The notes under the pieces are model-generated. The model ran no database searches, had not been told where the DNA came from, and saw only the letters and a list, made by a program, of their open reading frames with translations. From positions 1 to 64,000 of the forward strand of contig JAMPIB010000007.1 of the NCBI GenBank assembly GCA_023663085.1: a stretch of DNA of 64,000 bases. The letters are read 5' to 3'. This stretch comes from Ruminococcus sp. (GTDB taxonomy: Bacteria; Bacillota; Clostridia; Lachnospirales; Lachnospiraceae). The position numbers were made by a program, and so were the translations under genes. Positions 1 to 64,000 of the stretch are shown piece by piece (the first letter of the stretch is position 1; each line of letters opens with the position of its first letter).

Positions 1-132
1 ATGCTGGTAGACAGCAAGGAAAAGATTCTGAGAATGTTCAGAGTGTGAAGATAATAAAGAGCCTTTGAGTTGAGCAACTTGAAGGCTTAAATTATAGATA
101 GTAATATATTGTTTTAAGGTACATATGTAGAG

Positions 133-627
133 GTGAAAGTCATTTTGAATCAGATAACAGTTAAATATAATTCAAAAATATTTGTCCAACATAGTGTGGA
201 GCCTTTTGAAGTAAAGATTTTTAACAGTAGAGTTAATATACGAAGTATAGGAAAAGAACTCTTAATAGATATTTTGGGAAGAAAAGCACCTCAAAAATTA
301 CATAATTTATTGATAGACATTGAATCATTGTTATTTTTTTATATTGGTTCTTTTCCCTTAATGATTTCTTTCAAAATCAATGGTGTGGATAAAGATATTT
401 CTAAACGTGTTGGGAAGTATCATACAAGTAGTAATTTTTTGAAGCAGAATTTAGTAGTATGTGATATATCTGCCAATACTATAACAGAACAGAAATTACA
501 ACGATTTAAGCAGATGAATCAAATGGCATTATTTTCGTTGCAGTTTTTGGTGTCAGATAATTATGAGCATGTGATTACAAATCATAAAATGACATTATTG
601 CTACATGTAGTGCACAGAGTGAAATAG
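133..627 (+). CDS. Hypothetical protein, possible fragment of a HEPN-type protein
   Basis: AT-rich ORF of 164 codons starting at GTG; a stop lies in frame 15 bases upstream and no strong ribosome binding site is seen. I do not recognise a family directly. Its middle (around residues 57-110, with a FPLMISFKINGVDKD stretch) resembles the FPLVSFTVDGENYTD stretch of the HEPN protein at 49955-50926, and the order of predicted strands and helices agrees. The match stops where the HEPN domain of that protein would begin, so this looks like an N-terminal domain without its ribonuclease part. It could be a decayed defence gene or a small stand-alone protein. The similarity is by eye only. Confidence 0.4.
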   Translation: MKVILNQITVKYNSKIFVQHSVEPFEVKIFNSRVNIRSIGKELLIDILGRKAPQKLHNLLIDIESLLFFYIGSFPLMISFKINGVDKDISKRVGKYHTSSNFLKQNLVVCDISANTITEQKLQRFKQMNQMALFSLQFLVSDNYEHVITNHKMTLLLHVVHRVK

Positions 628-764
628 CCTAAATTTACCGGGGCGCAGTATAGAGAAAGTATGTTATGATATAGATAAGAAGCTATTGCGGTATTCAAGG
701 GAATGAATATCTGCGTAAGTACATATTGGGATATCAGGATAGCAATATCTGTAGAGGAAAACAT

Positions 765-1748
765 ATGAAGAAAAAGAAAATTATTAAAATAACAGTTGTA
801 ATATTGATTTTATTTATCATATTGTACTTTATTTTAGTAAATTTTCTTGTCAGTGCGGCGTTAGTGCCATCTTTTATGCGGAAACTGGAGGCGTTTGAGC
901 GGATAACGGAGGAAAGCTATGCGGCGCAGGTACAGACTTCAGATATCAAAGTCAACCGGCAGACGGCGCTCAATGAAACCAACGAATGGCTGGCGGAAAC
1001 AGAGGGGCAGAAATTATCCGTAGAAACAGAAGATGGTTATACATTGGTGGCAAAAGAGTTTTTTGCGAAAGAGGAGAGTCATAAATGGGTGCTGCTATTG
1101 CACGGTTATACGGGTTGGAAAGAAGAGATGTATCCTTTTGCATACTGGTATCATGAGCAGGGTTATCATGTGATAGTACCGGATCTGCGCTGTCAGGGCG
1201 AGAGCGAGGGTGATTTTATCGGTATGGGCTGGACGGATCATTTTGACTGTGTCCTCTGGATCGAGTATATCTTATCGCAGGATACCGATGCCGATATTGT
1301 GCTCCACGGGCAGTCTATGGGCGCTGCTACGGCTTTGATGATGGCAGGGGATGAGGAAACAGCGGATAAAATTACAGCTGTAATTTCTGATTGTGCCTAT
1401 ACAGATGCGTATTCCATGTTTGGGGAAAAGATAACGGAATGGTTTTATCTGCCGCCTTTTCCGATCGTGGATACGGCCTGTATCGTTCTGCGGATGCGGG
1501 GAGGCTATGATCTGAAGGCGGCCTCGGCTGTCGATGCTGTTGCCCGGAGTACGACACCGACACTTTTCATTCATGGAGATCAGGATGATATGATCCCGGT
1601 ACAGATGTCAAAGGATTTATATGAAGCTGCGGGCGGCAGGAAAGAACTGCTGATCGTAGAAGGCGCCGGGCACGCACAGGCACAGGATAAAGACCCGGAG
1701 GCGTATTATGGGGCCATCGAAGCTTTTCTGGCGGAGTGCATAAAGTAA
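765..1748 (+). CDS. Membrane-anchored alpha/beta hydrolase
   Basis: Predicted serine hydrolase of the alpha/beta fold, about 327 residues. The N-terminus has a lysine cluster (MKKKKIIK) followed by one hydrophobic segment of about 20 residues, so the catalytic domain is probably anchored outside the membrane. Visible family features are the oxyanion-region LLHGYTG, the nucleophile elbow GQSMGAA, a late aspartate in HGDQDDMIP and a catalytic histidine in EGAGHAQA. Substrate cannot be told; relatives are annotated as YqkD/BAAT-like hydrolases. ATG at 765 is preferred over an upstream in-frame start at 726 because GAGGAAA lies just before it. It ends at a bidirectional terminator shared with the convergent DUF3048 gene. 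Confidence 0.8.
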   Translation: MKKKKIIKITVVILILFIILYFILVNFLVSAALVPSFMRKLEAFERITEESYAAQVQTSDIKVNRQTALNETNEWLAETEGQKLSVETEDGYTLVAKEFFAKEESHKWVLLLHGYTGWKEEMYPFAYWYHEQGYHVIVPDLRCQGESEGDFIGMGWTDHFDCVLWIEYILSQDTDADIVLHGQSMGAATALMMAGDEETADKITAVISDCAYTDAYSMFGEKITEWFYLPPFPIVDTACIVLRMRGGYDLKAASAVDAVARSTTPTLFIHGDQDDMIPVQMSKDLYEAAGGRKELLIVEGAGHAQAQDKDPEAYYGAIEAFLAECIK

Positions 1749-1762
1749 AATAATAGATGATA

Positions 1763-1810
1763 AAAAAAGATATCCTTCAAGTTTATAGTACTTAGAAGGA
1801 TATCTTTTTT
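1763..1810. terminator. Bidirectional intrinsic terminator
   Basis: A near-perfect inverted repeat: AAAAAAGATATCCTTC at 1763-1778 and GAAGGATATCTTTTTT at 1795-1810, with a 16-base loop. The A tract before and the T tract after the stem allow termination in both directions, which fits the convergent hydrolase (ends 1748) and DUF3048 gene (ends 1818). Confidence 0.85.
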
Positions 1811-1817
1811 ATGATTT

Positions 1818-2969
1818 TTAATTCATCTTCACATCATCCACCAGGAAGGAGTCGCCGTCTTCTACGATACATACCATTGTCTTACCGGTATTTAACTGGA
1901 TCTCATTGCCGTTATCATCATAGTATCTTGTTGCGCCGTAGTCGGATGTCTTTTCCCAGGTTACATGGATACCTTTGCCGTTTGTAAAGAACCAGCCGTC
2001 TCTTGCGGAGTCGATACACTGGAAGGCAAGATAACCTTTCTGGTCACGTACCTCAAAATAAGTGTTCTGGATCAGAATATTTTTAAAGGCTAACTGCTGG
2101 CCATTGGCTTTATCAATATGCGGGCCATCGGCTGCACCGGATAAGTGCTGGTATCTGTCGTATAATCCGGTCTCTGGATTATAAATAAAATAACAGTTGG
2201 TCACCGGATAGGTGGGGGACATGTCAATTTTATTAGCCGTTATTGCATCAGAGTACTGCTCTAACGTATTCGGTTCATTGTACGGTGCGAACTGATAATG
2301 CTGTTCATCTGCATAACCGCTGCGGTATTGCATACTATAGCCCAGCTTGTCTATATCCGCCTTGATGCCTTCGGTATCAACATAAGCGTTATCGGTGGAG
2401 TTTCCGGTATCATTGGCGCGCCAGAAGTTGCTGCTGGAGAGTCCATCAATATCTTCCGTATCGGGACGGTTGATAACCTCTTCGATATAAAACGGGCCGC
2501 CATAGTGGATATAAAAAGCATCCCATTCAAAAGACCAGTATATGTAGTAGTCACGGCAGCTTCTGACATTGCCGAGTCTGTCGAAACCGCTCCAGTCCTG
2601 GAACAATCCCATCAAACGCGTGATACTTCCCTCAACGTTGCATTCATATAATACATCTGCCCGTGAAATGCCGTACTGTGCCGCTGTTTTGGTATTAGGC
2701 ATCATGACGGTGACAGGGCGTGTATTGTTTACTTCTTCGGTTACCCATTCATTTGTAATACGGCTGCGAACCATTCCTTCCTGTGGAGGAAGATCTTCGT
2801 CAACTTCTTCCGGAACTTCTGCTTCTACTTCTTCTTCTATGGTTTCCGGTTCGTCTTCAACAACCTGCTCAACGACAGGCTCAACGACCTCTTCACGTTC
2901 TTCGCCACAACCAAATAGTAAAAGAGTAGAAGATAAGGCTACAAGAAGAATTACCTGTAATCTTTTCAT
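1818..2969 (-). CDS. DUF3048 (YerB-like) lipoprotein
   Basis: Surface lipoprotein of about 383 residues. The first residues form a lipoprotein signal peptide ending in the lipobox LLFGC, so the mature protein starts at cysteine and is lipid-anchored. A very acidic glutamate-rich linker of about 40 residues follows, then the DUF3048 domain with the PVTVMMPN, GISRADVLYE and RSCRDYYIYW stretches typical of YerB. The biochemical role of YerB proteins is not established. An in-frame start 16 codons upstream exists, but ATG at 2969 is chosen because the signal peptide begins there and GAGAGGATC precedes it. An 18-base palindrome at 3002-3019 lies upstream. Confidence 0.85.
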   Translation of the reverse strand: MKRLQVILLVALSSTLLLFGCGEEREEVVEPVVEQVVEDEPETIEEEVEAEVPEEVDEDLPPQEGMVRSRITNEWVTEEVNNTRPVTVMMPNTKTAAQYGISRADVLYECNVEGSITRLMGLFQDWSGFDRLGNVRSCRDYYIYWSFEWDAFYIHYGGPFYIEEVINRPDTEDIDGLSSSNFWRANDTGNSTDNAYVDTEGIKADIDKLGYSMQYRSGYADEQHYQFAPYNEPNTLEQYSDAITANKIDMSPTYPVTNCYFIYNPETGLYDRYQHLSGAADGPHIDKANGQQLAFKNILIQNTYFEVRDQKGYLAFQCIDSARDGWFFTNGKGIHVTWEKTSDYGATRYYDDNGNEIQLNTGKTMVCIVEDGDSFLVDDVKMN

Positions 2970-3211
2970 CTTTGATCCTCTCTTTCTATAAAAACACGTC
3001 TGAATGAGCTTGCTCATTCTTCTCGCTAACGCTCATTATATCATAAGAAAATAAAGTAGTCACTAGAAAAAAATTGAAAAAATACACAAAAAGTGGGAGA
3101 AATAACGAGGATTGTTAGCGGATTTAACTTCTCTTTACAAATAACCCCGTTTGGATGTATGATTATTTATAATAAGGTCTGACGATATGAGAGAAGGAGA
3201 AAGGAACAGCC

Positions 3212-4054
3212 ATGAAAAAAGTGATAGTCACAGGATGTAACGGGCAGCTGGGACGTGCCGTCAATCAATTATATGCCGGGAACGATACGTATGAATTTGT
3301 GAATACGGATGTAGGGGAACTTGATATTACCAGTATTGATGATGTGATGTCGTTTGCCAGAGAGATAAAACCTTACGCGATCATTAACTGCGCCGCGCAT
3401 ACGGCGGTGGACGCCTGTGAGACGGAAGGGGACAAAGCCTATAAGATCAATGCGATCGGGCCGCGTAATTTAAGCATTGCGGCGTCAGAGCTGGGCGCTA
3501 AACTGGTTCATATTTCCACGGATTATGTTTTTGATGGAAAAGCGACGAAGCCTTACACGGAATTTGATCCCACAGAGCCGCAGGGAATGTACGGTATCAC
3601 CAAACTGGCGGGAGAAAATTTTGTCAGAGAATTTGCGGACAGATATTTTATTATCAGAACAGCGTGGCTGTATGGAGACGGTAAGAATTTTGTGAAGACG
3701 ATGCTGCGTTTATCGGAGAGTAATGATAAAGTCCGCGTCGTATACGATCAGGTAGGTTCGCCTACCAGTACGGAGGAACTGGCGAAAGCCATTGCCTGTC
3801 TGCTGCCAACGGAGAACTACGGTCTTTTTCACGGAACCTGCGAGGGCGACTGTAACTGGGCGGAGTTTACGGAAGAAATCTTCCGTCTGGCGGGAAAAAA
3901 GACCGTTGTTGAGAAAATTACTGCTCAGGAGTTCGGGGCGGCGGCGCCGCGTCCGGCATATTCTATTCTGGAAAATTATATGTTTAAATTGACAACGGAT
4001 TTCATGTTTGCAGACTGGCACGATGCAATCGCCAAATATATCAAAGAGATGTGA
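3212..4054 (+). CDS. rfbD: dTDP-4-dehydrorhamnose reductase
   Basis: Extended short-chain dehydrogenase of 280 residues that makes the last step of dTDP-L-rhamnose synthesis: NADPH-dependent reduction of dTDP-4-keto-L-rhamnose in the cytoplasm. The Rossmann motif GCNGQLG is at residues 8-14, the catalytic region has HISTDYVFDG and YGITK (Tyr-x3-Lys), and the length is normal for RmlD. The upstream rhamnose genes rmlA, rmlB and rmlC are not in this window, so they must be elsewhere if the pathway is complete. A good ribosome binding site (GAGAAAGG) precedes the ATG. The next gene, a YuiD-type membrane protein, starts 34 bases downstream. Confidence 0.92.
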   Translation: MKKVIVTGCNGQLGRAVNQLYAGNDTYEFVNTDVGELDITSIDDVMSFAREIKPYAIINCAAHTAVDACETEGDKAYKINAIGPRNLSIAASELGAKLVHISTDYVFDGKATKPYTEFDPTEPQGMYGITKLAGENFVREFADRYFIIRTAWLYGDGKNFVKTMLRLSESNDKVRVVYDQVGSPTSTEELAKAIACLLPTENYGLFHGTCEGDCNWAEFTEEIFRLAGKKTVVEKITAQEFGAAAPRPAYSILENYMFKLTTDFMFADWHDAIAKYIKEM

Positions 4055-4088
4055 AAAGTAAGATCGTAAGAGAAGGATTGAAAAAACA

Positions 4089-4568
4089 ATGGCATTTTTA
4101 AAGGGAATGGTTCAAAATCCCGTGTTGGTGGCCGCGGTACTGGGGTGGTTCGTGGCACAGGTACTAAAGACGGTGATACACCTGATGATAACCAGACAGC
4201 TGGTTTGGGAAAGGATGGTTGGCAGCGGCGGTATGCCAAGTTCCCATTCCGCGACTGTCTGCGCACTGGCTACGGCAACCGGGATACAATACGGCAGCGA
4301 CAGTTTTGCCTTTGCGATAGCGGTCATTCTGGCTATCATCGTTATGCACGATGCAATGGGGGTCAGAAGGGAGACCGGGATCCAGGCAAGGGTGTTAAAT
4401 GAGATGATGTCCCTGTTTAGGGAAATGGGAACGAAGATGTCGGTGGAAGATAAACTCAAAGAGTTTGTCGGGCATACGCCCATTCAGGTGTGGATGGGAG
4501 GACTGCTCGGCGTATTGACGGGATTTATCACCTGCCATTTTATGGTAGAAGGTTATCGTATTTTCTAA
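4089..4568 (+). CDS. YuiD-like divergent PAP2 family membrane protein
   Basis: Small integral membrane protein of 159 residues, four to five hydrophobic segments. It carries the PSSHSA motif (residues 47-52) and a later HDAMGVRRE stretch, the signatures of the DUF212/divergent PAP2 family that includes B. subtilis YuiD. PAP2 relatives are lipid phosphatases, but activity of this divergent branch is not established, so a role in recycling polyprenyl phosphate near a glycan locus is only an inference. Convergent with the AraC-type gene that ends at 4616. Confidence 0.85.
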   Translation: MAFLKGMVQNPVLVAAVLGWFVAQVLKTVIHLMITRQLVWERMVGSGGMPSSHSATVCALATATGIQYGSDSFAFAIAVILAIIVMHDAMGVRRETGIQARVLNEMMSLFREMGTKMSVEDKLKEFVGHTPIQVWMGGLLGVLTGFITCHFMVEGYRIF

Positions 4569-4615
4569 GAAGCAGAGAGTATGGCAGCGGACAAAGACAC
4601 ATATAATAACATGCG

Positions 4616-5452
4616 TTACCATTTCTTCCTGTATTCGAGCGGCGTCATGTTTTCCGCCCTTTTAAATACTTTGATAAAATATCCGGCATCCTGAAAACCG
4701 CAGTCGAGCGAGATATTTTCTATGGAATCATCCGAGAAACGGAGCATGGATTTGGCATGGGAGATGCGTTTGTTCGTCAGGTCATTTCCGATGGTGACGC
4801 CATATCTTTTTTTATATTCTCTGGCAAGATGAAATTTGCTGATGAAGAATCTGGAGGATAAGTCTTCCAGATTTATTTTTTCAGCATAATGCGTATCCAG
4901 ATAGTCGTGTACCTGTTTTATTTTTTCGGGAATCGAAGAATTTTCCTGCGTATCCGCGATATTTTCCGTAAAACATAAGGTGATAAGATCGGTAAGATAA
5001 CGGTTGGTATATAATTCCAGCAGGGAAACCTTGGCGGAATGGAGCTGATGGATATGCTGCAAAATATCCGTAAAGGCCAGCGTATTCTGCGGATGGAACA
5101 AAAAAGAGCAGGAGTGCTTCAAAAAGTCGGCATAAAAGCAGGGCGCCTCTTTGCCGTAAAAATGCACCCACATAAGACTCCAGGGATCGGCGGCGCTGCT
5201 TTCGTGTGAATAGGGTTTTGTACAATCCAGCCAGATGCAGTCTCCGACTGAAATAAAATAACGTTCGTTATTATAAGAAACATATCCGCTGCCTTCCAGA
5301 ATAATAAAAAAAAGATAGGAGTTCAGATTCTGTCGTCTGCTGATATGTGGTTCCAGACTTTGCAATGTGCCGACTTCCTGCACATACAGATAATGTTCTC
5401 TGGCATAGGAAGAGGGTGTTGCGATGATGCGGTTGGATGCGGATTTGGCCAT
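4616..5452 (-). CDS. AraC family transcriptional regulator
   Basis: 278-residue regulator. The N-terminal about 150 residues form a cupin-like sensor domain (GSGYVSYNNERYFISVGD is the typical beta-barrel stretch). The C-terminal about 100 residues hold two helix-turn-helix motifs of the AraC/XylS type, with SSRFFISKFHLAREYKKRYG and the signature DCGFQDAGYFIKVFKR. Such proteins usually sense a sugar or related ligand. It is divergent from gmd (5627), whose promoter at 5511-5539 lies in the shared region, so it may control the nucleotide-sugar genes. A strong AAGGAGT site precedes the ATG at 5452. Confidence 0.88.
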   Translation of the reverse strand: MAKSASNRIIATPSSYAREHYLYVQEVGTLQSLEPHISRRQNLNSYLFFIILEGSGYVSYNNERYFISVGDCIWLDCTKPYSHESSAADPWSLMWVHFYGKEAPCFYADFLKHSCSFLFHPQNTLAFTDILQHIHQLHSAKVSLLELYTNRYLTDLITLCFTENIADTQENSSIPEKIKQVHDYLDTHYAEKINLEDLSSRFFISKFHLAREYKKRYGVTIGNDLTNKRISHAKSMLRFSDDSIENISLDCGFQDAGYFIKVFKRAENMTPLEYRKKW

Positions 5453-5510
5453 ATGCGGACTCCTTTTTTAACGATAGCAATATTTTACTATTATGAGGCA
5501 ATATTTTATG

Positions 5511-5539
5511 TTGATACTTATATTATACAGTAGTATACT
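5511..5539 (+). promoter_or_regulatory. Sigma-A-like promoter for gmd
   Basis: TTGATA at 5511-5516 and TATACT at 5534-5539 with a 17-base spacer. It points to gmd, leaving a leader of about 80 bases. The divergent araC-type gene starts at 5452, so the regulator could act here. Confidence 0.6.
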
Positions 5540-5626
5540 CGCATATGGAATAGCAAAATGTTACACTTTAAAGAGTGATCTGATGATGGAAGAATCGGAA
5601 AAGAAGAGAGAAAAGGAGAACTATCT

Positions 5627-6715
5627 ATGCGAAAAGTAGCGCTTATTACGGGTATCACAGGGCAGGACGGCTCTTATCTGGCGGAGTTTTTATTGGAAAA
5701 GGGTTATGAGGTGCATGGCCTTGTGCGTAGACATAGTATTACCAATACAGCAAGAATAGACCATATTTTACAGTCTGATTATAATAAAATTAAATTTTTC
5801 CTGCACTTTGCGGATACGACGGATTCCAGCAATCTGATGCGGCTGATCGCGGAGATCCGTCCGACGGAAGTATATAATCTGGCGGCACAGTCGCATGTCG
5901 GCGTGTCCTTTGAGGTACCGGAGTATACTGCGGAGGCAACGGGTGTCAGTACTTTGAAATTGTTGGAGGCCATTCGTGTCAATGGCGGTAACTGCCGGTA
6001 TTATCAGGCGTCTACTTCCGAATTGTTCGGCGGGATCCCGGAAACGGCGCCGCAGAGCGAGAAGACGCCGTTTTATCCGAAGAGCCCTTATGGTGCGGCC
6101 AAGTTGTATTCATACTGGATCACGGTCAATTACAGAGAGTCTTATAATATGTTTACCTGCAACGGCATTTTATTTAATCATGAATCACCGCGCAGGGGTG
6201 AGAACTTTGTTACCAGAAAGATTACGCTGGCCATCGCAAATATCATTGCGGGAAAGAAGGAAAAACTTTCTCTCGGTAATATGAATGCCAAGCGCGACTG
6301 GGGTTTTGCGGGCGATTATGTACAGGGCATGTGGCTGATGTTACAGCAGGACAAGCCGGACGACTATGTGCTGGCTACCAATGAGACACATACGGTCAGG
6401 GAATTTGTAGAAGCGGCTTTCGGGGAACTGGATATAAAAATCCGCTGGGAGGGAAACGGCGTAAACGAGAAAGGTTATGATGCTGAAACCGGCAGACTGC
6501 TGGTAGACGTTAATCCCGAATTTTATCGTCCGGCGGAAGTGGAGTTTTTGTGGGGAAACTGTGAGAAAGCGGAAAAAGAGTTAGGCTGGAAGAGAAAAGT
6601 CGATTTCAAGGGACTGGTTTCCATGATGATGGACGCTGACCTGCAGGATATCGCGGGTCTTAGCTGTGCGGAGTATAAGAAACAGAAAACAGAAAAAAGA
6701 AAAAGTAATAAGTAA
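5627..6715 (+). CDS. gmd: GDP-mannose 4,6-dehydratase
   Basis: 362-residue extended SDR that converts GDP-D-mannose to GDP-4-keto-6-deoxy-D-mannose with bound NADP, the first committed step to GDP-L-fucose. The cofactor motif GITGQDG is at residues 9-15. The catalytic set is visible: Thr130 in STSELFG with Glu132, Tyr155 and Lys159 in YGAAK. The NLAAQSHV stretch is typical of Gmd. The C-terminus ends in a lysine-rich tail. Its substrate is supplied by manC (9597) and its product used by fcl (8614); a membrane protein gene is interposed. Confidence 0.95.
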
Positions 6716-6781
6716 TAAAAGCAATAACTGATAGAAGCAGAGAATAAGAAACAAGAAACACTTTTTTGGTAGAGGAAAGAT

Positions 6782-8557
6782 ATGCTGTCTGTTATCTTGA
6801 TCTGGATTTATATAATAACGACTGTTTTTTTATTGGGATATGGAATCCTGACAGGGCTGACGCATTTGTGTCCATATCAGATCAAAAGATGGGACAGCTA
6901 TCTCATGTGCGGGCTGGCGGGAGTCACCGTATACGCACAGTTTTTCAGTATTTTTGCACCGGTCGGAGCCGCGGCGAATGCCATTCTTATCATCATCTGC
7001 CTGCTGATCGCGCTCATTTGCAGGAAAAAGCTGCGCACGGACTGGCAATATGCACTGGAGCGGCTGCGGGAAGAGAAAGATCAGGCGGGGAAAAAAGACA
7101 GTGCGGATAAGGCAGGGAAGAGGCTGTTTGTGAAAATTCTTGCAGGATGTTTCTTATTTCTCTTATTCGCGTACGGCACATCAAGAGGGATCATGCACTA
7201 CGATACCGCGTTGTATCATGCGCAGAGTATCCGCTGGATAGAAGAGTATGGTGTGGTAAAAGGACTTGGCAATCTGCATTGCCGGCTGGCATATAACAGC
7301 GCGTCATTCGCCCTGACGGCGCTTTATGGTATGGCTTTCATGGGCGGACAGTCTTTTCATTGTACAGCGGGATTTCTGGCACTTTTGCTGGCCGGAGTCT
7401 GTTGTGAGCTGATAAGCCTTGTGAAAAGGAAATATCTGCTGCCGTCTGATTTTGCCAGAGTGATGGCAATTTATTATCTTTTGATTATTTTTGATGAGAT
7501 GGTATCGCCGGCTTCTGATTATTTTATGGTATTGACGGCCTTTTATATTGTGATCCGTTTTCTGGATCTGCTGGAGGAAAAAGAAAAAGCGGTATTTCCC
7601 TACGCGATGTTGTGCGTGTTGGGAGTCTTTCTGTTGACATTGAAGCTTTCTGCGGCGCTGCTTATTCTGCTGACGTTAAAGCCTGCCATAGTGTTAATCC
7701 GTGAGAAAAGATGGAAGGAGATCATGCTCTATCTGGGACTTGGCATCCTGACTGCCGCGCCTTTTCTGATACGGAATGTTCTGATCTCCGGCTGGCTGGT
7801 CTATCCGTTTACGGGAATCGACCTGTTCGCGGTGGACTGGAAGATCCCGGAGGGCACAGCAGCATATGACGCCAGAGAAATACAGGTCTGGGGCAGAGGA
7901 TACACGGATGTCCTGCTGTATGATATGCCGATAAAAGACTGGTTCCCGGCCTGGTTTAAGAGTGTCGGCGGTCTGGATAAAGTCTTTCTGCTTCTGGCAC
8001 TGGCGGCGGTGCCTGTGTATATAGGACGTCTGCTATATGGACTGGTGTGTGGATTATCTCATAAAAATAACAGCAGTTATGAAAAAGGGGGCTTTAGAGA
8101 ACATTTATTGCCGGAAGGCGTTCTGGTCGTCTGCTTTTTATTCTGGCTACTCAGTTCGCCGCTGCTTCGGTACGGGTGCGTATATGTCTATCTGAGTGCG
8201 GCTGTGGTGTGGGGAGATATGTTGACAGAATTTCTGACCGTCCGGGCGGAGAAAGACGGATATGGAAAGTATGTCGTAAGAATAGGCAAATTATGCATCG
8301 GCGTATTCCTGTTATATAAGGCGGCGGCTTTCGGCCGGGAGATCATAGTGCTATATAATAATACGGATTACTGGTTCTGTCAGGAAGATTATGAGGAGTA
8401 TCCGACGGAAGACTATAAAATAGCAGATGTTACGTTTTATTATTCATCTGAAGGGGACCGCACGGGATACCGGAGTTTCCCATCGTCACCGACCAAGGCG
8501 CAGATCGGTCTGCGGGGTGAGAGCCTTCGGGATGGTTTTTATTATTCGGGCGAGTAG
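6782..8557 (+). CDS. Polytopic membrane protein, possible GT-C type glycosyltransferase
   Basis: 591-residue integral membrane protein with about 11-13 hydrophobic segments. A conserved-looking loop contains [11 protein letters not shown], then WIEEYG and [16 protein letters not shown]. This resembles the first extracytoplasmic loop of GT-C-like membrane proteins annotated as the LIC_10190 family, where an acidic residue is thought to be catalytic. I infer a polyprenyl-phosphate-sugar-dependent transferase, but the activity is unproven. GAGGAAAG precedes the ATG. It sits between gmd and fcl and is probably cotranscribed with them. Confidence 0.6.
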
Positions 8558-8613
8558 CTATTTTCTGTGAGCAGCATATGACAGGAGTGAATATAGAAGG
8601 GAGAAAGGTTTTC

Positions 8614-9558
8614 ATGATGAAGAAAACAAATAAAATTTATGTAGCGGGACACAGGGGACTGGTTGGAAGTGCCATTGTCAGGAATCTGCAGGCGAAAGGT
8701 TACGAAAATGTGATCGGCAGGACGCATAAGGAACTTGACCTGACAAACCAGGCAGCGGTCAGGACTTTTTTTGAAACGGAAAAACCGGATGTGGTCGTTC
8801 TGGCGGCGGCGAAGGTGGGCGGTATCAATGCCAACAATACGGCGCCGGCGGAGTTTGCCTATGAGAATATGCAGATTCAGTGTAATGTCATCAAGTGTTG
8901 TCATGATTTCGGTGTAAAGAAGCTGCTTTTTCTGGGAAGTACCTGTATCTATCCGAAGATGGCGCCGCAGCCGATCCCGGAAGATGCGCTTCTGACAGGG
9001 CCGTTGGAGGTTACGAATGAAGCCTACGCGATTGCCAAGATCGCCGGGCTGGAAATGTGTAAATTCTTCAAGCGTCAGTATGGGGATGACTTTATCAGTT
9101 GTATGCCGACGAACCTTTACGGGCCTTATGATAATTATGATCTGCAGGGGTCTCATGTTATGCCGGCAATGATCCGTAAATTCCACGAGGCCAAAGTGAA
9201 CAATGCGCCTGCCGTGGAATTGTGGGGAACGGGTACGCCGCTTCGGGAGTTTTTATATGTGGACGATATGGCGGACGCCTGCGTCTTTCTGCTGGAAAAT
9301 TACAGCGGTGAAAGCCATGTCAATATCGGCACGGGCAAAGAAGTGACAATTAAAGAACTGGCGGGACTGGTGCAGAAGGCGGTCGGCTATGAAGGCGAGA
9401 TTGTCTGGAATCAGGATATGCCGGATGGAACGCCGCGTAAGCTGACAGATGTTACCAAACTGCACGAACTCGGCTGGACGCACAAGGTGGAACTGGAAGA
9501 GGGCGTTAAACTGGCTTACGACTGGTTTAAGGAAAATGTGGAGGCGGCGCGCCTGTGA
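8614..9558 (+). CDS. fcl: GDP-L-fucose synthase
   Basis: About 314-residue SDR epimerase/reductase that turns GDP-4-keto-6-deoxymannose into GDP-L-fucose with NADPH. The GHRGLVG cofactor motif lies near the N-terminus, GSTCIYP carries the catalytic serine and NEAYAIAK the Tyr-x3-Lys pair; [13 protein letters not shown] is typical of Fcl/WcaG. An upstream in-frame ATG at 8578 exists, but GAGAAAGG just before the ATG pair at 8614/8617 favours the later start. Together with gmd and manC it completes the GDP-fucose route. Confidence 0.94.
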
Positions 9559-9596
9559 TCTTCTGAAAAAAATAAGAAAGTATAAAGAGACAGATT

Positions 9597-10667
9597 ATGA
9601 AAACATACGGTGTTATCATGGCGGGAGGCGGCGGCACCAGATTCTGGCCTCTCAGCAGAAAAGAACTGCCCAAGCAGCTTCTCAATCTGACGGGAAAAGA
9701 TTTGATGGTCAACGAGACCATTGACAGACTGGAGGGCAATGTAGAAAAAGAAGATATTTTTATCGTGACCAATACGTCGCAGGCACAGCTTATGCTGGAG
9801 GCGACATCGGGCAGAGTCCGTACAGATCATATCCTGGCGGAGCCTGCGGCCAGAAATACAGCGGCCTGTATCGGTTATGCAGCGATGGAGATCCTGCAAA
9901 AATACGGTGACGGGATCATGTGTGTACTGCCTTCCGACCATTATATCAAAAAGAGCGAAATTTATAAAAGGGTACTGGCCAATGCCATACGTGTCGCCGA
10001 AGAAACAGAAGCATTGGTAACGATTGGTATTCAGCCGGCTTTTCCTTCGACCGGATACGGTTATATCTGCCACGGGGAGGAAAAAACGGCGGAGGGATAT
10101 TATACAGTCAGACATTTTGTGGAGAAACCGAATTTAAAGAAAGCTAAAGAGTACCTTCTTTCGGGAGAATATCTGTGGAACAGCGGTATGTTTATCTGGA
10201 AAGCCTCTGTCATCATGCGCTATTTTGAAGAACTTCTGCCGGATGTTTATGCCTGCCTGCAGAAAATAGGCGCAGTCATGGGAACGGATAAAGAGCAGGA
10301 TATCATTGAGGAAATCTATCCGCAGATACCGAAGATATCCATCGATTACGGCATCATGGAGCGGGCGGAAAAAGTACTGGTATTAGAAGGCGATTTCGGC
10401 TGGAGTGATGTCGGAAGCTGGGATGCCTTAGAAGCGCTGTATGATAAAGACGAATACGGAAATATCACTTATGGCGAGCAGGTGCACATTGATACGCACG
10501 ATTGCATCATTTATGCGAAAAATAAGCTGGTGACAACGATAGGACTCGACAGCGTTATCGTTGTGGAAACGGAAGACGCGGTGCTTGTCTGCGATAAGAA
10601 CAGAGCGCAGGAAGTCAAAAAGATTGTCGAAGCCTTACAGGACTGCAATAAACGGCAGTATCTATAG
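9597..10667 (+). CDS. manC: Mannose-1-phosphate guanylyltransferase
   Basis: 356-residue nucleotidyltransferase that makes GDP-mannose from mannose-1-phosphate and GTP. The N-terminal signature GGGGTRFWPLSR and PKQLL, and later FVEKP and YLWNSGMF, are diagnostic. The C-terminus lacks the phosphomannose isomerase cupin found in long bifunctional ManC/AlgA proteins, so this is the short single-function form; the isomerase must be encoded elsewhere. It feeds gmd and fcl immediately upstream. Confidence 0.93.
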   Translation: MKTYGVIMAGGGGTRFWPLSRKELPKQLLNLTGKDLMVNETIDRLEGNVEKEDIFIVTNTSQAQLMLEATSGRVRTDHILAEPAARNTAACIGYAAMEILQKYGDGIMCVLPSDHYIKKSEIYKRVLANAIRVAEETEALVTIGIQPAFPSTGYGYICHGEEKTAEGYYTVRHFVEKPNLKKAKEYLLSGEYLWNSGMFIWKASVIMRYFEELLPDVYACLQKIGAVMGTDKEQDIIEEIYPQIPKISIDYGIMERAEKVLVLEGDFGWSDVGSWDALEALYDKDEYGNITYGEQVHIDTHDCIIYAKNKLVTTIGLDSVIVVETEDAVLVCDKNRAQEVKKIVEALQDCNKRQYL

Positions 10668-10781
10668 CTGATTGCAGACTGTCTGAAAATTTTTCAGGCA
10701 TTATGCGATACTTTACAGTTTACAAGTTCTGCCGCCCTGTGATATGCTTGTTCCAAATCTAATATAAAGGGGAATGATACA

Positions 10782-11159
10782 ATGGGCGGTAGTGTGATGG
10801 AAAAGACGGAAGTGGAACCGATGATCTCCGGATTGATGCTGGAACTCGGCATTCCCGCGCATCTGAAAGGATATCAGTATCTGCGGACGGCGATCGGCAT
10901 GTGTGTGGAGGATATGGAACTGATCGGAAGTGTGACCAAATTGTTGTACCCTGATCTGGCAAAGCGCTATATGACGACAGACCAGAAGATAGAACGGGCT
11001 ATCCGCAATGCGATAGAAGTATCCTGGGAACGGGGAAACGGAGAACTGTTTAACAAGTTGTTCGGCTATAATAACGGTGTGGGACATAACAGGCCGACCA
11101 ACAGTGAATATATTGCTTCGGTAGCTGACTATATCCGTCTGGAGCAGGGATATGTTTAA
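10782..11159 (+). CDS. Orphan Spo0A C-terminal DNA-binding domain protein
   Basis: 125-residue protein that is almost entirely the sporulation regulator Spo0A effector domain. The segments LGIPAHLKGYQYLRTAI, LYPDLAKRYMTT, ERAIRNAIEVSW and PTNSEYIA follow the Spo0A C-domain order, including its recognition-helix region. There is no receiver domain before it, so it cannot be switched by the usual phosphorelay. It may bind 0A-box-like sites constitutively or be controlled by its own expression. AAGGGG precedes the ATG at 10782; ATG at 10797 is an alternative. It is followed 34 bases later by a GH51 gene. Confidence 0.85.
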   Translation: MGGSVMEKTEVEPMISGLMLELGIPAHLKGYQYLRTAIGMCVEDMELIGSVTKLLYPDLAKRYMTTDQKIERAIRNAIEVSWERGNGELFNKLFGYNNGVGHNRPTNSEYIASVADYIRLEQGYV

Positions 11160-11193
11160 GATAAGATAATAAAAAAGACAAAGGAGAAGCAGA

Positions 11194-12705
11194 ATGTTCA
11201 AACTATTTATCAATCCAAAGAACCAGAAAGGCCATATCAATCCTGAATTGCAGGGACATTTTTCAGAACATTTGGGAAGATGTATCTATGAAGGGCTTTA
11301 TGTCGGAGAAAATTCCGATATCCCCAACACGAACGGCATGAGAAACGATGTCGTGGCGGCGTTAAAAGAGATGAAAATTCCGGTACTGCGCTGGCCGGGC
11401 GGCTGTTTTGCGGATGAATATCACTGGAAAGATGGTATTGGCCCCAAAGAGAACAGAAAGAAAATGATAAACACCCACTGGGGCGGAGTGGTTGAGGATA
11501 ACAGTTTTGGAACGCATGAGTTTATGGAACTGTGCAGACAGCTTGGCTGTAAGACCTATGTCAACGGAAACGTAGGCAGCGGGACAGTGCAGGAGATGAG
11601 CGAGTGGGTAGAGTATATGACATTTGAAGGCGTTTCTCCTATGGCGGATCTGCGGAAAAAGAACGGACATGAAGAAGCGTGGACGGTTGATTATTTCGGT
11701 GTCGGTAATGAAAACTGGGGCTGCGGCGGTAACATGACGCCTGAATATTATGCCAATCTTTACCGCCGATATCAGACCTATGTAAGAAATTATTCTTCCG
11801 ATGAAAAAAAGGCCATTAGGAAAATATGCTGCGGGCCTAACGGGGATGACTATGACTGGACGGATAATGTGATGAAGACCTGTTTCCGCAAAGCAGAAGC
11901 GGCGCACGGCTTTATGAACGGTCTTTCCTTCCATTATTATACAGTGCCGAATGATTGGGAAGATAAAGGGTTTGCACTCGGATTTGATGAAAAAGACTGG
12001 TACAAGACATTGAGCAAGACCTTGTATATGGAAGAAATGATAGACCATCATACGGCGATCATGGATCAGTATGATAAATCGCATGAAGTGGGTCTTATCA
12101 TTGATGAGTGGGGAACATGGTATAATTGTGAACCGGGTACGAATCCGGGATTCCTTTATCAGCAGAATACGATGAGGGACGCGCTGGTAGCGGGTATCAA
12201 TCTGAATATCTTTAATAAACATTGCGACAGAGTCAAGATGGCCAATATTGCGCAGTTAGTCAATGTTTTACAGGCGGTCATCCTCACGGAGGGAAAGAAG
12301 ATGATCCTGACGCCGACCTATCATGTCTTTAACATGTACAAGTATCATCAGGATGCGGAACTTCTGGACAGTTATATTGAGACGGAGAAGATTGGTATTG
12401 AGGATGAATATAAGGTGCCGAATTTAAATGAATCCGTTTCACTTGGAACGGACGGGAAAGTACATATTACACTTACCAATCTGTCCGTGAAAGAGGATTA
12501 TGAGATCGAAGGAAGTCTGGCGGATGCGGTCATCGACTCCGTGCAGGGAACAATTCTGACGGGAGCCATGGATGCGCATAATACATTTGAGGATCCCGAT
12601 ATAGTCCATACGGAGGCATTTAAAGGCTGTCAGGTTGTAGATAATAAATTAAAATTCACGATCCCGGCCTGCAGCGTACTGCATCTGGAAGTGAGTATGA
12701 AGTAA
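11194..12705 (+). CDS. Alpha-L-arabinofuranosidase, GH51
   Basis: 503-residue glycoside hydrolase of family 51 that removes non-reducing alpha-L-arabinofuranosyl residues. The acid/base glutamate is Glu173 in [11 protein letters not shown] and the nucleophile is Glu305 in [24 protein letters not shown] is another family hallmark. The length is normal and there is no signal peptide, so it is cytoplasmic and acts on imported oligosaccharides. AGGAGAAGC precedes the ATG. It is a catabolic gene among biosynthetic ones, possibly cotranscribed with the Spo0A-like gene, and is followed by two terminators. Confidence 0.93.
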
Positions 12706-12748
12706 AAATTATTTATAAGAATTGCTTATAGGAAAATAAAAAATTGAT

Positions 12749-12779
12749 AAAAGCCGGGGCAGTATGCCTTCGGCTTTTT
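12749..12779 (+). terminator. Intrinsic terminator after the GH51 gene
   Basis: Stem AAAAGCCG at 12749-12756 with CGGCTTTT at 12771-12778, extended by an inner GGC/GCC pairing, followed by further T. It lies 44 bases after the arabinofuranosidase stop. Confidence 0.8.
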
Positions 12780-12789
12780 GATTTCTGCG

Positions 12790-12814
12790 CGTGCGCTTTG
12801 CGGCGCACGTTTTT
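12790..12814 (+). terminator. Second, tandem intrinsic terminator
   Basis: GC-rich stem CGTGCGC at 12790-12796 with GCGCACG at 12803-12809, loop TTTGCG, followed by TTTTTA. It backs up the terminator just before it and isolates the capsule operon that starts at 12896. Confidence 0.75.
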
Positions 12815-12895
12815 ACTGCTACTTCCTTTTTTCGTCCGGACATGTTATAATTCATAATATGGATAAGTTTGTGCTGTTTCGGAATGGAGGAAGCA

Positions 12896-13825
12896 ATGAG
12901 CCTGTTAAGCGTCATCGTACCTTGTTATAACGAAGAAGAAAATGTAGCGGATTTTTATCATGAGTTATTGAAAAATGCTTCTTTTTTTACGGAGAAGGAA
13001 ATAGAACTGGAAATCATCTATATTGACGATGGATCTAAGGACAAGACCGTGGCGGAAATAAAGAAACTCCACGCCGGAGACGAAAGGGTGCATATGGTTT
13101 CTTTTTCCAGAAATTTCGGGAAAGAAGCGGCTATTTACGCAGGCTTACAGAAAGCAAAGGGAGACTATGCGGTGATCATGGATGCGGATTTACAGGACCC
13201 GCCCGCGCTTTTACCGGAGATGTATTCTTATATTGAGAAAGGGTACGATTCCGTGGCGACCAGAAGAGTGAACAGAAAAGGCGAGCCGCCGGTCAGATCT
13301 TTTTTTGCCAGGATGTTCTATCGTCTGATGAATAAGATCTCCAAAACAGAGATCGTGGATGGGGCCAGAGATTACCGGCTGATGACGAGACAGGTGGTGG
13401 ACGCCATTTTATCCATGACGGAATATAATCGTTTCACGAAAGGCATCTTTGGCTGGGTAGGATATCAGACCAAGTGGATTGAATTTGAAAATATAGAGCG
13501 CAGAAAAGGCGAAACGAAGTGGTCGTTCTGGAAGTTGTTTTTATATTCCCTTGACGGAATCACGGCTTTTTCCACGGTGCCGTTAGCGATTGCCTCGATC
13601 ATGGGCGTGTTATTCTGTTTCGTGGCCTTTCTGCTCATTGTCATAACAATAGTACGGAAATTATTGTTCGGCGATCCGACAGCAGGCTGGCCGTCCTTAG
13701 TCTGCATTATTTCGCTGATCAGTGGCGTACAGTTGTTTTGTATGGGCATTATAGGGCAATACTTATCCAAGACCTATATGGAAGTTAAGAAGAGACCGAT
13801 TTATCTGATAAAAGAGGATATCTGA
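12896..13825 (+). CDS. GtrB/DPM-type polyprenyl-phosphate glycosyltransferase (GT2)
   Basis: 309-residue GT2 enzyme with two C-terminal transmembrane helices. SVIVPCYNEEENV opens the fold, YIDDGSKDKT and VIMDADLQDPP carry the nucleotide/metal-binding acids; the DADLQDPP form is typical of GtrB, ArnC and dolichol-phosphate-mannose synthases, which load a sugar on undecaprenyl phosphate on the cytoplasmic face. Such donors feed GT-C enzymes like those at 6782, 23416 and 32639 (inference). GGAGG at 12886-12890 decides for ATG 12896 over the in-frame start nine codons upstream. First gene of the 12896-25104 operon; the stop overlaps the next ATG. Confidence 0.88.
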   Translation: MSLLSVIVPCYNEEENVADFYHELLKNASFFTEKEIELEIIYIDDGSKDKTVAEIKKLHAGDERVHMVSFSRNFGKEAAIYAGLQKAKGDYAVIMDADLQDPPALLPEMYSYIEKGYDSVATRRVNRKGEPPVRSFFARMFYRLMNKISKTEIVDGARDYRLMTRQVVDAILSMTEYNRFTKGIFGWVGYQTKWIEFENIERRKGETKWSFWKLFLYSLDGITAFSTVPLAIASIMGVLFCFVAFLLIVITIVRKLLFGDPTAGWPSLVCIISLISGVQLFCMGIIGQYLSKTYMEVKKRPIYLIKEDI

Positions 13826-14655
13826 TGGAAGAGATGGTCAGTATTATCGTGCCGGTCTATCGTGCGGCGGACTATATTGCCGAAACGATAGCGATGGTAG
13901 AAAAACAGACTTATACAAACTGGGAATTGATCCTGGTTGACGATGCGTCGCCGGATAACAGTGTGGAAATAATAGAGCGTGTGGCGGCAGGCAGCTCCGC
14001 CATGTTTTCGGAACAGATTTACGCCGATGGGCAGGGAGAGCGGAACATTCAGGAAGAGGGCGTCGGACAGACTTCGCGTATCCGTCTGATCTGCAAAGAA
14101 AAAAATGAGGGCGCGGCGAGAGCCAGAAACAGCGGACTGGATGCGGCGAAGGGCAGATATATCGCTTTTCTGGATGCGGATGATATCTGGTTTCCGCAGA
14201 AACTGGAAAAAGAGCTGGCTTTTATGAAAGAAAATAACGCCGCCTTTGCTTTTACGGCCTATGAGTTTGGGGATGAAAACGCAAAGGGAACGGGAAAAGT
14301 AGTTACCGTGCCGGAGCGGCTGACTTATAAAAAGGCTTTGTCACGGACGGTGATCTTTACGACGACCGTCATGTTTGATACAGAGCAGATACCGAAGGAA
14401 CTGCTGCGGATGCCTGTAGTGGAGAGTGAAGATACCGCGACATGGTGGCAGATATTGCGGGCCGGATATACGGCATACGGATTAAATGAAGTGCTTGCTG
14501 TTTACAGGAGACCGCAGACCAGCCTCTCTTCCAATAAATTTACGGCGATGAAGCGGATCTGGAATTTATACCGCAGGGAAGAAAAACTTTCCCTGCCCGT
14601 CAGTGTAATGTGCTTTTTCGCATGGGCCGTGCGCGCAACGCTGCGGCGTATCTGA
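13825..14655 (+). CDS. Family 2 glycosyltransferase
   Basis: 276-residue GT2 enzyme of GT-A fold: SIIVPVYRAADYI, LILVDDASPDNS and the DXD-like FLDADDIWF are clear. An insertion of about 30 residues rich in E, G and Q lies between the VDDAS strand and the KNEGAARARN stretch. No membrane segments are evident, so it is likely cytoplasmic and adds a sugar to the lipid-linked repeat unit; donor and acceptor are unknown. Its ATG overlaps the stop of the GtrB-like gene by one base (TGATG), which suggests translational coupling. Confidence 0.86.
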   Translation: MEEMVSIIVPVYRAADYIAETIAMVEKQTYTNWELILVDDASPDNSVEIIERVAAGSSAMFSEQIYADGQGERNIQEEGVGQTSRIRLICKEKNEGAARARNSGLDAAKGRYIAFLDADDIWFPQKLEKELAFMKENNAAFAFTAYEFGDENAKGTGKVVTVPERLTYKKALSRTVIFTTTVMFDTEQIPKELLRMPVVESEDTATWWQILRAGYTAYGLNEVLAVYRRPQTSLSSNKFTAMKRIWNLYRREEKLSLPVSVMCFFAWAVRATLRRI

Positions 14656-14687
14656 GCTGACGGCAGATCCATAGATGAGGTGTTGAA

Positions 14688-16064
14688 GTGAAAAGGATAG
14701 AATCGTTCAAAAGGTTTATCATATTACAGCTTTCTTTTGTCGGACTGATCTTGCAGACAGGCGTGTATGCGTATTTCTGGATGACGGCGTATTATCCGTT
14801 TCTGCATCTGCACCGCAGGCTGAACTTTTTCTTCAAGGGACATATACTGATGTTTCTGGTTTATTTTGTACTGCTTTTTTTCTTCTCCAGTACATACGGA
14901 GGATTAAAGATCGGTTACTTAAAGCCGGTTGATGTATATTTTTCGCAGTTTTTCTCGCTTCTGGCTGTAAATGTACTTTCCTATTTTCAGATATCGCTTA
15001 TGGGCAACTGGCTGATGGATGTAAAACCTATTGCGGGAACGATGCTGATACAGGTCATACTTTCGGCGGTATGGGTCTATATCTGTAATCTTTTTTATCA
15101 TAAAGTATTTCCGCCCAGAGAGATCCTGCTGGTTCACGGAGAACGGCCGATCGACGATATCATTGATAAGTTTCATTCCAGAAAGGACAAGTACCGGATC
15201 AACAAGTGCATCAATATAGCCGAAGGTACGTCCAGAGTCCGGGAGGAGATCACGAGCGGTTACGGTGCGGTCGTACTGTGGGATATTCCCATTCAGGAAA
15301 GAAATGAACTGTTAAAATATTGTTATAGCAATTCCATCCGCGTTTATATGATGCCCAAGATCTCTGATGTGCTGGTAAAAGGTTCCGATCAGCTTCATCT
15401 GTTCGATACGCCGATTTTGCTGACAAGGGAATATGCCCTGAAGATAGAACAGCGTTTTTTTAAAAGACTTATTGATATCGTCTGTGCGATCATCCTGTTA
15501 GTCATCGCTTCTCCGTTCATGCTCCTGACGGCGATCGCCATCAAAGTCTATGACGGAGGTCCTGTTTTATATAAGCAGATCCGTTGTACAAGGGATTCTA
15601 AGGAGTTCTATATTTTGAAGTTCCGCAGTATGCGCGTGGATGCGGAAAAGGATGGTGTGGCGAGACTGGCGGCCAAGAATGATTCGCGTATCACGCCGGT
15701 CGGAAAATTCATCCGCGCGGTGCGTATCGACGAACTGCCGCAGTTATTGAATATCCTCAAAGGCGAGATGTCATTCATCGGGCCCCGTCCGGAGCGGCCG
15801 GAGATCATTGCCGAATATATGCAGACCATGCCGGAGTTTGCCTTTCGTATGAAAGTAAAAGCGGGTCTGGCAGGTTATGCGCAGGTTTACGGGAAATATA
15901 ATACGACACCATATGATAAATTAAAACTGGATTTAACTTATATCGAAAATTATTCGGTATGGCTGGATCTGAAACTGATGCTTCTGACATTGAAAATTTT
16001 ATTCAAACCGGAGAGTACGGAAGGCGTGGACAGCACACAGATCACGGCAAAGAAAGAGCAGTAA
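14688..16064 (+). CDS. Undecaprenyl-phosphate sugar-1-phosphate transferase (polyprenyl glycosylphosphotransferase)
   Basis: 458-residue initiating enzyme of capsule/exopolysaccharide synthesis, WbaP/EpsE type. The N-terminal half has about four transmembrane helices and a nucleotide-binding-like domain. The C-terminal bacterial sugar transferase domain has KRLIDIVCAIILL (membrane re-entrant helix), GGPVLYKQIR, ILKFRSMRVDAE, RIDELPQLLNIL and SFIGPRPERPE. It transfers a sugar phosphate from a UDP-sugar to undecaprenyl phosphate, the priming step for the repeat unit. The start is GTG at 14688, with GATGAGG seven bases upstream. Confidence 0.93.
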   Translation: MKRIESFKRFIILQLSFVGLILQTGVYAYFWMTAYYPFLHLHRRLNFFFKGHILMFLVYFVLLFFFSSTYGGLKIGYLKPVDVYFSQFFSLLAVNVLSYFQISLMGNWLMDVKPIAGTMLIQVILSAVWVYICNLFYHKVFPPREILLVHGERPIDDIIDKFHSRKDKYRINKCINIAEGTSRVREEITSGYGAVVLWDIPIQERNELLKYCYSNSIRVYMMPKISDVLVKGSDQLHLFDTPILLTREYALKIEQRFFKRLIDIVCAIILLVIASPFMLLTAIAIKVYDGGPVLYKQIRCTRDSKEFYILKFRSMRVDAEKDGVARLAAKNDSRITPVGKFIRAVRIDELPQLLNILKGEMSFIGPRPERPEIIAEYMQTMPEFAFRMKVKAGLAGYAQVYGKYNTTPYDKLKLDLTYIENYSVWLDLKLMLLTLKILFKPESTEGVDSTQITAKKEQ

Positions 16065-16114
16065 AAAGGCGGCAGGTATCGCAGGATGAGAGAAAGGCAT
16101 GGTTACTGATTAAG

Positions 16115-17086
16115 ATGAAATACGCAAACGAAGGTATGGATTGTAAAAAATATATGCTTCTTTTTCTGCAAAAAGCGTGGATAGCCGTACTGGCGGCGCT
16201 GGCGGGCGCGCTTCTTGGCGGCGGTATCTATCTGCTTGTTAATGTGGTGCCGGCCGCTAACCGGGAGTACCGGGCGGAGTCCAAACTGTACCTTGATTTT
16301 GCGATAGACGAATCGGGAGAAGTCTACCAGGCTTATAACGGTTATACATGGAATGATCTGATGTCCACGGAACCCATTCTGGATACGACGATGTCTTATC
16401 TGCCGGATTCTTATACGAAAGAGGAAGTGATCGCGGCAACCTCTGCGCAGATTCTTTCAGATATACGGCTGCTGACGATCACTATCACGACTCCGGAGGC
16501 AGAGCGGACGGCGGAGATTTTAAAGGCTACGGATCTGTCGTTGGTAGATCTGGGAAAACAGGCCAAAGAATTTGTGGATATTGAGATCTATAAAGAGACT
16601 GCACCAAAGGTCGTGGCAGCCGGCGAAAGATTTTGGCAGGCGGTGATGCTCGGCGCTGTACTGGCGCTTATTCTGGCATTGCTGGCCATGGCGCTTATTT
16701 ATGTACTGGATGATAAGATATATGTGCCGGGCGATCTGAAATGTGTGACGGATATCCCTTTTGCGGGGTATTGCTTTACGGAGGAAGTGAATGCTGTGGC
16801 GGCTGCTTTACAAAATGATACCCGGCAGAATCTGGCGCATATAAACAAAGAGACGGGAGCGTTTGTAAAACTGGAGGTAGAGCGTGGCAGGGAAATAACG
16901 GAAGAATGTGCCGTGGAGTCTGGGGGAGCGGCGGCTATCCTGCTTGTCGTTCCTTATGGAAAAATGGACAGGACGACATTACAGTATCGGATAGAACAGC
17001 TTACGTTACGTGGAGGCAGGATCGTCGGCATTTTGATCCGGGATGCCGATATGAGGTTTATGAGATGGTATTACAATCACCTGTGA
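16115..17086 (+). CDS. Wzz/CapA-like chain-length determinant
   Basis: About 323-residue membrane protein with two transmembrane segments, one near the N-terminus (about residues 20-42) and one around two thirds of the length, enclosing an extracytoplasmic domain, as in Wzz/CapA/YveK co-polymerases. A cytoplasmic C-terminal region of about 110 residues follows, with GGAAAILLVVPYGK reminiscent of a degenerate BY-kinase fold but without a Walker A. The partner kinase is not seen. The start is uncertain: the reading frame is open back into the previous gene, ATG 16115 and 16136 are both possible and neither has a convincing ribosome binding site. Confidence 0.7.
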   Translation: MKYANEGMDCKKYMLLFLQKAWIAVLAALAGALLGGGIYLLVNVVPAANREYRAESKLYLDFAIDESGEVYQAYNGYTWNDLMSTEPILDTTMSYLPDSYTKEEVIAATSAQILSDIRLLTITITTPEAERTAEILKATDLSLVDLGKQAKEFVDIEIYKETAPKVVAAGERFWQAVMLGAVLALILALLAMALIYVLDDKIYVPGDLKCVTDIPFAGYCFTEEVNAVAAALQNDTRQNLAHINKETGAFVKLEVERGREITEECAVESGGAAAILLVVPYGKMDRTTLQYRIEQLTLRGGRIVGILIRDADMRFMRWYYNHL

Positions 17087-17904
17087 GTATACAGGTCCTG
17101 GTATCCGCGGTTGGACAGGATGCCCGGACGCTGGCTGAAAAAATGAATATAGAGACAGATGCGGTATTGGTAAACCAATGCGATCAGTGTGACTACTGTG
17201 AGTTTCCGCTATCCGGGCAGCAGGGATCGGAGCAGGCCGTGTCTGTAGAGGCTTCTTATAAAGTACGATGCTTTTTCATGAAAGAGCGGGGCGTCGGCCT
17301 GAGCAGAAATACGGCGCTTTTACATGCGGATGGCGATATCTGCTTATTTTCCGATGAAGATATCGTTCTGGAAAAAGGATACGCGGAGGCAATCCGCAGC
17401 GCATACCGACAATATCCGGATGCCGATATGATCTTATTCAATGTGAAAGTATCGTCTGCCAGAAGGACATACTGGAATGAACAGCCTAAGAGGATCCGTT
17501 GGTATAATTACGGCCGCTATCCGGCCTACAGCATTTCCGGCAGGTTGGAGGCATTGAGAAGAGCGAACGTATATTTTTCGGTTTTATTCGGCGGCGGCGC
17601 TAAATACAGCAACGGGGAAGATTCCCTCTTTTTGCGGGACTGTCTGCGTGCCGGACTTAAAATATACGCGCTGCCCGTCTGCATCGGAGAGGAAATAGAA
17701 AGAGAGTCCACCTGGTTTCACGGGTTTACGGAGAAATTTTTTACGGACAGAGGCGTTTTGTATCACTATCTGTACGGAAGACTGGCGGCTGTTTTCGCGC
17801 TCCGTTTTCTGTTAAAAAATAAGAGCGGAATGTGCGAAAAGATTCCGTTTCAAGAAGCGTACAGATTGATGAGAAAAGGAATTGATTCACAGCGGCGGCT
17901 CTGA
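17065..17904 (+). CDS. Glycosyltransferase, GT2/GT-A-like
   Basis: About 279-residue protein of GT-A type. SIQVLVSAVGQD opens the fold, KERGVGLSRNTAL resembles the GT2 'G-R-S-x-A-R-N' region, and CLFSDEDIVLEKGY supplies an acidic DxD-like motif; FGGGAKYSNGEDSLFLRD carries the ED of the catalytic base region. Cytoplasmic, with no clear membrane helix. The ATG at 17065 overlaps the end of the Wzz-like gene by 22 bases and GAGG precedes it. An upstream open extension to 16906 is only overlap with the previous gene. Confidence 0.75.
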   Translation: MVLQSPVSIQVLVSAVGQDARTLAEKMNIETDAVLVNQCDQCDYCEFPLSGQQGSEQAVSVEASYKVRCFFMKERGVGLSRNTALLHADGDICLFSDEDIVLEKGYAEAIRSAYRQYPDADMILFNVKVSSARRTYWNEQPKRIRWYNYGRYPAYSISGRLEALRRANVYFSVLFGGGAKYSNGEDSLFLRDCLRAGLKIYALPVCIGEEIERESTWFHGFTEKFFTDRGVLYHYLYGRLAAVFALRFLLKNKSGMCEKIPFQEAYRLMRKGIDSQRRL

Positions 17905-17924
17905 AAGGGAGTATTGATAGGCGC

Positions 17925-19031
17925 ATGATCTTATATCTGACAGTCGCGGCGGGAACAGTGCTTTTGGCATGTATGGTCAACAACCGGCCGCTTGTACAAC
18001 CTTATAAAATAACGAGGCAGCAGATGTGCAACAGAGTCTGCCTGCTGGCCATATTTCTGATCCTTTTTTTGCTTTCGGCGCTCAGACAGAATGTGGGAAA
18101 CGATTATGCGAAATACGTGGAGTTCATGCACCTTGTTAATTGCGATTCCTATGTGCCGACAGAGGCGGGCTTCAACCTGCTGGTAAAGATCGTCTATGGC
18201 CTGTCGGGATTTGAGAATTATCTGCTGGTGTTTGCCATTTACGCTTTTGTAACGGTTTTTCTATTCCTGCTGGCCATATATGAGCAGAGCGATGAGTTTC
18301 CGTTTACGTTTTTCCTGTTTATGGCACTGGGCTATTATTTTCAGTCCTTTACGACTGTGCGTTATTATCTGGCGCTGGCCATTGCGCTGTATTGCATGAA
18401 ATTTGTGATACGAAGACAGTGGGGCAGATTTATCCTGTTAGTTATTCTGGGATCCTTTTTTCACAAGTCGCTGCTTGTTATCCTGCCGTTATATTTTCTG
18501 GCTTCGCTTACCTGGAAAAAATGGCAGCTTGTGCTGGCCGGACTCTTTTGTACGACATTTTTGTTTTTGCAGGATTTTTATTTACAGGTAGTGGTATTTC
18601 TGTATTCTACTTATGAAGAAACAGAGTATCTGGAAGGCGGAACGAGTTATATCAATATTCTGCGCTGCGGCGCGGTGCTGGTATTTTCGCTTCTGTATTA
18701 TAAAAAGTGTATACAGGGAAATCGCAGGATGCAGTTTTATTTTTATCTGAATCTGGGGGCGCTGGCGTTATATGTATTTTGCTCTTTTCTGCCGATCATA
18801 TCCCGGATCGGATATTATCTGACGATCAGCCATATTTTGTTTTTGCCGGCACTTCTGCGGGAGACGGAGAATGAGAAGTTAAGAAAATTTCTGCGGGCCG
18901 GAGTGATCGCGGCGGCGCTTTTCTATTTTGCAATCTATATGAGAAGAGCGTATGACGATGGGACGAGGATATTGCCGTATCAGAGTTTTCTGTTCCATGA
19001 TATGGTGGATATTTTGTCAGACAGGAATTAG
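17925..19031 (+). CDS. EpsG-family polysaccharide polymerase (Wzy-like)
   Basis: 368-residue polytopic membrane protein with about ten transmembrane helices. The N-terminal pattern, SALRQNVGNDYAKYVEF, matches the EpsG family (LR..vG.D...Y). EpsG/Wzy proteins join lipid-linked repeat units on the outer face of the membrane. AAAGGGAG precedes the ATG. Its position in the middle of a glycosyltransferase operon fits. It is the only Wzy candidate seen in this window. Confidence 0.85.
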   Translation: MILYLTVAAGTVLLACMVNNRPLVQPYKITRQQMCNRVCLLAIFLILFLLSALRQNVGNDYAKYVEFMHLVNCDSYVPTEAGFNLLVKIVYGLSGFENYLLVFAIYAFVTVFLFLLAIYEQSDEFPFTFFLFMALGYYFQSFTTVRYYLALAIALYCMKFVIRRQWGRFILLVILGSFFHKSLLVILPLYFLASLTWKKWQLVLAGLFCTTFLFLQDFYLQVVVFLYSTYEETEYLEGGTSYINILRCGAVLVFSLLYYKKCIQGNRRMQFYFYLNLGALALYVFCSFLPIISRIGYYLTISHILFLPALLRETENEKLRKFLRAGVIAAALFYFAIYMRRAYDDGTRILPYQSFLFHDMVDILSDRN

Positions 19032-19069
19032 GGGTCTGTACGCCCTGTCAGAAAGAGTGGTAAGATAGT

Positions 19070-19921
19070 ATGGAGCCGATGTTTTCTATTTTGGTAGTGT
19101 GTCTGAATCCGGGGAATAAGTTAAAGGAGACGCTGCAGAGCATTGCGGTGCAGGAATTCAAAGATTATGAGATCATCATAAAGGATGGGTTCTCGACGGA
19201 CGGCTCGCTGGATTTCCTAAAAAAAGAGGATGGAGCATATGGCGGGAAACAGGCTTTCACGGAGACGGAACTTCCGCTGCGGCTGGTGGAGAAAAAGGAC
19301 AGCGGAATCTATGATGCGATGAATCAGGCGCTGCAGGAGGCCAGAGGAAAATATGTGTATTTCTTAAACTGCGGGGATCTGTTCGCGCACCCGGAGGTGC
19401 TTACAAAGTTTCATGCACTCATTATGAAAAATCCTGCGGATCTGGGAATCTATTACGGGAATATCTGCACGAAGGAGACGGGGGAGATGGTGCCTTCTAA
19501 TCCGCAGATGGATGCGTTTGGTTGTTATCGGAACGTGCCGTGTCATCAGGCATGTTTTTATGACAGAAAGCTGCTGCTTGCGCATCCGTTTGAGACAAAA
19601 TACCGCGTAAGAGCGGATTACGAACATTTTCTCTGGTGTTTTTTTGCCAGGGAATTAGAAGGAAAAGTCTCTTTTACCTATGGGAATATTATTACCGCGT
19701 ATTATGAAAGCGGCGGTTTCTCGGAGCGGAAAGAGAATAAAAAAGTTTCCGATGCGGAGCATAGGCAGATTGTCAGAAAATATATGTCCGCCGCACAGAT
19801 CTGGAAGTATCGGATGATCCTGTGGATAACGCTTGCGCCGCTTCGCACATGGCTTGCGAAGAATCCGCGGACGTCCGGGTATTATAATAAACTGAAGAAA
19901 AAAATCTATGAGAAGGGGTAA
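19070..19921 (+). CDS. Family 2 glycosyltransferase
   Basis: 283-residue GT2 protein of the WcaA/colanic-acid type: SILVVCLNPGNKLKETLQS, IIIKDGFSTDGS, KKDSGIYDAMNQAL and FLNCGDLF form the expected series, with IYDAMN being typical of this subgroup. Cytoplasmic. Probably adds one sugar of the repeat unit. Part of the 12896-25104 operon with 11 bases to the next gene. Confidence 0.88.
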   Translation: MEPMFSILVVCLNPGNKLKETLQSIAVQEFKDYEIIIKDGFSTDGSLDFLKKEDGAYGGKQAFTETELPLRLVEKKDSGIYDAMNQALQEARGKYVYFLNCGDLFAHPEVLTKFHALIMKNPADLGIYYGNICTKETGEMVPSNPQMDAFGCYRNVPCHQACFYDRKLLLAHPFETKYRVRADYEHFLWCFFARELEGKVSFTYGNIITAYYESGGFSERKENKKVSDAEHRQIVRKYMSAAQIWKYRMILWITLAPLRTWLAKNPRTSGYYNKLKKKIYEKG

Positions 19922-19932
19922 GGTGCTTAAGG

Positions 19933-21219
19933 ATGAAGGTATTATGGGTATGTAATATTATGCTGCCGGCGATAGCGGGACAATTAGGATTACCTTTCAG
20001 CAACAGGGAAGGATGGCTGAGCGCAATGCTCGATCGTTTTTTGCAGGAACAGCATCGTAATCGGATCAATTTAGGGATAGCTTTTCCGGTAACGCCGGAA
20101 ATTGGAAATATAAGCAGAAAACTTCTGATCACGGAAGAGGAGTCCTGCTATTGTTACGGCTTCGTGGAAAATCTGGAAACGCCGGAGCAGTATGATGCGT
20201 CTATCGAGGGACGGATGAAAGAGATCATAGCGGAATTCGATCCCGATATGATACATATTTTTGGTACGGAATTTCCGCATACGCTCTCCTGTGTGCGGGC
20301 CTACGGGAAACCGGAGCGGACGCTTATAGGCATTCAGGGACTGGTCTCCGCCTGTTCCGTAGCCTACATGGCCGATCTGCCGGGTAAGGTGCAGCGAAAG
20401 ACGACGTTCCGCGATCTGGTGAAAAAAGACAGTCTGAAACAACAGCAGAAGAAATTTTATAAACGGGGACTTTACGAAAAAGAAGCGATACGGCTTACGG
20501 GCCATATAGCCGGAAGGACGGATTTTGATAAAGAAACGGTGGCCAAGATCAATCCCAAGGCGCAGTACCATGTTTTGAACGAGACGCTGCGTTCCTGCTT
20601 TTACAGGGGCAGATGGAAAAGGAACGCCTGCATTCCCTACAGTATTTTCTTAAGTCAGGGCGATTATCCGTTAAAAGGATTCCATTATCTGCTGCAGGCG
20701 ATGCCCGCAGTTCTGGAACGCTATCCGGAGGCACAGATTTTCGTGGCGGGCAATGATATCATCCGCAGCGATACTTTTAACGACAGGTTAAAAATCTCTT
20801 CTTACGGGAAATACTTAAAGAAACTGATCAAAGACAATCATCTGAAAGAAAAGGTGACAATGCTCGGTATGCTGGACGCGGAGGGCATGAAGGAACAGTT
20901 GATAAACAGTCATGTGTTTGTCTGTCCTTCGGCTCTGGAAAACTCGCCCAATTCTCTTGGCGAGGCTATGCTGATCGGTGTGCCCTGTGTGGCCGCGGAC
21001 GTGGGCGGCATCCATAATCTTCTGGTCAATGGCGGGGACGGTATTTTATATCCGGCTGGCAATGTCGAGAAACTGGCGGAAAAGATCATTGAAATCTTTG
21101 AAAAAGAAGCGATCTCGGAGAAATATTCGGATAATGCCAGACGACATGCCAGAGAGACGCATGACGCGGATCAGAATTATTATAAAATGATACGGATCTA
21201 TGAGGAAATCGTGCAATGA
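19933..21219 (+). CDS. Family 4 glycosyltransferase (GT-B)
   Basis: 428-residue GT-B fold transferase. The C-terminal half has the family 4 donor-binding pattern: FLSQGDYPLKGFHYLLQAMP, VTMLGMLD and VCPSALENSPNSLGEAMLIGVPCVAADVGG, i.e. the E-x7-E motif region, then AEKI. The N-terminal half contains HIFGTEFPHT. Retaining transferase acting in the cytoplasm; substrate unknown. It overlaps the next gene by four bases (ATGA), so they are coupled. Confidence 0.9.
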   Translation: MKVLWVCNIMLPAIAGQLGLPFSNREGWLSAMLDRFLQEQHRNRINLGIAFPVTPEIGNISRKLLITEEESCYCYGFVENLETPEQYDASIEGRMKEIIAEFDPDMIHIFGTEFPHTLSCVRAYGKPERTLIGIQGLVSACSVAYMADLPGKVQRKTTFRDLVKKDSLKQQQKKFYKRGLYEKEAIRLTGHIAGRTDFDKETVAKINPKAQYHVLNETLRSCFYRGRWKRNACIPYSIFLSQGDYPLKGFHYLLQAMPAVLERYPEAQIFVAGNDIIRSDTFNDRLKISSYGKYLKKLIKDNHLKEKVTMLGMLDAEGMKEQLINSHVFVCPSALENSPNSLGEAMLIGVPCVAADVGGIHNLLVNGGDGILYPAGNVEKLAEKIIEIFEKEAISEKYSDNARRHARETHDADQNYYKMIRIYEEIVQ

Positions 21220-22397
21220 GCATAACGTTTGTATCAAACTACATCAATCATCATCAGATTCCTTTTTCGGAGGCTCTGTATCAGAAACTTGGGAAAGATT
21301 ATCATTTCATACAGACGATGCCCATGGAAGAGGAGCGGGTGGCTATGGGATGGGGCGTCGATATCGGCAGCCTTCCGTATGTACGCTGTCTGTATGAGGA
21401 GGAATACGAGTGCCGCAAGCTCATTGCGGAAAGTGATGTAGTACTGTTTGGCTGGACGCAGAGGCCGGATATTGAGGCGGAGCGTCTGGATTCCGACGGA
21501 TTGACTATACGGGTTAGTGAAAGGCTCTACCGGGAGGGACAGTGGAAGGCAGTCTCGCCAAGAGGGTTGTATGCTAAATATAAAGAGCATATCAGATACA
21601 GACATCAGAATGTTTATCTGCTGTGCGCCGGAGCCTATACCGCCTCGGATTTTCATCTGATCGGCGCGTATCCGGGGAAGATGTTCCGCTGGGGTTATTT
21701 TCCGGAGACGAGGATTTATCCGGAAGAGACTTTTGCCGGATTAAAAGAAGATGGCCCGCTGCAGATTGTCTGGGCCGGGCGCTTTATTCCGCTAAAGCAT
21801 CCCGAATATGTTGTCAGACTCGCGGGGAGGCTGTTACAGGAAGGTTATGATTTCCGGGTGCATATGCTGGGCAGCGGTGAAATGGAAGAGGATATCAAAA
21901 GACAGGTTTCGCGGGCGGGGCTGGCGGAGAGATTTGTATTTTACGGATACCAGGCGCCGGATAAAGTGCGGGATGTCATGGAGCGCTGTCATATCCACCT
22001 TTTTACCAGTAATTATCTGGAAGGCTGGGGAGCGGTCGTCAACGAGGGCATGAACAGCGGCTGTGTGGAAGTCGTGAACGCACAGACAGGGGCCGCGCCG
22101 TATCTGATCGAACATGGTGTGAACGGGCTTGTGTACCCGGACGATTCTTACCCGGAGATGGAAAAGCTGGTGTTGGATCTGTTCGCAAACTGGCCGGAGC
22201 GTAAGCAGATGGGTGCAGCCGCTTATCAGACGATACTGCGGGAGTGGAATGCGCAGCACGCTGCGGATGAACTGCTGCGCTTTACGCAGGCGTTATTAAA
22301 AGGAGATGTTGTCCCGGCAGAGAGCGGGCCGCTCAGTATAGCGCCTGCGATTGCGCCAAAGAAGATGTACGGGGCGATGATGAGCGGGAAGATATAA
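21216..22397 (+). CDS. Family 4 glycosyltransferase (GT-B)
   Basis: 393-residue GT4-like protein. LQIVWAGRFIPLKHPEYVVRLA is the start of the C-terminal Rossmann domain, followed by HMLGSGEMEEDIKR, VFYGYQAPDKVR and TSNYLEGWGAVVNEGMNSG, the E-x7-E-like donor motif. The N-terminal half is less conserved. Acts in the cytoplasm on the repeat unit; substrate unknown. Translationally coupled to the preceding GT4 gene. Confidence 0.9.
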   Translation: MSITFVSNYINHHQIPFSEALYQKLGKDYHFIQTMPMEEERVAMGWGVDIGSLPYVRCLYEEEYECRKLIAESDVVLFGWTQRPDIEAERLDSDGLTIRVSERLYREGQWKAVSPRGLYAKYKEHIRYRHQNVYLLCAGAYTASDFHLIGAYPGKMFRWGYFPETRIYPEETFAGLKEDGPLQIVWAGRFIPLKHPEYVVRLAGRLLQEGYDFRVHMLGSGEMEEDIKRQVSRAGLAERFVFYGYQAPDKVRDVMERCHIHLFTSNYLEGWGAVVNEGMNSGCVEVVNAQTGAAPYLIEHGVNGLVYPDDSYPEMEKLVLDLFANWPERKQMGAAAYQTILREWNAQHAADELLRFTQALLKGDVVPAESGPLSIAPAIAPKKMYGAMMSGKI

Positions 22398-22418
22398 TGG
22401 GAAGGTATAACAATTCGT

Positions 22419-23432
22419 ATGGAGCAGGTAAAGATCAGTGTTATCGTACCGGTATATAATACGCCCGGCACACTTGAAAAATGTGTGGAGTCTATCTGTA
22501 AACAGACTTATGAAAATCTGGAGATCATTCTGGTGGACGACGGTTCTACGGATGGTACGGGCAGATTGTGCGATACGCTTGCGGATACTGATAACAGGAT
22601 TCGCGTATACCATAAAGAAAACGGCGGCGCATCTTCAGCGCGTAATTTCGGACTGCAAAAAGCGGGCGGCGATTATATCGGCTTCGTGGACAGCGACGAT
22701 TATATTGATGAAGATGTTTACGAGAGTATGACGGTGCTTGCCATGGGAAAAAACTACCCGATCGTGCAGATTTCCAGAGACGAAAGGGACGAAGCGGGAG
22801 GCCGTCTGGAAGATGTCTGCGTACCGCCGAAAGAAGTACGTTTCTGCGATACGGAGACTTTTTTAAAGGAACTTCTGCTCCATCAGGGAGATTGTTCGTT
22901 CTGTACGAAACTGGTCAAAAAAGAATTGTTTGAGACACATCGTTTTCCGGAAGGAGAATTGAACGAGGATTTCAAACTTTTGACACAGATGCTCATGCAG
23001 ATAGAGGGGGTCGCTATCCTGCCAAAGCAGGGCTATCATGTTGTCTGCCGCAGCGACAGTACGACGAGAAAACGCTCTGCGGAGAGTTTTTCCAGAGTAT
23101 TCATGGATATCGTGGAAAATGCGGACAGGATGCAGGAAGTGGTGGATACTTATTATCCGTCGCTTCATTTATATGCCCTCCGCTTTAATCTATATCAAAG
23201 GCTGGATTATCTTCTGCATATCCCCATTTCACAGATGAACAGGGATAATGCCTTTTATCAGAACGTAAAAAAATATCTGCGCGGACATTTCTTTGACATG
23301 CTTCGTAATCCCTATCTGACGAAAAAAAATAAAGGATATCTGCTGCTTTTGAGCGTGGCGCCGAAAACGGTAAGAGAGATCCACAGACAGAAAATGATGT
23401 TGAGGAGAGGGAAGTATGGCGATGCACAATGA
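22419..23432 (+). CDS. Family 2 glycosyltransferase
   Basis: 337-residue GT2 enzyme: VSVIVPVYNT-like start (SVIVPVYNTPGTLEK), ILVDDGSTDGT, ENGGASSARNFGL and the DXD-like FVDSDDYIDED are all present. The C-terminal about 100 residues are helical, as in EpsJ-type enzymes. Donor unknown. It overlaps the next gene by 17 bases. Confidence 0.9.
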   Translation: MEQVKISVIVPVYNTPGTLEKCVESICKQTYENLEIILVDDGSTDGTGRLCDTLADTDNRIRVYHKENGGASSARNFGLQKAGGDYIGFVDSDDYIDEDVYESMTVLAMGKNYPIVQISRDERDEAGGRLEDVCVPPKEVRFCDTETFLKELLLHQGDCSFCTKLVKKELFETHRFPEGELNEDFKLLTQMLMQIEGVAILPKQGYHVVCRSDSTTRKRSAESFSRVFMDIVENADRMQEVVDTYYPSLHLYALRFNLYQRLDYLLHIPISQMNRDNAFYQNVKKYLRGHFFDMLRNPYLTKKNKGYLLLLSVAPKTVREIHRQKMMLRRGKYGDAQ

Positions 23433-25104
23433 ATCCGAAAGTACCGGGACGGATAATAAAATGCCGGAACATAAGAAATGGTTTATCTGCTTTGGAATTA
23501 TCTGGTGTGTGCAGATGCTCACAGCGGTATATTTTTGTGTGCAGAAACAGGGTTTTCATGAGGATGAATTTTACTCTTATTATTCGACGTCCCGCACTTA
23601 CGGACTGGCCATTGAAGACGGCGCCTGGATGGAGCATGACGATTATTATAATGAATTTGTCGTATTGGAAGGAGAAGAATTTCAATATGGACTTGTGAAG
23701 CTGGTGCAGTCGTGGGATGTGCATCCGCCGGTATATTACTGGGTGTTGCATACAGTCTGCTCACTGTTTCCGGAGCAGTTTTCCAAGTGGTTCGGCCTTA
23801 TCATCAATCTGGCGGCGTTTGGCGTCAGTATGTTTTTGCTGCGGATATTAGCTCTTAAAGTGACGGAAAAGAACGAAAAAGTAACGTGGCTGGTCTGCCT
23901 TTTTTACGGATTTACGCCCGCGGTCATGAGCGGCGTGGTCTTTATCCGCATGTATGCGCTGCTGACGGTATTCGTGTATCTGTGTGCGATATTGCATGTG
24001 AAGGCACTGGAGCGTTATGCCATGAAAGACGCGGCGCAGGTAAAACTGTCGTTTAGGAAGTTTCTGTTACCGCTCATGCTCGTGACTTATCTGGGATTTC
24101 TGACACAGTATTACTATTTTATCTTTCTCTTTTTTATGGCGGCGGCATTCTGTCTTTATATGTTATGGAAAGACAGAAGTTTGAAAAACTGTCTTTGCTA
24201 TGCGTGCAGTCTGGCGGCCGCTTTTTTGCTGGCTTATCTGACCTATCCGGCCTGTCTGGGACAGATGTTTCGCGGACAGCGCGGCGCACAGGCGACGAAC
24301 AGTTTTTTTGACTTATCCAATACGTGGATGCGGCTTACTTTTTTCTGGGATCTGCTGGATGAATATGTATTCGGGAAAATGCTGCCGGTGCTTTTGCTAG
24401 TCGTATTGTGCCTGTTTTTGTATCTTTTCCGCAAAAAAAACGGGCATGTGCGGGGAAATATAGTTTCCGGTGAAAAAAATGCGGCTTACCCGCTGCTGCT
24501 TGTTACGGTGCTCGGATATTTTCTGGCGGTGGCAAAGACGGCGCTGCTCCTTGGAAATACGTCCGTCCGTTACCAGATGCCGATTTACGGCATGGCGGTA
24601 CTGCTCGTATTTACGGCTGTGGCGGATATGGGAAAGGCGTGCTTTGCCATTTCCGTACTTTCCATGAAAATTTCCATAAAGAAGGCGCAAAAATGGCTGG
24701 TTGCGGTTTTGGCTTTCCTGTGTCTGGCGGTCAATGCAGGCGGGTTATTATCCGGGCGGGTGGTATTTCTTTATCCGGAGGCACAGAAACAGTGTGTTTT
24801 TGCCAAAGAAATGGCGGAGAAAGATGTGCCGGTTGTCTGTATCTATGATGCCGGGCAGAGCTGGTGTGTGTGGGACTGCGCGGATGAATTTTTTGCCTAT
24901 GATAAGATATATTTTGCAAGTATGAATGACGCAGAGCCGATAGAGGATGAGGTGCTTGCAAAGAGTGAAAAGATAGTGGTGTATCTTAGTAATACGGCGG
25001 AGCCGGAAGAACAGCTTCGACGCGTGCAGAGCCGGAATCCGGGGCTTGCGGAGAGCGAATTGCAGTACCGGGGAAAGTATTATGATGTGTATTTGCTGCG
25101 TTGA
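23416..25104 (+). CDS. GT39/PMT-like membrane glycosyltransferase
   Basis: 562-residue integral membrane protein with about ten helices. The first outer loop has HEDEFYSYY, and a following loop has WDVHPPVYYWVLH; the acidic pair and the HPP motif are the pattern of GT39/ArnT-like enzymes that use polyprenyl-phosphate sugars. A soluble extracytoplasmic C-terminal part of about 110 residues follows the last helix. It may use the product of the GtrB-like enzyme at 12896 (inference). Last gene of the glycan operon before an AT-rich block. Confidence 0.75.
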   Translation: MAMHNESESTGTDNKMPEHKKWFICFGIIWCVQMLTAVYFCVQKQGFHEDEFYSYYSTSRTYGLAIEDGAWMEHDDYYNEFVVLEGEEFQYGLVKLVQSWDVHPPVYYWVLHTVCSLFPEQFSKWFGLIINLAAFGVSMFLLRILALKVTEKNEKVTWLVCLFYGFTPAVMSGVVFIRMYALLTVFVYLCAILHVKALERYAMKDAAQVKLSFRKFLLPLMLVTYLGFLTQYYYFIFLFFMAAAFCLYMLWKDRSLKNCLCYACSLAAAFLLAYLTYPACLGQMFRGQRGAQATNSFFDLSNTWMRLTFFWDLLDEYVFGKMLPVLLLVVLCLFLYLFRKKNGHVRGNIVSGEKNAAYPLLLVTVLGYFLAVAKTALLLGNTSVRYQMPIYGMAVLLVFTAVADMGKACFAISVLSMKISIKKAQKWLVAVLAFLCLAVNAGGLLSGRVVFLYPEAQKQCVFAKEMAEKDVPVVCIYDAGQSWCVWDCADEFFAYDKIYFASMNDAEPIEDEVLAKSEKIVVYLSNTAEPEEQLRRVQSRNPGLAESELQYRGKYYDVYLLR

Positions 25105-25140
25105 AGCAGGGGAAGTTAAAAGGAAAAGGCGGAGGATGTT

Positions 25141-26643
25141 ATGATTAAAAAGGAGTATTTTGGTGAGGGAAAAAAAATAGAATTTAAAAGAGAAATTCCA
25201 GGCAATCATGAGAAACTTCTTAAAGATGTTATTGCCTTTTCAAATAGCAGCGGTGGAAAAGTTATTATCGGTATCGAAGATGAAACTGGTCTTGTATATG
25301 GAATTGGAGAACAGAGTCCGTTTAAATTATCGGATTCTATTTCAAATATGATTTCCGATGCTTGTACTCCTCAAATAGAACCGGATATTTCTATTCAGAC
25401 TATAGAAAATAAAACAATACTTGTAATAGATATAGTACCAGGGAAGTTTAGACCTTATTATATTGCCGGAAAAGGAAAAGAAGCAACTGCTTATGTAAGG
25501 ATCAATGGAACAAGTAGGACAGCAGATGCAAGAAAATTACAGGAACTGGAATTAGAAGGACAAAATATTTCCTATGATTCGCTGCAAGCGATTGGACAAG
25601 AGTTTGCAAGAGAGAAAGCTTTAGAACTTTGTCAAAAGATGAAACAGATTGCTATTGATTCCTGTAAAACGGAAGAAGAAAAAGAAACAATAAAAGATGT
25701 GACATTGGAAAAATTGGAAGACTTGGGGATTCTCTGTAAGGTTGGAAGAAACTATTATCCGACGCATGCATTTGATTTGTTGACGGATAATAAAAACAAG
25801 TCGGCAAAAGTTCAGTGTGCATTATTTAAAGGGACAACGAGAGATGTATTTATAGATCAGAAAGAATTTAGTGGGCCAATTTATGAGCAAGTAGAAAATG
25901 TATATCAATTTGTGTTAAGACATATCAATATGGGAGCGGAAATAGGCGGGGTGTATAGAAATGATTTCTATGAACTTCCCATATCGGCTATCAGAGAAAT
26001 GGCAGCAAATGCAATCGTGCATAGAAGTTATTTGGATAAATCCTGTGTTCAGGTATGTATTTTTGACGATAGAATAGAAGTATTGTCACCGGGGACACTT
26101 TATGGTGGATTGGATGTAGAAACAGCAAAAAGAGGAAAATCAACGTGCAGGAACGAAGCGATTGCTGGAGCATTTCATTATATGCGTATTGTTGAAGCAT
26201 GGGGAACAGGGATTCCGAGAATTATCAGCAGGTGTGAGGAATATGGACTGTCTGAGCCTCTTTTTGAAGAGTTTGGAAATAATTTTAAAGTGACAATATT
26301 TAGAAAAGTGAGCAATCCTTTTGTAAATGTAAGCAATGATATGGAAAAAGTAAGCAAAGCTTCTGTTAATATGGGCAATGCTATAGATGAAGTAGGCGAT
26401 GCTTTTGAAAAATACTTACCCAGATTTAAGGATGCAAAAATAACAGAGAAATTTATAACCAACATCAGGCAGATATTTGATAAATGCAATACAAGTATAC
26501 CATTCGGACAGGCGAATGTAATGGAATGGTTAAATTGCTCAAAGTCTAAAGCAACAAATGTTATGAATGCAATGAGAACGGCTGGAGTAATTGTAAAAGT
26601 AACCGGATTAGGTCCTGGTAGATATAGGTTTATAGAGTTTTAG
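25141..26643 (+). CDS. AlbA_2 (Schlafen-type) ATP-binding regulator
   Basis: 500-residue protein. Residues about 10-130 form the AlbA_2/Schlafen-type domain (EGKKIEFKREI, AFSNSSGGKVIIGIED). The middle (about 270-360) is a HATPase_c_4-like domain with IREMAANAIVHRSYL and RIEVLSPGTLYGG. The C-terminus is a winged-helix-like region (GQANVMEWLNCSKSKATNVM). Family members are annotated as putative DNA-binding transcriptional regulators and are common in mobile and defence regions; the actual function is unclear. Its base composition is strikingly AT-rich compared with the membrane glycosyltransferase gene 37 bases upstream, suggesting transfer. Confidence 0.85.
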   Translation: MIKKEYFGEGKKIEFKREIPGNHEKLLKDVIAFSNSSGGKVIIGIEDETGLVYGIGEQSPFKLSDSISNMISDACTPQIEPDISIQTIENKTILVIDIVPGKFRPYYIAGKGKEATAYVRINGTSRTADARKLQELELEGQNISYDSLQAIGQEFAREKALELCQKMKQIAIDSCKTEEEKETIKDVTLEKLEDLGILCKVGRNYYPTHAFDLLTDNKNKSAKVQCALFKGTTRDVFIDQKEFSGPIYEQVENVYQFVLRHINMGAEIGGVYRNDFYELPISAIREMAANAIVHRSYLDKSCVQVCIFDDRIEVLSPGTLYGGLDVETAKRGKSTCRNEAIAGAFHYMRIVEAWGTGIPRIISRCEEYGLSEPLFEEFGNNFKVTIFRKVSNPFVNVSNDMEKVSKASVNMGNAIDEVGDAFEKYLPRFKDAKITEKFITNIRQIFDKCNTSIPFGQANVMEWLNCSKSKATNVMNAMRTAGVIVKVTGLGPGRYRFIEF

Positions 26644-26742
26644 AGGAAAAATCAATGGCTCAATAAGTGCGATCAGCTTTACAGATTCAACATCAACATT
26701 TTATATTACTGATTTAAATATGAATTTAGGAGGAATCCCGAT

Positions 26743-27102
26743 ATGGAATTAATTATGCAGCCAACTTCTACAACTTGCGGACAAGCCTGTATTGCCATGA
26801 TTGCAGGAAAACCGATTGAGGATGTTATCAAAGATATGAAAACGGACGGACCAACAAGTATAGGTCAACTGATAGAAATACTGGATTTTTATGGTATTAA
26901 ACATGCAGAGAGGAATAAGCGGATTTCTAAAAAGAATCCTGCTCCCTATGAATATTCTATTTTAACAGTTCATACAAGCGAAGGATATACGCATTGGACA
27001 TTATTGTATGACAAGAAATATTTTGACCCTGAGTTCGGCTTGATTGAAGGTGAGTACACACATGGCAAAATTACATCATTTTTAGAGATATATGCTGATT
27101 AA
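26743..27102 (+). CDS. C39-like papain-fold cysteine peptidase domain protein
   Basis: 119-residue protein consisting of little more than a peptidase C39-like domain. The catalytic-type cysteine is Cys12 in TTCGQACIAM, the histidine His84 in YTHWTLLYD and the aspartate Asp95 in FDPEFG. Stand-alone domains of this kind may process a leader peptide or act as amide hydrolases; no ABC transporter or substrate peptide is next to it. GGAGGAATC precedes the ATG. The 99 bases upstream contain a short open frame but no recognisable gene. Confidence 0.8.
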   Translation: MELIMQPTSTTCGQACIAMIAGKPIEDVIKDMKTDGPTSIGQLIEILDFYGIKHAERNKRISKKNPAPYEYSILTVHTSEGYTHWTLLYDKKYFDPEFGLIEGEYTHGKITSFLEIYAD

Positions 27103-27163
27103 CGTATTACTGGTTTGCCAGAAAGATACAGAATTAGGCATTGAAACGCAAAATCAGCTGTCT

Positions 27164-28501
27164 TTACAGTTTCCGCTTCAATGCAAGTCCGATCAATCTT
27201 TCTGTATGGTCTGCCATAAAGAGCGGAATATTCAGAACATCATCATCTAATTTCAGATTATTTAAGGAGAACCTGATACGCAGTTTTACTTTGTCGTCGA
27301 ATAATTCTTTAAATTTTTTCAGACTTTTGCCTGTGATATTTGTTTCAGATTTTACTTCAATGGGGAAAATATCGTTGTCCCGTTGGATCAGAAAATCAAC
27401 TTCATAGGGAGGATTATTTTGGCTCCAATATCTGGGGATGACTTCAAACTGGGTAATCAATGTCTGCAGCACATAGTTTTCAGTCAATGCACCCTTAAAT
27501 TCCGTAAATAGACGATTTCCTTCGCCAAAAGCGGTCGGCGAAAGCATAGCCAGACGGCGGAGCAGACCGACGTCCACAAGATAGATTTTAAAAGCTGACA
27601 GATCGTCATAGGCAGAGACCGGAAGTTCCGGTGCGCTGCTGCGGTATATTTTATGCACCAGTCTGGCGTCTACAAGCCATTGCAGAGCGTCTTCGTATTC
27701 TCTGGCTCTGGCGCCCTCTTTGACAGCCTTATAGATAAATTTCTTGTTTTCTCTGGCGAGCTGGGAAGGGATAGACTTCCATATCATGGAGATTTTGGGA
27801 AATTCACTTATATTGGGATGTTTGGCAAAATCCCGTTCGTATGCAGCAAGTATATCTGACAGTGCATTCTGCATAGCATCTACATCGCGGGCCTGTGTCC
27901 ACATTAACACTGATTCCGGCATACCTCCGGTAACATAGTACATTTTCAATTTTTCATACAAAGGATTAAAAAAGGCATCCGGAAGAGGTTTTAGTGTATC
28001 AATGGTATCCAGATAGGCGGTGAGATTTTCATCGCCGTTAGCCAGTAAAAATTCTGTGAACGACATAGGGTCGATCTGCATAAAGTTTACTTTTCCTACC
28101 GGAAATGAGGACGGGCCGGCTAATGTGATCCCGAGCAGAGAGCCTGCGCAGGCAATATGATATTCCGGCGCATTTTCACAGAAATATTTCATGGCATTAA
28201 TGACTTGAGGACAGTCCTGTACTTCATCAAAAATGATAAGTGTCTTTTCCGGAAAGATTTTCTGACCGCTGGATAGTATAAGGTTTTGCAGGATGCGGTC
28301 TGTATTTTTTGTTGTTTCAAAAAACTGCTTATATGATTCATTTTCATCAAAGTTAAAATAAGCAGTATTTTCGTAATATTGTCGGCCAAATTCCTTTAAG
28401 ATCCAGGTTTTCCCTACTTGGCGGACGCCTTTTAGTATCAGCGGTTTTCGATAAGGAGAGTTTTTCCATTTTACCAGTTTATCCATAATAAGTCTTTTCA
28501 T
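27164..28501 (-). CDS. AAA ATPase with DUF4143 domain
   Basis: 445-residue ATPase of the AAA_14/DUF4143 type. Walker A is GVRQVGKTWIL (about residue 25), Walker B LIIFDEVQDCPQV; sensor region CAGSLLGI. The C-terminal DUF4143 part ends with a PD-(D/E)XK-like stretch, YEVDFLIQRDNDIFPIEVKSE. Such proteins are widespread in Clostridia, often in accessory regions, and their role is not settled. It is convergent with the C39 protein and divergent from the XRE regulator. Confidence 0.9.
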   Translation of the reverse strand: MKRLIMDKLVKWKNSPYRKPLILKGVRQVGKTWILKEFGRQYYENTAYFNFDENESYKQFFETTKNTDRILQNLILSSGQKIFPEKTLIIFDEVQDCPQVINAMKYFCENAPEYHIACAGSLLGITLAGPSSFPVGKVNFMQIDPMSFTEFLLANGDENLTAYLDTIDTLKPLPDAFFNPLYEKLKMYYVTGGMPESVLMWTQARDVDAMQNALSDILAAYERDFAKHPNISEFPKISMIWKSIPSQLARENKKFIYKAVKEGARAREYEDALQWLVDARLVHKIYRSSAPELPVSAYDDLSAFKIYLVDVGLLRRLAMLSPTAFGEGNRLFTEFKGALTENYVLQTLITQFEVIPRYWSQNNPPYEVDFLIQRDNDIFPIEVKSETNITGKSLKKFKELFDDKVKLRIRFSLNNLKLDDDVLNIPLFMADHTERLIGLALKRKL

Positions 28502-28684
28502 ATATCAGACCCCATTCACAATATTATTTAGATTTTGGTGACATAAATCACACTTTTATTATAATTATATGGTACATAAAAATCAATGTTTTTATATTTT
28601 GAGTTTTATACAAAATAATACGAGTCATGTACAATACAGATGCAGAGAAGGAACAAAGGTTAAAGCGCAAAATAAAATCATTGA

Positions 28685-28712
28685 TTGCATAATGTGAAAA
28701 AGAATGTATAAT
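28685..28712 (+). promoter_or_regulatory. Possible promoter upstream of the XRE regulator
   Basis: TTGCAT at 28685-28690 and TATAAT at 28707-28712 with a 16-base spacer. It lies in the 314-base gap 28502-28815, which holds no convincing gene; the leader to the regulator would be about 100 bases and would include the palindrome at 28773-28791. Confidence 0.45.
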
Positions 28713-28772
28713 AGAATTACCAACAGTTGCCATAACTTCCATATAGTTACTTTAGGGCAGTGATGTTGTCGG

Positions 28773-28791
28773 GATATACTATTTGTATATC
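28773..28791. promoter_or_regulatory. Palindromic operator candidate for the XRE regulator
   Basis: GATATAC at 28773-28779 and its exact complement GTATATC at 28785-28791, with a five-base TATTT spacer, 24 bases before the regulator's ATG. Size and position are typical of an autoregulatory site for an XRE-type dimer. Binding is inferred. Confidence 0.55.
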
Positions 28792-28815
28792 ACAATAACT
28801 GGAAGGTGCAATATC

Positions 28816-29148
28816 ATGGACTGGCAGAGCATTGGCAAAAATATCAGAAAGAAAAGATTATCAAAGTCCTGGAAACAGGCAACGTTAGCAGAAAAAGTGG
28901 ATTTATCCAATTCCTACATAGGTATGATAGAACGTGGGGAGAAAGTGCCGAAACTGGAAACCTTTGTTCACATTGCAAATGCGCTGGATTCAACTTCGGA
29001 TGAGATTCTGGAAGGTGTTCTGGACAGAGGTTATGAGATACGGATGTCTGAATATATCAAGAGGATCGGGATTCTGCCGCAGGAGGAACAGAATCAGATT
29101 TATGATGTTTTGGATGTCATGCTGAAATATGGGCATAAGAAGAAATGA
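28816..29148 (+). CDS. XRE family helix-turn-helix regulator
   Basis: 110-residue DNA-binding protein. Residues about 5-60 form a Cro/C1-type helix-turn-helix: IGKNIRKKRL, WKQATLAEKVDLSNSYIGMIERG and PKLETFVHIANAL. The short C-terminal part, ending RIGILPQEEQNQIYDVLDVML, resembles the dimerisation tail of small Clostridial regulators. GGAAGG at 28801-28806 favours ATG 28816 over the upstream in-frame ATG at 28783. A perfect inverted repeat sits just before it. It precedes the pse operon but has its own base style, so control of pse genes is only a possibility. Confidence 0.88.
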   Translation: MDWQSIGKNIRKKRLSKSWKQATLAEKVDLSNSYIGMIERGEKVPKLETFVHIANALDSTSDEILEGVLDRGYEIRMSEYIKRIGILPQEEQNQIYDVLDVMLKYGHKKK

Positions 29149-29190
29149 CCATAAATTTCAGGGCTGCCGCCAGAGAAAGAATTTGTTATG

Positions 29191-29219
29191 TTGCCAACAG
29201 AAATGACCTATGCTATACT
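29191..29219 (+). promoter_or_regulatory. Sigma-A-like promoter for pseB
   Basis: TTGCCA at 29191-29196 and TATACT at 29214-29219 with a 17-base spacer. The predicted start is about 30 bases before the pseB ATG at 29257. An upstream in-frame ATG at 29188 falls before the promoter and cannot be the start from this transcript. Confidence 0.7.
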
Positions 29220-29256
29220 AAAAGGCGATGTGGACAACGATTATGGAGGGTATCCC

Positions 29257-30240
29257 ATGTTAACAGATAAGACGATATTGATCACCGGAGGAACGGGTTC
29301 TTTCGGGAGAAGTTTTACCAAATATGTGCTGACACATTATCAGCCGAAAAAGATCATTATTTATTCCAGAGACGAGTTCAAACAGTGGACGATGGCGGAA
29401 GATTTTAAGGAGTACGCGGAGAAGCTGCGTTTTTTCATCGGAGACGTAAGAGATCTGGAGCGTTTAAGGAGAGCCTGTGATGGTGTGGATTATATCGTTC
29501 ATGCGGCGGCGTTAAAACAGGTGCCTGCGTGTGAGTACAATCCGAACGAAGCGATCAAGACCAATATCCACGGAGCGATGAATGTGATAGATGCGGCGCT
29601 GGACTGCGGTGTGCGCAGGGTGGTGGCGTTATCTACGGATAAGGCGGTCAATCCGGTCAATTTATACGGCGGAACGAAACTGGTATCGGACAAGCTCTTT
29701 GTGGCCGCCAATGCTTATGTGGGCAGTAAAGATGTAAATTTTTCTATCGTGCGGTATGGTAACGTGGCGGGGAGCCGCGGTTCCATCATTCCGGTTTTTG
29801 ATAATATCATTAAAAACGGCGGGAAGGAACTGCCTATTACGGATGTGCGGATGACGCGTTTCTGGATCAGTCTGACGCAGGGGATTGAACTTGTGATCAA
29901 GGCGCTTAAAGAAGCCAAAGGCGGGGAAACGTTCATCAGTAAGATACCTTCCTTTAAGGTGACGGATCTGGCGGAGGCGATGCTGCCGGGGTGTACGATC
30001 AGGGAAATCGGTATCCGTCCGGGCGAGAAACTGCATGAGATCATGGTGACAACAGAGGATTCTGCGACAACATATGAATATGATAAACATTTCATTGTCT
30101 ATCCGCAGATGACGTGGAATAACAGACAGCAGCCGGATTTAAGCGGCCGGAAAGTGGAAGAAGGCTTTTCGTACAGTTCCAATAATAATACGGAGTGGCT
30201 GTCAGTAGAAGATATCAGAAGATTATTGAAGGACATGTAG
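29257..30240 (+). CDS. pseB: UDP-N-acetylglucosamine 4,6-dehydratase (inverting)
   Basis: About 327-residue SDR that starts pseudaminic acid synthesis by converting UDP-GlcNAc to the 4-keto-6-deoxy-L-arabino sugar. The cofactor motif GGTGSFG is at the N-terminus; IYSRDEFKQW, HAAALKQVP, ALSTDKAVNPVNLYGGTK (with the unusual Asp-Lys in place of the classical Tyr neighbourhood) and RYGNVAGSRGS are hallmarks of PseB/FlaA1. GGAGGG precedes ATG 29257. First gene of the pse set and directly followed by pseC. Confidence 0.95.
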   Translation: MLTDKTILITGGTGSFGRSFTKYVLTHYQPKKIIIYSRDEFKQWTMAEDFKEYAEKLRFFIGDVRDLERLRRACDGVDYIVHAAALKQVPACEYNPNEAIKTNIHGAMNVIDAALDCGVRRVVALSTDKAVNPVNLYGGTKLVSDKLFVAANAYVGSKDVNFSIVRYGNVAGSRGSIIPVFDNIIKNGGKELPITDVRMTRFWISLTQGIELVIKALKEAKGGETFISKIPSFKVTDLAEAMLPGCTIREIGIRPGEKLHEIMVTTEDSATTYEYDKHFIVYPQMTWNNRQQPDLSGRKVEEGFSYSSNNNTEWLSVEDIRRLLKDM

Positions 30241-30339
30241 GAATGCATGTCCTTTCTCTCGTTGTATAAGAAAAGCGTTTTCAGAAAACATCAACTCAGA
30301 ATATAAAGTGGAAAGAAGCGGCAGAAGAGAGGAATGAAT

Positions 30340-31536
30340 ATGGAAAAACCGGCAATAGAGGGCGGAACTCCGGCCAGGGAGAGTAAGATTTTTTATGGAC
30401 ATCAGTATATTGACGAAGCGGATATCCAGGCGGTCGTGGATGTTATGCGCAGCGAAGCGCTGACCTGCGGGCCGAAGATCGGTGAACTGGAACAGAAATT
30501 GTGTAAACTGACCGGGGCGAAATATGCGGTAGTGTGCAGTAACGGTACGGCGGCGCTTCACATTGCCTGTCTGGCGGCCGGGATTTCGCCGGGGGATGAA
30601 GTGATCACCACGCCCATTACTTTTGCGGCGTCTGCGAACTGTGCGTTGTACTGCGGTGCGCGTCCGGTATTTGCGGATATTGATGCGGATACTTATAATA
30701 TTGATCCGGCCTCAGTGGCAAAGTGTGTAACGGACAAAAGCCGGGCGGTCGTGGCGGTTGATTTTACGGGGCAGTCCGTGGATCTGGATCCTTTGTTGGA
30801 ATTGTGCAGACAGAAAAACATGGTGTTGATCGAAGACGGCGCGCATGTGATCGGCACCAGATATAAGGGGAAAGCCAACGGTTCCATAGCGGATATGACG
30901 ACGTTCAGTTTCCATCCAGTCAAGACCGTGACCGGCGGTGAGGGCGGCGCCGTATTGACGAACAGTGAAAAATATTATCAGAAACTTTTATTATATCGTT
31001 CCCATGGGATCACGAGAGACGAAAGTCTGTTGGAACATCCGGCGGACGGCCCGTGGTATTATGAGCAGCTTGCGCTCGGATATAATTACCGGATCACGGA
31101 TATGCAGGCGGCACTGATCATCAGTCAGCTTGACAAACTCGACAGGTTCAGCAGCCGCAGAAAAGAAATCGTCGCCCGTTATAATGAAGCCTTTTCCGGG
31201 ATGCCTGGCATATTCATCCAGAAGGAGATACCGGAGTCGGATACGACGAGGCATCTGTACATCCTGCGGATAAAACCGGAGGAACTTACGATTGACAGGA
31301 AACGTTTTTTTGCGGCGCTGGCTACGGAAAACGTATGCTGCAACGTGCATTATATTCCCACGTATTATTTTCCCTATTATGAAAAAATGGGGTATCAGAG
31401 AGGTATCTGTCCGAACGCGGAGAAGCTCTATGAGGAGATCATCACGCTGCCGCTTTATTATGCCATGACGGATGAAGATGTGGAGAGCGTTATAAGGGCG
31501 GTTGAAAAAATTGTCTACTATTATGCGGTAAAATAG
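30340..31536 (+). CDS. pseC: UDP-4-amino-4,6-dideoxy-N-acetyl-beta-L-altrosamine transaminase
   Basis: About 398-residue PLP enzyme of the DegT/DnrJ/EryC1 family that aminates the PseB product using glutamate. The PLP lysine lies in FSFHPVKTVTGGEGG (residue 197 counted from the upstream ATG at 30334); EDGAHVIG and the GYNYRITDMQAAL stretch are typical. AGAGG at 30328-30332 leaves seven bases to ATG 30340, so this is preferred to ATG 30334. Second step of the pseudaminic acid route. Confidence 0.94.
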   Translation: MEKPAIEGGTPARESKIFYGHQYIDEADIQAVVDVMRSEALTCGPKIGELEQKLCKLTGAKYAVVCSNGTAALHIACLAAGISPGDEVITTPITFAASANCALYCGARPVFADIDADTYNIDPASVAKCVTDKSRAVVAVDFTGQSVDLDPLLELCRQKNMVLIEDGAHVIGTRYKGKANGSIADMTTFSFHPVKTVTGGEGGAVLTNSEKYYQKLLLYRSHGITRDESLLEHPADGPWYYEQLALGYNYRITDMQAALIISQLDKLDRFSSRRKEIVARYNEAFSGMPGIFIQKEIPESDTTRHLYILRIKPEELTIDRKRFFAALATENVCCNVHYIPTYYFPYYEKMGYQRGICPNAEKLYEEIITLPLYYAMTDEDVESVIRAVEKIVYYYAVK

Positions 31537-31598
31537 TTTGGGAAAGTATGGTTAATTTTCATGGGATTTTGTGTCCGGAGAGATAGGGAGGCGCAAGT

Positions 31599-32642
31599 AT
31601 GAAATTGTCGATCATTGTTCCGGTTTATAATATGGCGGCGGACGGTAAACTGCAATATTGTCTGGAGTCTCTGGTGCATCAGACGATAGAGGATTTTGAA
31701 ATTATAGCGGTAGATGATGCTTCTACAGATGATTCTTTAAAGATTCTGAAGCAGTATGAGCAGAAGTATCCGGAGAAGTTCCGCGCCATCCATTCGCAGG
31801 TCAATAAAAAGCAGGGCGGTGCGAAAAATATCGGCATGGGGCTGGCCAAAGGAGAATGGATCGGCTTTATCGACAGTGACGACTGGGTTACGGCGGATTT
31901 TTATGAACGTCTGGTCCGCAGGGGCGAAGAGACCGGTGCGGATATGGTCGGCTGCGATTATCATCTGACGGATAAACACAGTATGGAGATCGGGCAGATC
32001 GTACACAATAATAAAAAAGAACAGACGGGTATATTGGATGAGGAAAAATATAAGTCGCTGATACTGGATAGCGGCAGTCTGGTCGTAAAAGTATATCGCC
32101 GGGAAATTGTGATTGACCATCCTGGTCGATTTCCCGAAGGTATTTTTTATGAAGATAACGCGCTCGGCAATTCGTGGATGCTGCGTGCGAAACATTTTGA
32201 ATATATCGAAGAGCCGCTTTATTATTATTATCAGCATGCGGTATCGACTGTCCACACGATTACACAGAAGCGCTGTGAGGATCGTATGGAGGCGGGCCGG
32301 ATCATGATAAAAGAAGCCGAGACTTATCATTATCTGGAAACTTATCATGCAGAACTGGAATTTAGTTTTACCGTTTTATTTTATGTGAATACACTTTTTA
32401 CGTATATGCAGGGTGTAAGGCCCGTCAGATACGGATTTATAAAAAAACTCGGCAAGGAAATGAAGCGCACATTTCCGCATTTTCAGGAAAATCCCTATTA
32501 TCTTGAGAGAGTACAGGAAGAAGAAAAGAAACTGGTCGGGATGCAGATGCGTTCTACGTTGTGGTTTATTTTATATTATAAACTGCTCTGGGCATACCGG
32601 AATTTCAGGAAAAGAAGGCAGGAGGCAGGCGCTGATACATGA
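31599..32642 (+). CDS. Family 2 glycosyltransferase
   Basis: 347-residue GT2: SIIVPVYNM, IIAVDDASTDDS, KQGGAKNIGMGL and FIDSDDWVTADF are visible. The C-terminal about 120 residues are helical and end in a basic tail. Given its place between pseC and pseG it may act on the glycan that carries pseudaminic acid (inference). It overlaps the following membrane-protein gene by four bases. Confidence 0.88.
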   Translation: MKLSIIVPVYNMAADGKLQYCLESLVHQTIEDFEIIAVDDASTDDSLKILKQYEQKYPEKFRAIHSQVNKKQGGAKNIGMGLAKGEWIGFIDSDDWVTADFYERLVRRGEETGADMVGCDYHLTDKHSMEIGQIVHNNKKEQTGILDEEKYKSLILDSGSLVVKVYRREIVIDHPGRFPEGIFYEDNALGNSWMLRAKHFEYIEEPLYYYYQHAVSTVHTITQKRCEDRMEAGRIMIKEAETYHYLETYHAELEFSFTVLFYVNTLFTYMQGVRPVRYGFIKKLGKEMKRTFPHFQENPYYLERVQEEEKKLVGMQMRSTLWFILYYKLLWAYRNFRKRRQEAGADT

Positions 32643-34900
32643 AGATGTCAAATAAATCAAAAGTTATCTATCTGATCAGTGTATGCTGTATCGTCTTTTT
32701 TATGTGGCTGGGAAATGAAGGTGATAATCCGCTTGCCTACGTGGGCTCGGAAATGCAGTTTTCCGTGGGTGTACTAAATTCTGATTTTGCGCTCGTGATC
32801 AGAGAGAGCGTTTCCAGAACGGGAACTGTGGCGGCCACGCCGGGACTCGTTATGAATAAAGGGAGCTATACGCTGGATTTTGATTATGAGACGGATGGGG
32901 AGAACAATCTTATTGAGTTGTGGGAGCAGGGAGCCAAGGTGGCCGGTTGGACGCTGGACGCTACGCAGACACATTTTACAACGGATTTTACACTGGCCAA
33001 AGATGCGAAGGAGTTATCCGTCAGACTGAATTATGGCGGAACGGATTCTTTTATCATAAAAAAAGTCACGCTGACGCCGGCGGCATTATTTTATACGGAT
33101 ACTTATTTTATGATCCTCGTATTTCTGATATGCGCGCTGGCTGTATACAAATTATATGAGAAACATCTGCAGGAGCCGATCGCCGGGGAAAAACTGACCG
33201 ATGTCTGTATCATACTCGGCGTGACGCTGCTTGCCATGTCGCCGATGTTTTCCACGTATTTATATGATGGGGATGATCTCTGCTATCATCTGGCCAGAAT
33301 GGAAGGATTAAAAGATGGTATTTTAGACGGTCAGATCCCGGTCAATATCATGCCGGAGGCGTTAAAGGGAAACGGTTATCTGAATGCAATGTATCCGTAT
33401 CTGTTTTTGTATGTCGGGGCTTTTTTACGAATATGCAGAGTGTCTATCGGTCTGTCTTATAAGACAGTCATTTTCCTGGCAAATCTGGGTTCGGCGCTAT
33501 GCGCTTATTATGTTTTTAAATCCATCACGAAATCGCGCAGAGCGGTGATTTTGGCAGTTGTTTTGTATACGCTTATGCCGTACCGGTTTACCAATATTTT
33601 TTCCCGCGGTGATCTGGGAGAGACACTGGCGCTCACCTTCTGGCCGCTCGTTGTGGCGGGCGTTTATCATATCATGCTTGGGAACCGGCGTAAGTGGTAT
33701 TATCTGGTGATCGGGTTCAGCGGCGTTTTGCAGAGTCATATCCTGAGCGTGACTTTTGTGATGGGATTTTGTATCATTGCCTGCGTGGTTTTTATCCGCA
33801 ATGTATGGAAGGAAAAAAGATATCTGGAGATCGGCAGGGCGGCAGGATTGACGATACTGTTGAACCTATGGTATCTGGTGCCGTTTCTGTATTATTACTT
33901 CAAAGAAGAGTTGGGAACTGAGATACTGCGTTGGAGCGGTTATTTCGAACAGTCGATCAATCCCTCTAACATGGCGCAGACGATCAGTCTGTATAATAAG
34001 CAGTATTTTTCACTGGGGCTGCCGCTGCTTGGCTGTATCGGCATAGGAGTCATATATCTTATATGTGATAAAAAGAAAGAGCGGACGAAACTGGATGGCT
34101 ATCTGGTCTTTTTACTGGTGCTCGGTTGTATTCTGACCTATATGACGACCGGCTATTTCCCCAGTCTGGAAATGCGGGAAAATGAATTTCTCAATTCTAT
34201 CATGACGATGTTACAGTTTCCCTGGAGATTTTTAGGGCCGGCCTGTACCTGCTTTTTATTCGTCGGGGCAATTTGGCTGACGAAGTCGGAGATCTTAAGA
34301 CCATACAGGAATCTGATATTCGCCCTGCTCATCGGCTTGAACCTGCTGACGCTGCAGACGGTTCCGACAGATAATATCCATATGCCGTATGATGATGTGA
34401 CGGCAACGGCATCCAAAGGACATGACAGCAAGATGGCGGCGAATATCGGCCTTTTTTATCCGCATGAATGGCGTCTGAACGGTGTGGATGATGAGAAACT
34501 GACAACGAGTGTTATCGTTTCTGACTTAAATCATGTCACGGTATCGGACTACCGCAAAGAGGGGACTAAGGCCCGGACGACTTATGTGTGTGATGCGGGC
34601 GGAACCTATATTGAACTGCCGATACTTAATTATGCCGGTTATCGCGCCAGTGATGAAACGGGACAGAAACTGGAGATCGTGGAAGGCGAGCAGCAGCGTA
34701 TCCGTATTCTGCTTTCCGGAGATGGCAAAGAGCATACAATTTATGTCCGCTTCGGCCCGGTGGCCGGATTTGTCATAGCGGATATCATATCGGCGCTCAC
34801 ACTGGCGGGAATTATTTTCCTGCGCGGCGGGAAATGGCCGGGCGCTTTGCGCAGAGCAGCCGGAAAAAAGCAGGAAGTTTCCGAAGGACAGTCTGATTAG
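32639..34900 (+). CDS. Large polytopic membrane protein, PTPS-related/YfhO-like
   Basis: 753-residue membrane protein: a first helix, an extracytoplasmic domain of about 120 residues with jelly-roll-like strands, then about 11 helices and a C-terminal outer domain. The loop YDGDDLCYHLARMEGLKDG and later PYRFTNIFSRGDLGE resemble the membrane family misleadingly named 6-pyruvoyl-tetrahydropterin synthase-related and the YfhO GT-C proteins. Such proteins are thought to decorate surface polymers; the sugar is unknown. Its stop overlaps the stop of the convergent pseG gene (34897-34900). Confidence 0.7.
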   Translation: MKMSNKSKVIYLISVCCIVFFMWLGNEGDNPLAYVGSEMQFSVGVLNSDFALVIRESVSRTGTVAATPGLVMNKGSYTLDFDYETDGENNLIELWEQGAKVAGWTLDATQTHFTTDFTLAKDAKELSVRLNYGGTDSFIIKKVTLTPAALFYTDTYFMILVFLICALAVYKLYEKHLQEPIAGEKLTDVCIILGVTLLAMSPMFSTYLYDGDDLCYHLARMEGLKDGILDGQIPVNIMPEALKGNGYLNAMYPYLFLYVGAFLRICRVSIGLSYKTVIFLANLGSALCAYYVFKSITKSRRAVILAVVLYTLMPYRFTNIFSRGDLGETLALTFWPLVVAGVYHIMLGNRRKWYYLVIGFSGVLQSHILSVTFVMGFCIIACVVFIRNVWKEKRYLEIGRAAGLTILLNLWYLVPFLYYYFKEELGTEILRWSGYFEQSINPSNMAQTISLYNKQYFSLGLPLLGCIGIGVIYLICDKKKERTKLDGYLVFLLVLGCILTYMTTGYFPSLEMRENEFLNSIMTMLQFPWRFLGPACTCFLFVGAIWLTKSEILRPYRNLIFALLIGLNLLTLQTVPTDNIHMPYDDVTATASKGHDSKMAANIGLFYPHEWRLNGVDDEKLTTSVIVSDLNHVTVSDYRKEGTKARTTYVCDAGGTYIELPILNYAGYRASDETGQKLEIVEGEQQRIRILLSGDGKEHTIYVRFGPVAGFVIADIISALTLAGIIFLRGGKWPGALRRAAGKKQEVSEGQSD

Positions 34901-35937
34901 CGTTTCACATATTGGAGCAGCGCCTCCGAGATTCTGGTCGCACCTTCTCCATCGACAAAAGCTCTCATTTTTTGGGAGCTTTTTTTACGCTTCTCATAAG
35001 AACTGCCATATTCACATAGAAACGAGAGCATAGCGTTAAGAGCATTCCGGCCTGTGGAACGGACATCTCCTGCATAGGGGACAATTTGTTCATGCGACAT
35101 CGTTTCTACGGCGTGCAGCTGATTATCGGCTGTAGAAAAGCTGACAGACGGTACGCCTACGGCACACAGTTCATATAAAGTGGTGCCGCCTGCGGAGATA
35201 GCAAGATCGCAACCGCACATAAAGGCGGCCATATCCTGTATGTTTTCATGGATATGGATCGTCGGATGAAGGTGCGAGAAATCCTGTAATTTTCCCAAAT
35301 GCCTGTTAAAACGGCTGGTAACTACATGATAATGATAAGACTGTAAACGATTATCTGTTCCGGCAAAGATCATAGCCAATAGCTGCCCGGCGATATCATA
35401 AGAATCCGTTCCCCCCGTAGAGAGCAGGATATTCTGTACCTGCGGGTGTACTTCATAGGAGGCAGCGCTGAACTGTTCCCGGAGCGGCGTATAAGAAGCG
35501 CCGATCAGTACAGTTTCTGCATGACGGTAGCAGGCAGGCCGTTCCAGAATATCATAATTGACGATCAGATCCGCGAGGTAGTCGAATGCCAGCAGATCAT
35601 CCAGATAAGCGACCTTATACAGTTTTTGCAGTTCCTGCAGATATTTTTTTGTTACAAAATAGGAGTCCAGGAAAATGCAGGACGATTCGCTTACTATGGA
35701 ACGCAGAGCGGGAAGTTCGCTTTCCGGTTCTTTATAATCGCTGTGCAGACAGTGAACGGTAAATTCATCCGGTCTGACAAAGCGTTCCCGAAGAGCCGAT
35801 ACACTAGTCTCATCCGCAACAAGAAAGCAGACTTTGGCGCGCCTGACCGCGCAGGCTCTGGCAATCGACAGGCAGCGCATGATATGGCCGGTTGCAATAT
35901 CTTCATTTCCATCGGTTCTAAAATAAATAGCTGGCAT
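34897..35937 (-). CDS. pseG: UDP-2,4-diacetamido-2,4,6-trideoxy-beta-L-altropyranose hydrolase
   Basis: 346-residue GT-B-fold hydrolase that removes UDP from the diacetamido sugar, giving the free hexose condensed by PseI. Signatures: YFRTDGNEDIATGHIMRCLSIA at the start (catalytic His in the GH pair), ILLSTGGTDSYDI and ISAGGTTLYELCAVGVPSV. The reading frame is open for 109 more codons upstream but ATG 35937 has AAAGGAG just before it and begins the family's normal N-terminus. It is the only pse gene on this strand, convergent with the membrane protein and divergent from the structured RNA at 36050. Confidence 0.92.
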   Translation of the reverse strand: MPAIYFRTDGNEDIATGHIMRCLSIARACAVRRAKVCFLVADETSVSALRERFVRPDEFTVHCLHSDYKEPESELPALRSIVSESSCIFLDSYFVTKKYLQELQKLYKVAYLDDLLAFDYLADLIVNYDILERPACYRHAETVLIGASYTPLREQFSAASYEVHPQVQNILLSTGGTDSYDIAGQLLAMIFAGTDNRLQSYHYHVVTSRFNRHLGKLQDFSHLHPTIHIHENIQDMAAFMCGCDLAISAGGTTLYELCAVGVPSVSFSTADNQLHAVETMSHEQIVPYAGDVRSTGRNALNAMLSFLCEYGSSYEKRKKSSQKMRAFVDGEGATRISEALLQYVKR

Positions 35938-36014
35938 GATGGACTCCTTTCGTGAGGGCTTTTTGTCATTGTAGCACAAGAAGTGTTGAAATGGGATAAA
36001 AATAAGAAAAGGGA

Positions 36015-36043
36015 TTGCTATTTTTTTATAATGTGCATATAAT
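36015..36043 (+). promoter_or_regulatory. Sigma-A-like promoter for the structured RNA
   Basis: TTGCTA at 36015-36020 and TATAAT at 36038-36043 with a 17-base spacer. The expected transcription start, about 36050, coincides with the first base of the outer stem of the RNA described next. Confidence 0.7.
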
Positions 36044-36049
36044 AAAAAT

Positions 36050-36297
36050 GAGCGGAGGCTCCATGTAGCGGCATGATAAGCTGGACTGTACTCAGACAGG
36101 TAAAATACTGAGACGGATAGATATTCGCAAGGGTATTGAGCCCGCGCCGGGGAGAAAAGGCGAGTCCGCTCTGAGGACTGTAAAATGCAGAGACGAAAAG
36201 GTATCCGTAAGGATATTGAGGCTGACAGGCAGCATAAAACCGCTTTTCTAAACCACATGGACATCAGATGAGGGATGTATCATCTGGTGTCTTTCTG
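36050..36297 (+). ncRNA. Candidate free-standing structured RNA with tandem two-hairpin units
   Basis: About 245 bases without a convincing ORF, bounded by a promoter and a terminator. GAGCGGA (36050-36056) can pair with TCCGCTC (36165-36171). Two 41-base units, 36100-36140 and 36180-36220, are exactly 80 bases apart and match at 33 of 41 positions. Each holds a seven-pair hairpin capped by a GNRA tetraloop: GCAA at 36127-36130 and GTAA at 36207-36210. The differences inside the stem keep pairing (U-G becomes U-A or C-G), which is what selection on structure would leave. I do not recognise the family. It could be an independent small RNA or a leader of the 36343 gene. Confidence 0.6.
36260..36297 (+). 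terminator. Intrinsic terminator of the structured RNA
   Basis: Twelve-base stem GACATCAGATGA (36260-36271) with TCATCTGGTGTC (36280-36291), one wobble pair, eight-base loop, followed by TTTCTGT. It ends the RNA 46 bases before the next gene. Confidence 0.65.
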
Positions 36298-36342
36298 TAT
36301 ATCATGATAGCACATAAATATCAGTACACATCGGAAGAAAGC

Positions 36343-36765
36343 ATGTCAAAGAAAAAAGAACGAGAGAAAATTGCAGATAAAATTCAATGGCATCCTTACG
36401 AATTATGTAGACGAAAAATGAATCATATATGCGAGATTGCCGTGTTGGCAAACTCGGAAAGTTTCATTCTTAAGGAGATCATAACAAATTCCAGAACATA
36501 TCAGTTTGGTACTACGGATTTGAGATTTACATTATGCCTGAATAAAGAAGTAGACCATAATGGTTGTGAGAAAAGTTCCTGCTATGTTGTGGAATCTTTG
36601 AGAGAGGGAGACTGTTTTGCCAAAAGTGTAGAAGCATATACGATCTCACATATTTTTATGAAAGCAAATGATGAAAAGATATATAGTAAACTACTCTTTA
36701 TGGACAAGGGGTATTCTATAGAAAATATTCCCGAAGAACTTAAAAAAATAGTTCAGATAGAATGA
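36343..36765 (+). CDS. Hypothetical protein
   Basis: About 140 residues, AT-rich, no signal peptide or membrane helix, family not recognised. The start at ATG 36343 is chosen for GGAAGAAAGC just before it; an open extension to 36268 runs through the terminator hairpin. The N-terminus is strongly charged (MSKKKEREK), and the middle looks like alternating strands (FILKEIITNSRTYQFG, DLRFTLCL). It lies between the structured RNA and pseF, and its different base style suggests it is an insertion into the pse cluster. Confidence 0.6.
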   Translation: MSKKKEREKIADKIQWHPYELCRRKMNHICEIAVLANSESFILKEIITNSRTYQFGTTDLRFTLCLNKEVDHNGCEKSSCYVVESLREGDCFAKSVEAYTISHIFMKANDEKIYSKLLFMDKGYSIENIPEELKKIVQIE

Positions 36766-36838
36766 TGCAGAGATTATACATTTATGATTATAAATATAAA
36801 TATAAAATCTCACATCACAGAAAGGACCCACCAACACA

Positions 36839-37555
36839 ATGACAAACGAATCTTCTATAGCGATCATCACAGCAAGAGGCGGAAGTAAGCGCATTCCGCA
36901 TAAAAATATCAAAGAATTCTGTGGAAAGCCCATTATCTGTTATTCTATTGAAGCAGCGTTGCATTCCGGTCTTTTTGCAGAAGTCATGGTATCCACGGAG
37001 GATGAGCAGATTGCCGGGATCGCCAGACAGGCGGGCGCAAAGGTGCCTTTTATGAGAAGTGATGAAACGGCGGACGATTACGCCTCGACGGATGATGTGA
37101 TCATGGAAGTGTTGAAAAAATATGAGGAACAGGGAAGGACATTTGGGACATTCTGCTGTCTGTATCCTACCGCCCCTTTTGTCACGGCGCAGAAACTGCA
37201 AAAGGCGATGGATATGTTAAAGACGGCTGATTCGGTCATGCCGGTGGTTGCTTTTTCCTATCCGCCGCAACGGTGTGTAGTTGTAAACGCACAGGGCGAG
37301 CTGCGTATGAAATGGCCGGAACATGCCAGGACCCGCTCGCAGGATTTAGAACCCTATTATCATGACTGCGGACAGTTCTATTGTTGTAAAACCGAGCTTT
37401 TCATGAAATATGGGACGACGGACTTACCGCATACTGTGCCGGTCTTCATGAGCGAATTGGAGGTACAGGACATTGACAGTCCCGATGATTGGGAGATCGC
37501 GGAGTTAAAATACCGTAAACTGATGTCGCAGGATCGTGGAGGTTCACAGGGATGA
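36839..37555 (+). CDS. pseF: Pseudaminic acid cytidylyltransferase
   Basis: 238-residue CMP-sugar synthetase of the acylneuraminate cytidylyltransferase family; activates pseudaminic acid as CMP-Pse. IAIITARGGSKRIPHKNI is the CTP-binding signature, followed by FCGKPIICYSIEAA and CCLYPTAPFV. Assignment to pseudaminic rather than sialic or legionaminic acid rests on the neighbours pseB, pseC, pseG and pseI. It overlaps pseI by four bases (ATGA). Confidence 0.9.
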   Translation: MTNESSIAIITARGGSKRIPHKNIKEFCGKPIICYSIEAALHSGLFAEVMVSTEDEQIAGIARQAGAKVPFMRSDETADDYASTDDVIMEVLKKYEEQGRTFGTFCCLYPTAPFVTAQKLQKAMDMLKTADSVMPVVAFSYPPQRCVVVNAQGELRMKWPEHARTRSQDLEPYYHDCGQFYCCKTELFMKYGTTDLPHTVPVFMSELEVQDIDSPDDWEIAELKYRKLMSQDRGGSQG

Positions 37556-38601
37556 AGAAACAGTTTCAGATTGGTAAAAAAACAGTGGGAGAAAATTTTC
37601 CGGTATTCTGCGTCGCGGAAATATCGGGCAACCATTTGCATGATTACGGCAGAGCGGTAGAAATTGTTCATGCCGCCAAAGAAGCGGGAGCCGACGCTGT
37701 GAAATTACAGACTTACACAGCGGACAGTCTTTCTCTGGATTGTGATAAAGAATATTTTCAGATACACGGCGGATTGTGGGATGGCATGACTGAATATAAA
37801 TTATATGAAGAGGCATCCACGCCCTGGGACTGGCAGCCGAAATTAAAGGAACTGGCCGAGAGCCTCGGTATGGAATGCTTTTCTTCGCCGTTTGATTTCG
37901 CGGCCGTGGATTTTATGAAAGAATGTGATATGCCGGCCTATAAGATTGCGTCTTATGAAATTAACGATATTCCGTTAATACGAAGAACTGCCGCCTTACA
38001 TAAACCTGTGATACTGGCAACGGGAGTCGCTTTGCCGGAAGATATTGAAAGGGCGCTGCAGGTCTGCAAAGAGGAAGGGAATGAGGAAGTGATGCTGTTA
38101 AAATGTGTTTCCGCCTATCCGACGCCTTATGAGGATATCAATCTGGCAATGATACCGACACTGGCCAGAGAATATGATTGTCTGACGGGCTTATCCGATC
38201 ATTCGATGGGCAGCGTCGTACCGATAGGGGCCGTACCGTTCGGTATCCGTATGGTGGAAAAACATCTGACATTAAGACGGGCCGATGGCGGACCGGATGG
38301 CGCTTTTTCCATGGAGCCGGAAGAATTTAAGGAAATGGTGGATGGCATCCGTATCTTGGAAAAGGCAATCGGCGTATCTGCGTATGGATTGACTGCACAG
38401 CAGATGAAAGAACGAAGCGGTTCCCGCTCTTTATTCGTAGTAAAAGACATCAAAGCGGGAGAAAAACTGACTCCGGAGAATGTGCGCTCTATCCGTCCGG
38501 GATACGGGCTGCATACCATGTACTATGAAGAAATCCTGGGAAAAAAAGCGCTCCGTGATATCGAAAAAGGTACGCCGCTTGCGTGGGAAATGTTTTCCTG
38601 A
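37552..38601 (+). CDS. pseI: Pseudaminic acid synthase
   Basis: 349-residue NeuB-family enzyme that condenses the hexose from PseG with phosphoenolpyruvate. The TIM-barrel region has CVAEISGNHLHDY, AGADAVKLQTYTADS, KIASYEINDIPLI and GLSDHSMG; the C-terminal SAF/antifreeze-like domain begins near GSRSLFVVKDIKAGEKLT. The IADSLSLD/GGLWDGMTEYKLY region is of the PseI subtype (Asp in place of the NeuB sialic-type loop is an inference). Coupled to pseF. Confidence 0.92.
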   Translation: MKKQFQIGKKTVGENFPVFCVAEISGNHLHDYGRAVEIVHAAKEAGADAVKLQTYTADSLSLDCDKEYFQIHGGLWDGMTEYKLYEEASTPWDWQPKLKELAESLGMECFSSPFDFAAVDFMKECDMPAYKIASYEINDIPLIRRTAALHKPVILATGVALPEDIERALQVCKEEGNEEVMLLKCVSAYPTPYEDINLAMIPTLAREYDCLTGLSDHSMGSVVPIGAVPFGIRMVEKHLTLRRADGGPDGAFSMEPEEFKEMVDGIRILEKAIGVSAYGLTAQQMKERSGSRSLFVVKDIKAGEKLTPENVRSIRPGYGLHTMYYEEILGKKALRDIEKGTPLAWEMFS

Positions 38602-38611
38602 ACAGGTGCGG

Positions 38612-39589
38612 TCATGGTTGGATCGTCATTAAATCCGTAAATTTTAACATGCAGATACCTTCGTCGTAATGTCCGAGCGTATCTGCATTTTCTTTGCCGG
38701 CAGCATTCCCGGCGATCAGGCGCGGGAAATTGACGCCGCAGGCATAGGCGTGCGGGTAGCCGCCGCCGAAACGGGGGTTGATCTCTGAGAGATAATACTG
38801 CCCGCCCACCAGAAAAACATCCATATCTACAGGCCCGGCCAGTGAAAGAGTGGAAACAGTCTTTTGTATCAGCGCAAAAAGAGCCTCATCTTTTACAGAA
38901 ATGGATTTTTCCGTTTCACCGGCGCGCATCCGCAGTTTTTTCTTGGTAAAAACAGAAACAGGACGATGGGATATCATATCCACATAAACATCAACGCCGA
39001 ACTCTTCGCCTTCGGCGAATTGCTGGATCAATAGTTCCTCTTCGCTGTATTTGCATAAAACAGACAATAACTCCATATTATTTACCTTCTGGATGCCGAT
39101 ACTGCCGCATCCGCGGAGCGGTTTCGTGAAGACGGGGAAATCCATCTTTTTTTCTTCATAATATTTCTGAAATTCAGAAAAATTCCTACAGCTTGTCAGC
39201 GCAGGTATCCCGTTTTGCTGCATGTGCTCATAAAAAGCATATTTGTCCCGGCAAAGCTCGATGGTTTCCGGTGAAGAAACTACGGGCAGGATGCCTTTTG
39301 CCAGAAAAATATCCCGCTTCGATGCAAGGAGCGCAAGTTCGTCTTCCTGTAATGGGAGTACGACGCTGACAGATTCTTTCTGGCAGATATCGAGGATCAC
39401 GTCGATATAATCCGGCGAAGTCATACGGGGGACGATATAATGGATATCCGCTTCATAGAGCGCCGGTGCATAGGGACTGCAATCGGTGCCGATGACTTTA
39501 TCGAAACCGCTTACTTTAGCCTTAAAATATTGCATTAACTTATTTCTGGTGCCGCAGCTTAAAATTAAGATATTCATAGAAATATTCAT
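38612..39589 (-). CDS. ATP-grasp domain ligase
   Basis: 325-residue ATP-grasp enzyme with a PreATP-grasp N-terminal domain (ILILSCGTRNKLMQYFK), the ATP-binding lysine region FPVFTKPLRGCGSIGIQ and the metal-binding LSEINPRFGGGYP. The arrangement resembles carbamoyl-phosphate-synthase-like ligases that join an amine to a carboxylate. The substrate is unknown. It is downstream of and seven bases from the PLP decarboxylase gene, so the two likely act together; a role in modifying the nearby amino sugar is speculation. ATG 39577 is an alternative start. Confidence 0.85.
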   Translation of the reverse strand: MNISMNILILSCGTRNKLMQYFKAKVSGFDKVIGTDCSPYAPALYEADIHYIVPRMTSPDYIDVILDICQKESVSVVLPLQEDELALLASKRDIFLAKGILPVVSSPETIELCRDKYAFYEHMQQNGIPALTSCRNFSEFQKYYEEKKMDFPVFTKPLRGCGSIGIQKVNNMELLSVLCKYSEEELLIQQFAEGEEFGVDVYVDMISHRPVSVFTKKKLRMRAGETEKSISVKDEALFALIQKTVSTLSLAGPVDMDVFLVGGQYYLSEINPRFGGGYPHAYACGVNFPRLIAGNAAGKENADTLGHYDEGICMLKFTDLMTIQP

Positions 39590-39596
39590 GCCTCGC

Positions 39597-40844
39597 TTAA
39601 TTTTCTGTTATCATTTCAGATCCTCTTACATAGTCTTCCGGAGTCCATTTCCTGCGTACCTGTATCAGTTTGTTATCTCTTTTTACATATACCGCCGGAA
39701 AATATTGTATGAAAAGCGGATTCAGACTCATGGTATAGCCGCCGACATTTTCGTATATGATCTGATCTCCGGGAAGGAGCGCAGCCCGGTCTTCATATAC
39801 AAACAGACGGTCGCATTCCATACAGGTATAACCGCTGATGACCTGCGATTGCAGGAGAGGACGCGTTTCTTTTGGAATATTATGTTGATCCGGAACATCA
39901 TTGTTATCCATAATATCCTCTTTATAAAGAACATGAAAAAGATGAGAAGTCTTAATCATGGTAGCGTCGATATTAAAACGGCTGCCGTCAGTCATGACAT
40001 AGCGCGTTCCCTTAATGTCTCTGACGTCAAAAACCGAGGTGACAAAAGTCGTGCATTTGGATATCAGAGAAATGCCCGGCTCTACGATAAGTTTAGTCTG
40101 CTCCGGCGTAAAGCATCTGGATAGTTCTTCGGCCACGACCGGAAAATAATCGGGATATTCGGGCCGCCCCTCCATGCCGCCGCAATAACCGCCGCCCAGA
40201 TCCACATAGGATAAAGAAAGCGCAAATTCCTGCTGTAATTTACAGGCCATTCGGGCGATAGAACGAAAGATATTAACGCTGCGGGATTTACTGCTGGAAT
40301 GCAGATGCAGACCGGTTACGGATACATTGGGGATACGGCGTAAACGTTCCAGAGCATCGGCAAACCGTCCCGTTTCATAACAGAAGCCGAAACGTCCGCT
40401 CATTTCGCCCATTGTCGTTTCGCCCGGACACATTTTTTCCAGATCAAAATTAACACGGATACCGACAGAGAATCTCTGTTCTGGGTGCCTGGCCGCGATA
40501 GATTCCAGCCAGTCGATCTCTAATTTGGAATCAAGATTGATATAGCCGCCCGCAAGCAGAACTGCCTGAAAAGAAGACTCGCTTTTATAAGGGCCGTTAT
40601 AAACAATCTCATGGTCTTCATAACCGAGATAACAGGCGAGCAGGTATTCGTCTTCGGAGACCACTTCCGCGTAAGCGCCGTTTTTTTTCACAAAAGAAAC
40701 AAGCCACGGGAGGGAGTTGGTCTTAAAAGAATAACCGACCAGATAATTATTCCAGTGTCTGGCTAAAGAGCCGGTCAGCATGTCGTAGTACTTTTGGAGG
40801 ATGGCTTCATCTATTATGAAATAGGGGGTTTGTAATGTATTCAT
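39597..40844 (-). CDS. PLP-dependent decarboxylase (fold III, LysA-like)
   Basis: 415-residue fold III enzyme related to diaminopimelate/ornithine decarboxylases. The N-terminal barrel has YSFKTNSLPWLV with the PLP lysine, VSEDEYLLA, GLHLHSSSK and VDLGGGYCGG. The C-terminal half has ECDRLF, close to the catalytic cysteine motif CxxxD/E (GYTCMECDRLF), and ENVGGYTMSLNP. Substrate may be an amino acid or a carboxylated amine. Cotranscribed with the ATP-grasp gene. Given a pse neighbourhood it is probably not housekeeping lysA. Confidence 0.85.
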   Translation of the reverse strand: MNTLQTPYFIIDEAILQKYYDMLTGSLARHWNNYLVGYSFKTNSLPWLVSFVKKNGAYAEVVSEDEYLLACYLGYEDHEIVYNGPYKSESSFQAVLLAGGYINLDSKLEIDWLESIAARHPEQRFSVGIRVNFDLEKMCPGETTMGEMSGRFGFCYETGRFADALERLRRIPNVSVTGLHLHSSSKSRSVNIFRSIARMACKLQQEFALSLSYVDLGGGYCGGMEGRPEYPDYFPVVAEELSRCFTPEQTKLIVEPGISLISKCTTFVTSVFDVRDIKGTRYVMTDGSRFNIDATMIKTSHLFHVLYKEDIMDNNDVPDQHNIPKETRPLLQSQVISGYTCMECDRLFVYEDRAALLPGDQIIYENVGGYTMSLNPLFIQYFPAVYVKRDNKLIQVRRKWTPEDYVRGSEMITEN

Positions 40845-40903
40845 TTAGGTTGTGCCTTTCTGCTGCTGCGATGGGAGCATGCCTGCTTTTCGGCAATCTC
40901 CAG

Positions 40904-40966
40904 CGTGAGACTTAGAACTTCTTCGCGAAATGCCCTCTGGCATGAGTGTTAGAAGTTCTTCTCACG
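40904..40966. repeat. Long imperfect inverted repeat in the intergenic region
   Basis: Nested arms: CGTGAG 40904-40909 with CTCACG 40961-40966, AGAACTTCT 40914-40922 with AGAAGTTCT 40951-40959, and ATGCC 40930-40934 with GGCAT 40939-40943. It forms one long hairpin of about 63 bases. There is no good T run, so a simple terminator is unlikely; it may lie in the leader of the minus-strand decarboxylase gene or mark an element boundary. Confidence 0.6.
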
Positions 40967-41018
40967 TTATATAAATATTACCTTATTTTGGGGAAGGATA
41001 CAATGGGGAAGTGAAATA

Positions 41019-41047
41019 TTGAGACATTTGCCTGTTTATGCTATAAT
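41019..41047 (+). promoter_or_regulatory. Sigma-A-like promoter for the Septu-like pair
   Basis: TTGAGA at 41019-41024 and TATAAT at 41042-41047 with a 17-base spacer, giving a leader of about 50 bases before ATG 41105. Confidence 0.65.
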
Positions 41048-41104
41048 TTTATCGTATTATTGTAAGAGAGAGGTATGCAAATAAAAATTTGAACGGAGGA
41101 ACAA

Positions 41105-42247
41105 ATGGAAAAGTTTTTTTTAACAAATGTATCAATTAAAAAAGTCAGACATTTAAAAGACATTTCTATTCCGTTATCAGAAAAAAAGGTCAAACATTTG
41201 ATTTTTACGGGAATGAATGGAAGTGGAAAGACAAGCGTAACCGAAGCTATGGCCAGATATTTAAATAAAATTTATATTGGAGAAAGAGAAAATGCTTTTA
41301 AAAATTGTCAAAAAGAACTGGATATAAAACTCAATAATAGAATTAACGATATTCCCGCATTGGCGGAGAAATATCATTTTATCCTGGCATATTATGAGGC
41401 AGACAGAGTGTTTCGAGCGGAGCAGCCTAAACATGTTGAGAAAGTGGAATTAAAAGAATACTATGGATTAACAGAAAGCCCCCGCAATGAATTTGTGAAA
41501 TATTTGTTGGATTTAAAGATGACAGAGGCACTTGCGAGAAATAACGGCAAGACTGAGAAGGCAGATGAGATCCAGACGTGGTTTATTAAGTTAGAGGAGC
41601 TTTTACAAGAGATATTTGATGATGAAACCGTAAAATTGGAATTTGATGAAGATACTTTTGAATTTCATATTTTGCAACAAGGAAAAGAGCCGTTTGATTT
41701 TCATACCCTATCCGGCGGATATCAGGCTGTACTTGATATTGTATTGGATATCATGATGCGTATGCAATATCAGACACAGCGTTCGTTTAATTTTAATCTT
41801 CCGGGAATTGTCTTGATTGATGAAATTGAAACGCACTTGCATTTGGAGTTGCAGAAAAAAATTTTGCCGTTTTTGACTACATTTTTTCCTAATATACAAT
41901 TTATTGTGACTTCTCATTCTCCATTTATATTAAATAGTGTAGAAAATGTAGTAATTTATGATTTGGAAAAGCAAGTTCTGGTAAGAGAAGGATTAAATGA
42001 TGTGCCATATGAAGGCGTGGTAGAAGGATATTTTGAAGTAGACAAGCTGTCCCATACTTTGAAGGAAAAGTTTGAGAAATATAAGAAACTGGTTGTTAAG
42101 AAAAGATTGTCTGATGATGAATTAAGTGAAATTGCAGAGTTGGAATTATATTTGGATGAAATTCCAGACTATCTTGCGATTGGGATTTCAACAGAATACG
42201 AGAGGATAAAACTCGAATTTTTGAATCGGGAGGATATAAATGGTTAA
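41105..42247 (+). CDS. ptuA: Septu-like AAA/ABC-type ATPase (PtuA-like)
   Basis: 380-residue ATPase of the RecF/ABC class. Walker A is GMNGSGKT (36-43), the signature FHTLSGGYQAVL, Walker B GIVLIDEIETHLHLEL and the switch histidine FIVTSHSPFIL. The insertion between Walker A and signature is short, so there is no long coiled coil. Paired with the HNH gene at 42240 by an 8-base overlap, the arrangement is that of the anti-phage Septu system, where ATPase and nuclease form a complex. GGAGGAAC precedes the ATG. The name is by architecture. Confidence 0.8.
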   Translation: MEKFFLTNVSIKKVRHLKDISIPLSEKKVKHLIFTGMNGSGKTSVTEAMARYLNKIYIGERENAFKNCQKELDIKLNNRINDIPALAEKYHFILAYYEADRVFRAEQPKHVEKVELKEYYGLTESPRNEFVKYLLDLKMTEALARNNGKTEKADEIQTWFIKLEELLQEIFDDETVKLEFDEDTFEFHILQQGKEPFDFHTLSGGYQAVLDIVLDIMMRMQYQTQRSFNFNLPGIVLIDEIETHLHLELQKKILPFLTTFFPNIQFIVTSHSPFILNSVENVVIYDLEKQVLVREGLNDVPYEGVVEGYFEVDKLSHTLKEKFEKYKKLVVKKRLSDDELSEIAELELYLDEIPDYLAIGISTEYERIKLEFLNREDING

Positions 42248-42896
42248 AATAGAACGCTCTTTTCCCGCGCCTGAATCTTTGGCGGAAGAAGCGAAAAAAA
42301 TAAGTGGAAAATATGATAAGCCGGATGTTATAGCAAGGCTAAAAAAAGATTTTCATAATAAATGTTATATATGTGAAATGAGAGAATTGCAAGACCCAAA
42401 TGTAGAACATTTATTGCCGCATAAAAATGGGAAATACCCGGAAAGAAAATTTGATTGGGAAAATCTTTTTTGGGTGTGTGGACATTGTAATGGTATTAAA
42501 AAGAGCAGTAAGTATGATGCTGGGATTATAGATTGTTGCAGGCAGGATCCTGAAGAATATTTAAATTTTCGACTGATAGGAGACAATGTGATAATCACTC
42601 TGCAAAAGTCGAATCATGAAATATATGAAAGAACCGCTCAATTGGTAGCAGAAACATTTTCTAAAGAAAATACAGGGATGCGGACATATACCAGCGCTGA
42701 ACGATTACGATTATTGCAAAAAGAAATGAATATTTTATATAAGCAGATTGAAAAACTACGCAGTAATCCAAATTCCAAAGTAGTTATGCGTACTATATAC
42801 AGTTTGTTAAGACGGGAATCAGCATTTGCGGCGTTTAAAAGATGTTATGTTCGCGGGCATGCAGTTGAATATCCGGAGTTACAGAAGTATGTGTAG
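42240..42896 (+). CDS. ptuB: HNH endonuclease (PtuB-like)
   Basis: 218-residue protein with a C-terminal-flanked HNH domain: CYICEMRE, VEHLLPHK (catalytic His), FDWENLFWVCGHCNGIKKS, i.e. two CxxC pairs for structural zinc and the W-x-N/H pattern of the TIGR02646 family that includes PtuB of Septu and retron Ec78. It should cut DNA (or other nucleic acid) when the ATPase is triggered. Its ATG lies in the ATGGTTAA overlap with the ATPase stop, so production is coupled. Second and last gene of the unit. Confidence 0.82.
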   Translation: MVKIERSFPAPESLAEEAKKISGKYDKPDVIARLKKDFHNKCYICEMRELQDPNVEHLLPHKNGKYPERKFDWENLFWVCGHCNGIKKSSKYDAGIIDCCRQDPEEYLNFRLIGDNVIITLQKSNHEIYERTAQLVAETFSKENTGMRTYTSAERLRLLQKEMNILYKQIEKLRSNPNSKVVMRTIYSLLRRESAFAAFKRCYVRGHAVEYPELQKYV

Positions 42897-42979
42897 AGCA
42901 GGATATATACAACAAGTGTCATAATAAACAGATAAATGGAAATGATAGGATTTTCAAAGGGACTGAGGAGGAAATAGAA

Positions 42980-45900
42980 GTGCATAATGATTTAACATTT
43001 TTTACAAATGAACCTGAACGGGATTTATATAGCAGGTTCAGTACAATTTTAAATAGTAACACTCAGTTTTTTGATATTCTTGTGGGATATTTTAGGACAA
43101 GTGGTTTTTTCAAAATGCAGAATGCTATGGAGAGTGTTGAGAAAATCCGCATATTGGTTGGATTAAATGTTGATAAGTATACTGTTAAAATTATTGATAA
43201 GGCCAATATGGAATTAGCATATGGGGCTCCAACCACGAAACAGGCAAAAGAATCTTTTTCAGATTCTGTAGAAAATGAATTTGAAACTGTTGATCCAACT
43301 TCAAAAGTCGAGCAGGGTGTTAGAACTTTTATTGAATGGCTTAAAAATGGTAAAGTAGAACTGCGTATGTATATGGAATCGCCTATTCATGCAAAAGTGT
43401 ATATTATGCGTAAGGACATGGAGAAAACGCCGGACACTTTTGGGAGCGTGATCACAGGTTCGAGCAACTTTTCAGAGGCTGGTTTACAGAATAATCTTGA
43501 ATTTAATGTTGAACTAAAAGATAGCCGTGATGTACAGTTTGCATTAGAAAAATTCGAAGAATTATGGGTTAAAGGCGTTCCGGTTACAGAGGATTATATT
43601 GAGGCGGTAGAGCACAAAACCTGGCTGCGCAACGACATTACGCCATATGAAATTTATTTAAAGACTTTGTACGAATTTTTCAAAGAAGAGATAAATTCGG
43701 ATAAAGATTTGCTGGCAGAAAATTTAATGCCTGACGGTTATATGAAATTACAGTATCAGCTGGATGCAGTAGTTCAGGCCAAGAAGATATTAGAAACTTA
43801 TAACGGGGTATTCATTTCAGATGTTGTAGGACTTGGAAAAACATACATATGTGCAATGCTGGCTAAAAGTTTGAAAAAAGGTAAAAAATTGGTAATATGT
43901 CCGCCAGTGTTGGTGGATTACTGGAAGGAAGTCTTATTGGAATTTGACGTTGCAGCGGAGGTTGAATCTTTAGGAAAATTAGATGCCATTTTAGAAAAAG
44001 GAGTGGATAAATTCTCTTATATATTTATTGATGAGGCACATAGATTCCGAAATCAGGGAACAGAAAGTTTTAGCAGTCTGCATAAAATCTGTTATGGAAA
44101 AAAAGTAGTATTGATATCAGCAACACCAATCAATAATTATTCCAGTGATATAGAGAATCAGATTTATTTGTTTCAACCTAAACATAACAGTACAATCATT
44201 GGTTTGAAAGATTTAGAAGCATTCTTTCGGGAATTGCGTTCTAAGGAGAAAAAGTATACAAAAGGAACAAAGATATATCTTGAACAAGTCCGGGAAAATT
44301 CGGAGGAAATTCGAGATAAGATTCTGCGCCATATTATGATTCGCAGAACTAGAAATGAGATTATGGAATATTACGCATCTGACCTTGAAAAGCAGGGATT
44401 AAGATTTCCTAAGCTGGGCACACCGGAACCGATTGCTTATGTGTTTGACGAAGATACTAATATGGTATTCAATGAAACAGTGGATACGATTAAAAATTTC
44501 AAGTATTCCAGATATAAACCGTTAGTATATTTGAAAGATACAAAGAAGTATGCCTCTCTGTTAGCAGCACAACATAATATGGGTGGGTTCATGAAATCTA
44601 TATTGGTAAAACGGTTAGAGAGTAGTTTTTTTGCTTTCAGAAATACGCTTGATAGATTTCAGACATCCTATGAGAAATTTATTGAGATGTATGAGCGTGG
44701 AGAAGTGTATATAAGCAAGAGGGTTGATGTCTATGATTTGTTGGATAATGGTGATGATGATAAGTTAATGGAGTTGGTAGAAGCGGAAACCATTATGCGT
44801 TTTAAAGCGGATGAATTTGATGGGAAATTTATAAAAGATTTAAAATGGGATTTGGCAAAACTTCAGTATCTTAGCAGTATGTGGAAAAATGTCGGTACTG
44901 ATCCGAAGCTGATTCAATTCAAAGAAGAATTGCAGTCGAATAAGAAATTAATTGGTAATAAGAAAATTATTTTCACAGAATCAAAGGAAACGGCTGAATA
45001 TTTGGCAAAGGAACTTATAGATATATACGGAGAAAGAGTGATTGCATATACAGGCTCCAGCAGTATGATTTTAAAAAGTGTTATTGAGGATAGTTTTAAT
45101 CCGAAATTTGCGGTAAAAGGAAACGACCAATTTGATGTGTTGGTTACGACAGATGTTTTAGCAGAGGGCATTAATTTACATAGGGCGAATGCGTTGATCA
45201 ATTATGACCTTCCTTGGAATCCCACTAGGATCATGCAGCGTGTTGGGCGTATTAATCGTGTTGGTTCTGCGTATGAAGAAATTTATGTATTTAATTTTTT
45301 CCCTACAGCAGCAACAAGTAAACATTTGCCATTAAAAGATAGAATTATTGAAAAGTTGCAGGCATTTCATGATACCTTGGGAGAAGATTTTAAATATTTG
45401 TCAGACGAAGAAGAAGTCAGTTCACAGAAATTGTTTCAGGATTTGAATAAAGATTTAGAAGCAGATGAGGAAAGTTCTAATCCAGAATTGGCCTATTTGG
45501 CAGTTATCAGACAAATTCGTGATAATGATGCTATGCTTTTTGAAAAAATAAAGCGGCTGCCGAAAAAAGCAAAAACCGGAAGATATTCTGATAAAGTGCA
45601 GGATGAGGCCACCATTTCATTTATTCGTAAAGGCTATTTGAAAACGTTTTTTATGGCTGGTGAAGAGGAAACGCGGCAGATTTCATTTATGGATGCGATT
45701 GGATATTTCAAGTGTGAATCTGACGAAAAACGTATCAGTGTAGGCAAAAATTATTTTGAGCATTATGATGCAAACAGTGAAGCATTTGACTTATCATTGA
45801 CAGAAGAAGAGGTGATAACAGTAGGGCGTACTGTAGTAGGGGCAAATGACCAAAAAATGATTCGTTATCTGAGAGCCTTACTGACAACGATAAAGACGTT

Positions 45901-46153
45901 TACAGATGAACAGGAAGAAAAAATCAAGAGAATGATTGAGGCATGGGAAAATGGAGATATCCCCGCAGCAGATACAAAAAATATTTTAAAAAGTATTAAA
46001 AATATAGAAGATGGTTTAGAAGCATATTATAAGATTATTGAGCAGGTAGATGAGAAGTATTTAAATGGACGGAAACAGATTACAATAAAGCAGGATGGAG
46101 AGAAACAGGTTATTTTATCATGTTATATGAAGGGAGTAAGAGCTGGTGAGTAG
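42980..46153 (+). CDS. PLD-nuclease/SNF2 helicase fusion protein
   Basis: 1057-residue protein. The N-terminal about 210 residues form a phospholipase D-like nuclease domain with one HKD-type motif: His137, Lys139 and, in GSSNFSEAGL, Asn163. A SNF2/superfamily 2 helicase core follows: GLGKT at 284-288, DEAH at 351-354, LISATPINN, and QRVGRINR at 753-760. Start is GTG at 42980 with GAGGAGG upstream; the ATG seven bases on is out of frame. It overlaps the methylase gene by 8 bases, so the two proteins probably act as one restriction machine, with the PLD domain as nuclease. Confidence 0.88.
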   Translation: MHNDLTFFTNEPERDLYSRFSTILNSNTQFFDILVGYFRTSGFFKMQNAMESVEKIRILVGLNVDKYTVKIIDKANMELAYGAPTTKQAKESFSDSVENEFETVDPTSKVEQGVRTFIEWLKNGKVELRMYMESPIHAKVYIMRKDMEKTPDTFGSVITGSSNFSEAGLQNNLEFNVELKDSRDVQFALEKFEELWVKGVPVTEDYIEAVEHKTWLRNDITPYEIYLKTLYEFFKEEINSDKDLLAENLMPDGYMKLQYQLDAVVQAKKILETYNGVFISDVVGLGKTYICAMLAKSLKKGKKLVICPPVLVDYWKEVLLEFDVAAEVESLGKLDAILEKGVDKFSYIFIDEAHRFRNQGTESFSSLHKICYGKKVVLISATPINNYSSDIENQIYLFQPKHNSTIIGLKDLEAFFRELRSKEKKYTKGTKIYLEQVRENSEEIRDKILRHIMIRRTRNEIMEYYASDLEKQGLRFPKLGTPEPIAYVFDEDTNMVFNETVDTIKNFKYSRYKPLVYLKDTKKYASLLAAQHNMGGFMKSILVKRLESSFFAFRNTLDRFQTSYEKFIEMYERGEVYISKRVDVYDLLDNGDDDKLMELVEAETIMRFKADEFDGKFIKDLKWDLAKLQYLSSMWKNVGTDPKLIQFKEELQSNKKLIGNKKIIFTESKETAEYLAKELIDIYGERVIAYTGSSSMILKSVIEDSFNPKFAVKGNDQFDVLVTTDVLAEGINLHRANALINYDLPWNPTRIMQRVGRINRVGSAYEEIYVFNFFPTAATSKHLPLKDRIIEKLQAFHDTLGEDFKYLSDEEEVSSQKLFQDLNKDLEADEESSNPELAYLAVIRQIRDNDAMLFEKIKRLPKKAKTGRYSDKVQDEATISFIRKGYLKTFFMAGEEETRQISFMDAIGYFKCESDEKRISVGKNYFEHYDANSEAFDLSLTEEEVITVGRTVVGANDQKMIRYLRALLTTIKTFTDEQEEKIKRMIEAWENGDIPAADTKNILKSIKNIEDGLEAYYKIIEQVDEKYLNGRKQITIKQDGEKQVILSCYMKGVRAGE

Positions 46154-49100
46154 AAAAACTGAAAAATTTGAAAATGTTTTGACAAATGCGTATGACCATA
46201 GCGTTTTTGTAAATTTTGTACAGGAATTTCTAAATAATATGGAACAGGTAGCGCCCGAAGTATATAACAAAGTATTTAATAATTTTTCTTATTATGTGGA
46301 TGGATATTATCATATTGGAAATTATACAGGCACTGATGGAAACAAAATTGCTATTTTTTCTGTTGCGCTCAAAAAAGGTGATAGCGTGGAAAGAGCCAGG
46401 ACCATGCAGAGAAACTTTGTGAAGCCGTTGCTGGAAAGCAGCATGTGTGCAGGTGCACTGGTCGCTTTTTATACGATAGAAGAGCCTGAAAAATGGAGAT
46501 TATCATTTATCAGGTTGGATTATGCATTTGTTAAGGGCAAAGTCACAGAAAAACTGACCCCGGCAAAACGATATTCTTATCTGGTGGGAAAGGGTGAACC
46601 ATGTAATACGGCGAAACAACGGTTGTTTCCGATATTTAATGACGATATAAATAATCCGGATATTGATGAACTGGAAGAAGCATTCAGCGTTGAAAAAGTT
46701 ACAAATGAATTTTTTCAGCAGTATTGCGAAAAGTACCATCAATTGCGGGAGTTTCTTGAAGCGAATGATGATTTTATGCAGGAGGCACAGTATCGGAATT
46801 TTACCAGTGAGCAGTTTGCTAAGAAATTATTAGGACAGATTGTGTTCTTATATTTTATTCAGAAAAAGGGTTGGCTGGGGGTAGATGCAATTCCGGTTTA
46901 TATGACAGAAAAAGAGTACAAAAATGCCTTTTTTGCAAGAGGTCAGAAGTCCAGAGATATTGTAGGTTCTGTATATATCCAGCAACCAGATGGTATGTAT
47001 AAGATTATGGTGGATAAATTAAAAGCTTTATCAGATGCGGACGAGGAATTTCTTGCGGGGATTGTAAAGGGTAAACCTTGGGGAACTGGGCCAAAAGATT
47101 TCATGCGCCAAATTTTTAAAGGTTGTGTAGAAGCAGGAAAGAATTATTTTGATGATTACTTAGAACCTTTGTTTTATACAGGATTAAATAAAAATCGTGG
47201 GGAAAATGGTTTTTATCCGGCACTACATAGGCGCATACCATTTCTTAATGGCGGTCTTTTTGAACAGTTGGATAATTATGAGTGGGAGAATAATAATTTC
47301 AATATCCCGAACAATATTTTTTCAAATGCAGACGAGAAGGGCAGAAATGCAGATGGCATCCTGGATATTTTTGACAGATATAACTTTACCATGAATGAAG
47401 ATGAACCAATGGAGCGTGAAGTGGCGATTGATCCGGAAATGCTGGGAAAGGTATTTGAAAATCTGTTAGATGTGAAGGATAGGAAATCGAAAGGCGCTTT
47501 CTATACTCCACGTGAGATTGTACATTATATGTGTCAGGAAACGCTTATTAATTATTTAGTGGGCAAGACCGGTATTTCTGAAGATGCTATTCGTGATTTT
47601 ATTCTTTACGGAGAATATCTTAGAGATGAAGATACCGTAAAAACATTGAAAGTAGTTGATGAAAATGGAAAAGTACATTATGAATTTGATAAAAATAAAG
47701 AACTATTGATTTCCGAAGAAATTTTTAGTTTTAAAAGTGATGTCAATCGGTTAAAAGAATTGGATGATCTATTGGCAAACGTCAAGGTGGCGGATTTGGC
47801 AGTCGGTTCAGGGGCATTTCCGCTTGGAATGCTGGGTGAAATTGTAAAGGCACGCCAAGTACTGACGGAATATCTTGCCATAGAAATGAATGGATTTCAG
47901 AAAAAATCATTTTATTCATATGAGAGAAAGCCTTATGATTTAAAGGTCAATACGATTAAGAATTGTCTCTTTGCCTGTGATATAGAGCCGAGTGCGGTAG
48001 ATATAGCAAAGTTAAGGTTATGGCTGTCTATTGTTATTGATGATGAGATTACAGAAGACGCAGGAAATGGAGAGTTTGATGCACATTCAAAACCGAAACA
48101 GTTACCAAACTTGGACTGCAATATTATCTGCGGGAATAGTCTGATTGATGAATTTAAGGGAAATAAATTAATAACTGAAAGCGTGTTACTTAATAATGTT
48201 TCAGAGAACAGCCAACAGGTAATGTTTCAGCAAGGCGTTGATGGAATGATTTCTAAATTGATTGAGTTGCAGGATAAACTGTTTTTCACAAAAGAGCACA
48301 ATGATAAGGAAGAAATTAAGGAACAGATACAGAAGATTTATGATGACATTATTTTAGAACAGATAGGTGGAGATTATGAACTAAGAGATGCCTATTTTGA
48401 AACGCTGTCAGAATCCTCTAAGCCATTTGTTTTATGGCAGTTATATTTTCCGAAAGTGTTTAGGGATAATGGCGGGTTTGATATAATTATTGGGAATCCA
48501 CCATATATAGGTTTTCACAATGTTCCGGATAAAGAATATTACAAGGTAAATTATTTTGCTGCAAATGGCAAATATGATTTCTATGTTTTATTTATAGAAC
48601 AGGCTTTAAGGCTGCTATCCCAAAAAGGAATTGTATCTTTTATATGTCCTTCTTATTTTTATAAACGAAATTATGGAAAAAATATTAGAAAGCTGTTATT
48701 AGATAAGACCAATGTTCGATATATTGCAGATTTTGCAGATTATCAGATTTTTGATTCAGCACTTACATATACATGTATTTTTGGGGCACAAAATGGAAAA
48801 GAACAAAATGAGAATGTAAAAATTTTAGGTGAAGAGTTATCAGAAAATAGTGCATATTATATCGACCAGAATGATTTGAAAGAACCTAACTGGAATATTG
48901 AAAAACCTGAAAACAATTCTATTTTAAACAAAGTTTTGGATAAAGCGATTTATAAATTTGGAGAAATTACTAAATCAATTTCACAAGGAATTGTTACAGG
49001 ATTTAATGATATATATTTGATGACAAATGAAACAATCAACGCAAATGGACTAGAAATGATATATTTGCAACAAGTGTATAAAGGAAGAGATATACGTAAT

Positions 49101-49706
49101 GGGAAGTTGATTGATACAGGTACATATATATTTTATCCATACACTATTGATAATAATGGGAAAACAGTATCTATTTCGGAGGAACAATTAAAAGTAAATG
49201 CACCGATGATGTATAACTATCTTTTATCAAAGAAAGAGGAATTAGGACAAAGGGATTATTTTAATAAGAGTAGTAAGCTGTGGTACGAATTATGGAATCC
49301 GAGAAAGAAAGAGCATTTTTTTGCTAAAAAATTTGTTTTTGCAGAAATTAATATGTTTAATGATTTTGCATTAGTAGAAGAATGTTTTTATACAGATAGC
49401 GCATGCGGGGCAGAACTGCGAGAAGCATATTCAAAATATTATAATTATTTATTGCTTTACTTAAATAGTGATATAGTAACTTATATATACAAAAAAATAT
49501 CTGTACCAAAAGCAAATGGATACTCAATATATAAAAATGCTTTTTTAAAGGAAATGCCTATAATATTGGAAGATGAGACAAGGTTAGAAATCTTTGATGA
49601 TATGACACAAAGCGAATTTAATGAGTATTTGCGAAATGTACTACAAATTACTGATGAAGAAAATGGTACTATCAAATCAGCATTAGAATCATATAAGGAG
49701 GGATAG
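46146..49706 (+). CDS. Eco57I-type DNA adenine methyltransferase with specificity region
   Basis: 1186-residue N6-adenine methyltransferase. Motif I is DLAVGSGAF (Asp550), motif IV is NPPY at 784-787. The N-terminal about 400 residues (YYHIGNYTGTDGNKIAIFSVALKKG, ERARTMQRNF, LTPAKRYSYLVG) match type IIG/BREX-PglX-like N-terminal regions. The C-terminal about 350 residues are likely the TaqI-like target recognition domain. No clear nuclease active site is seen in it, consistent with the helicase partner supplying the nuclease. Start is GTG, within the GTGAGTAG overlap with the helicase stop. Confidence 0.88.
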   Translation: MSRKTEKFENVLTNAYDHSVFVNFVQEFLNNMEQVAPEVYNKVFNNFSYYVDGYYHIGNYTGTDGNKIAIFSVALKKGDSVERARTMQRNFVKPLLESSMCAGALVAFYTIEEPEKWRLSFIRLDYAFVKGKVTEKLTPAKRYSYLVGKGEPCNTAKQRLFPIFNDDINNPDIDELEEAFSVEKVTNEFFQQYCEKYHQLREFLEANDDFMQEAQYRNFTSEQFAKKLLGQIVFLYFIQKKGWLGVDAIPVYMTEKEYKNAFFARGQKSRDIVGSVYIQQPDGMYKIMVDKLKALSDADEEFLAGIVKGKPWGTGPKDFMRQIFKGCVEAGKNYFDDYLEPLFYTGLNKNRGENGFYPALHRRIPFLNGGLFEQLDNYEWENNNFNIPNNIFSNADEKGRNADGILDIFDRYNFTMNEDEPMEREVAIDPEMLGKVFENLLDVKDRKSKGAFYTPREIVHYMCQETLINYLVGKTGISEDAIRDFILYGEYLRDEDTVKTLKVVDENGKVHYEFDKNKELLISEEIFSFKSDVNRLKELDDLLANVKVADLAVGSGAFPLGMLGEIVKARQVLTEYLAIEMNGFQKKSFYSYERKPYDLKVNTIKNCLFACDIEPSAVDIAKLRLWLSIVIDDEITEDAGNGEFDAHSKPKQLPNLDCNIICGNSLIDEFKGNKLITESVLLNNVSENSQQVMFQQGVDGMISKLIELQDKLFFTKEHNDKEEIKEQIQKIYDDIILEQIGGDYELRDAYFETLSESSKPFVLWQLYFPKVFRDNGGFDIIIGNPPYIGFHNVPDKEYYKVNYFAANGKYDFYVLFIEQALRLLSQKGIVSFICPSYFYKRNYGKNIRKLLLDKTNVRYIADFADYQIFDSALTYTCIFGAQNGKEQNENVKILGEELSENSAYYIDQNDLKEPNWNIEKPENNSILNKVLDKAIYKFGEITKSISQGIVTGFNDIYLMTNETINANGLEMIYLQQVYKGRDIRNGKLIDTGTYIFYPYTIDNNGKTVSISEEQLKVNAPMMYNYLLSKKEELGQRDYFNKSSKLWYELWNPRKKEHFFAKKFVFAEINMFNDFALVEECFYTDSACGAELREAYSKYYNYLLLYLNSDIVTYIYKKISVPKANGYSIYKNAFLKEMPIILEDETRLEIFDDMTQSEFNEYLRNVLQITDEENGTIKSALESYKEG

Positions 49707-49710
49707 CATT

Positions 49711-49935
49711 ATGCCAGATATTAAATTTGAAATCAAAGAAGAGTTAGGAAATCTTTCTGAAAGTGCAAAAGGTTGGACAAAAGAAGTAAATCTTATTTCA
49801 TGGAATGGGGCAGCGCCCAAATATGATATAAGGGATTGGGCGCCCAATCACGAAAAAATGGGAAAAGGGATTACCTTAACGGCAGAAGAGGCAGAGGCGT
49901 TATATAAGATTTTGGCTAAAATAATGGAAGAATAA
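49711..49935 (+). CDS. YdbC-like PC4-family ssDNA-binding protein
   Basis: 74-residue protein that is the complete PC4/YdbC domain: a basic strand pattern GWTKEVNLISWNG, then YDIRDWAPNHEKMGKGITLT and a final helix. YdbC of Lactococcus binds single-stranded DNA as a dimer. Here it lies four bases after the methylase and 19 bases before the HEPN gene, so it is read in the same transcript. A role in handling unwound DNA for the helicase is inferred; YdbC homologues also occur in ordinary chromosomal settings. Confidence 0.88.
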   Translation: MPDIKFEIKEELGNLSESAKGWTKEVNLISWNGAAPKYDIRDWAPNHEKMGKGITLTAEEAEALYKILAKIMEE

Positions 49936-49954
49936 ATAGTAGAGAAAACAGAGC

Positions 49955-50926
49955 ATGAGTGAATGGATTGGCAATATAGAATGTCATCAGTGTATTTACT
50001 TGGGAGAATATGATGATAAAACTGATGATAAGAAACAATATATGTTGACAATGTTAATGAGATGCAGAGAAAATAGCATTTCATTGAAAAGAAATAATGT
50101 TACATATAAAACCACAATTGTACTTAAAGCAAATCGTAAAAAGATTGAAATTGAGGCAGCACCGATAAGTTCGGTTGATATGATGCTGGACATTGTTCAT
50201 GAAATACTTCGTTTTGAAAATTTGTTTGAAGGAATGTTTTTTCCATTAGTTTCTTTTACTGTGGATGGGGAAAATTATACTGATAAAGTGCAAAGAAAGC
50301 AGTTGAAGTACTATCAAAGCCGAAAACAATATGCTTATATACCTATTAACATGGGCGACCGAGAATATCGGAAATTATTTAGAGCGTGGCTAAAAGAAGA
50401 AAAGAAAAATAGAATTATCCACCCTGTTTTTCTGTACTCGGTATATTTAGAAGGAATGCCGGTTGATATACGGATGGCATTACTATTAGAAACGTTTGAA
50501 CCTATAGCGGAAGATTTGTACAACAAAGGTATTATAACATTGGTGAAACCACCAACGAGAACATATACTAATAGCTGTAAGAATTGTGGCAGTTCGGTAT
50601 CAAGAACCGTACCAAATAAAGAATTAGAATTTAAGGATAAATTGAAACCGATATTAAAAAAGTACGGAAAAAACATTTTTAAGGGCGATGCAAAAACAAA
50701 ATTGATTGCAAAGGCTGTAAAAGTCAGAAATAAAGTAGACCATGTAAATGTAAATACAGAAAATGTGCTGAATGGAGAACAGTGTGGATTTTACATCTAC
50801 AAATTTTCATTAATGTATCGTTATATTATGTTGCAGGAAATCGGGGTTGAAGATAAAGATATTAATCCATATATTACTGAATGGGTAGAGAGTTTTAATA
50901 GGAAATATTTGCAGTTAAGGGTGTAA
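49955..50926 (+). CDS. HEPN-domain protein (ApeA-like)
   Basis: 323-residue protein. The C-terminal about 110 residues have the HEPN ribonuclease motif RNKVDH (Arg258, Asn259, His263; R-x4-H) in a helical setting. A CKNCG pair near residue 208 may bind zinc. The N-terminal about 190 residues look like the substrate or phage-sensing part of ApeA-type defence proteins. It probably cleaves RNA on infection, as a backup to the restriction unit it is cotranscribed with. The ORF at 133-627 looks like a relative of the N-terminal part. Placement in ApeA is by resemblance only. Confidence 0.7.
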   Translation: MSEWIGNIECHQCIYLGEYDDKTDDKKQYMLTMLMRCRENSISLKRNNVTYKTTIVLKANRKKIEIEAAPISSVDMMLDIVHEILRFENLFEGMFFPLVSFTVDGENYTDKVQRKQLKYYQSRKQYAYIPINMGDREYRKLFRAWLKEEKKNRIIHPVFLYSVYLEGMPVDIRMALLLETFEPIAEDLYNKGIITLVKPPTRTYTNSCKNCGSSVSRTVPNKELEFKDKLKPILKKYGKNIFKGDAKTKLIAKAVKVRNKVDHVNVNTENVLNGEQCGFYIYKFSLMYRYIMLQEIGVEDKDINPYITEWVESFNRKYLQLRV

Positions 50927-51065
50927 GGTCATTGATGATTAATTAGAATTTTATATGAAAGTGCGTAAGTATTGAGCAACATAGGAATTATCAGAGAAAT
51001 GGCAAATTTAAGTACAAAATGTGAAAGAGATGCTTTCTGTAGGTACAGAAGATTGGAGGAATTGT

Positions 51066-52019
51066 ATGATTGAATTTATTCAACAATATTTATCATCTGG
51101 AGAAGAATGGGAAAAGTTGTGTAATTCTTGCTATCGGATACGATATCAAGAGCAAGGCTATCAGGAAATTCCTGCTAAATATAAAGGTGATGGTGGAATA
51201 GAAGGATTTACAAAAACTGGAATAGTGTATCAATGTTATTGTCCGGAAAAAGCTTATACAGATGATGAATTGTATGAGCATATGCGTGATAAAATGACAA
51301 AGGATGTGTCAAAATTTATCAATAAAGATTACGAACCTGTTTTAAAAGGACTTGGCATACATGATGTAAAAGAATGGCATTTTGTTGTTCCGGAGTATAG
51401 GGATAAAAGAATATTAGAACATGCTGAAAAAAAGAGAAGAGAGGTTATAGACTATAAGAAAAAGAATAGTATACAGTGTGATTATATATCGGAAGATTTT
51501 ACAATAACGATTAAGGTTGTAGATGATTTTAAAATTGAGTTATCTAAGCTTATAAGAAATGATTGTGATTATAAACTTGATTTAACTGTATTGCGAAAGG
51601 AAAAAGTAGACTGGACAAATTGTGATAATATCAAGGTCAATAATGTGAAAAGAAAAATCAAGGCAGTTATGAATGGAATTGATGACGATGATGAAGATTA
51701 TATAGATATTGTAAATATATATATGGAATCCTATGTAATTGGAATCAAGTTGATGGAAAAATTAAGAACGGATCAAGTAGACTTATATGAGCAGATAATG
51801 GGGTTGGAGACTACATATAAAAGGCAGGTTGAAATAAAAACAAAAACGAATACGAATAGCACCATTAATCAAGAAATATTTACAGAGATATTGAATGATT
51901 TTCAGGAAGTCTTAGAGAAAGAATTTTCATATTTACCAAGTGGCTCAATTGGGGAATTAAAAGATGATTTAATTAGTAGTTGGCTAGCAGATTGTTCGAT
52001 GCAATTTAGGAGTAGGTGA
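51066..52019 (+). CDS. ABC-3C-type system first component, nuclease-fold-like
   Basis: About 317 residues. The N-terminal part resembles a restriction-endonuclease-like fold: EEWEKLCNSCY, then GDGGIEGF (Asp42) and GIVYQCYCPE. In active Mrr-type enzymes the last strand reads Q-x-K; here a tyrosine (Tyr58) stands at that place, so the site may be inactive or altered. The C-terminal part is helical with a possible coiled coil. TTGGAGG decides for ATG 51066 rather than the GTG at 51021. It starts a three-gene unit with 52024 and 52499 and probably is its effector or sensor. Confidence 0.65.
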   Translation: MIEFIQQYLSSGEEWEKLCNSCYRIRYQEQGYQEIPAKYKGDGGIEGFTKTGIVYQCYCPEKAYTDDELYEHMRDKMTKDVSKFINKDYEPVLKGLGIHDVKEWHFVVPEYRDKRILEHAEKKRREVIDYKKKNSIQCDYISEDFTITIKVVDDFKIELSKLIRNDCDYKLDLTVLRKEKVDWTNCDNIKVNNVKRKIKAVMNGIDDDDEDYIDIVNIYMESYVIGIKLMEKLRTDQVDLYEQIMGLETTYKRQVEIKTKTNTNSTINQEIFTEILNDFQEVLEKEFSYLPSGSIGELKDDLISSWLADCSMQFRSR

Positions 52020-52023
52020 GAAA

Positions 52024-52506
52024 ATGCTTAATACAGATGAATTGATGAAGAACGGAATTATTTTTGATGCAAAGCCGGATGCGGTTCCATATAATTATAG
52101 GATTAGTTATAAAGTATCTATAATTTGTTTATTGATATATAAATGTTGTGGGAGAAGAGGTTGCTCCCTAATTAAAATGCATATAATAGCAGCAGCTTTA
52201 GCAGATAGCCGATTTTATAACAAACTAATGAAGTTTTTAAATTTTCATTTATATTATGAATTTATCGTTCGATTTGATCCTGCATTAAATAGAGCTTTGG
52301 AATATGCATTATCAGATGAATTGATTGTTCAACAAGGAAATGGAACATATAAATTGTCTGTCAAGGGAAAGGAATTGACAAAGATAATTTCTGGTGATGA
52401 AGAAGTATTAAGAAATGAAAAAAATATATTAGATGAAATCTCTTTGAAACTTTCTGAAGAAAGAATTAAAGAAATTTCAGAAAGGTGGAAATATTCAAAT
52501 GTTTAA
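52024..52506 (+). CDS. ABC-3C-type middle component
   Basis: 160-residue helical protein with a winged-helix-like pattern (RALEYALSDELIVQQGNGTYKLSVKGKELTKII spread over two helices and a wing). Small proteins of this sort sit between effector and ATPase in ABC three-component systems and are annotated as middle components. Its start is four bases after the first gene's stop and its stop overlaps the ATPase start by 8 bases (ATGTTTAA). It likely bridges the other two proteins. Confidence 0.7.
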   Translation: MLNTDELMKNGIIFDAKPDAVPYNYRISYKVSIICLLIYKCCGRRGCSLIKMHIIAAALADSRFYNKLMKFLNFHLYYEFIVRFDPALNRALEYALSDELIVQQGNGTYKLSVKGKELTKIISGDEEVLRNEKNILDEISLKLSEERIKEISERWKYSNV

Positions 52507-54517
52507 AATTAATAGATTAAAAGTTAGTATCGTAGCTACAAATAAAGAATATTCTTTTGATGAGGCATTTAGTAGTGGGTTAAATTTTGTGGCAAGTGAT
52601 GATAATACAAAAGGGAAAAGTTCTGTGTTAATTGCAATTTATTACTGCCTTGGATTTGAAGAGATAATTGGTGGTTTAAATGAAAAAGTATTGACCTCTG
52701 TTTATAAGACGATGATAGAAGATGGAAAGAATATCTGGTCGGTTCTTGAATCGGGAGTATTTTTAGAGATTTCAAATGGTGTTGAAGAGATTACTATCTA
52801 TCGTTCGGCTAAAAGTGAAACCAGAGATACTAAATTAGTTACAGTTTATTTCTCTGAATTATGTGATATATATGCTGAAAATACTAATATAGATGAATTT
52901 TATGTTCATATGCCGAATGCGGCTAATAACATAAAAGGATTTCATAACTTTTTAGAAAAATTCATTGGAATAGAGTTACCTCTTGTTTCTGCTACTGATG
53001 GCGTGGATAGAAAATTATATCTTCAATTAGTATTTGCGGCAATGTTTATTGAGCAGAAAAATGGCTGGTCAGGAATATATTCGGGAATGCCTTATTTAGC
53101 AATTAAGGATTCCAAAAAGAGAGTTACCGAATTTATTCTTGGACTAAGTATATTTGAAAATGAAAGAAAAAGGAACGCGGTTGCGAATAAGGAACGATAC
53201 CAAAAAGAGCAGTGGCATAGTTTGTATAATGAGATGGTTTCCGCACAAAATAGGAATCAATGTATCGTGAAGAATGTTCCGGCATCACCTGAAATTTTAT
53301 CACAAGATTTTGCAGAGAATGTACATATTATTAGAAGTGTAGGAGACCCCGTTTCAATAGATGAATGGATTACGGAATTGCAGATGGAACACGATTCACT
53401 TAAAACAATAAAACCAAGAGTAGTGGACAATTATGATGAATTGGAAGAAGAGTTGAAAGAAATTGAATTGGTGCTTTCAGAAAATCATAATAAAGAAAAT
53501 GATTTACAAACGGAAATAGTTATTGAAAAAAGAACAATTTTAGAATTGAAAAATAATCTTGAAGTAATCAGGCAAGATATTTCAAATAATAAAGATGCAC
53601 TTAGATTGAAAAAGTTAGGGAGTAATTTGCAATGCAAATCATTTGAAGGAGTATGTCCTACATGTAATCAGAAGATACAAGATTCCTTATTGCCGGTTCA
53701 GCATCAGTCACATTTGATGACTATAGAACAAACTATAAATCATTTAACAGCGCAAAAAGAAATGCTGGAATTTGCATTGGAGTATCACAGAAATAGAAAT
53801 ATGGAGTTGGATAGTACATTGCAAGATATAAGAAGCAAAACAATGACTTTATTTAGACTTGCCAAAACAATTAGAGGGGATTTATACTCGGTAGATGAAG
53901 ATTTATCAGAAACAATTATTTATAAAAGAATGAGTATTGAACACCATATTGCAGATTTGAATGCGTTTAAAGAAAGCATAAATGAAATTGTAAATAAATT
54001 TATTGGATTGAGTGAGAAATGGCATGAGTTGTTGCAAGAAAAAGAAATGCTGTCTCAGAAAAAGTTCGCAGAAAGTGATGAAGAAACATTAAAGGTATTT
54101 GAGAATAATTTTATTACTAATCTGAAAAATTTTAAATATACAAGTATATCAAATATAAGTGCAATTGAGATTTCAAAAGATAATTATATGCCTGTGATTG
54201 ATAGATTTGATATGAAGTTTGATTCTTCAGCAAGCGATAATATCCGTGCGATTTGGGCGTATACATTGGCATTGTTGCAAACTTCAGAAAAGCAAATAGG
54301 TAATCATCCTGGAGTATTAATATTTGATGAGCCGACACAGCATAGTATAGGAGCGGAAGATACAAAGGCATTTTTTGAAAGTATTATTGCACTTGGTAAA
54401 AAATGTCAGGTCATTGTTGGCATTACAGTGAATAATGCTGATATCAAAAATGTGATATCAAACATAGAACCAGATATGTGTAAATATATTCATATTGGCG
54501 AAAAGGCGTTTGTTTAG
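52499..54517 (+). CDS. ABC-3C-type SMC/Rad50-like ATPase
   Basis: 672-residue ATPase. The Walker A is atypical, NTKGKSS at about residues 36-42; Walker B is VLIFDEPTQHS with Asp610/Glu611. The middle about 350 residues are coiled coil, broken at residues 386-389 by CPTC, which resembles the zinc hook of Rad50. This layout matches the DUF3732-type ATPases of ABC three-component conflict systems described by comparative genomics. It should sense a nucleic-acid state and control the first gene's product. No gene with a confident identity follows for 328 bases. Confidence 0.75.
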   Translation: MFKINRLKVSIVATNKEYSFDEAFSSGLNFVASDDNTKGKSSVLIAIYYCLGFEEIIGGLNEKVLTSVYKTMIEDGKNIWSVLESGVFLEISNGVEEITIYRSAKSETRDTKLVTVYFSELCDIYAENTNIDEFYVHMPNAANNIKGFHNFLEKFIGIELPLVSATDGVDRKLYLQLVFAAMFIEQKNGWSGIYSGMPYLAIKDSKKRVTEFILGLSIFENERKRNAVANKERYQKEQWHSLYNEMVSAQNRNQCIVKNVPASPEILSQDFAENVHIIRSVGDPVSIDEWITELQMEHDSLKTIKPRVVDNYDELEEELKEIELVLSENHNKENDLQTEIVIEKRTILELKNNLEVIRQDISNNKDALRLKKLGSNLQCKSFEGVCPTCNQKIQDSLLPVQHQSHLMTIEQTINHLTAQKEMLEFALEYHRNRNMELDSTLQDIRSKTMTLFRLAKTIRGDLYSVDEDLSETIIYKRMSIEHHIADLNAFKESINEIVNKFIGLSEKWHELLQEKEMLSQKKFAESDEETLKVFENNFITNLKNFKYTSISNISAIEISKDNYMPVIDRFDMKFDSSASDNIRAIWAYTLALLQTSEKQIGNHPGVLIFDEPTQHSIGAEDTKAFFESIIALGKKCQVIVGITVNNADIKNVISNIEPDMCKYIHIGEKAFV

Positions 54518-54643
54518 TTTTGGTGTTTGTGAGTAAGATATGGAAAATTGAGTTATCAATAAAAATAACCAAAAGTTGTGTATATTTGTGAATTTTGTAG
54601 CAATGAATAAAATGTTTATATTTGAGGTTGCTATGGCATATAG

Positions 54644-54811
54644 GATTTTTGGGAGAGTGCAGAGAATAAGCGATACAATCGGACAGTTAAAAATGACCAT
54701 ATATATTTAGAAAGACTGTTGAACGTATTGGCTGTGGTAAAGACTTGTCTGGGGGCTTCTAAGATTTTTGAGAGATTAAAGAAAGCGTACAGGTTTAGAA
54801 TGCGTGAATAA
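54644..54811 (+). pseudogene. Possible gene remnant in the 54518-54845 gap
   Basis: The 328-base gap before the AlbA_2 gene contains one open frame of 55 codons ending at TAA 54809-54811. It has no ATG at its start, is bounded by a stop upstream, and ends in a helical-looking stretch (LERLLNVLAVV, SKIFERLKKAYRF). It reads like the tail of a lost gene but I cannot name it. The rest of the gap shows nothing I can support. Confidence 0.25.
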
Positions 54812-54845
54812 GTTTTATATTTAGTTGCTAAGGGGGTAGTAACTG

Positions 54846-56327
54846 ATGCAGATTGACCCAAAGAAAATTATTGGTGAAACAACCGAATATGATAAGAAAC
54901 GTAGTTTAGAAAGAAGACAGGTAAAGAGTTGGCTGAAAAGTGTCAGTGCATTTGCTAACAGCTTTGGCGGCACTTTGATTTGGGGTATTACTAATGATAA
55001 TGAAGTTATCGGGTTAGAAGATGCGGAATCTGATGCAGAGTTTATAAGCGAGACAATCAAAGCGAAAATTGATACCATTCCGAAAGTGAACTTACATTTT
55101 CACATGGAAGGAGATAAGAAGCTGATTCTTCTTGATGTGTATGCGGGTAAAGAAACACCTTACTACTATGTGGGTGAAGGAAATATGACTGCATATGTCC
55201 GTTTGGGGAATGAAAGCGTTCCAGCGGATAATATTACTTTGAAACGTTTGGTTCTTCAAGGAACAAACCGCTCTTATGACAGTTTGGTGTCTGATTATAA
55301 GTTTGTGAATATGGCATTTACGAAACTGCGTTCTGTATGTAAACATAATACTGGGAAAGACTTTGAAGATAGCGATTATGAATCATGGGGAATTGTAGAT
55401 GAAGAAGGAAACCTTACGAATGCAGGGGCGTTGTTGGCAGATGAGTCTCCAATCCGTCATTCGAGAGTTTTTTGTACGCGATGGAATGGTTTGGACAAGG
55501 CATCGGGATTGATTGATGCGATTGATGATGAAGAATATAGTGGTGGGCTTGTGAATCTTTTACAGAATAGTATGAGTTTTGTATCTAGAAATACGAAGAA
55601 AGCATGGAGAAAAACAGGAAACGGAAGAATTGAGATGCCAGATTATCCGGATACGGCTATTCTTGAAGGAATTGTGAATGCGCTTATTCATAGGGATTAT
55701 TTGGAATTAGGCAGCGAAGTCCATATAGACATGTTTGATGATAGGATAGAAATTTACTCTCCGGGCGGTATGCCGGATGGTCGTAAAGTGCAAGATCTGG
55801 ATTTAAGAAATGTATCATCCAGAAGGCGCAATCCGATTATTGCCGATATATTTAACCGTTTGAAATATATGGATCGCCGTGGCAGCGGTTTTAAGAAAAT
55901 TTTGGATGCTTATGAATTTCAGGAACATTATTCAGAAGAGATGAAACCTGAGTTTAAGTCAAGTAATAGTGAATTTTGGTTAATATTTAAAAATCTGAAT
56001 TATAACACTGAAAATATTAGCAATGATTTATTGGTTCAGACTACAGATAAAAAAACGGCGATAAAAAACGGCGATAAAAAAACGGCGATAAAAAACGGCG
56101 ATAAAAAAACGGCGATAAAAAGTCACAATAAAAAAGTGACAAAAAAGACGCAAATGCAGTATGATAAAATTCTTGGATTTATGGAAGAAGGAAAAGAATA
56201 TGGAATTTGGGATTTTTGTGAATTGTTGAACTTAAAAGAAAGCCGTACTAAAGATATTTTGAAAGGTCTTTCTGATTATATTGAGATAGTTGGAAGTAAT
56301 CGAGACAGACGTTATAAGAAAAAGTAA
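54846..56327 (+). CDS. AlbA_2 (Schlafen-type) ATP-binding regulator with repeat linker
   Basis: 493-residue protein with the same plan as the one at 25141: AlbA_2 domain (SVSAFANSFGGTLIWGITND), HATPase_c_4-like domain (EGIVNALIHRDYLELG, RIEIYSPGGMPDG, RRGSGFKKIL) and a C-terminal winged helix (GIWDFCELLNLKESRTKDIL). The linker between the last two is basic and made of the nine-residue repeat KKTAIKNGD, encoded by a slippage-prone DNA repeat. Function is probably transcriptional or nucleic-acid-linked. The Fic gene follows 55 bases later. Confidence 0.85.
   Translation: MQIDPKKIIGETTEYDKKRSLERRQVKSWLKSVSAFANSFGGTLIWGITNDNEVIGLEDAESDAEFISETIKAKIDTIPKVNLHFHMEGDKKLILLDVYAGKETPYYYVGEGNMTAYVRLGNESVPADNITLKRLVLQGTNRSYDSLVSDYKFVNMAFTKLRSVCKHNTGKDFEDSDYESWGIVDEEGNLTNAGALLADESPIRHSRVFCTRWNGLDKASGLIDAIDDEEYSGGLVNLLQNSMSFVSRNTKKAWRKTGNGRIEMPDYPDTAILEGIVNALIHRDYLELGSEVHIDMFDDRIEIYSPGGMPDGRKVQDLDLRNVSSRRRNPIIADIFNRLKYMDRRGSGFKKILDAYEFQEHYSEEMKPEFKSSNSEFWLIFKNLNYNTENISNDLLVQTTDKKTAIKNGDKKTAIKNGDKKTAIKSHNKKVTKKTQMQYDKILGFMEEGKEYGIWDFCELLNLKESRTKDILKGLSDYIEIVGSNRDRRYKKK
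56055..56121 (+). repeat. Short tandem repeat in the AlbA_2 linker
   Basis: Five copies of ACGGCGATAAAAA start at 56055, 56068, 56082, 56095 and 56109, spaced alternately 13 and 14 bases. Two copies together make a 27-base unit, so the same DNA is read in two frames and gives TAIK and NGDK in turn. Gain or loss of one 27-base unit keeps the frame; loss of a single copy breaks it. Confidence 0.9.
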
Positions 56328-56382
56328 AATTTAATGTTGGAAATATCGGTAAGGATGCTTTGATGCAAAATTGGGAAATAAC

Positions 56383-57378
56383 ATGAGCAAAGATTATCAA
56401 CCGCCTTTTACAATGACAGAGGCAATAACGAACTTAATAGTAGAGATAGGCGAGTATGTTGGTATGATTACGACTTATGATGCCATGCGGCCCAATCCGA
56501 TTCTTCGTAAAGAAAACAGAATAAAGACGATACATTCTTCTTTGGCGATAGAACAAAATTCGCTTACTTTGGAGCAGGTCACAGATGTTATAAATGGGAA
56601 ACGCATATTGGGGCCTCCGCAAGATATTCGCGAAGTGAAGAATGCGTATGAAGCTTATGAAAGAATATCCGTACTTGATCCATATAGCATAAAAAATCTT
56701 CTCCTGGCCCATAAAATTATGATGGAGGGTCTTGTGAAAGAAGCGGGAAGTTTTCGGAGTGGTAATGTTGGGGTTTATGCCGGGACGGAGTTGGTTCACG
56801 CAGGAACACCCGCAAAGTATGTGCCGGATTTGGTGAAACAGTTGTTTACATGGCTTAAGCAATCAAAATATCATCCGCTTGTGAAGTCATGTATTTTTCA
56901 CTATGAATTTGAATTTATCCATCCTTTCGCTGACGGAAACGGCCGTACAGGGCGACTTTGGCAGTCATTGATGTTACAGAAATGGAAAGAAGTTTTTGCA
57001 TGGATTCCGGTAGAAACGCTTGTGTATGAAAATCAAGAGGAATATTATAAGGTATTGCAGCGGGCTGATGTAGCGGGAGAATCTACTGAATTTGTTGAGT
57101 TTATGCTGGGGATGATCCGTGATGCTTTAAAAGAGATAAGTGACATGCGCAACGGAATAAATGTCGCAATAAATGTCGGGTTAAATGTCGTAACAAATGA
57201 GGAAAAAATAATTGCTCTTTTAACACAGGATGGCAAGATGTCAGCTCATATGTTATCCATATCTGTGGGAATTACCGAGCGGCAGGCACAGCGTATTTTG
57301 GCTAAACTGAAGGATAACGGGAAAATCATACGGCATGGCGCAAATAAAAACGGATATTGGGAAGTATTGCAACCATAA
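56383..57378 (+). CDS. Fic family protein with C-terminal winged helix
   Basis: About 331 residues. The active-site motif is HPFADGNGRTGR starting at His180, matching HxFx(D/E)GNGRxxR, so it should transfer AMP or a related group from a nucleotide to a hydroxyl of a target protein. The N-terminal helix has SSLAIEQN, close to the inhibitory S-x3-E motif of class II Fic proteins, so activity may be self-restrained. The C-terminus is a winged helix (MLSISVGITERQAQRILAKL), as in many regulators. The linker has repeated INVAINVGLNV-type sequence. ATG 56383 is preferred to TTG 56371. Confidence 0.9.
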   Translation: MSKDYQPPFTMTEAITNLIVEIGEYVGMITTYDAMRPNPILRKENRIKTIHSSLAIEQNSLTLEQVTDVINGKRILGPPQDIREVKNAYEAYERISVLDPYSIKNLLLAHKIMMEGLVKEAGSFRSGNVGVYAGTELVHAGTPAKYVPDLVKQLFTWLKQSKYHPLVKSCIFHYEFEFIHPFADGNGRTGRLWQSLMLQKWKEVFAWIPVETLVYENQEEYYKVLQRADVAGESTEFVEFMLGMIRDALKEISDMRNGINVAINVGLNVVTNEEKIIALLTQDGKMSAHMLSISVGITERQAQRILAKLKDNGKIIRHGANKNGYWEVLQP

Positions 57379-57408
57379 AAAGAAAAGACTTTACGCCCAA
57401 AATATTGA

Positions 57409-57570
57409 ATTGATGTTATATTTAAGACTTTGCTGCTTACAGGAAGAGATTATGAAAGGGTAAAAAAAGGCGTATATCTGCCACTAGAGGTGTGGCAGGA
57501 GGATTTGATATTTTATGAAGTGGCTATGGAAAAACGGTGTGAAAATACAATTGTAAAAGTGGAATTTTAA
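57409..57570 (+). pseudogene. Possible gene remnant in the 57379-57705 gap
   Basis: A 53-codon open frame after a stop, ending at TAA 57568-57570, with a coding-like translation (LLLTGRDYERVKKG, PLEVWQEDLIFYEVAM). There is no ATG at its start; TTG 57430 is possible. It may be the tail of a lost gene. The rest of the 327-base gap is AT-rich and holds the repeats at 57621-57673. Confidence 0.3.
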
Positions 57571-57620
57571 TGAAAATGTGTTTAATAATATTAAAATAAA
57601 TAAAAAATGATTATAAATGA

Positions 57621-57673
57621 TTAAAATGATTAAAAAAGTGTTAAAATGGTTTAAAATGATTAAAAAAGTGTTA
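57621..57673 (+). repeat. Direct repeats upstream of the ATPase gene
   Basis: A 23-base sequence, beginning TTAAAATGATTAAAA and ending GTGTTA, occurs at 57621-57643 and again at 57651-57673, a 30-base period; shorter ATGATTA copies lie just upstream. TATAAT at 57672-57677 overlaps the end of the second copy, 29 bases before ATG 57706, so the repeats may be operators over the promoter. Confidence 0.65.
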
Positions 57674-57705
57674 TAATTGTTAAAAAGGCATAAAGGAGAA
57701 TAAAG

Positions 57706-58893
57706 ATGGAACTTAGGGCAGAAGACGTATTTCGTCCGGGCGCATTTCCGGAATATACTTATATTTCCCGTAAATCAGCGGTATCGAATTTGCCATATGA
57801 ATTCAGGCTCGGTCAGGCTATAAAGGTATCAGGTTTTTTGACTTCGCTTGTTGGGCCATCTAAGATGGGAAAAACAATCCTTTGTGAGAAAGTGATAGGA
57901 TTTGACAGGATTGTAGAGATATCCGGTTCGGATTTTAACACCAATCTGGATTTTTGGGAGATGGTGGCAGCAAAAGCGGAACTGGCGTATGAAGGACAAT
58001 TTTCCTCAGAGCATATTATTACAGATACGCAGGATAAGTATGGAAAAAAGGAAACATATTCTTTGACAAAGGATAAGATTATTGATTATTACAATAAGAA
58101 CAATTTGATTTTGGTTATTGATGATTTTCATTATGCGCCAGTGGAAAAACGAATGTTGGTTGCCCAGCAGCTAAAAGATGCAATACGTCGTGGATTTAAA
58201 GCGATTGTTGTATCCCTGCCCCATAGAGCGGACGAGGCAATTCGACAGAACTCTGATTTGTCAGGCAGATTGAGTTTGATTAATATAGAGGCATGGGAAG
58301 TAGACGATTTAAAAGAGATAGCGAAGGTAGGGTTTGGTAAATTAAATATAAATATTGCAGATGAAGTGGCGCAGAAGATTGCTGTGGAAAGTTTGTCATC
58401 TCCTCAATTGATGCAGTATATTTGTTTAAATATATGTACAATATTAGAAATGAATGCCTGTAAAAAAGATGTAGTTGAAATGGAGTTATTGGAAACAGCA
58501 TATCGCTATACAACTGCGAACTTTGAGTATAATGATGTTGTAATGTTGATGAAAAAGGGGCCAAATACAAGGGGAAAAAGCAGGAATTTGTTTCTTGCTA
58601 AAGATGGAAAGCAATATGATTTATATGAATTAATCGTAAAGTCTATTGCTGAGAATCCGCCTCTGATGAGGTTGGAGTTTGAAACTGTAAGGGATCGGAT
58701 CAATGAAATGATTGACAATGAGTGTAAAAAACCAACGCAGCAGTCTATTAAAGAAAGTCTGGCTAAACTTCAGGAAATGCTCAATGAGAGAGAAGATATT
58801 TTCAAAGTACTGGACTGGAAAGAGGGGGTACTTTATATTTTAGATCCCTTATTCCTATTTTATTTAAGGTGGGGAGGAGGTCAGGAATCTTAA
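57706..58893 (+). CDS. STAND/Archaeal-ATPase-like NTPase
   Basis: 395-residue ATPase. Walker A is VGPSKMGKTIL (around residue 52), Walker B LILVIDDFHYAP; a sensor-like SLPHRADEAIRQ follows. The C-terminal part is helical with a winged-helix-like end, as in the AAA_16/Archaeal-ATPase branch of STAND proteins. No effector domain is fused. GGAG precedes the ATG and the stop TAATG overlaps the ATG of the nuclease-like gene, so both form a two-gene unit. I infer a sensor-effector conflict system; it does not match a named system I can recall with certainty. Confidence 0.65.
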   Translation: MELRAEDVFRPGAFPEYTYISRKSAVSNLPYEFRLGQAIKVSGFLTSLVGPSKMGKTILCEKVIGFDRIVEISGSDFNTNLDFWEMVAAKAELAYEGQFSSEHIITDTQDKYGKKETYSLTKDKIIDYYNKNNLILVIDDFHYAPVEKRMLVAQQLKDAIRRGFKAIVVSLPHRADEAIRQNSDLSGRLSLINIEAWEVDDLKEIAKVGFGKLNINIADEVAQKIAVESLSSPQLMQYICLNICTILEMNACKKDVVEMELLETAYRYTTANFEYNDVVMLMKKGPNTRGKSRNLFLAKDGKQYDLYELIVKSIAENPPLMRLEFETVRDRINEMIDNECKKPTQQSIKESLAKLQEMLNEREDIFKVLDWKEGVLYILDPLFLFYLRWGGGQES

Positions 58894-59627
58894 TGTTTAG
58901 TATTAGTGCGGGTTCTTTGCCACAGATTGTTGGTCGGTTAAATAATGCAGAAAGTGAAGAAACATTTCAAAGCGCATTTTATGATTAAAAAAAATATTTG
59001 AAAGAAATAGAGGCAGGCGCAGAATGTTTGCAGGAAGTAGAACGCCGGGCATATTATCTTTCTAATTCTTTTTCACAAAAGGACACCAAAGAGAGAATAG
59101 AGCAGGCGAAGCAGAGGGTGCAGGAATATATTGACGAATGGATGAATTCAGCTATGGAAGACAGGTGGCTGATAAATATTCTGGAAAATTTTTACCTGTT
59201 TTTGGAAGGATTGATAGAGCGCGAACCTCATAAAAAGGGAGGCATTCAAAAAGAACAGTTGGAATTATTAAAAATACAAAATGAGTATGATGTTCAGCAT
59301 CTGTTGTTTGCATATTTGCGTCCGCTCTATCCAATGATCAGGACAGAAGTGTCAGAAGATACCGGATATAATACTGTCAGGGTAGACATTGTATTAGATA
59401 TCAAAACTGTAGTTGAGGTCAAATGCACGAGAAAAGGAATGGCACAAAAGAAACTGATAGAAGAAATAGAAGCGGATATGGTTCATTATAGTGCTGAAAA
59501 TATATATTTTTTCATTTATGATAAAGAAAAAATTATAGATAACCCGTTAGGTTTTAAAAAGACTTATGAAAAGAAAGTATCGAATAAACGGATACATATT
59601 ATTATTCATCAGCCAAAGATTCTATAA
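58893..59627 (+). pseudogene. PD-(D/E)XK nuclease-like gene with one in-frame stop
   Basis: From ATG 58893 the frame reads 31 codons to TAA at 58986-58988, then continues in the same frame to 59627; a full product would be 244 residues. The downstream part can start at TTG 58998 (209 residues). It has a helical N-terminal region and a restriction-fold core with Asp165 in VRVDIVL and Glu175-Val-Lys177 in VVEVKCTRKG (numbered from 58893), so catalytic residues are kept. The stop could be a real null mutation, a sequencing error beside an A run, or the true gene starts at TTG. Partner of the ATPase just upstream. Confidence 0.6.
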
Positions 59628-59687
59628 TGTGAACAGGCAAACCCCGCCTCCCAACAAAACAAAATACTACAAACCAGGAGCCCCGAA

Positions 59688-60761
59688 ATGAAAGAACGAA
59701 TCTACATATGTCATACCTTTTATCATGTTTATATAGCCTGCCTGAAAGAACTTTTCCTGCCGAAAGAAAAGCGCGGACAGGCTTCTCTGGTACTCAGTAT
59801 GATGTCTAATAACTTCGGTACTTTAAAAGAGCGTGCCGACAAGTGCGGACTGTTTGCAGAAGTCTTCATGTTTGATGAGAAGACGTCTGATTTTTTTCCT
59901 GAACTTGAGAAATATCATAAAGACAGAGGCAATATTGTTATTAACATGCTGGCGCGTATCAAATATACGAAAATGCTTGGCAGATTGCAGGAACCCTATG
60001 TGCCGGTAGACTTTAAGCAATATAAAGAGATTTATGTTTTCTGTGATTCCGACCCGATAGGATATTATTTAAGCTATAAGAAAATCTATTATCATGCGCT
60101 GGAAGACGGATTGAACTGTCTGGAAAGTTATGATACCGCGAGATACGATAACAGAGGCCATTTTGGTTTAAAGGCATGGATGGCGGCGCATAATCTGATC
60201 TTTATTCAGAACGGGTATGCGAAATATTGTCTGGATATGGAGGTCAATGATAAGAGCGTTCTTCCTTATCCGATCGCTAAACATATCGAACAGCCGCGGG
60301 AAGAACTGACGGCGCATTTATCGGATGAAGATAAAGATATTCTGATCCATCTTTTCATTGAGGATATGGATGAACTGCAGAAGACGCTGGATGCGGGAGC
60401 GCAGGAAAAAGTATTGGTGCTTTCGGAGCCTTTATGCGATCTGCAGGTGAGAAAGCAGATTTTCACCGATATCATAAACGAATATGGGGAAATTGACGGA
60501 CATGCGGCACAGATCCTGATCAAACCGCATCCGCGGGATGTGCTTGATTATAAAAAAGAATTTCCGGAGCATATTGTGGTAAACGGTATGTTCCCGATGG
60601 AGATCATGAATTTTATACCGGGACTCCGTTTTAAAAGAGTGGTGTCGGTCTTCACCGTGCCAAACGCCATACGATTTGCGGAGGAGATTATTTTTCTTGG
60701 CGAGGACTTTATGGATAAGTATGAAGAGCCTGCGCTGCATCGGCAGAACGAGCAGATATAG
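59688..60761 (+). CDS. GT52/polysialyltransferase-like glycosyltransferase
   Basis: 357-residue GT-B-type protein. The N-terminal CHTFYHVYIACL and the late QILIKPHPRDVLDY with a VVSVFTVPNAIRFAEEI segment are features of GT52 (lipooligosaccharide sialyltransferase) and polysialyltransferase families, where the HP motif binds the CMP-sugar. With a pse pathway in the same window, it is a candidate for moving pseudaminic acid from CMP-Pse. AGGAG precedes the ATG. Acceptor unknown; other CMP-nonulosonate users are possible. Confidence 0.7.
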   Translation: MKERIYICHTFYHVYIACLKELFLPKEKRGQASLVLSMMSNNFGTLKERADKCGLFAEVFMFDEKTSDFFPELEKYHKDRGNIVINMLARIKYTKMLGRLQEPYVPVDFKQYKEIYVFCDSDPIGYYLSYKKIYYHALEDGLNCLESYDTARYDNRGHFGLKAWMAAHNLIFIQNGYAKYCLDMEVNDKSVLPYPIAKHIEQPREELTAHLSDEDKDILIHLFIEDMDELQKTLDAGAQEKVLVLSEPLCDLQVRKQIFTDIINEYGEIDGHAAQILIKPHPRDVLDYKKEFPEHIVVNGMFPMEIMNFIPGLRFKRVVSVFTVPNAIRFAEEIIFLGEDFMDKYEEPALHRQNEQI

Positions 60762-60893
60762 TGCATCCCCGACTTCCTGCTTGACGCGGGCTGTAGGGTA
60801 GAACTATAATATGTAAGAAGCAAAAAGTCGGCACCGGAAGGTGATGCGGCCGGGGCATAGGAGTCAGCCGCAGCATGGGAGTCAGGATTAAAA

Positions 60894-62645
60894 ATGAAAA
60901 GTATATATAAGAAATTAATGGTCTTGTTAGATAAGAAACAGAAGCGAAAAATGCTTCTTCTGATCTTCATCATGCTGATCGGCGGCGTATTAGAGACGCT
61001 GGGGGTCTCTTCCATCCTGCCTGTTATGAATGTTGTCCTGGAAGAAAATGCGGTAGAAAATCACGCTTATCTACAGTTTATCTGCCGGTTTTTCGGGATT
61101 GATAATACGAGGGATCTGATGATCCTTGTCATGTTGGGACTGGTCATTATTTTTTCCATCAAAAATCTGTTTTTATTTTTCCAGCAGAAAATACAGCTTA
61201 AGTTTGTGTATACGAATCAGTTCGCGACGTCCCGCAGGATGATGATAAATTTCATGCAGCGGCCGTATGAGTATTATCTGAATGCGGATACGGCGGTCAT
61301 CCAGAGAAGTATCACTTCGGATGTCAATAATATGTATGGATTGATCCTTGCGCTTTTACAGCTTATCAGCGAGTGCATCGTGTTCGTCTGTCTGGTGGCG
61401 GTCAGTCTTGTGACTGACGTCTGGATGAGCATCACGGTCACGCTGCTTTTGTTAGTCGTCCTGCTGGTGATAAAATGTGTATTGAAACCGATCATGAAAC
61501 GGGCCGGAGAGGAAAATCAGGATTATTACAGCGGGCTGTATAAATGGATAGACCAGTCGGTCATGGGCATCAAGGAGATCAAGATCGCCTGCAGGGAACA
61601 TTATTTTATTAATGAATATTCCAAATGCGGAGCGGGATATGTGAATGCGGTACAGCGCTATAATCTGTACAATGCAACGCCAAGACTTCTGATTGAAACC
61701 GTTGCCATTGCAGGCATGGTTCTTTATATGATGATGCAGCTTTTACGTGGTACAGGCGTCATTGATATCATGCCGCAGATCACGCTGCTTGCGCTGGTGG
61801 CCATGCGTCTGATCCCCTGTGCGAACAGGATTAATAATCATCTGACTTCCATCGCTTATTTCGAGCCGTTTTTTATGGGCGTCAGCGATAATCTGCAGGA
61901 AGAGATCAGGGATGAGAATATAGATTATGCGGCGGAGACTTATCAGAGGAAAGTTGACGTAGAGAAACTGGAGATCCACGATAAAATAGAACTGAAAAAT
62001 ATTACCTATAAGTATCCGAATACCGAAGTTCTGATATTTGATGCGGCCGATATGGAGATTCCAATTGGCAAGAGCGTCGGTATCGTGGGAACTTCCGGTT
62101 CCGGTAAAACGACCGTGGTGGATATCCTGCTGGGTCTGCTGCGTTTACAAAGCGGTGAGATTCTGGCTGACGGTGTGGAAGTACGGGAGCATTATCGTGA
62201 ATGGCTGAAAAATATCGGCTACATCCCGCAGTCTATTTTTATGATCGACGCTTCCATCCGCAGGAATGTCGCTTTCGGCTATGCGGATGAGGAAATAGAT
62301 GATGCGAAAGTGTGGGAGGCTTTAAAAGAAGCGCAGCTGGACGAGTTCGTCAGAGGACTGCCGGAGGGGCTGGACACCAGCATCGGAGAGAGGGGCATCC
62401 GTATATCGGGCGGGCAAAGGCAGCGTATCGGCATCGCCAGGGCTTTGTTTGAAGACCCGGAAGTACTGGTATTAGATGAAGCCACGTCTGCTCTGGATAA
62501 CGATACTGAAGCGGCGATCATGGAATCCATTAACAGACTGCATGGCCGCAAGACACTGATCATCATTGCGCACAGATTGCAGACGATAGAGAAATGCGAT
62601 ATGGTCTATCGTATTGAGAACGGCAAGGCCGCCAGAGAAAGATAA
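60894..62645 (+). CDS. PglK-like ABC transporter, candidate lipid-linked glycan flippase
   Basis: 583-residue half transporter: six N-terminal membrane helices (about 1-330) then an ABC ATPase with Walker A GTSGSGKT, Q-loop, signature ISGGQRQR and Walker B VLVLDEATSALD and the switch AHR. The membrane half, especially LIGGVLETLGVSSILPVM and the RLIPCANRI stretch, resembles Campylobacter PglK/WlaB, which flips undecaprenyl-linked oligosaccharide. No Wzx is seen in the window, so this is the best flippase candidate (inference). GtrA follows 12 bases later. Confidence 0.8.
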   Translation: MKSIYKKLMVLLDKKQKRKMLLLIFIMLIGGVLETLGVSSILPVMNVVLEENAVENHAYLQFICRFFGIDNTRDLMILVMLGLVIIFSIKNLFLFFQQKIQLKFVYTNQFATSRRMMINFMQRPYEYYLNADTAVIQRSITSDVNNMYGLILALLQLISECIVFVCLVAVSLVTDVWMSITVTLLLLVVLLVIKCVLKPIMKRAGEENQDYYSGLYKWIDQSVMGIKEIKIACREHYFINEYSKCGAGYVNAVQRYNLYNATPRLLIETVAIAGMVLYMMMQLLRGTGVIDIMPQITLLALVAMRLIPCANRINNHLTSIAYFEPFFMGVSDNLQEEIRDENIDYAAETYQRKVDVEKLEIHDKIELKNITYKYPNTEVLIFDAADMEIPIGKSVGIVGTSGSGKTTVVDILLGLLRLQSGEILADGVEVREHYREWLKNIGYIPQSIFMIDASIRRNVAFGYADEEIDDAKVWEALKEAQLDEFVRGLPEGLDTSIGERGIRISGGQRQRIGIARALFEDPEVLVLDEATSALDNDTEAAIMESINRLHGRKTLIIIAHRLQTIEKCDMVYRIENGKAARER

Positions 62646-62657
62646 AAGAAAGGCAAA

Positions 62658-63092
62658 ATGGTTAGTATGAAAAAATTATTTCGCAGCTGCTGGGACTTGT
62701 ATAAAAAATACGAAGAGGGTCTGAATTATCTGATCTTTGGTTTTCTGGCTTTTGTGTTGAATTATATACTGTATTATGTTTTTGAGTCGGTTTTTCACAT
62801 ACATTATATGGCGGCCACGGCGGTCTCGTGGGTGTTGACGGTTGTTTTTGCTTACTGGACAAACCGTACCTTTGTATTTAAAAGTAAAAGCACAGGGTTT
62901 CCGGCATTAATAAAGGAATTTATTTCTTTTGTCGGGGCGAGGGTGGCGACAGGCGTACTGGAACTGGTATTGATGTATCTTATGGTGGATCTGGCGGGTA
63001 TCAATTCCTATATTGCCAAATTTATCTGTCAGGTTGTGGTGATCGTGACCAATTATGTGTTGAGTAAGTTATGGATTTTTAAGAAGAAATAA
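62658..63092 (+). CDS. GtrA family membrane protein
   Basis: 144 residues with four predicted transmembrane helices and the GtrA pattern (LNYLIFGFLAFVLNYILYY, WTNRTFVFKSK, the final YVLSKLWIFKKK). GtrA-type proteins are thought to flip polyprenyl-phosphate-linked sugars. It would fit with the GtrB-like enzyme at 12896 and the GT-C enzymes. ATG 62658 has AAGAAAGG before it; ATG 62667 is possible. Confidence 0.88.
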   Translation: MVSMKKLFRSCWDLYKKYEEGLNYLIFGFLAFVLNYILYYVFESVFHIHYMAATAVSWVLTVVFAYWTNRTFVFKSKSTGFPALIKEFISFVGARVATGVLELVLMYLMVDLAGINSYIAKFICQVVVIVTNYVLSKLWIFKKK

Positions 63093-63108
63093 GGATAAGG
63101 AGACTGGC

Positions 63109-64000
63109 ATGACTTCAAAACGTCAGGCAAATTTTGAACTGTTGCGCATCCTGGCGATGCTTATGATCATAACCCTTCATTATCTGGTGAAAGGGAATGT
63201 TGCCGTGCCTTATACAGAGAGTCAGAGTGTGGTAAATTGTACGGCATGGCTCGTGGAGGCATTTTGTATCGTGGCTGTCAACTGCTATGTTTTACTAAGC
63301 GGTTATTTTCTGGTGGAATCTGCATGGAGGCCGGGGCGGGTCGTGTCCCTGCTTGGTCAGATTCTTTTTTATTCGCTGTTAATACCGGTCGTGATGATCT
63401 TGTTTGGTATGATCTCGCCAGATGAGTTGGGGTTTTATGACTGGCTTGGCTTTATCCTGCCGATAGAAACAGAGCATTACTGGTTCGCGACTGCTTATCT
63501 GTTTATGTATCTGCTGGCGCCGGTGCTGGCCGTGGGCGTGAAAAAGATGGAGAAAAAAACGTTGCAGACGGTTATCGTGATACTGCTTCTTCTGGTATCC
63601 GTGGGAAAATCCGTCTGTCCGGTGCCGCTTGTGACCGATCGTTACGGCTATGATTACGGCTGGTTCTTATGTCTTTTTTTGATCGCGGCTTATCTGCGTC
63701 TGTACGGATGCCGCCTTTGGCGTTCAAAACGTGACAGTCTGCTTTTGTATATCGGAATGTGTCTGTGTATTTTCGGGGTTTCTGCTGTGGCGGGATTGTT
63801 GGCGGATAAAGCAGAAGCGTTTTCCTATTATGCGGATATGCCTTATACTTATAATCATATATTCTGTTTGCTGGGAGCAATCGGACTGTTTGGCCTCTTT
63901 AGCCAGATTAAGATACGGGAGGGAAAGGCCGCGGCTCTGATCCGCTATCTTTCGCCGTATACGTTCGGGGTATATCTTCTGCATGAGCATATCCTGATCC
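63109..64000 (+). CDS. Acyltransferase 3 family membrane protein (partial, runs off the end)
   Basis: 297 codons are visible and the frame is open at 64000. Sequence begins TSKRQANFELLRILAMLMI, the standard opening of O-acyltransferases of the OafA/WecH type, with the histidine of ITLHYLVKG in the first helix and many hydrophobic segments. Such enzymes acetylate surface glycans. AAGGAGA precedes the ATG at 63109. Confidence 0.85.
   Translation, partial: MTSKRQANFELLRILAMLMIITLHYLVKGNVAVPYTESQSVVNCTAWLVEAFCIVAVNCYVLLSGYFLVESAWRPGRVVSLLGQILFYSLLIPVVMILFGMISPDELGFYDWLGFILPIETEHYWFATAYLFMYLLAPVLAVGVKKMEKKTLQTVIVILLLLVSVGKSVCPVPLVTDRYGYDYGWFLCLFLIAAYLRLYGCRLWRSKRDSLLLYIGMCLCIFGVSAVAGLLADKAEAFSYYADMPYTYNHIFCLLGAIGLFGLFSQIKIREGKAAALIRYLSPYTFGVYLLHEHILI

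What the first reader, a model, noticed from the sequence alone, without database searches (positions are those of the whole stretch)
36050..36297. Unrecognised structured RNA with a duplicated GNRA-hairpin unit
Seen directly: a promoter (TTGCTA-17-TATAAT), a body with no convincing ORF, and a terminator. Inside are two 41-base units exactly 80 bases apart with eight differences, and those inside the stems keep base pairing. Each contains a seven-pair hairpin with a GCAA or GTAA loop, and an outer stem GAGCGGA/TCCGCTC opens the transcript. Pairing-preserving changes between copies are the signature of selected RNA structure. I cannot place it in a known family. It lies between pseG and pseF, in a spot where free-standing RNA is not expected.
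Basis: partly seen in the sequence, partly recalled or inferred. Interest (0 to 1): 0.78.

Follow-up and report, generated by a model that had tools for sequence, protein, structure and literature searches.

The report
RNA antitoxin-like gene beside PBECR4 nuclease
This is a real structured RNA with two knotted repeat units that belongs to a group of RNAs sitting just in front of PBECR4 nuclease genes, where it probably acts as an RNA antitoxin; in this genome the nuclease has lost about its first third.

Summary
Window 36050-36245 is a structured RNA with a promoter (36015-36043) and a terminator-like hairpin (36261-36290). It matches no Rfam family. A covariance model built from nine relatives, window left out, finds it end to end (E 7.6e-19). 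The relatives share two H-type pseudoknots, each followed by a hairpin; 22 of 49 pairs change on both sides without the window, 25 of 49 with it; 0 of 500 shuffles reach either.

The RNA is not free-standing. It precedes a remnant (36343-36765) of a PBECR4 nuclease (PF18813) that lacks about 67 N-terminal residues, including the invariant histidine. Of 90 scored PBECR4 places, 69 have a promoter-like and a terminator-like element upstream, against 7 of 47 control ORFs; the terminator rule alone is only partly directional. RNA types follow protein clades (11 changes, minimum 10, shuffled mean 45.4). One type is Rfam's drum RNA: 37 of 52 drum copies have PBECR4 sequence within 900 bases downstream. 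Best reading: a type III toxin-antitoxin-like cassette, disarmed here. Binding and toxicity are inferred.

The parts
36015..36043 (+). sigma-70-type promoter TTGCTA-17-TATAAT, 6 bases before the RNA's first conserved base
   Evidence: sequence; in five relatives a TATAAT-like box stands at a similar distance before GAGC/GGAC, by eye
36050..36245 (+). structured RNA (PBECR4-associated RNA, window-type subfamily)
   Evidence: blind covariance model R1 hits 36049-36245, E 7.6e-19, model positions 1-210 of 210
36050..36055 (+). possible closing stem, 5' side GAGCGG (partner 36240-36245 CCGCTT)
   Evidence: sequence; only a short GAG/CTC-like version in relatives, by eye; not counted
36062..36075 (+). 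hairpin P1 (CATG/CATG)
   Evidence: relatives mostly CGATG/CATCG
36086..36112 (+). H-type pseudoknot A: S1 CTGT/ACAG, S2 CTCAG/CTGAG, A-rich loop GTAAAATA
   Evidence: S1 is CTGG/CCAG in L148 and CTGC/GCAG in the other eight; in A8 4 of 6 S2 pairs change on both sides
36121..36136 (+). hairpin P2 (ATATTC-GCAA-GGGTAT), followed by TGAG
36145..36162 (+). hairpin P3 (CGCC/GGCG)
   Evidence: 4 of 7 pairs change on both sides in A8
36163..36192 (+). H-type pseudoknot B: S1 AGTCC/GGACT, S2 CTCTG/CAGAG, A-rich loop GTAAAATG
   Evidence: all 6 S2 pairs change on both sides in A8 (5 of 6 without the window)
36201..36216 (+). hairpin P4 (GTATCC-GTAA-GGATAT), followed by TGAG
36221..36233 (+). hairpin P5 (GCTG/CAGC), then ATAAAAC
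   Evidence: CCTG/CAGG in L148
36261..36297 (+). terminator-like hairpin with weak T tail, between RNA and gene
   Evidence: sequence; by eye a hairpin at the same place with a similar weak tail in L004, L029, L093, L108, L109
36343..36765 (+). PBECR4-related gene, 140 codons, with about 67 residues fewer before the shared HPY motif than its homologues (frame open from 36268)
   Evidence: PHROG 18856 E 6.3e-7 for the 165-residue reading; no PF18813 hit of its own

Best explanation
The RNA is the antitoxin-like half of a type III toxin-antitoxin-like cassette whose toxin is a PBECR4 (predicted BECR-fold endoRNase) protein. SHOWN by computation: promoter-like site, structured RNA, terminator-like hairpin and PBECR4 gene occur in that order at many loci; the RNA is under selection for two pseudoknot units; RNA type and protein clade are inherited together. 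INFERRED: most transcripts stop at the terminator and give abundant RNA; read-through makes a little nuclease; the pseudoknot units bind the nuclease and keep it off until the RNA is lost or outcompeted, for example during phage infection. In this genome the nuclease lacks about 67 N-terminal residues, including the invariant histidine, so the copy is probably disarmed and the RNA persists, either as a standing antidote to intact relatives or as a relic.
For: Blind model R1 finds the window RNA at E 7.6e-19 in 64 kb and 4.1e-17 in its genome. Covariation without the window: 22 of 49 pairs change on both sides, 97.0% of cells paired, 0 of 500 shuffles, slid controls 0-7 pairs; with the window 25 of 49, 94.2%, slid 2-9. 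Two strict pseudoknots in the window; of 2000 dinucleotide shuffles none has two and 19 have one; 7 of 9 relatives have two and 2 have one. PBECR4 in 29 of 391 class genomes and 35 of 77 genus genomes. Of 98 collected PBECR4 places 90 could be scored: promoter and terminator upstream in 69, against 7 of 47 control ORFs. RNA clusters fit the protein tree: 11 changes against a minimum of 10, shuffled mean 45.4, 0 of 200, 73 labelled rows; several clusters span different host families. Drum RNA (RF02958): 37 of 52 places have a PBECR4 profile match (E<1e-3) within 900 bases downstream. AbiF/RCd22, an experimentally shown RNA antitoxin, has the same layout: promoter, RNA with two motif copies, terminator, toxin, read-through (PMC12373285, abstract, section 7 and section 13 part 1).
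Against: No expression, binding or toxicity data. The window's own nuclease is truncated, so this copy may do nothing. The window RNA is diverged: a BLAST singleton, and on the MAFFT alignment its row keeps only 32 of 49 pairs with 2 gapped, partly from misplaced gaps. The window protein gives no PF18813 match. The confident predicted fold has no confident match among solved structures. 15 of 52 drum copies have no PBECR4 match, five of them a repeated orphan element in one genus. The terminator rule finds 75 of 90, but also 38 of 90 in the same stretches reversed and 54 of 90 in their reverse complements (10 of 90 after shuffling); a laxer rule finds 74-89 of 90, with 53-72 of 90 reversed and 15-22 of 47 control ORFs. 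So the hairpins are real but not every one need be a terminator for this strand. One of five covariation measures without the window (further pair types) was reached by 23 of 500 shuffles.
Confidence: 0.7

Rival explanations
1. A cis-acting leader: the RNA only controls transcription read-through into the PBECR4 gene (attenuator or riboswitch-like) and does not bind the nuclease.
For: A terminator-like hairpin lies between RNA and gene. RCd22 also acts in cis by termination.
Against: The RNA type changes with the protein clade, expected for a binding partner more than for a signal sensor. RNAs persist where the gene is gone or broken (L202; drum copies without PBECR4). Pairing between RNA and terminator was not tested.
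Confidence: 0.15
2. A guide or recognition RNA: PBECR4 is an RNA-directed nuclease and the RNA aims it, as proposed for the AbiF lineage that led to Cas13.
For: Conserved cognate RNA beside a predicted nuclease; AbiF precedent.
Against: By eye the pseudoknots and hairpins occupy most of the RNA and no hypervariable single-stranded guide segment stands out in the alignment of ten.
Confidence: 0.07
3. In this window the locus is only a decaying relic with no present function (this can be true beside the best explanation, which is about the family).
For: Truncated nuclease; long branch of the window protein (1.21); diverged RNA; remnants and orphans elsewhere.
Against: Promoter, both pseudoknots and the hairpins are intact in the window in spite of strong divergence from relatives, with the S2 stems replaced as whole pairs; the gene frame is still open.
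Confidence: 0.35

Closest known systems
Type III toxin-antitoxin systems (ToxIN, CptIN, TenpIN)
   Same: RNA upstream of a predicted RNase gene, terminator between, repeated pseudoknot units (features of the known systems from abstract starts and from recall).
   Different: Toxin is PBECR4, not annotated as ToxN-type; two separated units with extra hairpins instead of tandem repeats of about 36 bases (recalled); several RNA types.
AbiF / RCd22 (Rfam abiF RF03085)
   Same: Promoter, RNA with two copies of a motif, terminator, toxin gene, read-through.
   Different: AbiF is related to HEPN proteins; the window RNA does not match RF03085.
drum RNA (RF02958)
   Same: Drum RNA is one of the RNA types upstream of PBECR4, also at a second locus of this genome (G000:C46, 37.3 bits, below the cut-off of 43).
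   Different: The window RNA is not a drum RNA: no match.
PBECR domains of polyvalent phage proteins (PMC5512222)
   Same: Same nuclease superfamily by Pfam name; predicted active site a histidine in an N-terminal helix plus a C-terminal Ser/Thr.
   Different: Here a solo gene with an RNA in front; 'noncoding RNA' occurs 0 times in that paper's main text (passages and section 19 seen).

Membership tests
PBECR4-associated RNA, window-type subfamily (defined here, model R1) | full-length match to a covariance model built without the window | tested here: met
   E 7.6e-19, positions 1-210 of 210
PBECR4-associated RNA, window-type subfamily (defined here, model R1) | two H-type pseudoknots at the conserved places | tested here: met
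   36086-36112 and 36163-36192; 0 of 2000 shuffles with two
Type III toxin-antitoxin | RNA gene and toxin gene in one transcription unit, promoter upstream of the RNA | tested here: met
   order and promoter-like sites by sequence only: 78 of 90 scored places with a promoter-like site, 69 with terminator too; window itself; transcripts not tested
Type III toxin-antitoxin | terminator between RNA and toxin | tested here: inconclusive
   75 of 90 against 13 of 47 control ORFs, but 38 of 90 reversed and 54 of 90 reverse-complemented; the window's T tail is weak
Type III toxin-antitoxin | repeated pseudoknot units in the RNA | tested here: met
   two units, not a direct tandem array, in the window-type subfamily; other subfamilies not tested for covariation
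Type III toxin-antitoxin | toxin of the ToxN/AbiQ fold | tested here: inconclusive
Type III toxin-antitoxin | RNA neutralises the toxin by direct binding | not testable with these tools
   needs bench work
PBECR4 (PF18813) | Pfam profile match over the cut-off | tested here: not met
   window protein: no PF18813 match; related to PBECR4 proteins by protein search (E 3.2e-11) and to PHROG 18856; called a remnant for that reason
PBECR4 (PF18813) | invariant histidine of the N-terminal helix | tested here: not met
   H51 and G54 invariant in 52 homologues; that stretch is absent from the window protein
drum RNA RF02958 | gathering score 43 bits | tested here: not met
abiF RNA RF03085 | gathering score | tested here: not met

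The most novel reading that the evidence does not exclude
PBECR4 nucleases are the toxins of a large, undescribed class of RNA-antitoxin systems in the window's bacterial class (unnamed by the tools, probably Clostridia). Each protein clade carries its own RNA type (11 BLAST clusters, at least three of which hold Rfam drum RNAs), often built from pseudoknot or repeat units. The orphan drum RNA is the antitoxin of one branch. Genomes such as this one keep the RNA after the toxin is broken, as a cheap antidote to incoming intact copies.
Probability: 0.55. Interest if true: 0.87.

Novelty: new variant of a known kind. Interest (0 to 1): 0.76.

Why it matters
It gives a testable role to an RNA with no Rfam family and to drum RNA, which the passages seen in two papers name without a function. 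It ties a nuclease family whose biology I found little written about to cognate RNAs. If true, RNA antitoxins pair with one more kind of RNase besides ToxN-like and AbiF (HEPN-like) proteins. The material is plentiful: one genus sample of 77 genomes gives 71 PBECR4 matches, two of them parts of one gene.

Tried and rejected
Motif scans: a strict 32-letter pattern in viral contigs gave 0; GTAAAATNCNGAGACGNANAG in genome contigs gave 11 stretches and in viral contigs 1, none with the rest of the RNA and, by eye, mostly within coding sequence, so chance. Nucleotide search of 61 genomes gave only itself and a 32-base match that by eye lies inside a gene. Phage records: no match for the RNA or for two PBECR4 proteins. 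Rfam: no family at gathering score for the window or for L004-L007.

Rows dropped: 8 of 98 PBECR4 places were not scored (no start found, profile match starting late, or under 300 upstream bases). The 98 themselves leave out G076:C39 (no locus) and the second part of one split gene. In one search, of the 32 drum places two were already counted and two had no locus and were left out. The tree used 78 PBECR4 proteins of the 98 places (at least 150 residues, start found, distinct, no X) plus the window; 73 rows carried an RNA label. L145, whose RNA has lost one unit, was left out of A8 and A9; L202 and L205 were found after them. The outputs were cut, so the upstream stretches of some loci were scored but not read by eye.

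Not in print, as far as searched: PBECR4 (0 papers), type III new families (36, 0), EndoU-ColicinE5 (42, 4), AbiF/type III/noncoding RNA (43, 75 papers, 20 listed), ToxIN/CptIN/TenpIN from 2019 (44, 3), drum RNA or motif (45, 2), PBECR (96, 6), RF02958 (97, 4, 3 listed). I saw listings with abstract starts, the passages and the sections; none of these links PBECR4 to an RNA. The paper that I recall as the source of drum RNA is not held, no preprint server is held, and most subscription papers are missing.

Full report
What is there. A 33/41 self-match was not reached in any of 300 shuffles. No Rfam family fits.

Surroundings. An ORF follows at 36343-36765. It resembles PBECR4 proteins of four congeneric genomes (E 3.2e-11 to 1.7e-8); three of these tested match PF18813 at E 1.3e-21 or better. 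In five close homologues the shared [HK]P[YF] motif stands at residue 84, in the window protein at residue 17, so about 67 residues are missing before it. The missing stretch holds H51, one of only two positions invariant in 52 homologues. [quoted passage not shown] author name recalled and). In the model of L108 (mean pLDDT 93.2) H51 lies in the helix of residues 46-53. That it is the catalytic one is inferred. The window protein is therefore probably inactive.

The RNA class. By eye, most of the upstream stretches shown (both outputs were cut) hold an RNA-like stretch with a promoter-like site and a hairpin before the PBECR4 gene. With one scoring rule, of 98 places 90 could be scored: 75 had a terminator-like hairpin, 78 a promoter of at least 9 of 12 matches, 69 both; of 47 other ORFs in the same loci 13, 14 and 7. 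The terminator rule finds 38 of 90 in the same stretches reversed, 54 of 90 in their reverse complements and 10 of 90 after shuffling; a laxer rule is still less directional. BLAST clustering of the upstream regions puts 89 of 98 in 11 clusters of two or more; 9 places and the window are singletons. At least three of the clusters hold drum RNAs (for example L020, L036 and, through G451:C25, L096). On the protein tree (79 rows, 73 labelled) the clusters need 11 changes, one above the minimum; the mean of shuffles is 45.4 and none of 200 is as low. Near-copies help such a test, but several clusters span host families. RNA and nuclease therefore seem to travel as a unit.

Nearest relatives. By sequence and protein kinship the window RNA belongs with those of L029, L004, L093, L108, L109, L143, L144, L148 and the viral contig L155. 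The first consensus fold of six, without pseudoknots, gave 47 pairs, 11 with changes on both sides. Reading it by eye showed that the loop of one stem pairs with a stretch downstream, twice. With this structure named, the ten RNAs keep 94.2% of cells paired, 25 of 49 pairs change on both sides (shuffles 8.1 on average, 0 of 500 as high; slid versions 2 to 9), and the pseudoknot stems S2 contribute 4 of 6 and 6 of 6 pairs. Without the window the figures are 97.0% and 22 of 49, 0 of 500; one of five measures there, further pair types, was reached by 23 of 500. The structure was drawn on one of these sequences (L143), so the slid control favours it; the shuffled control ignores relatedness.

Blind test. 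Model R1, built from the nine relatives only, finds 36049-36245 over all 210 positions at 65.4 bits, E 7.6e-19; the next match in the window has E 1.5. Over 77 genomes of the genus it finds 7 places in 6 genomes: four stand before PBECR4 genes already known here, one is the window, one (L202) has lost the gene altogether and one (L205) ends near a contig edge with no clear PBECR4 match. A strict search for H-type pseudoknots finds two in the window; of 2000 shuffles none had two and 19 had one; 7 of 9 relatives have two and the other two have one.

Drum RNA. Eight of 20 sources gave Rfam drum RNA directly before PBECR4. Drum was then sought on its own: 24 places in 391 class genomes and 32 in 77 genus genomes. 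Of the 52 places examined, 37 have PBECR4 sequence (E<1e-3) within 900 bases downstream, some of it truncated and three matches weak (L060, L167, L184); two of the 37 are tandem copies before one gene. Of the 15 without, four show what looks by eye like the first codons of a PBECR4 gene (L061, L168, L172, L177), five (L066, L069-L072) are one repeated element in a single genus, and L073 is cut by a contig end.

Site. Of 11 close relatives examined, 7 have the pseG-like gene directly upstream of pseF with a gap of roughly 125-280 bases and no PBECR4 match at E<=0.1, so the cassette looks inserted here. In the other 4 no pseG match was found in the stretch held; one of them gave a 26-residue match to the window protein at E 0.03, taken as chance.

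Mechanism. The layout and the paired inheritance are those expected of an RNA antitoxin and its toxin. The nearest tested precedent is AbiF/RCd22, where an RNA with two motif copies ends at a terminator before the toxin gene, is co-transcribed by read-through, binds the toxin and neutralises it in trans (PMC12373285: abstract, section 7, section 13 part 1). ToxI pseudoknot repeats are a second parallel (abstract starts; details recalled). No expression, binding or toxicity was tested for PBECR4. Breadth outside the class is small in the sample: 3 of 299 phylum genomes match, namely the window's own genome, one of its family and one of another class, plus Lactococcus lactis among 14 controls. 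The stretch upstream of the last of the three (L197) looks drum-like by eye; Rfam was not run on it.

Named example. Butyrivibrio proteoclasticus B316 plasmid pCY360 carries WP_013283001.1, annotated as PBECR4 domain-containing; upstream lie TTGACA, a candidate RNA stretch and a GC hairpin with a T run (by eye), which makes it a candidate for bench work.

Verdict. A real RNA, a new family by Rfam's measure, and a member of a broad RNA-plus-nuclease class that I found no description of in the searches listed under Tried and rejected. I file it as a new variant of a known kind (RNA antitoxin systems), because binding and toxicity remain inferred.

Noticed in passing
L050-L073, L157-L184: Drum RNA, of no stated function in what I saw, has PBECR4 sequence within 900 bases downstream in 37 of 52 places.
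   Followed up: yes
G297 loci L069-L072 and G076 locus L066: Drum copies with nearly identical flanks and no nuclease, like a dispersed repeated element.
   Followed up: partly
G001:C25:28335-28691 (L170, L181): Two drum copies in tandem before one PBECR4 gene.
   Followed up: no
L145: A window-type RNA that seems to have lost one unit by deletion between the repeats, beside a broken PBECR4 gene.
   Followed up: no
L202 1501-1710: Intact window-type RNA and terminator-like hairpin with the nuclease gene gone: an orphan RNA.
   Followed up: partly
L043, L115, L116, L120, L124 upstream regions: Another RNA type looks by eye like two bare H-type pseudoknots of about 30 bases (GGTC/GACC with an inner stem); the strict search found one in L043, L115 and L120 and none in L116 and L124; no covariation test.
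   Followed up: no
L021 (G000:C13): A PBECR4 protein of the same genome with an open frame of 389 residues whose C-terminal part looks by eye like an acetyltransferase.
   Followed up: no
window 41105-42247 +: AAA_21/AAA_15 ATPase (family name: putative AbiEii toxin) near the pse cluster, possibly another defence gene.
   Followed up: no
window 36268-36342: The frame of the truncated nuclease is open upstream into the terminator-like hairpin (ATG at 36268).
   Followed up: no
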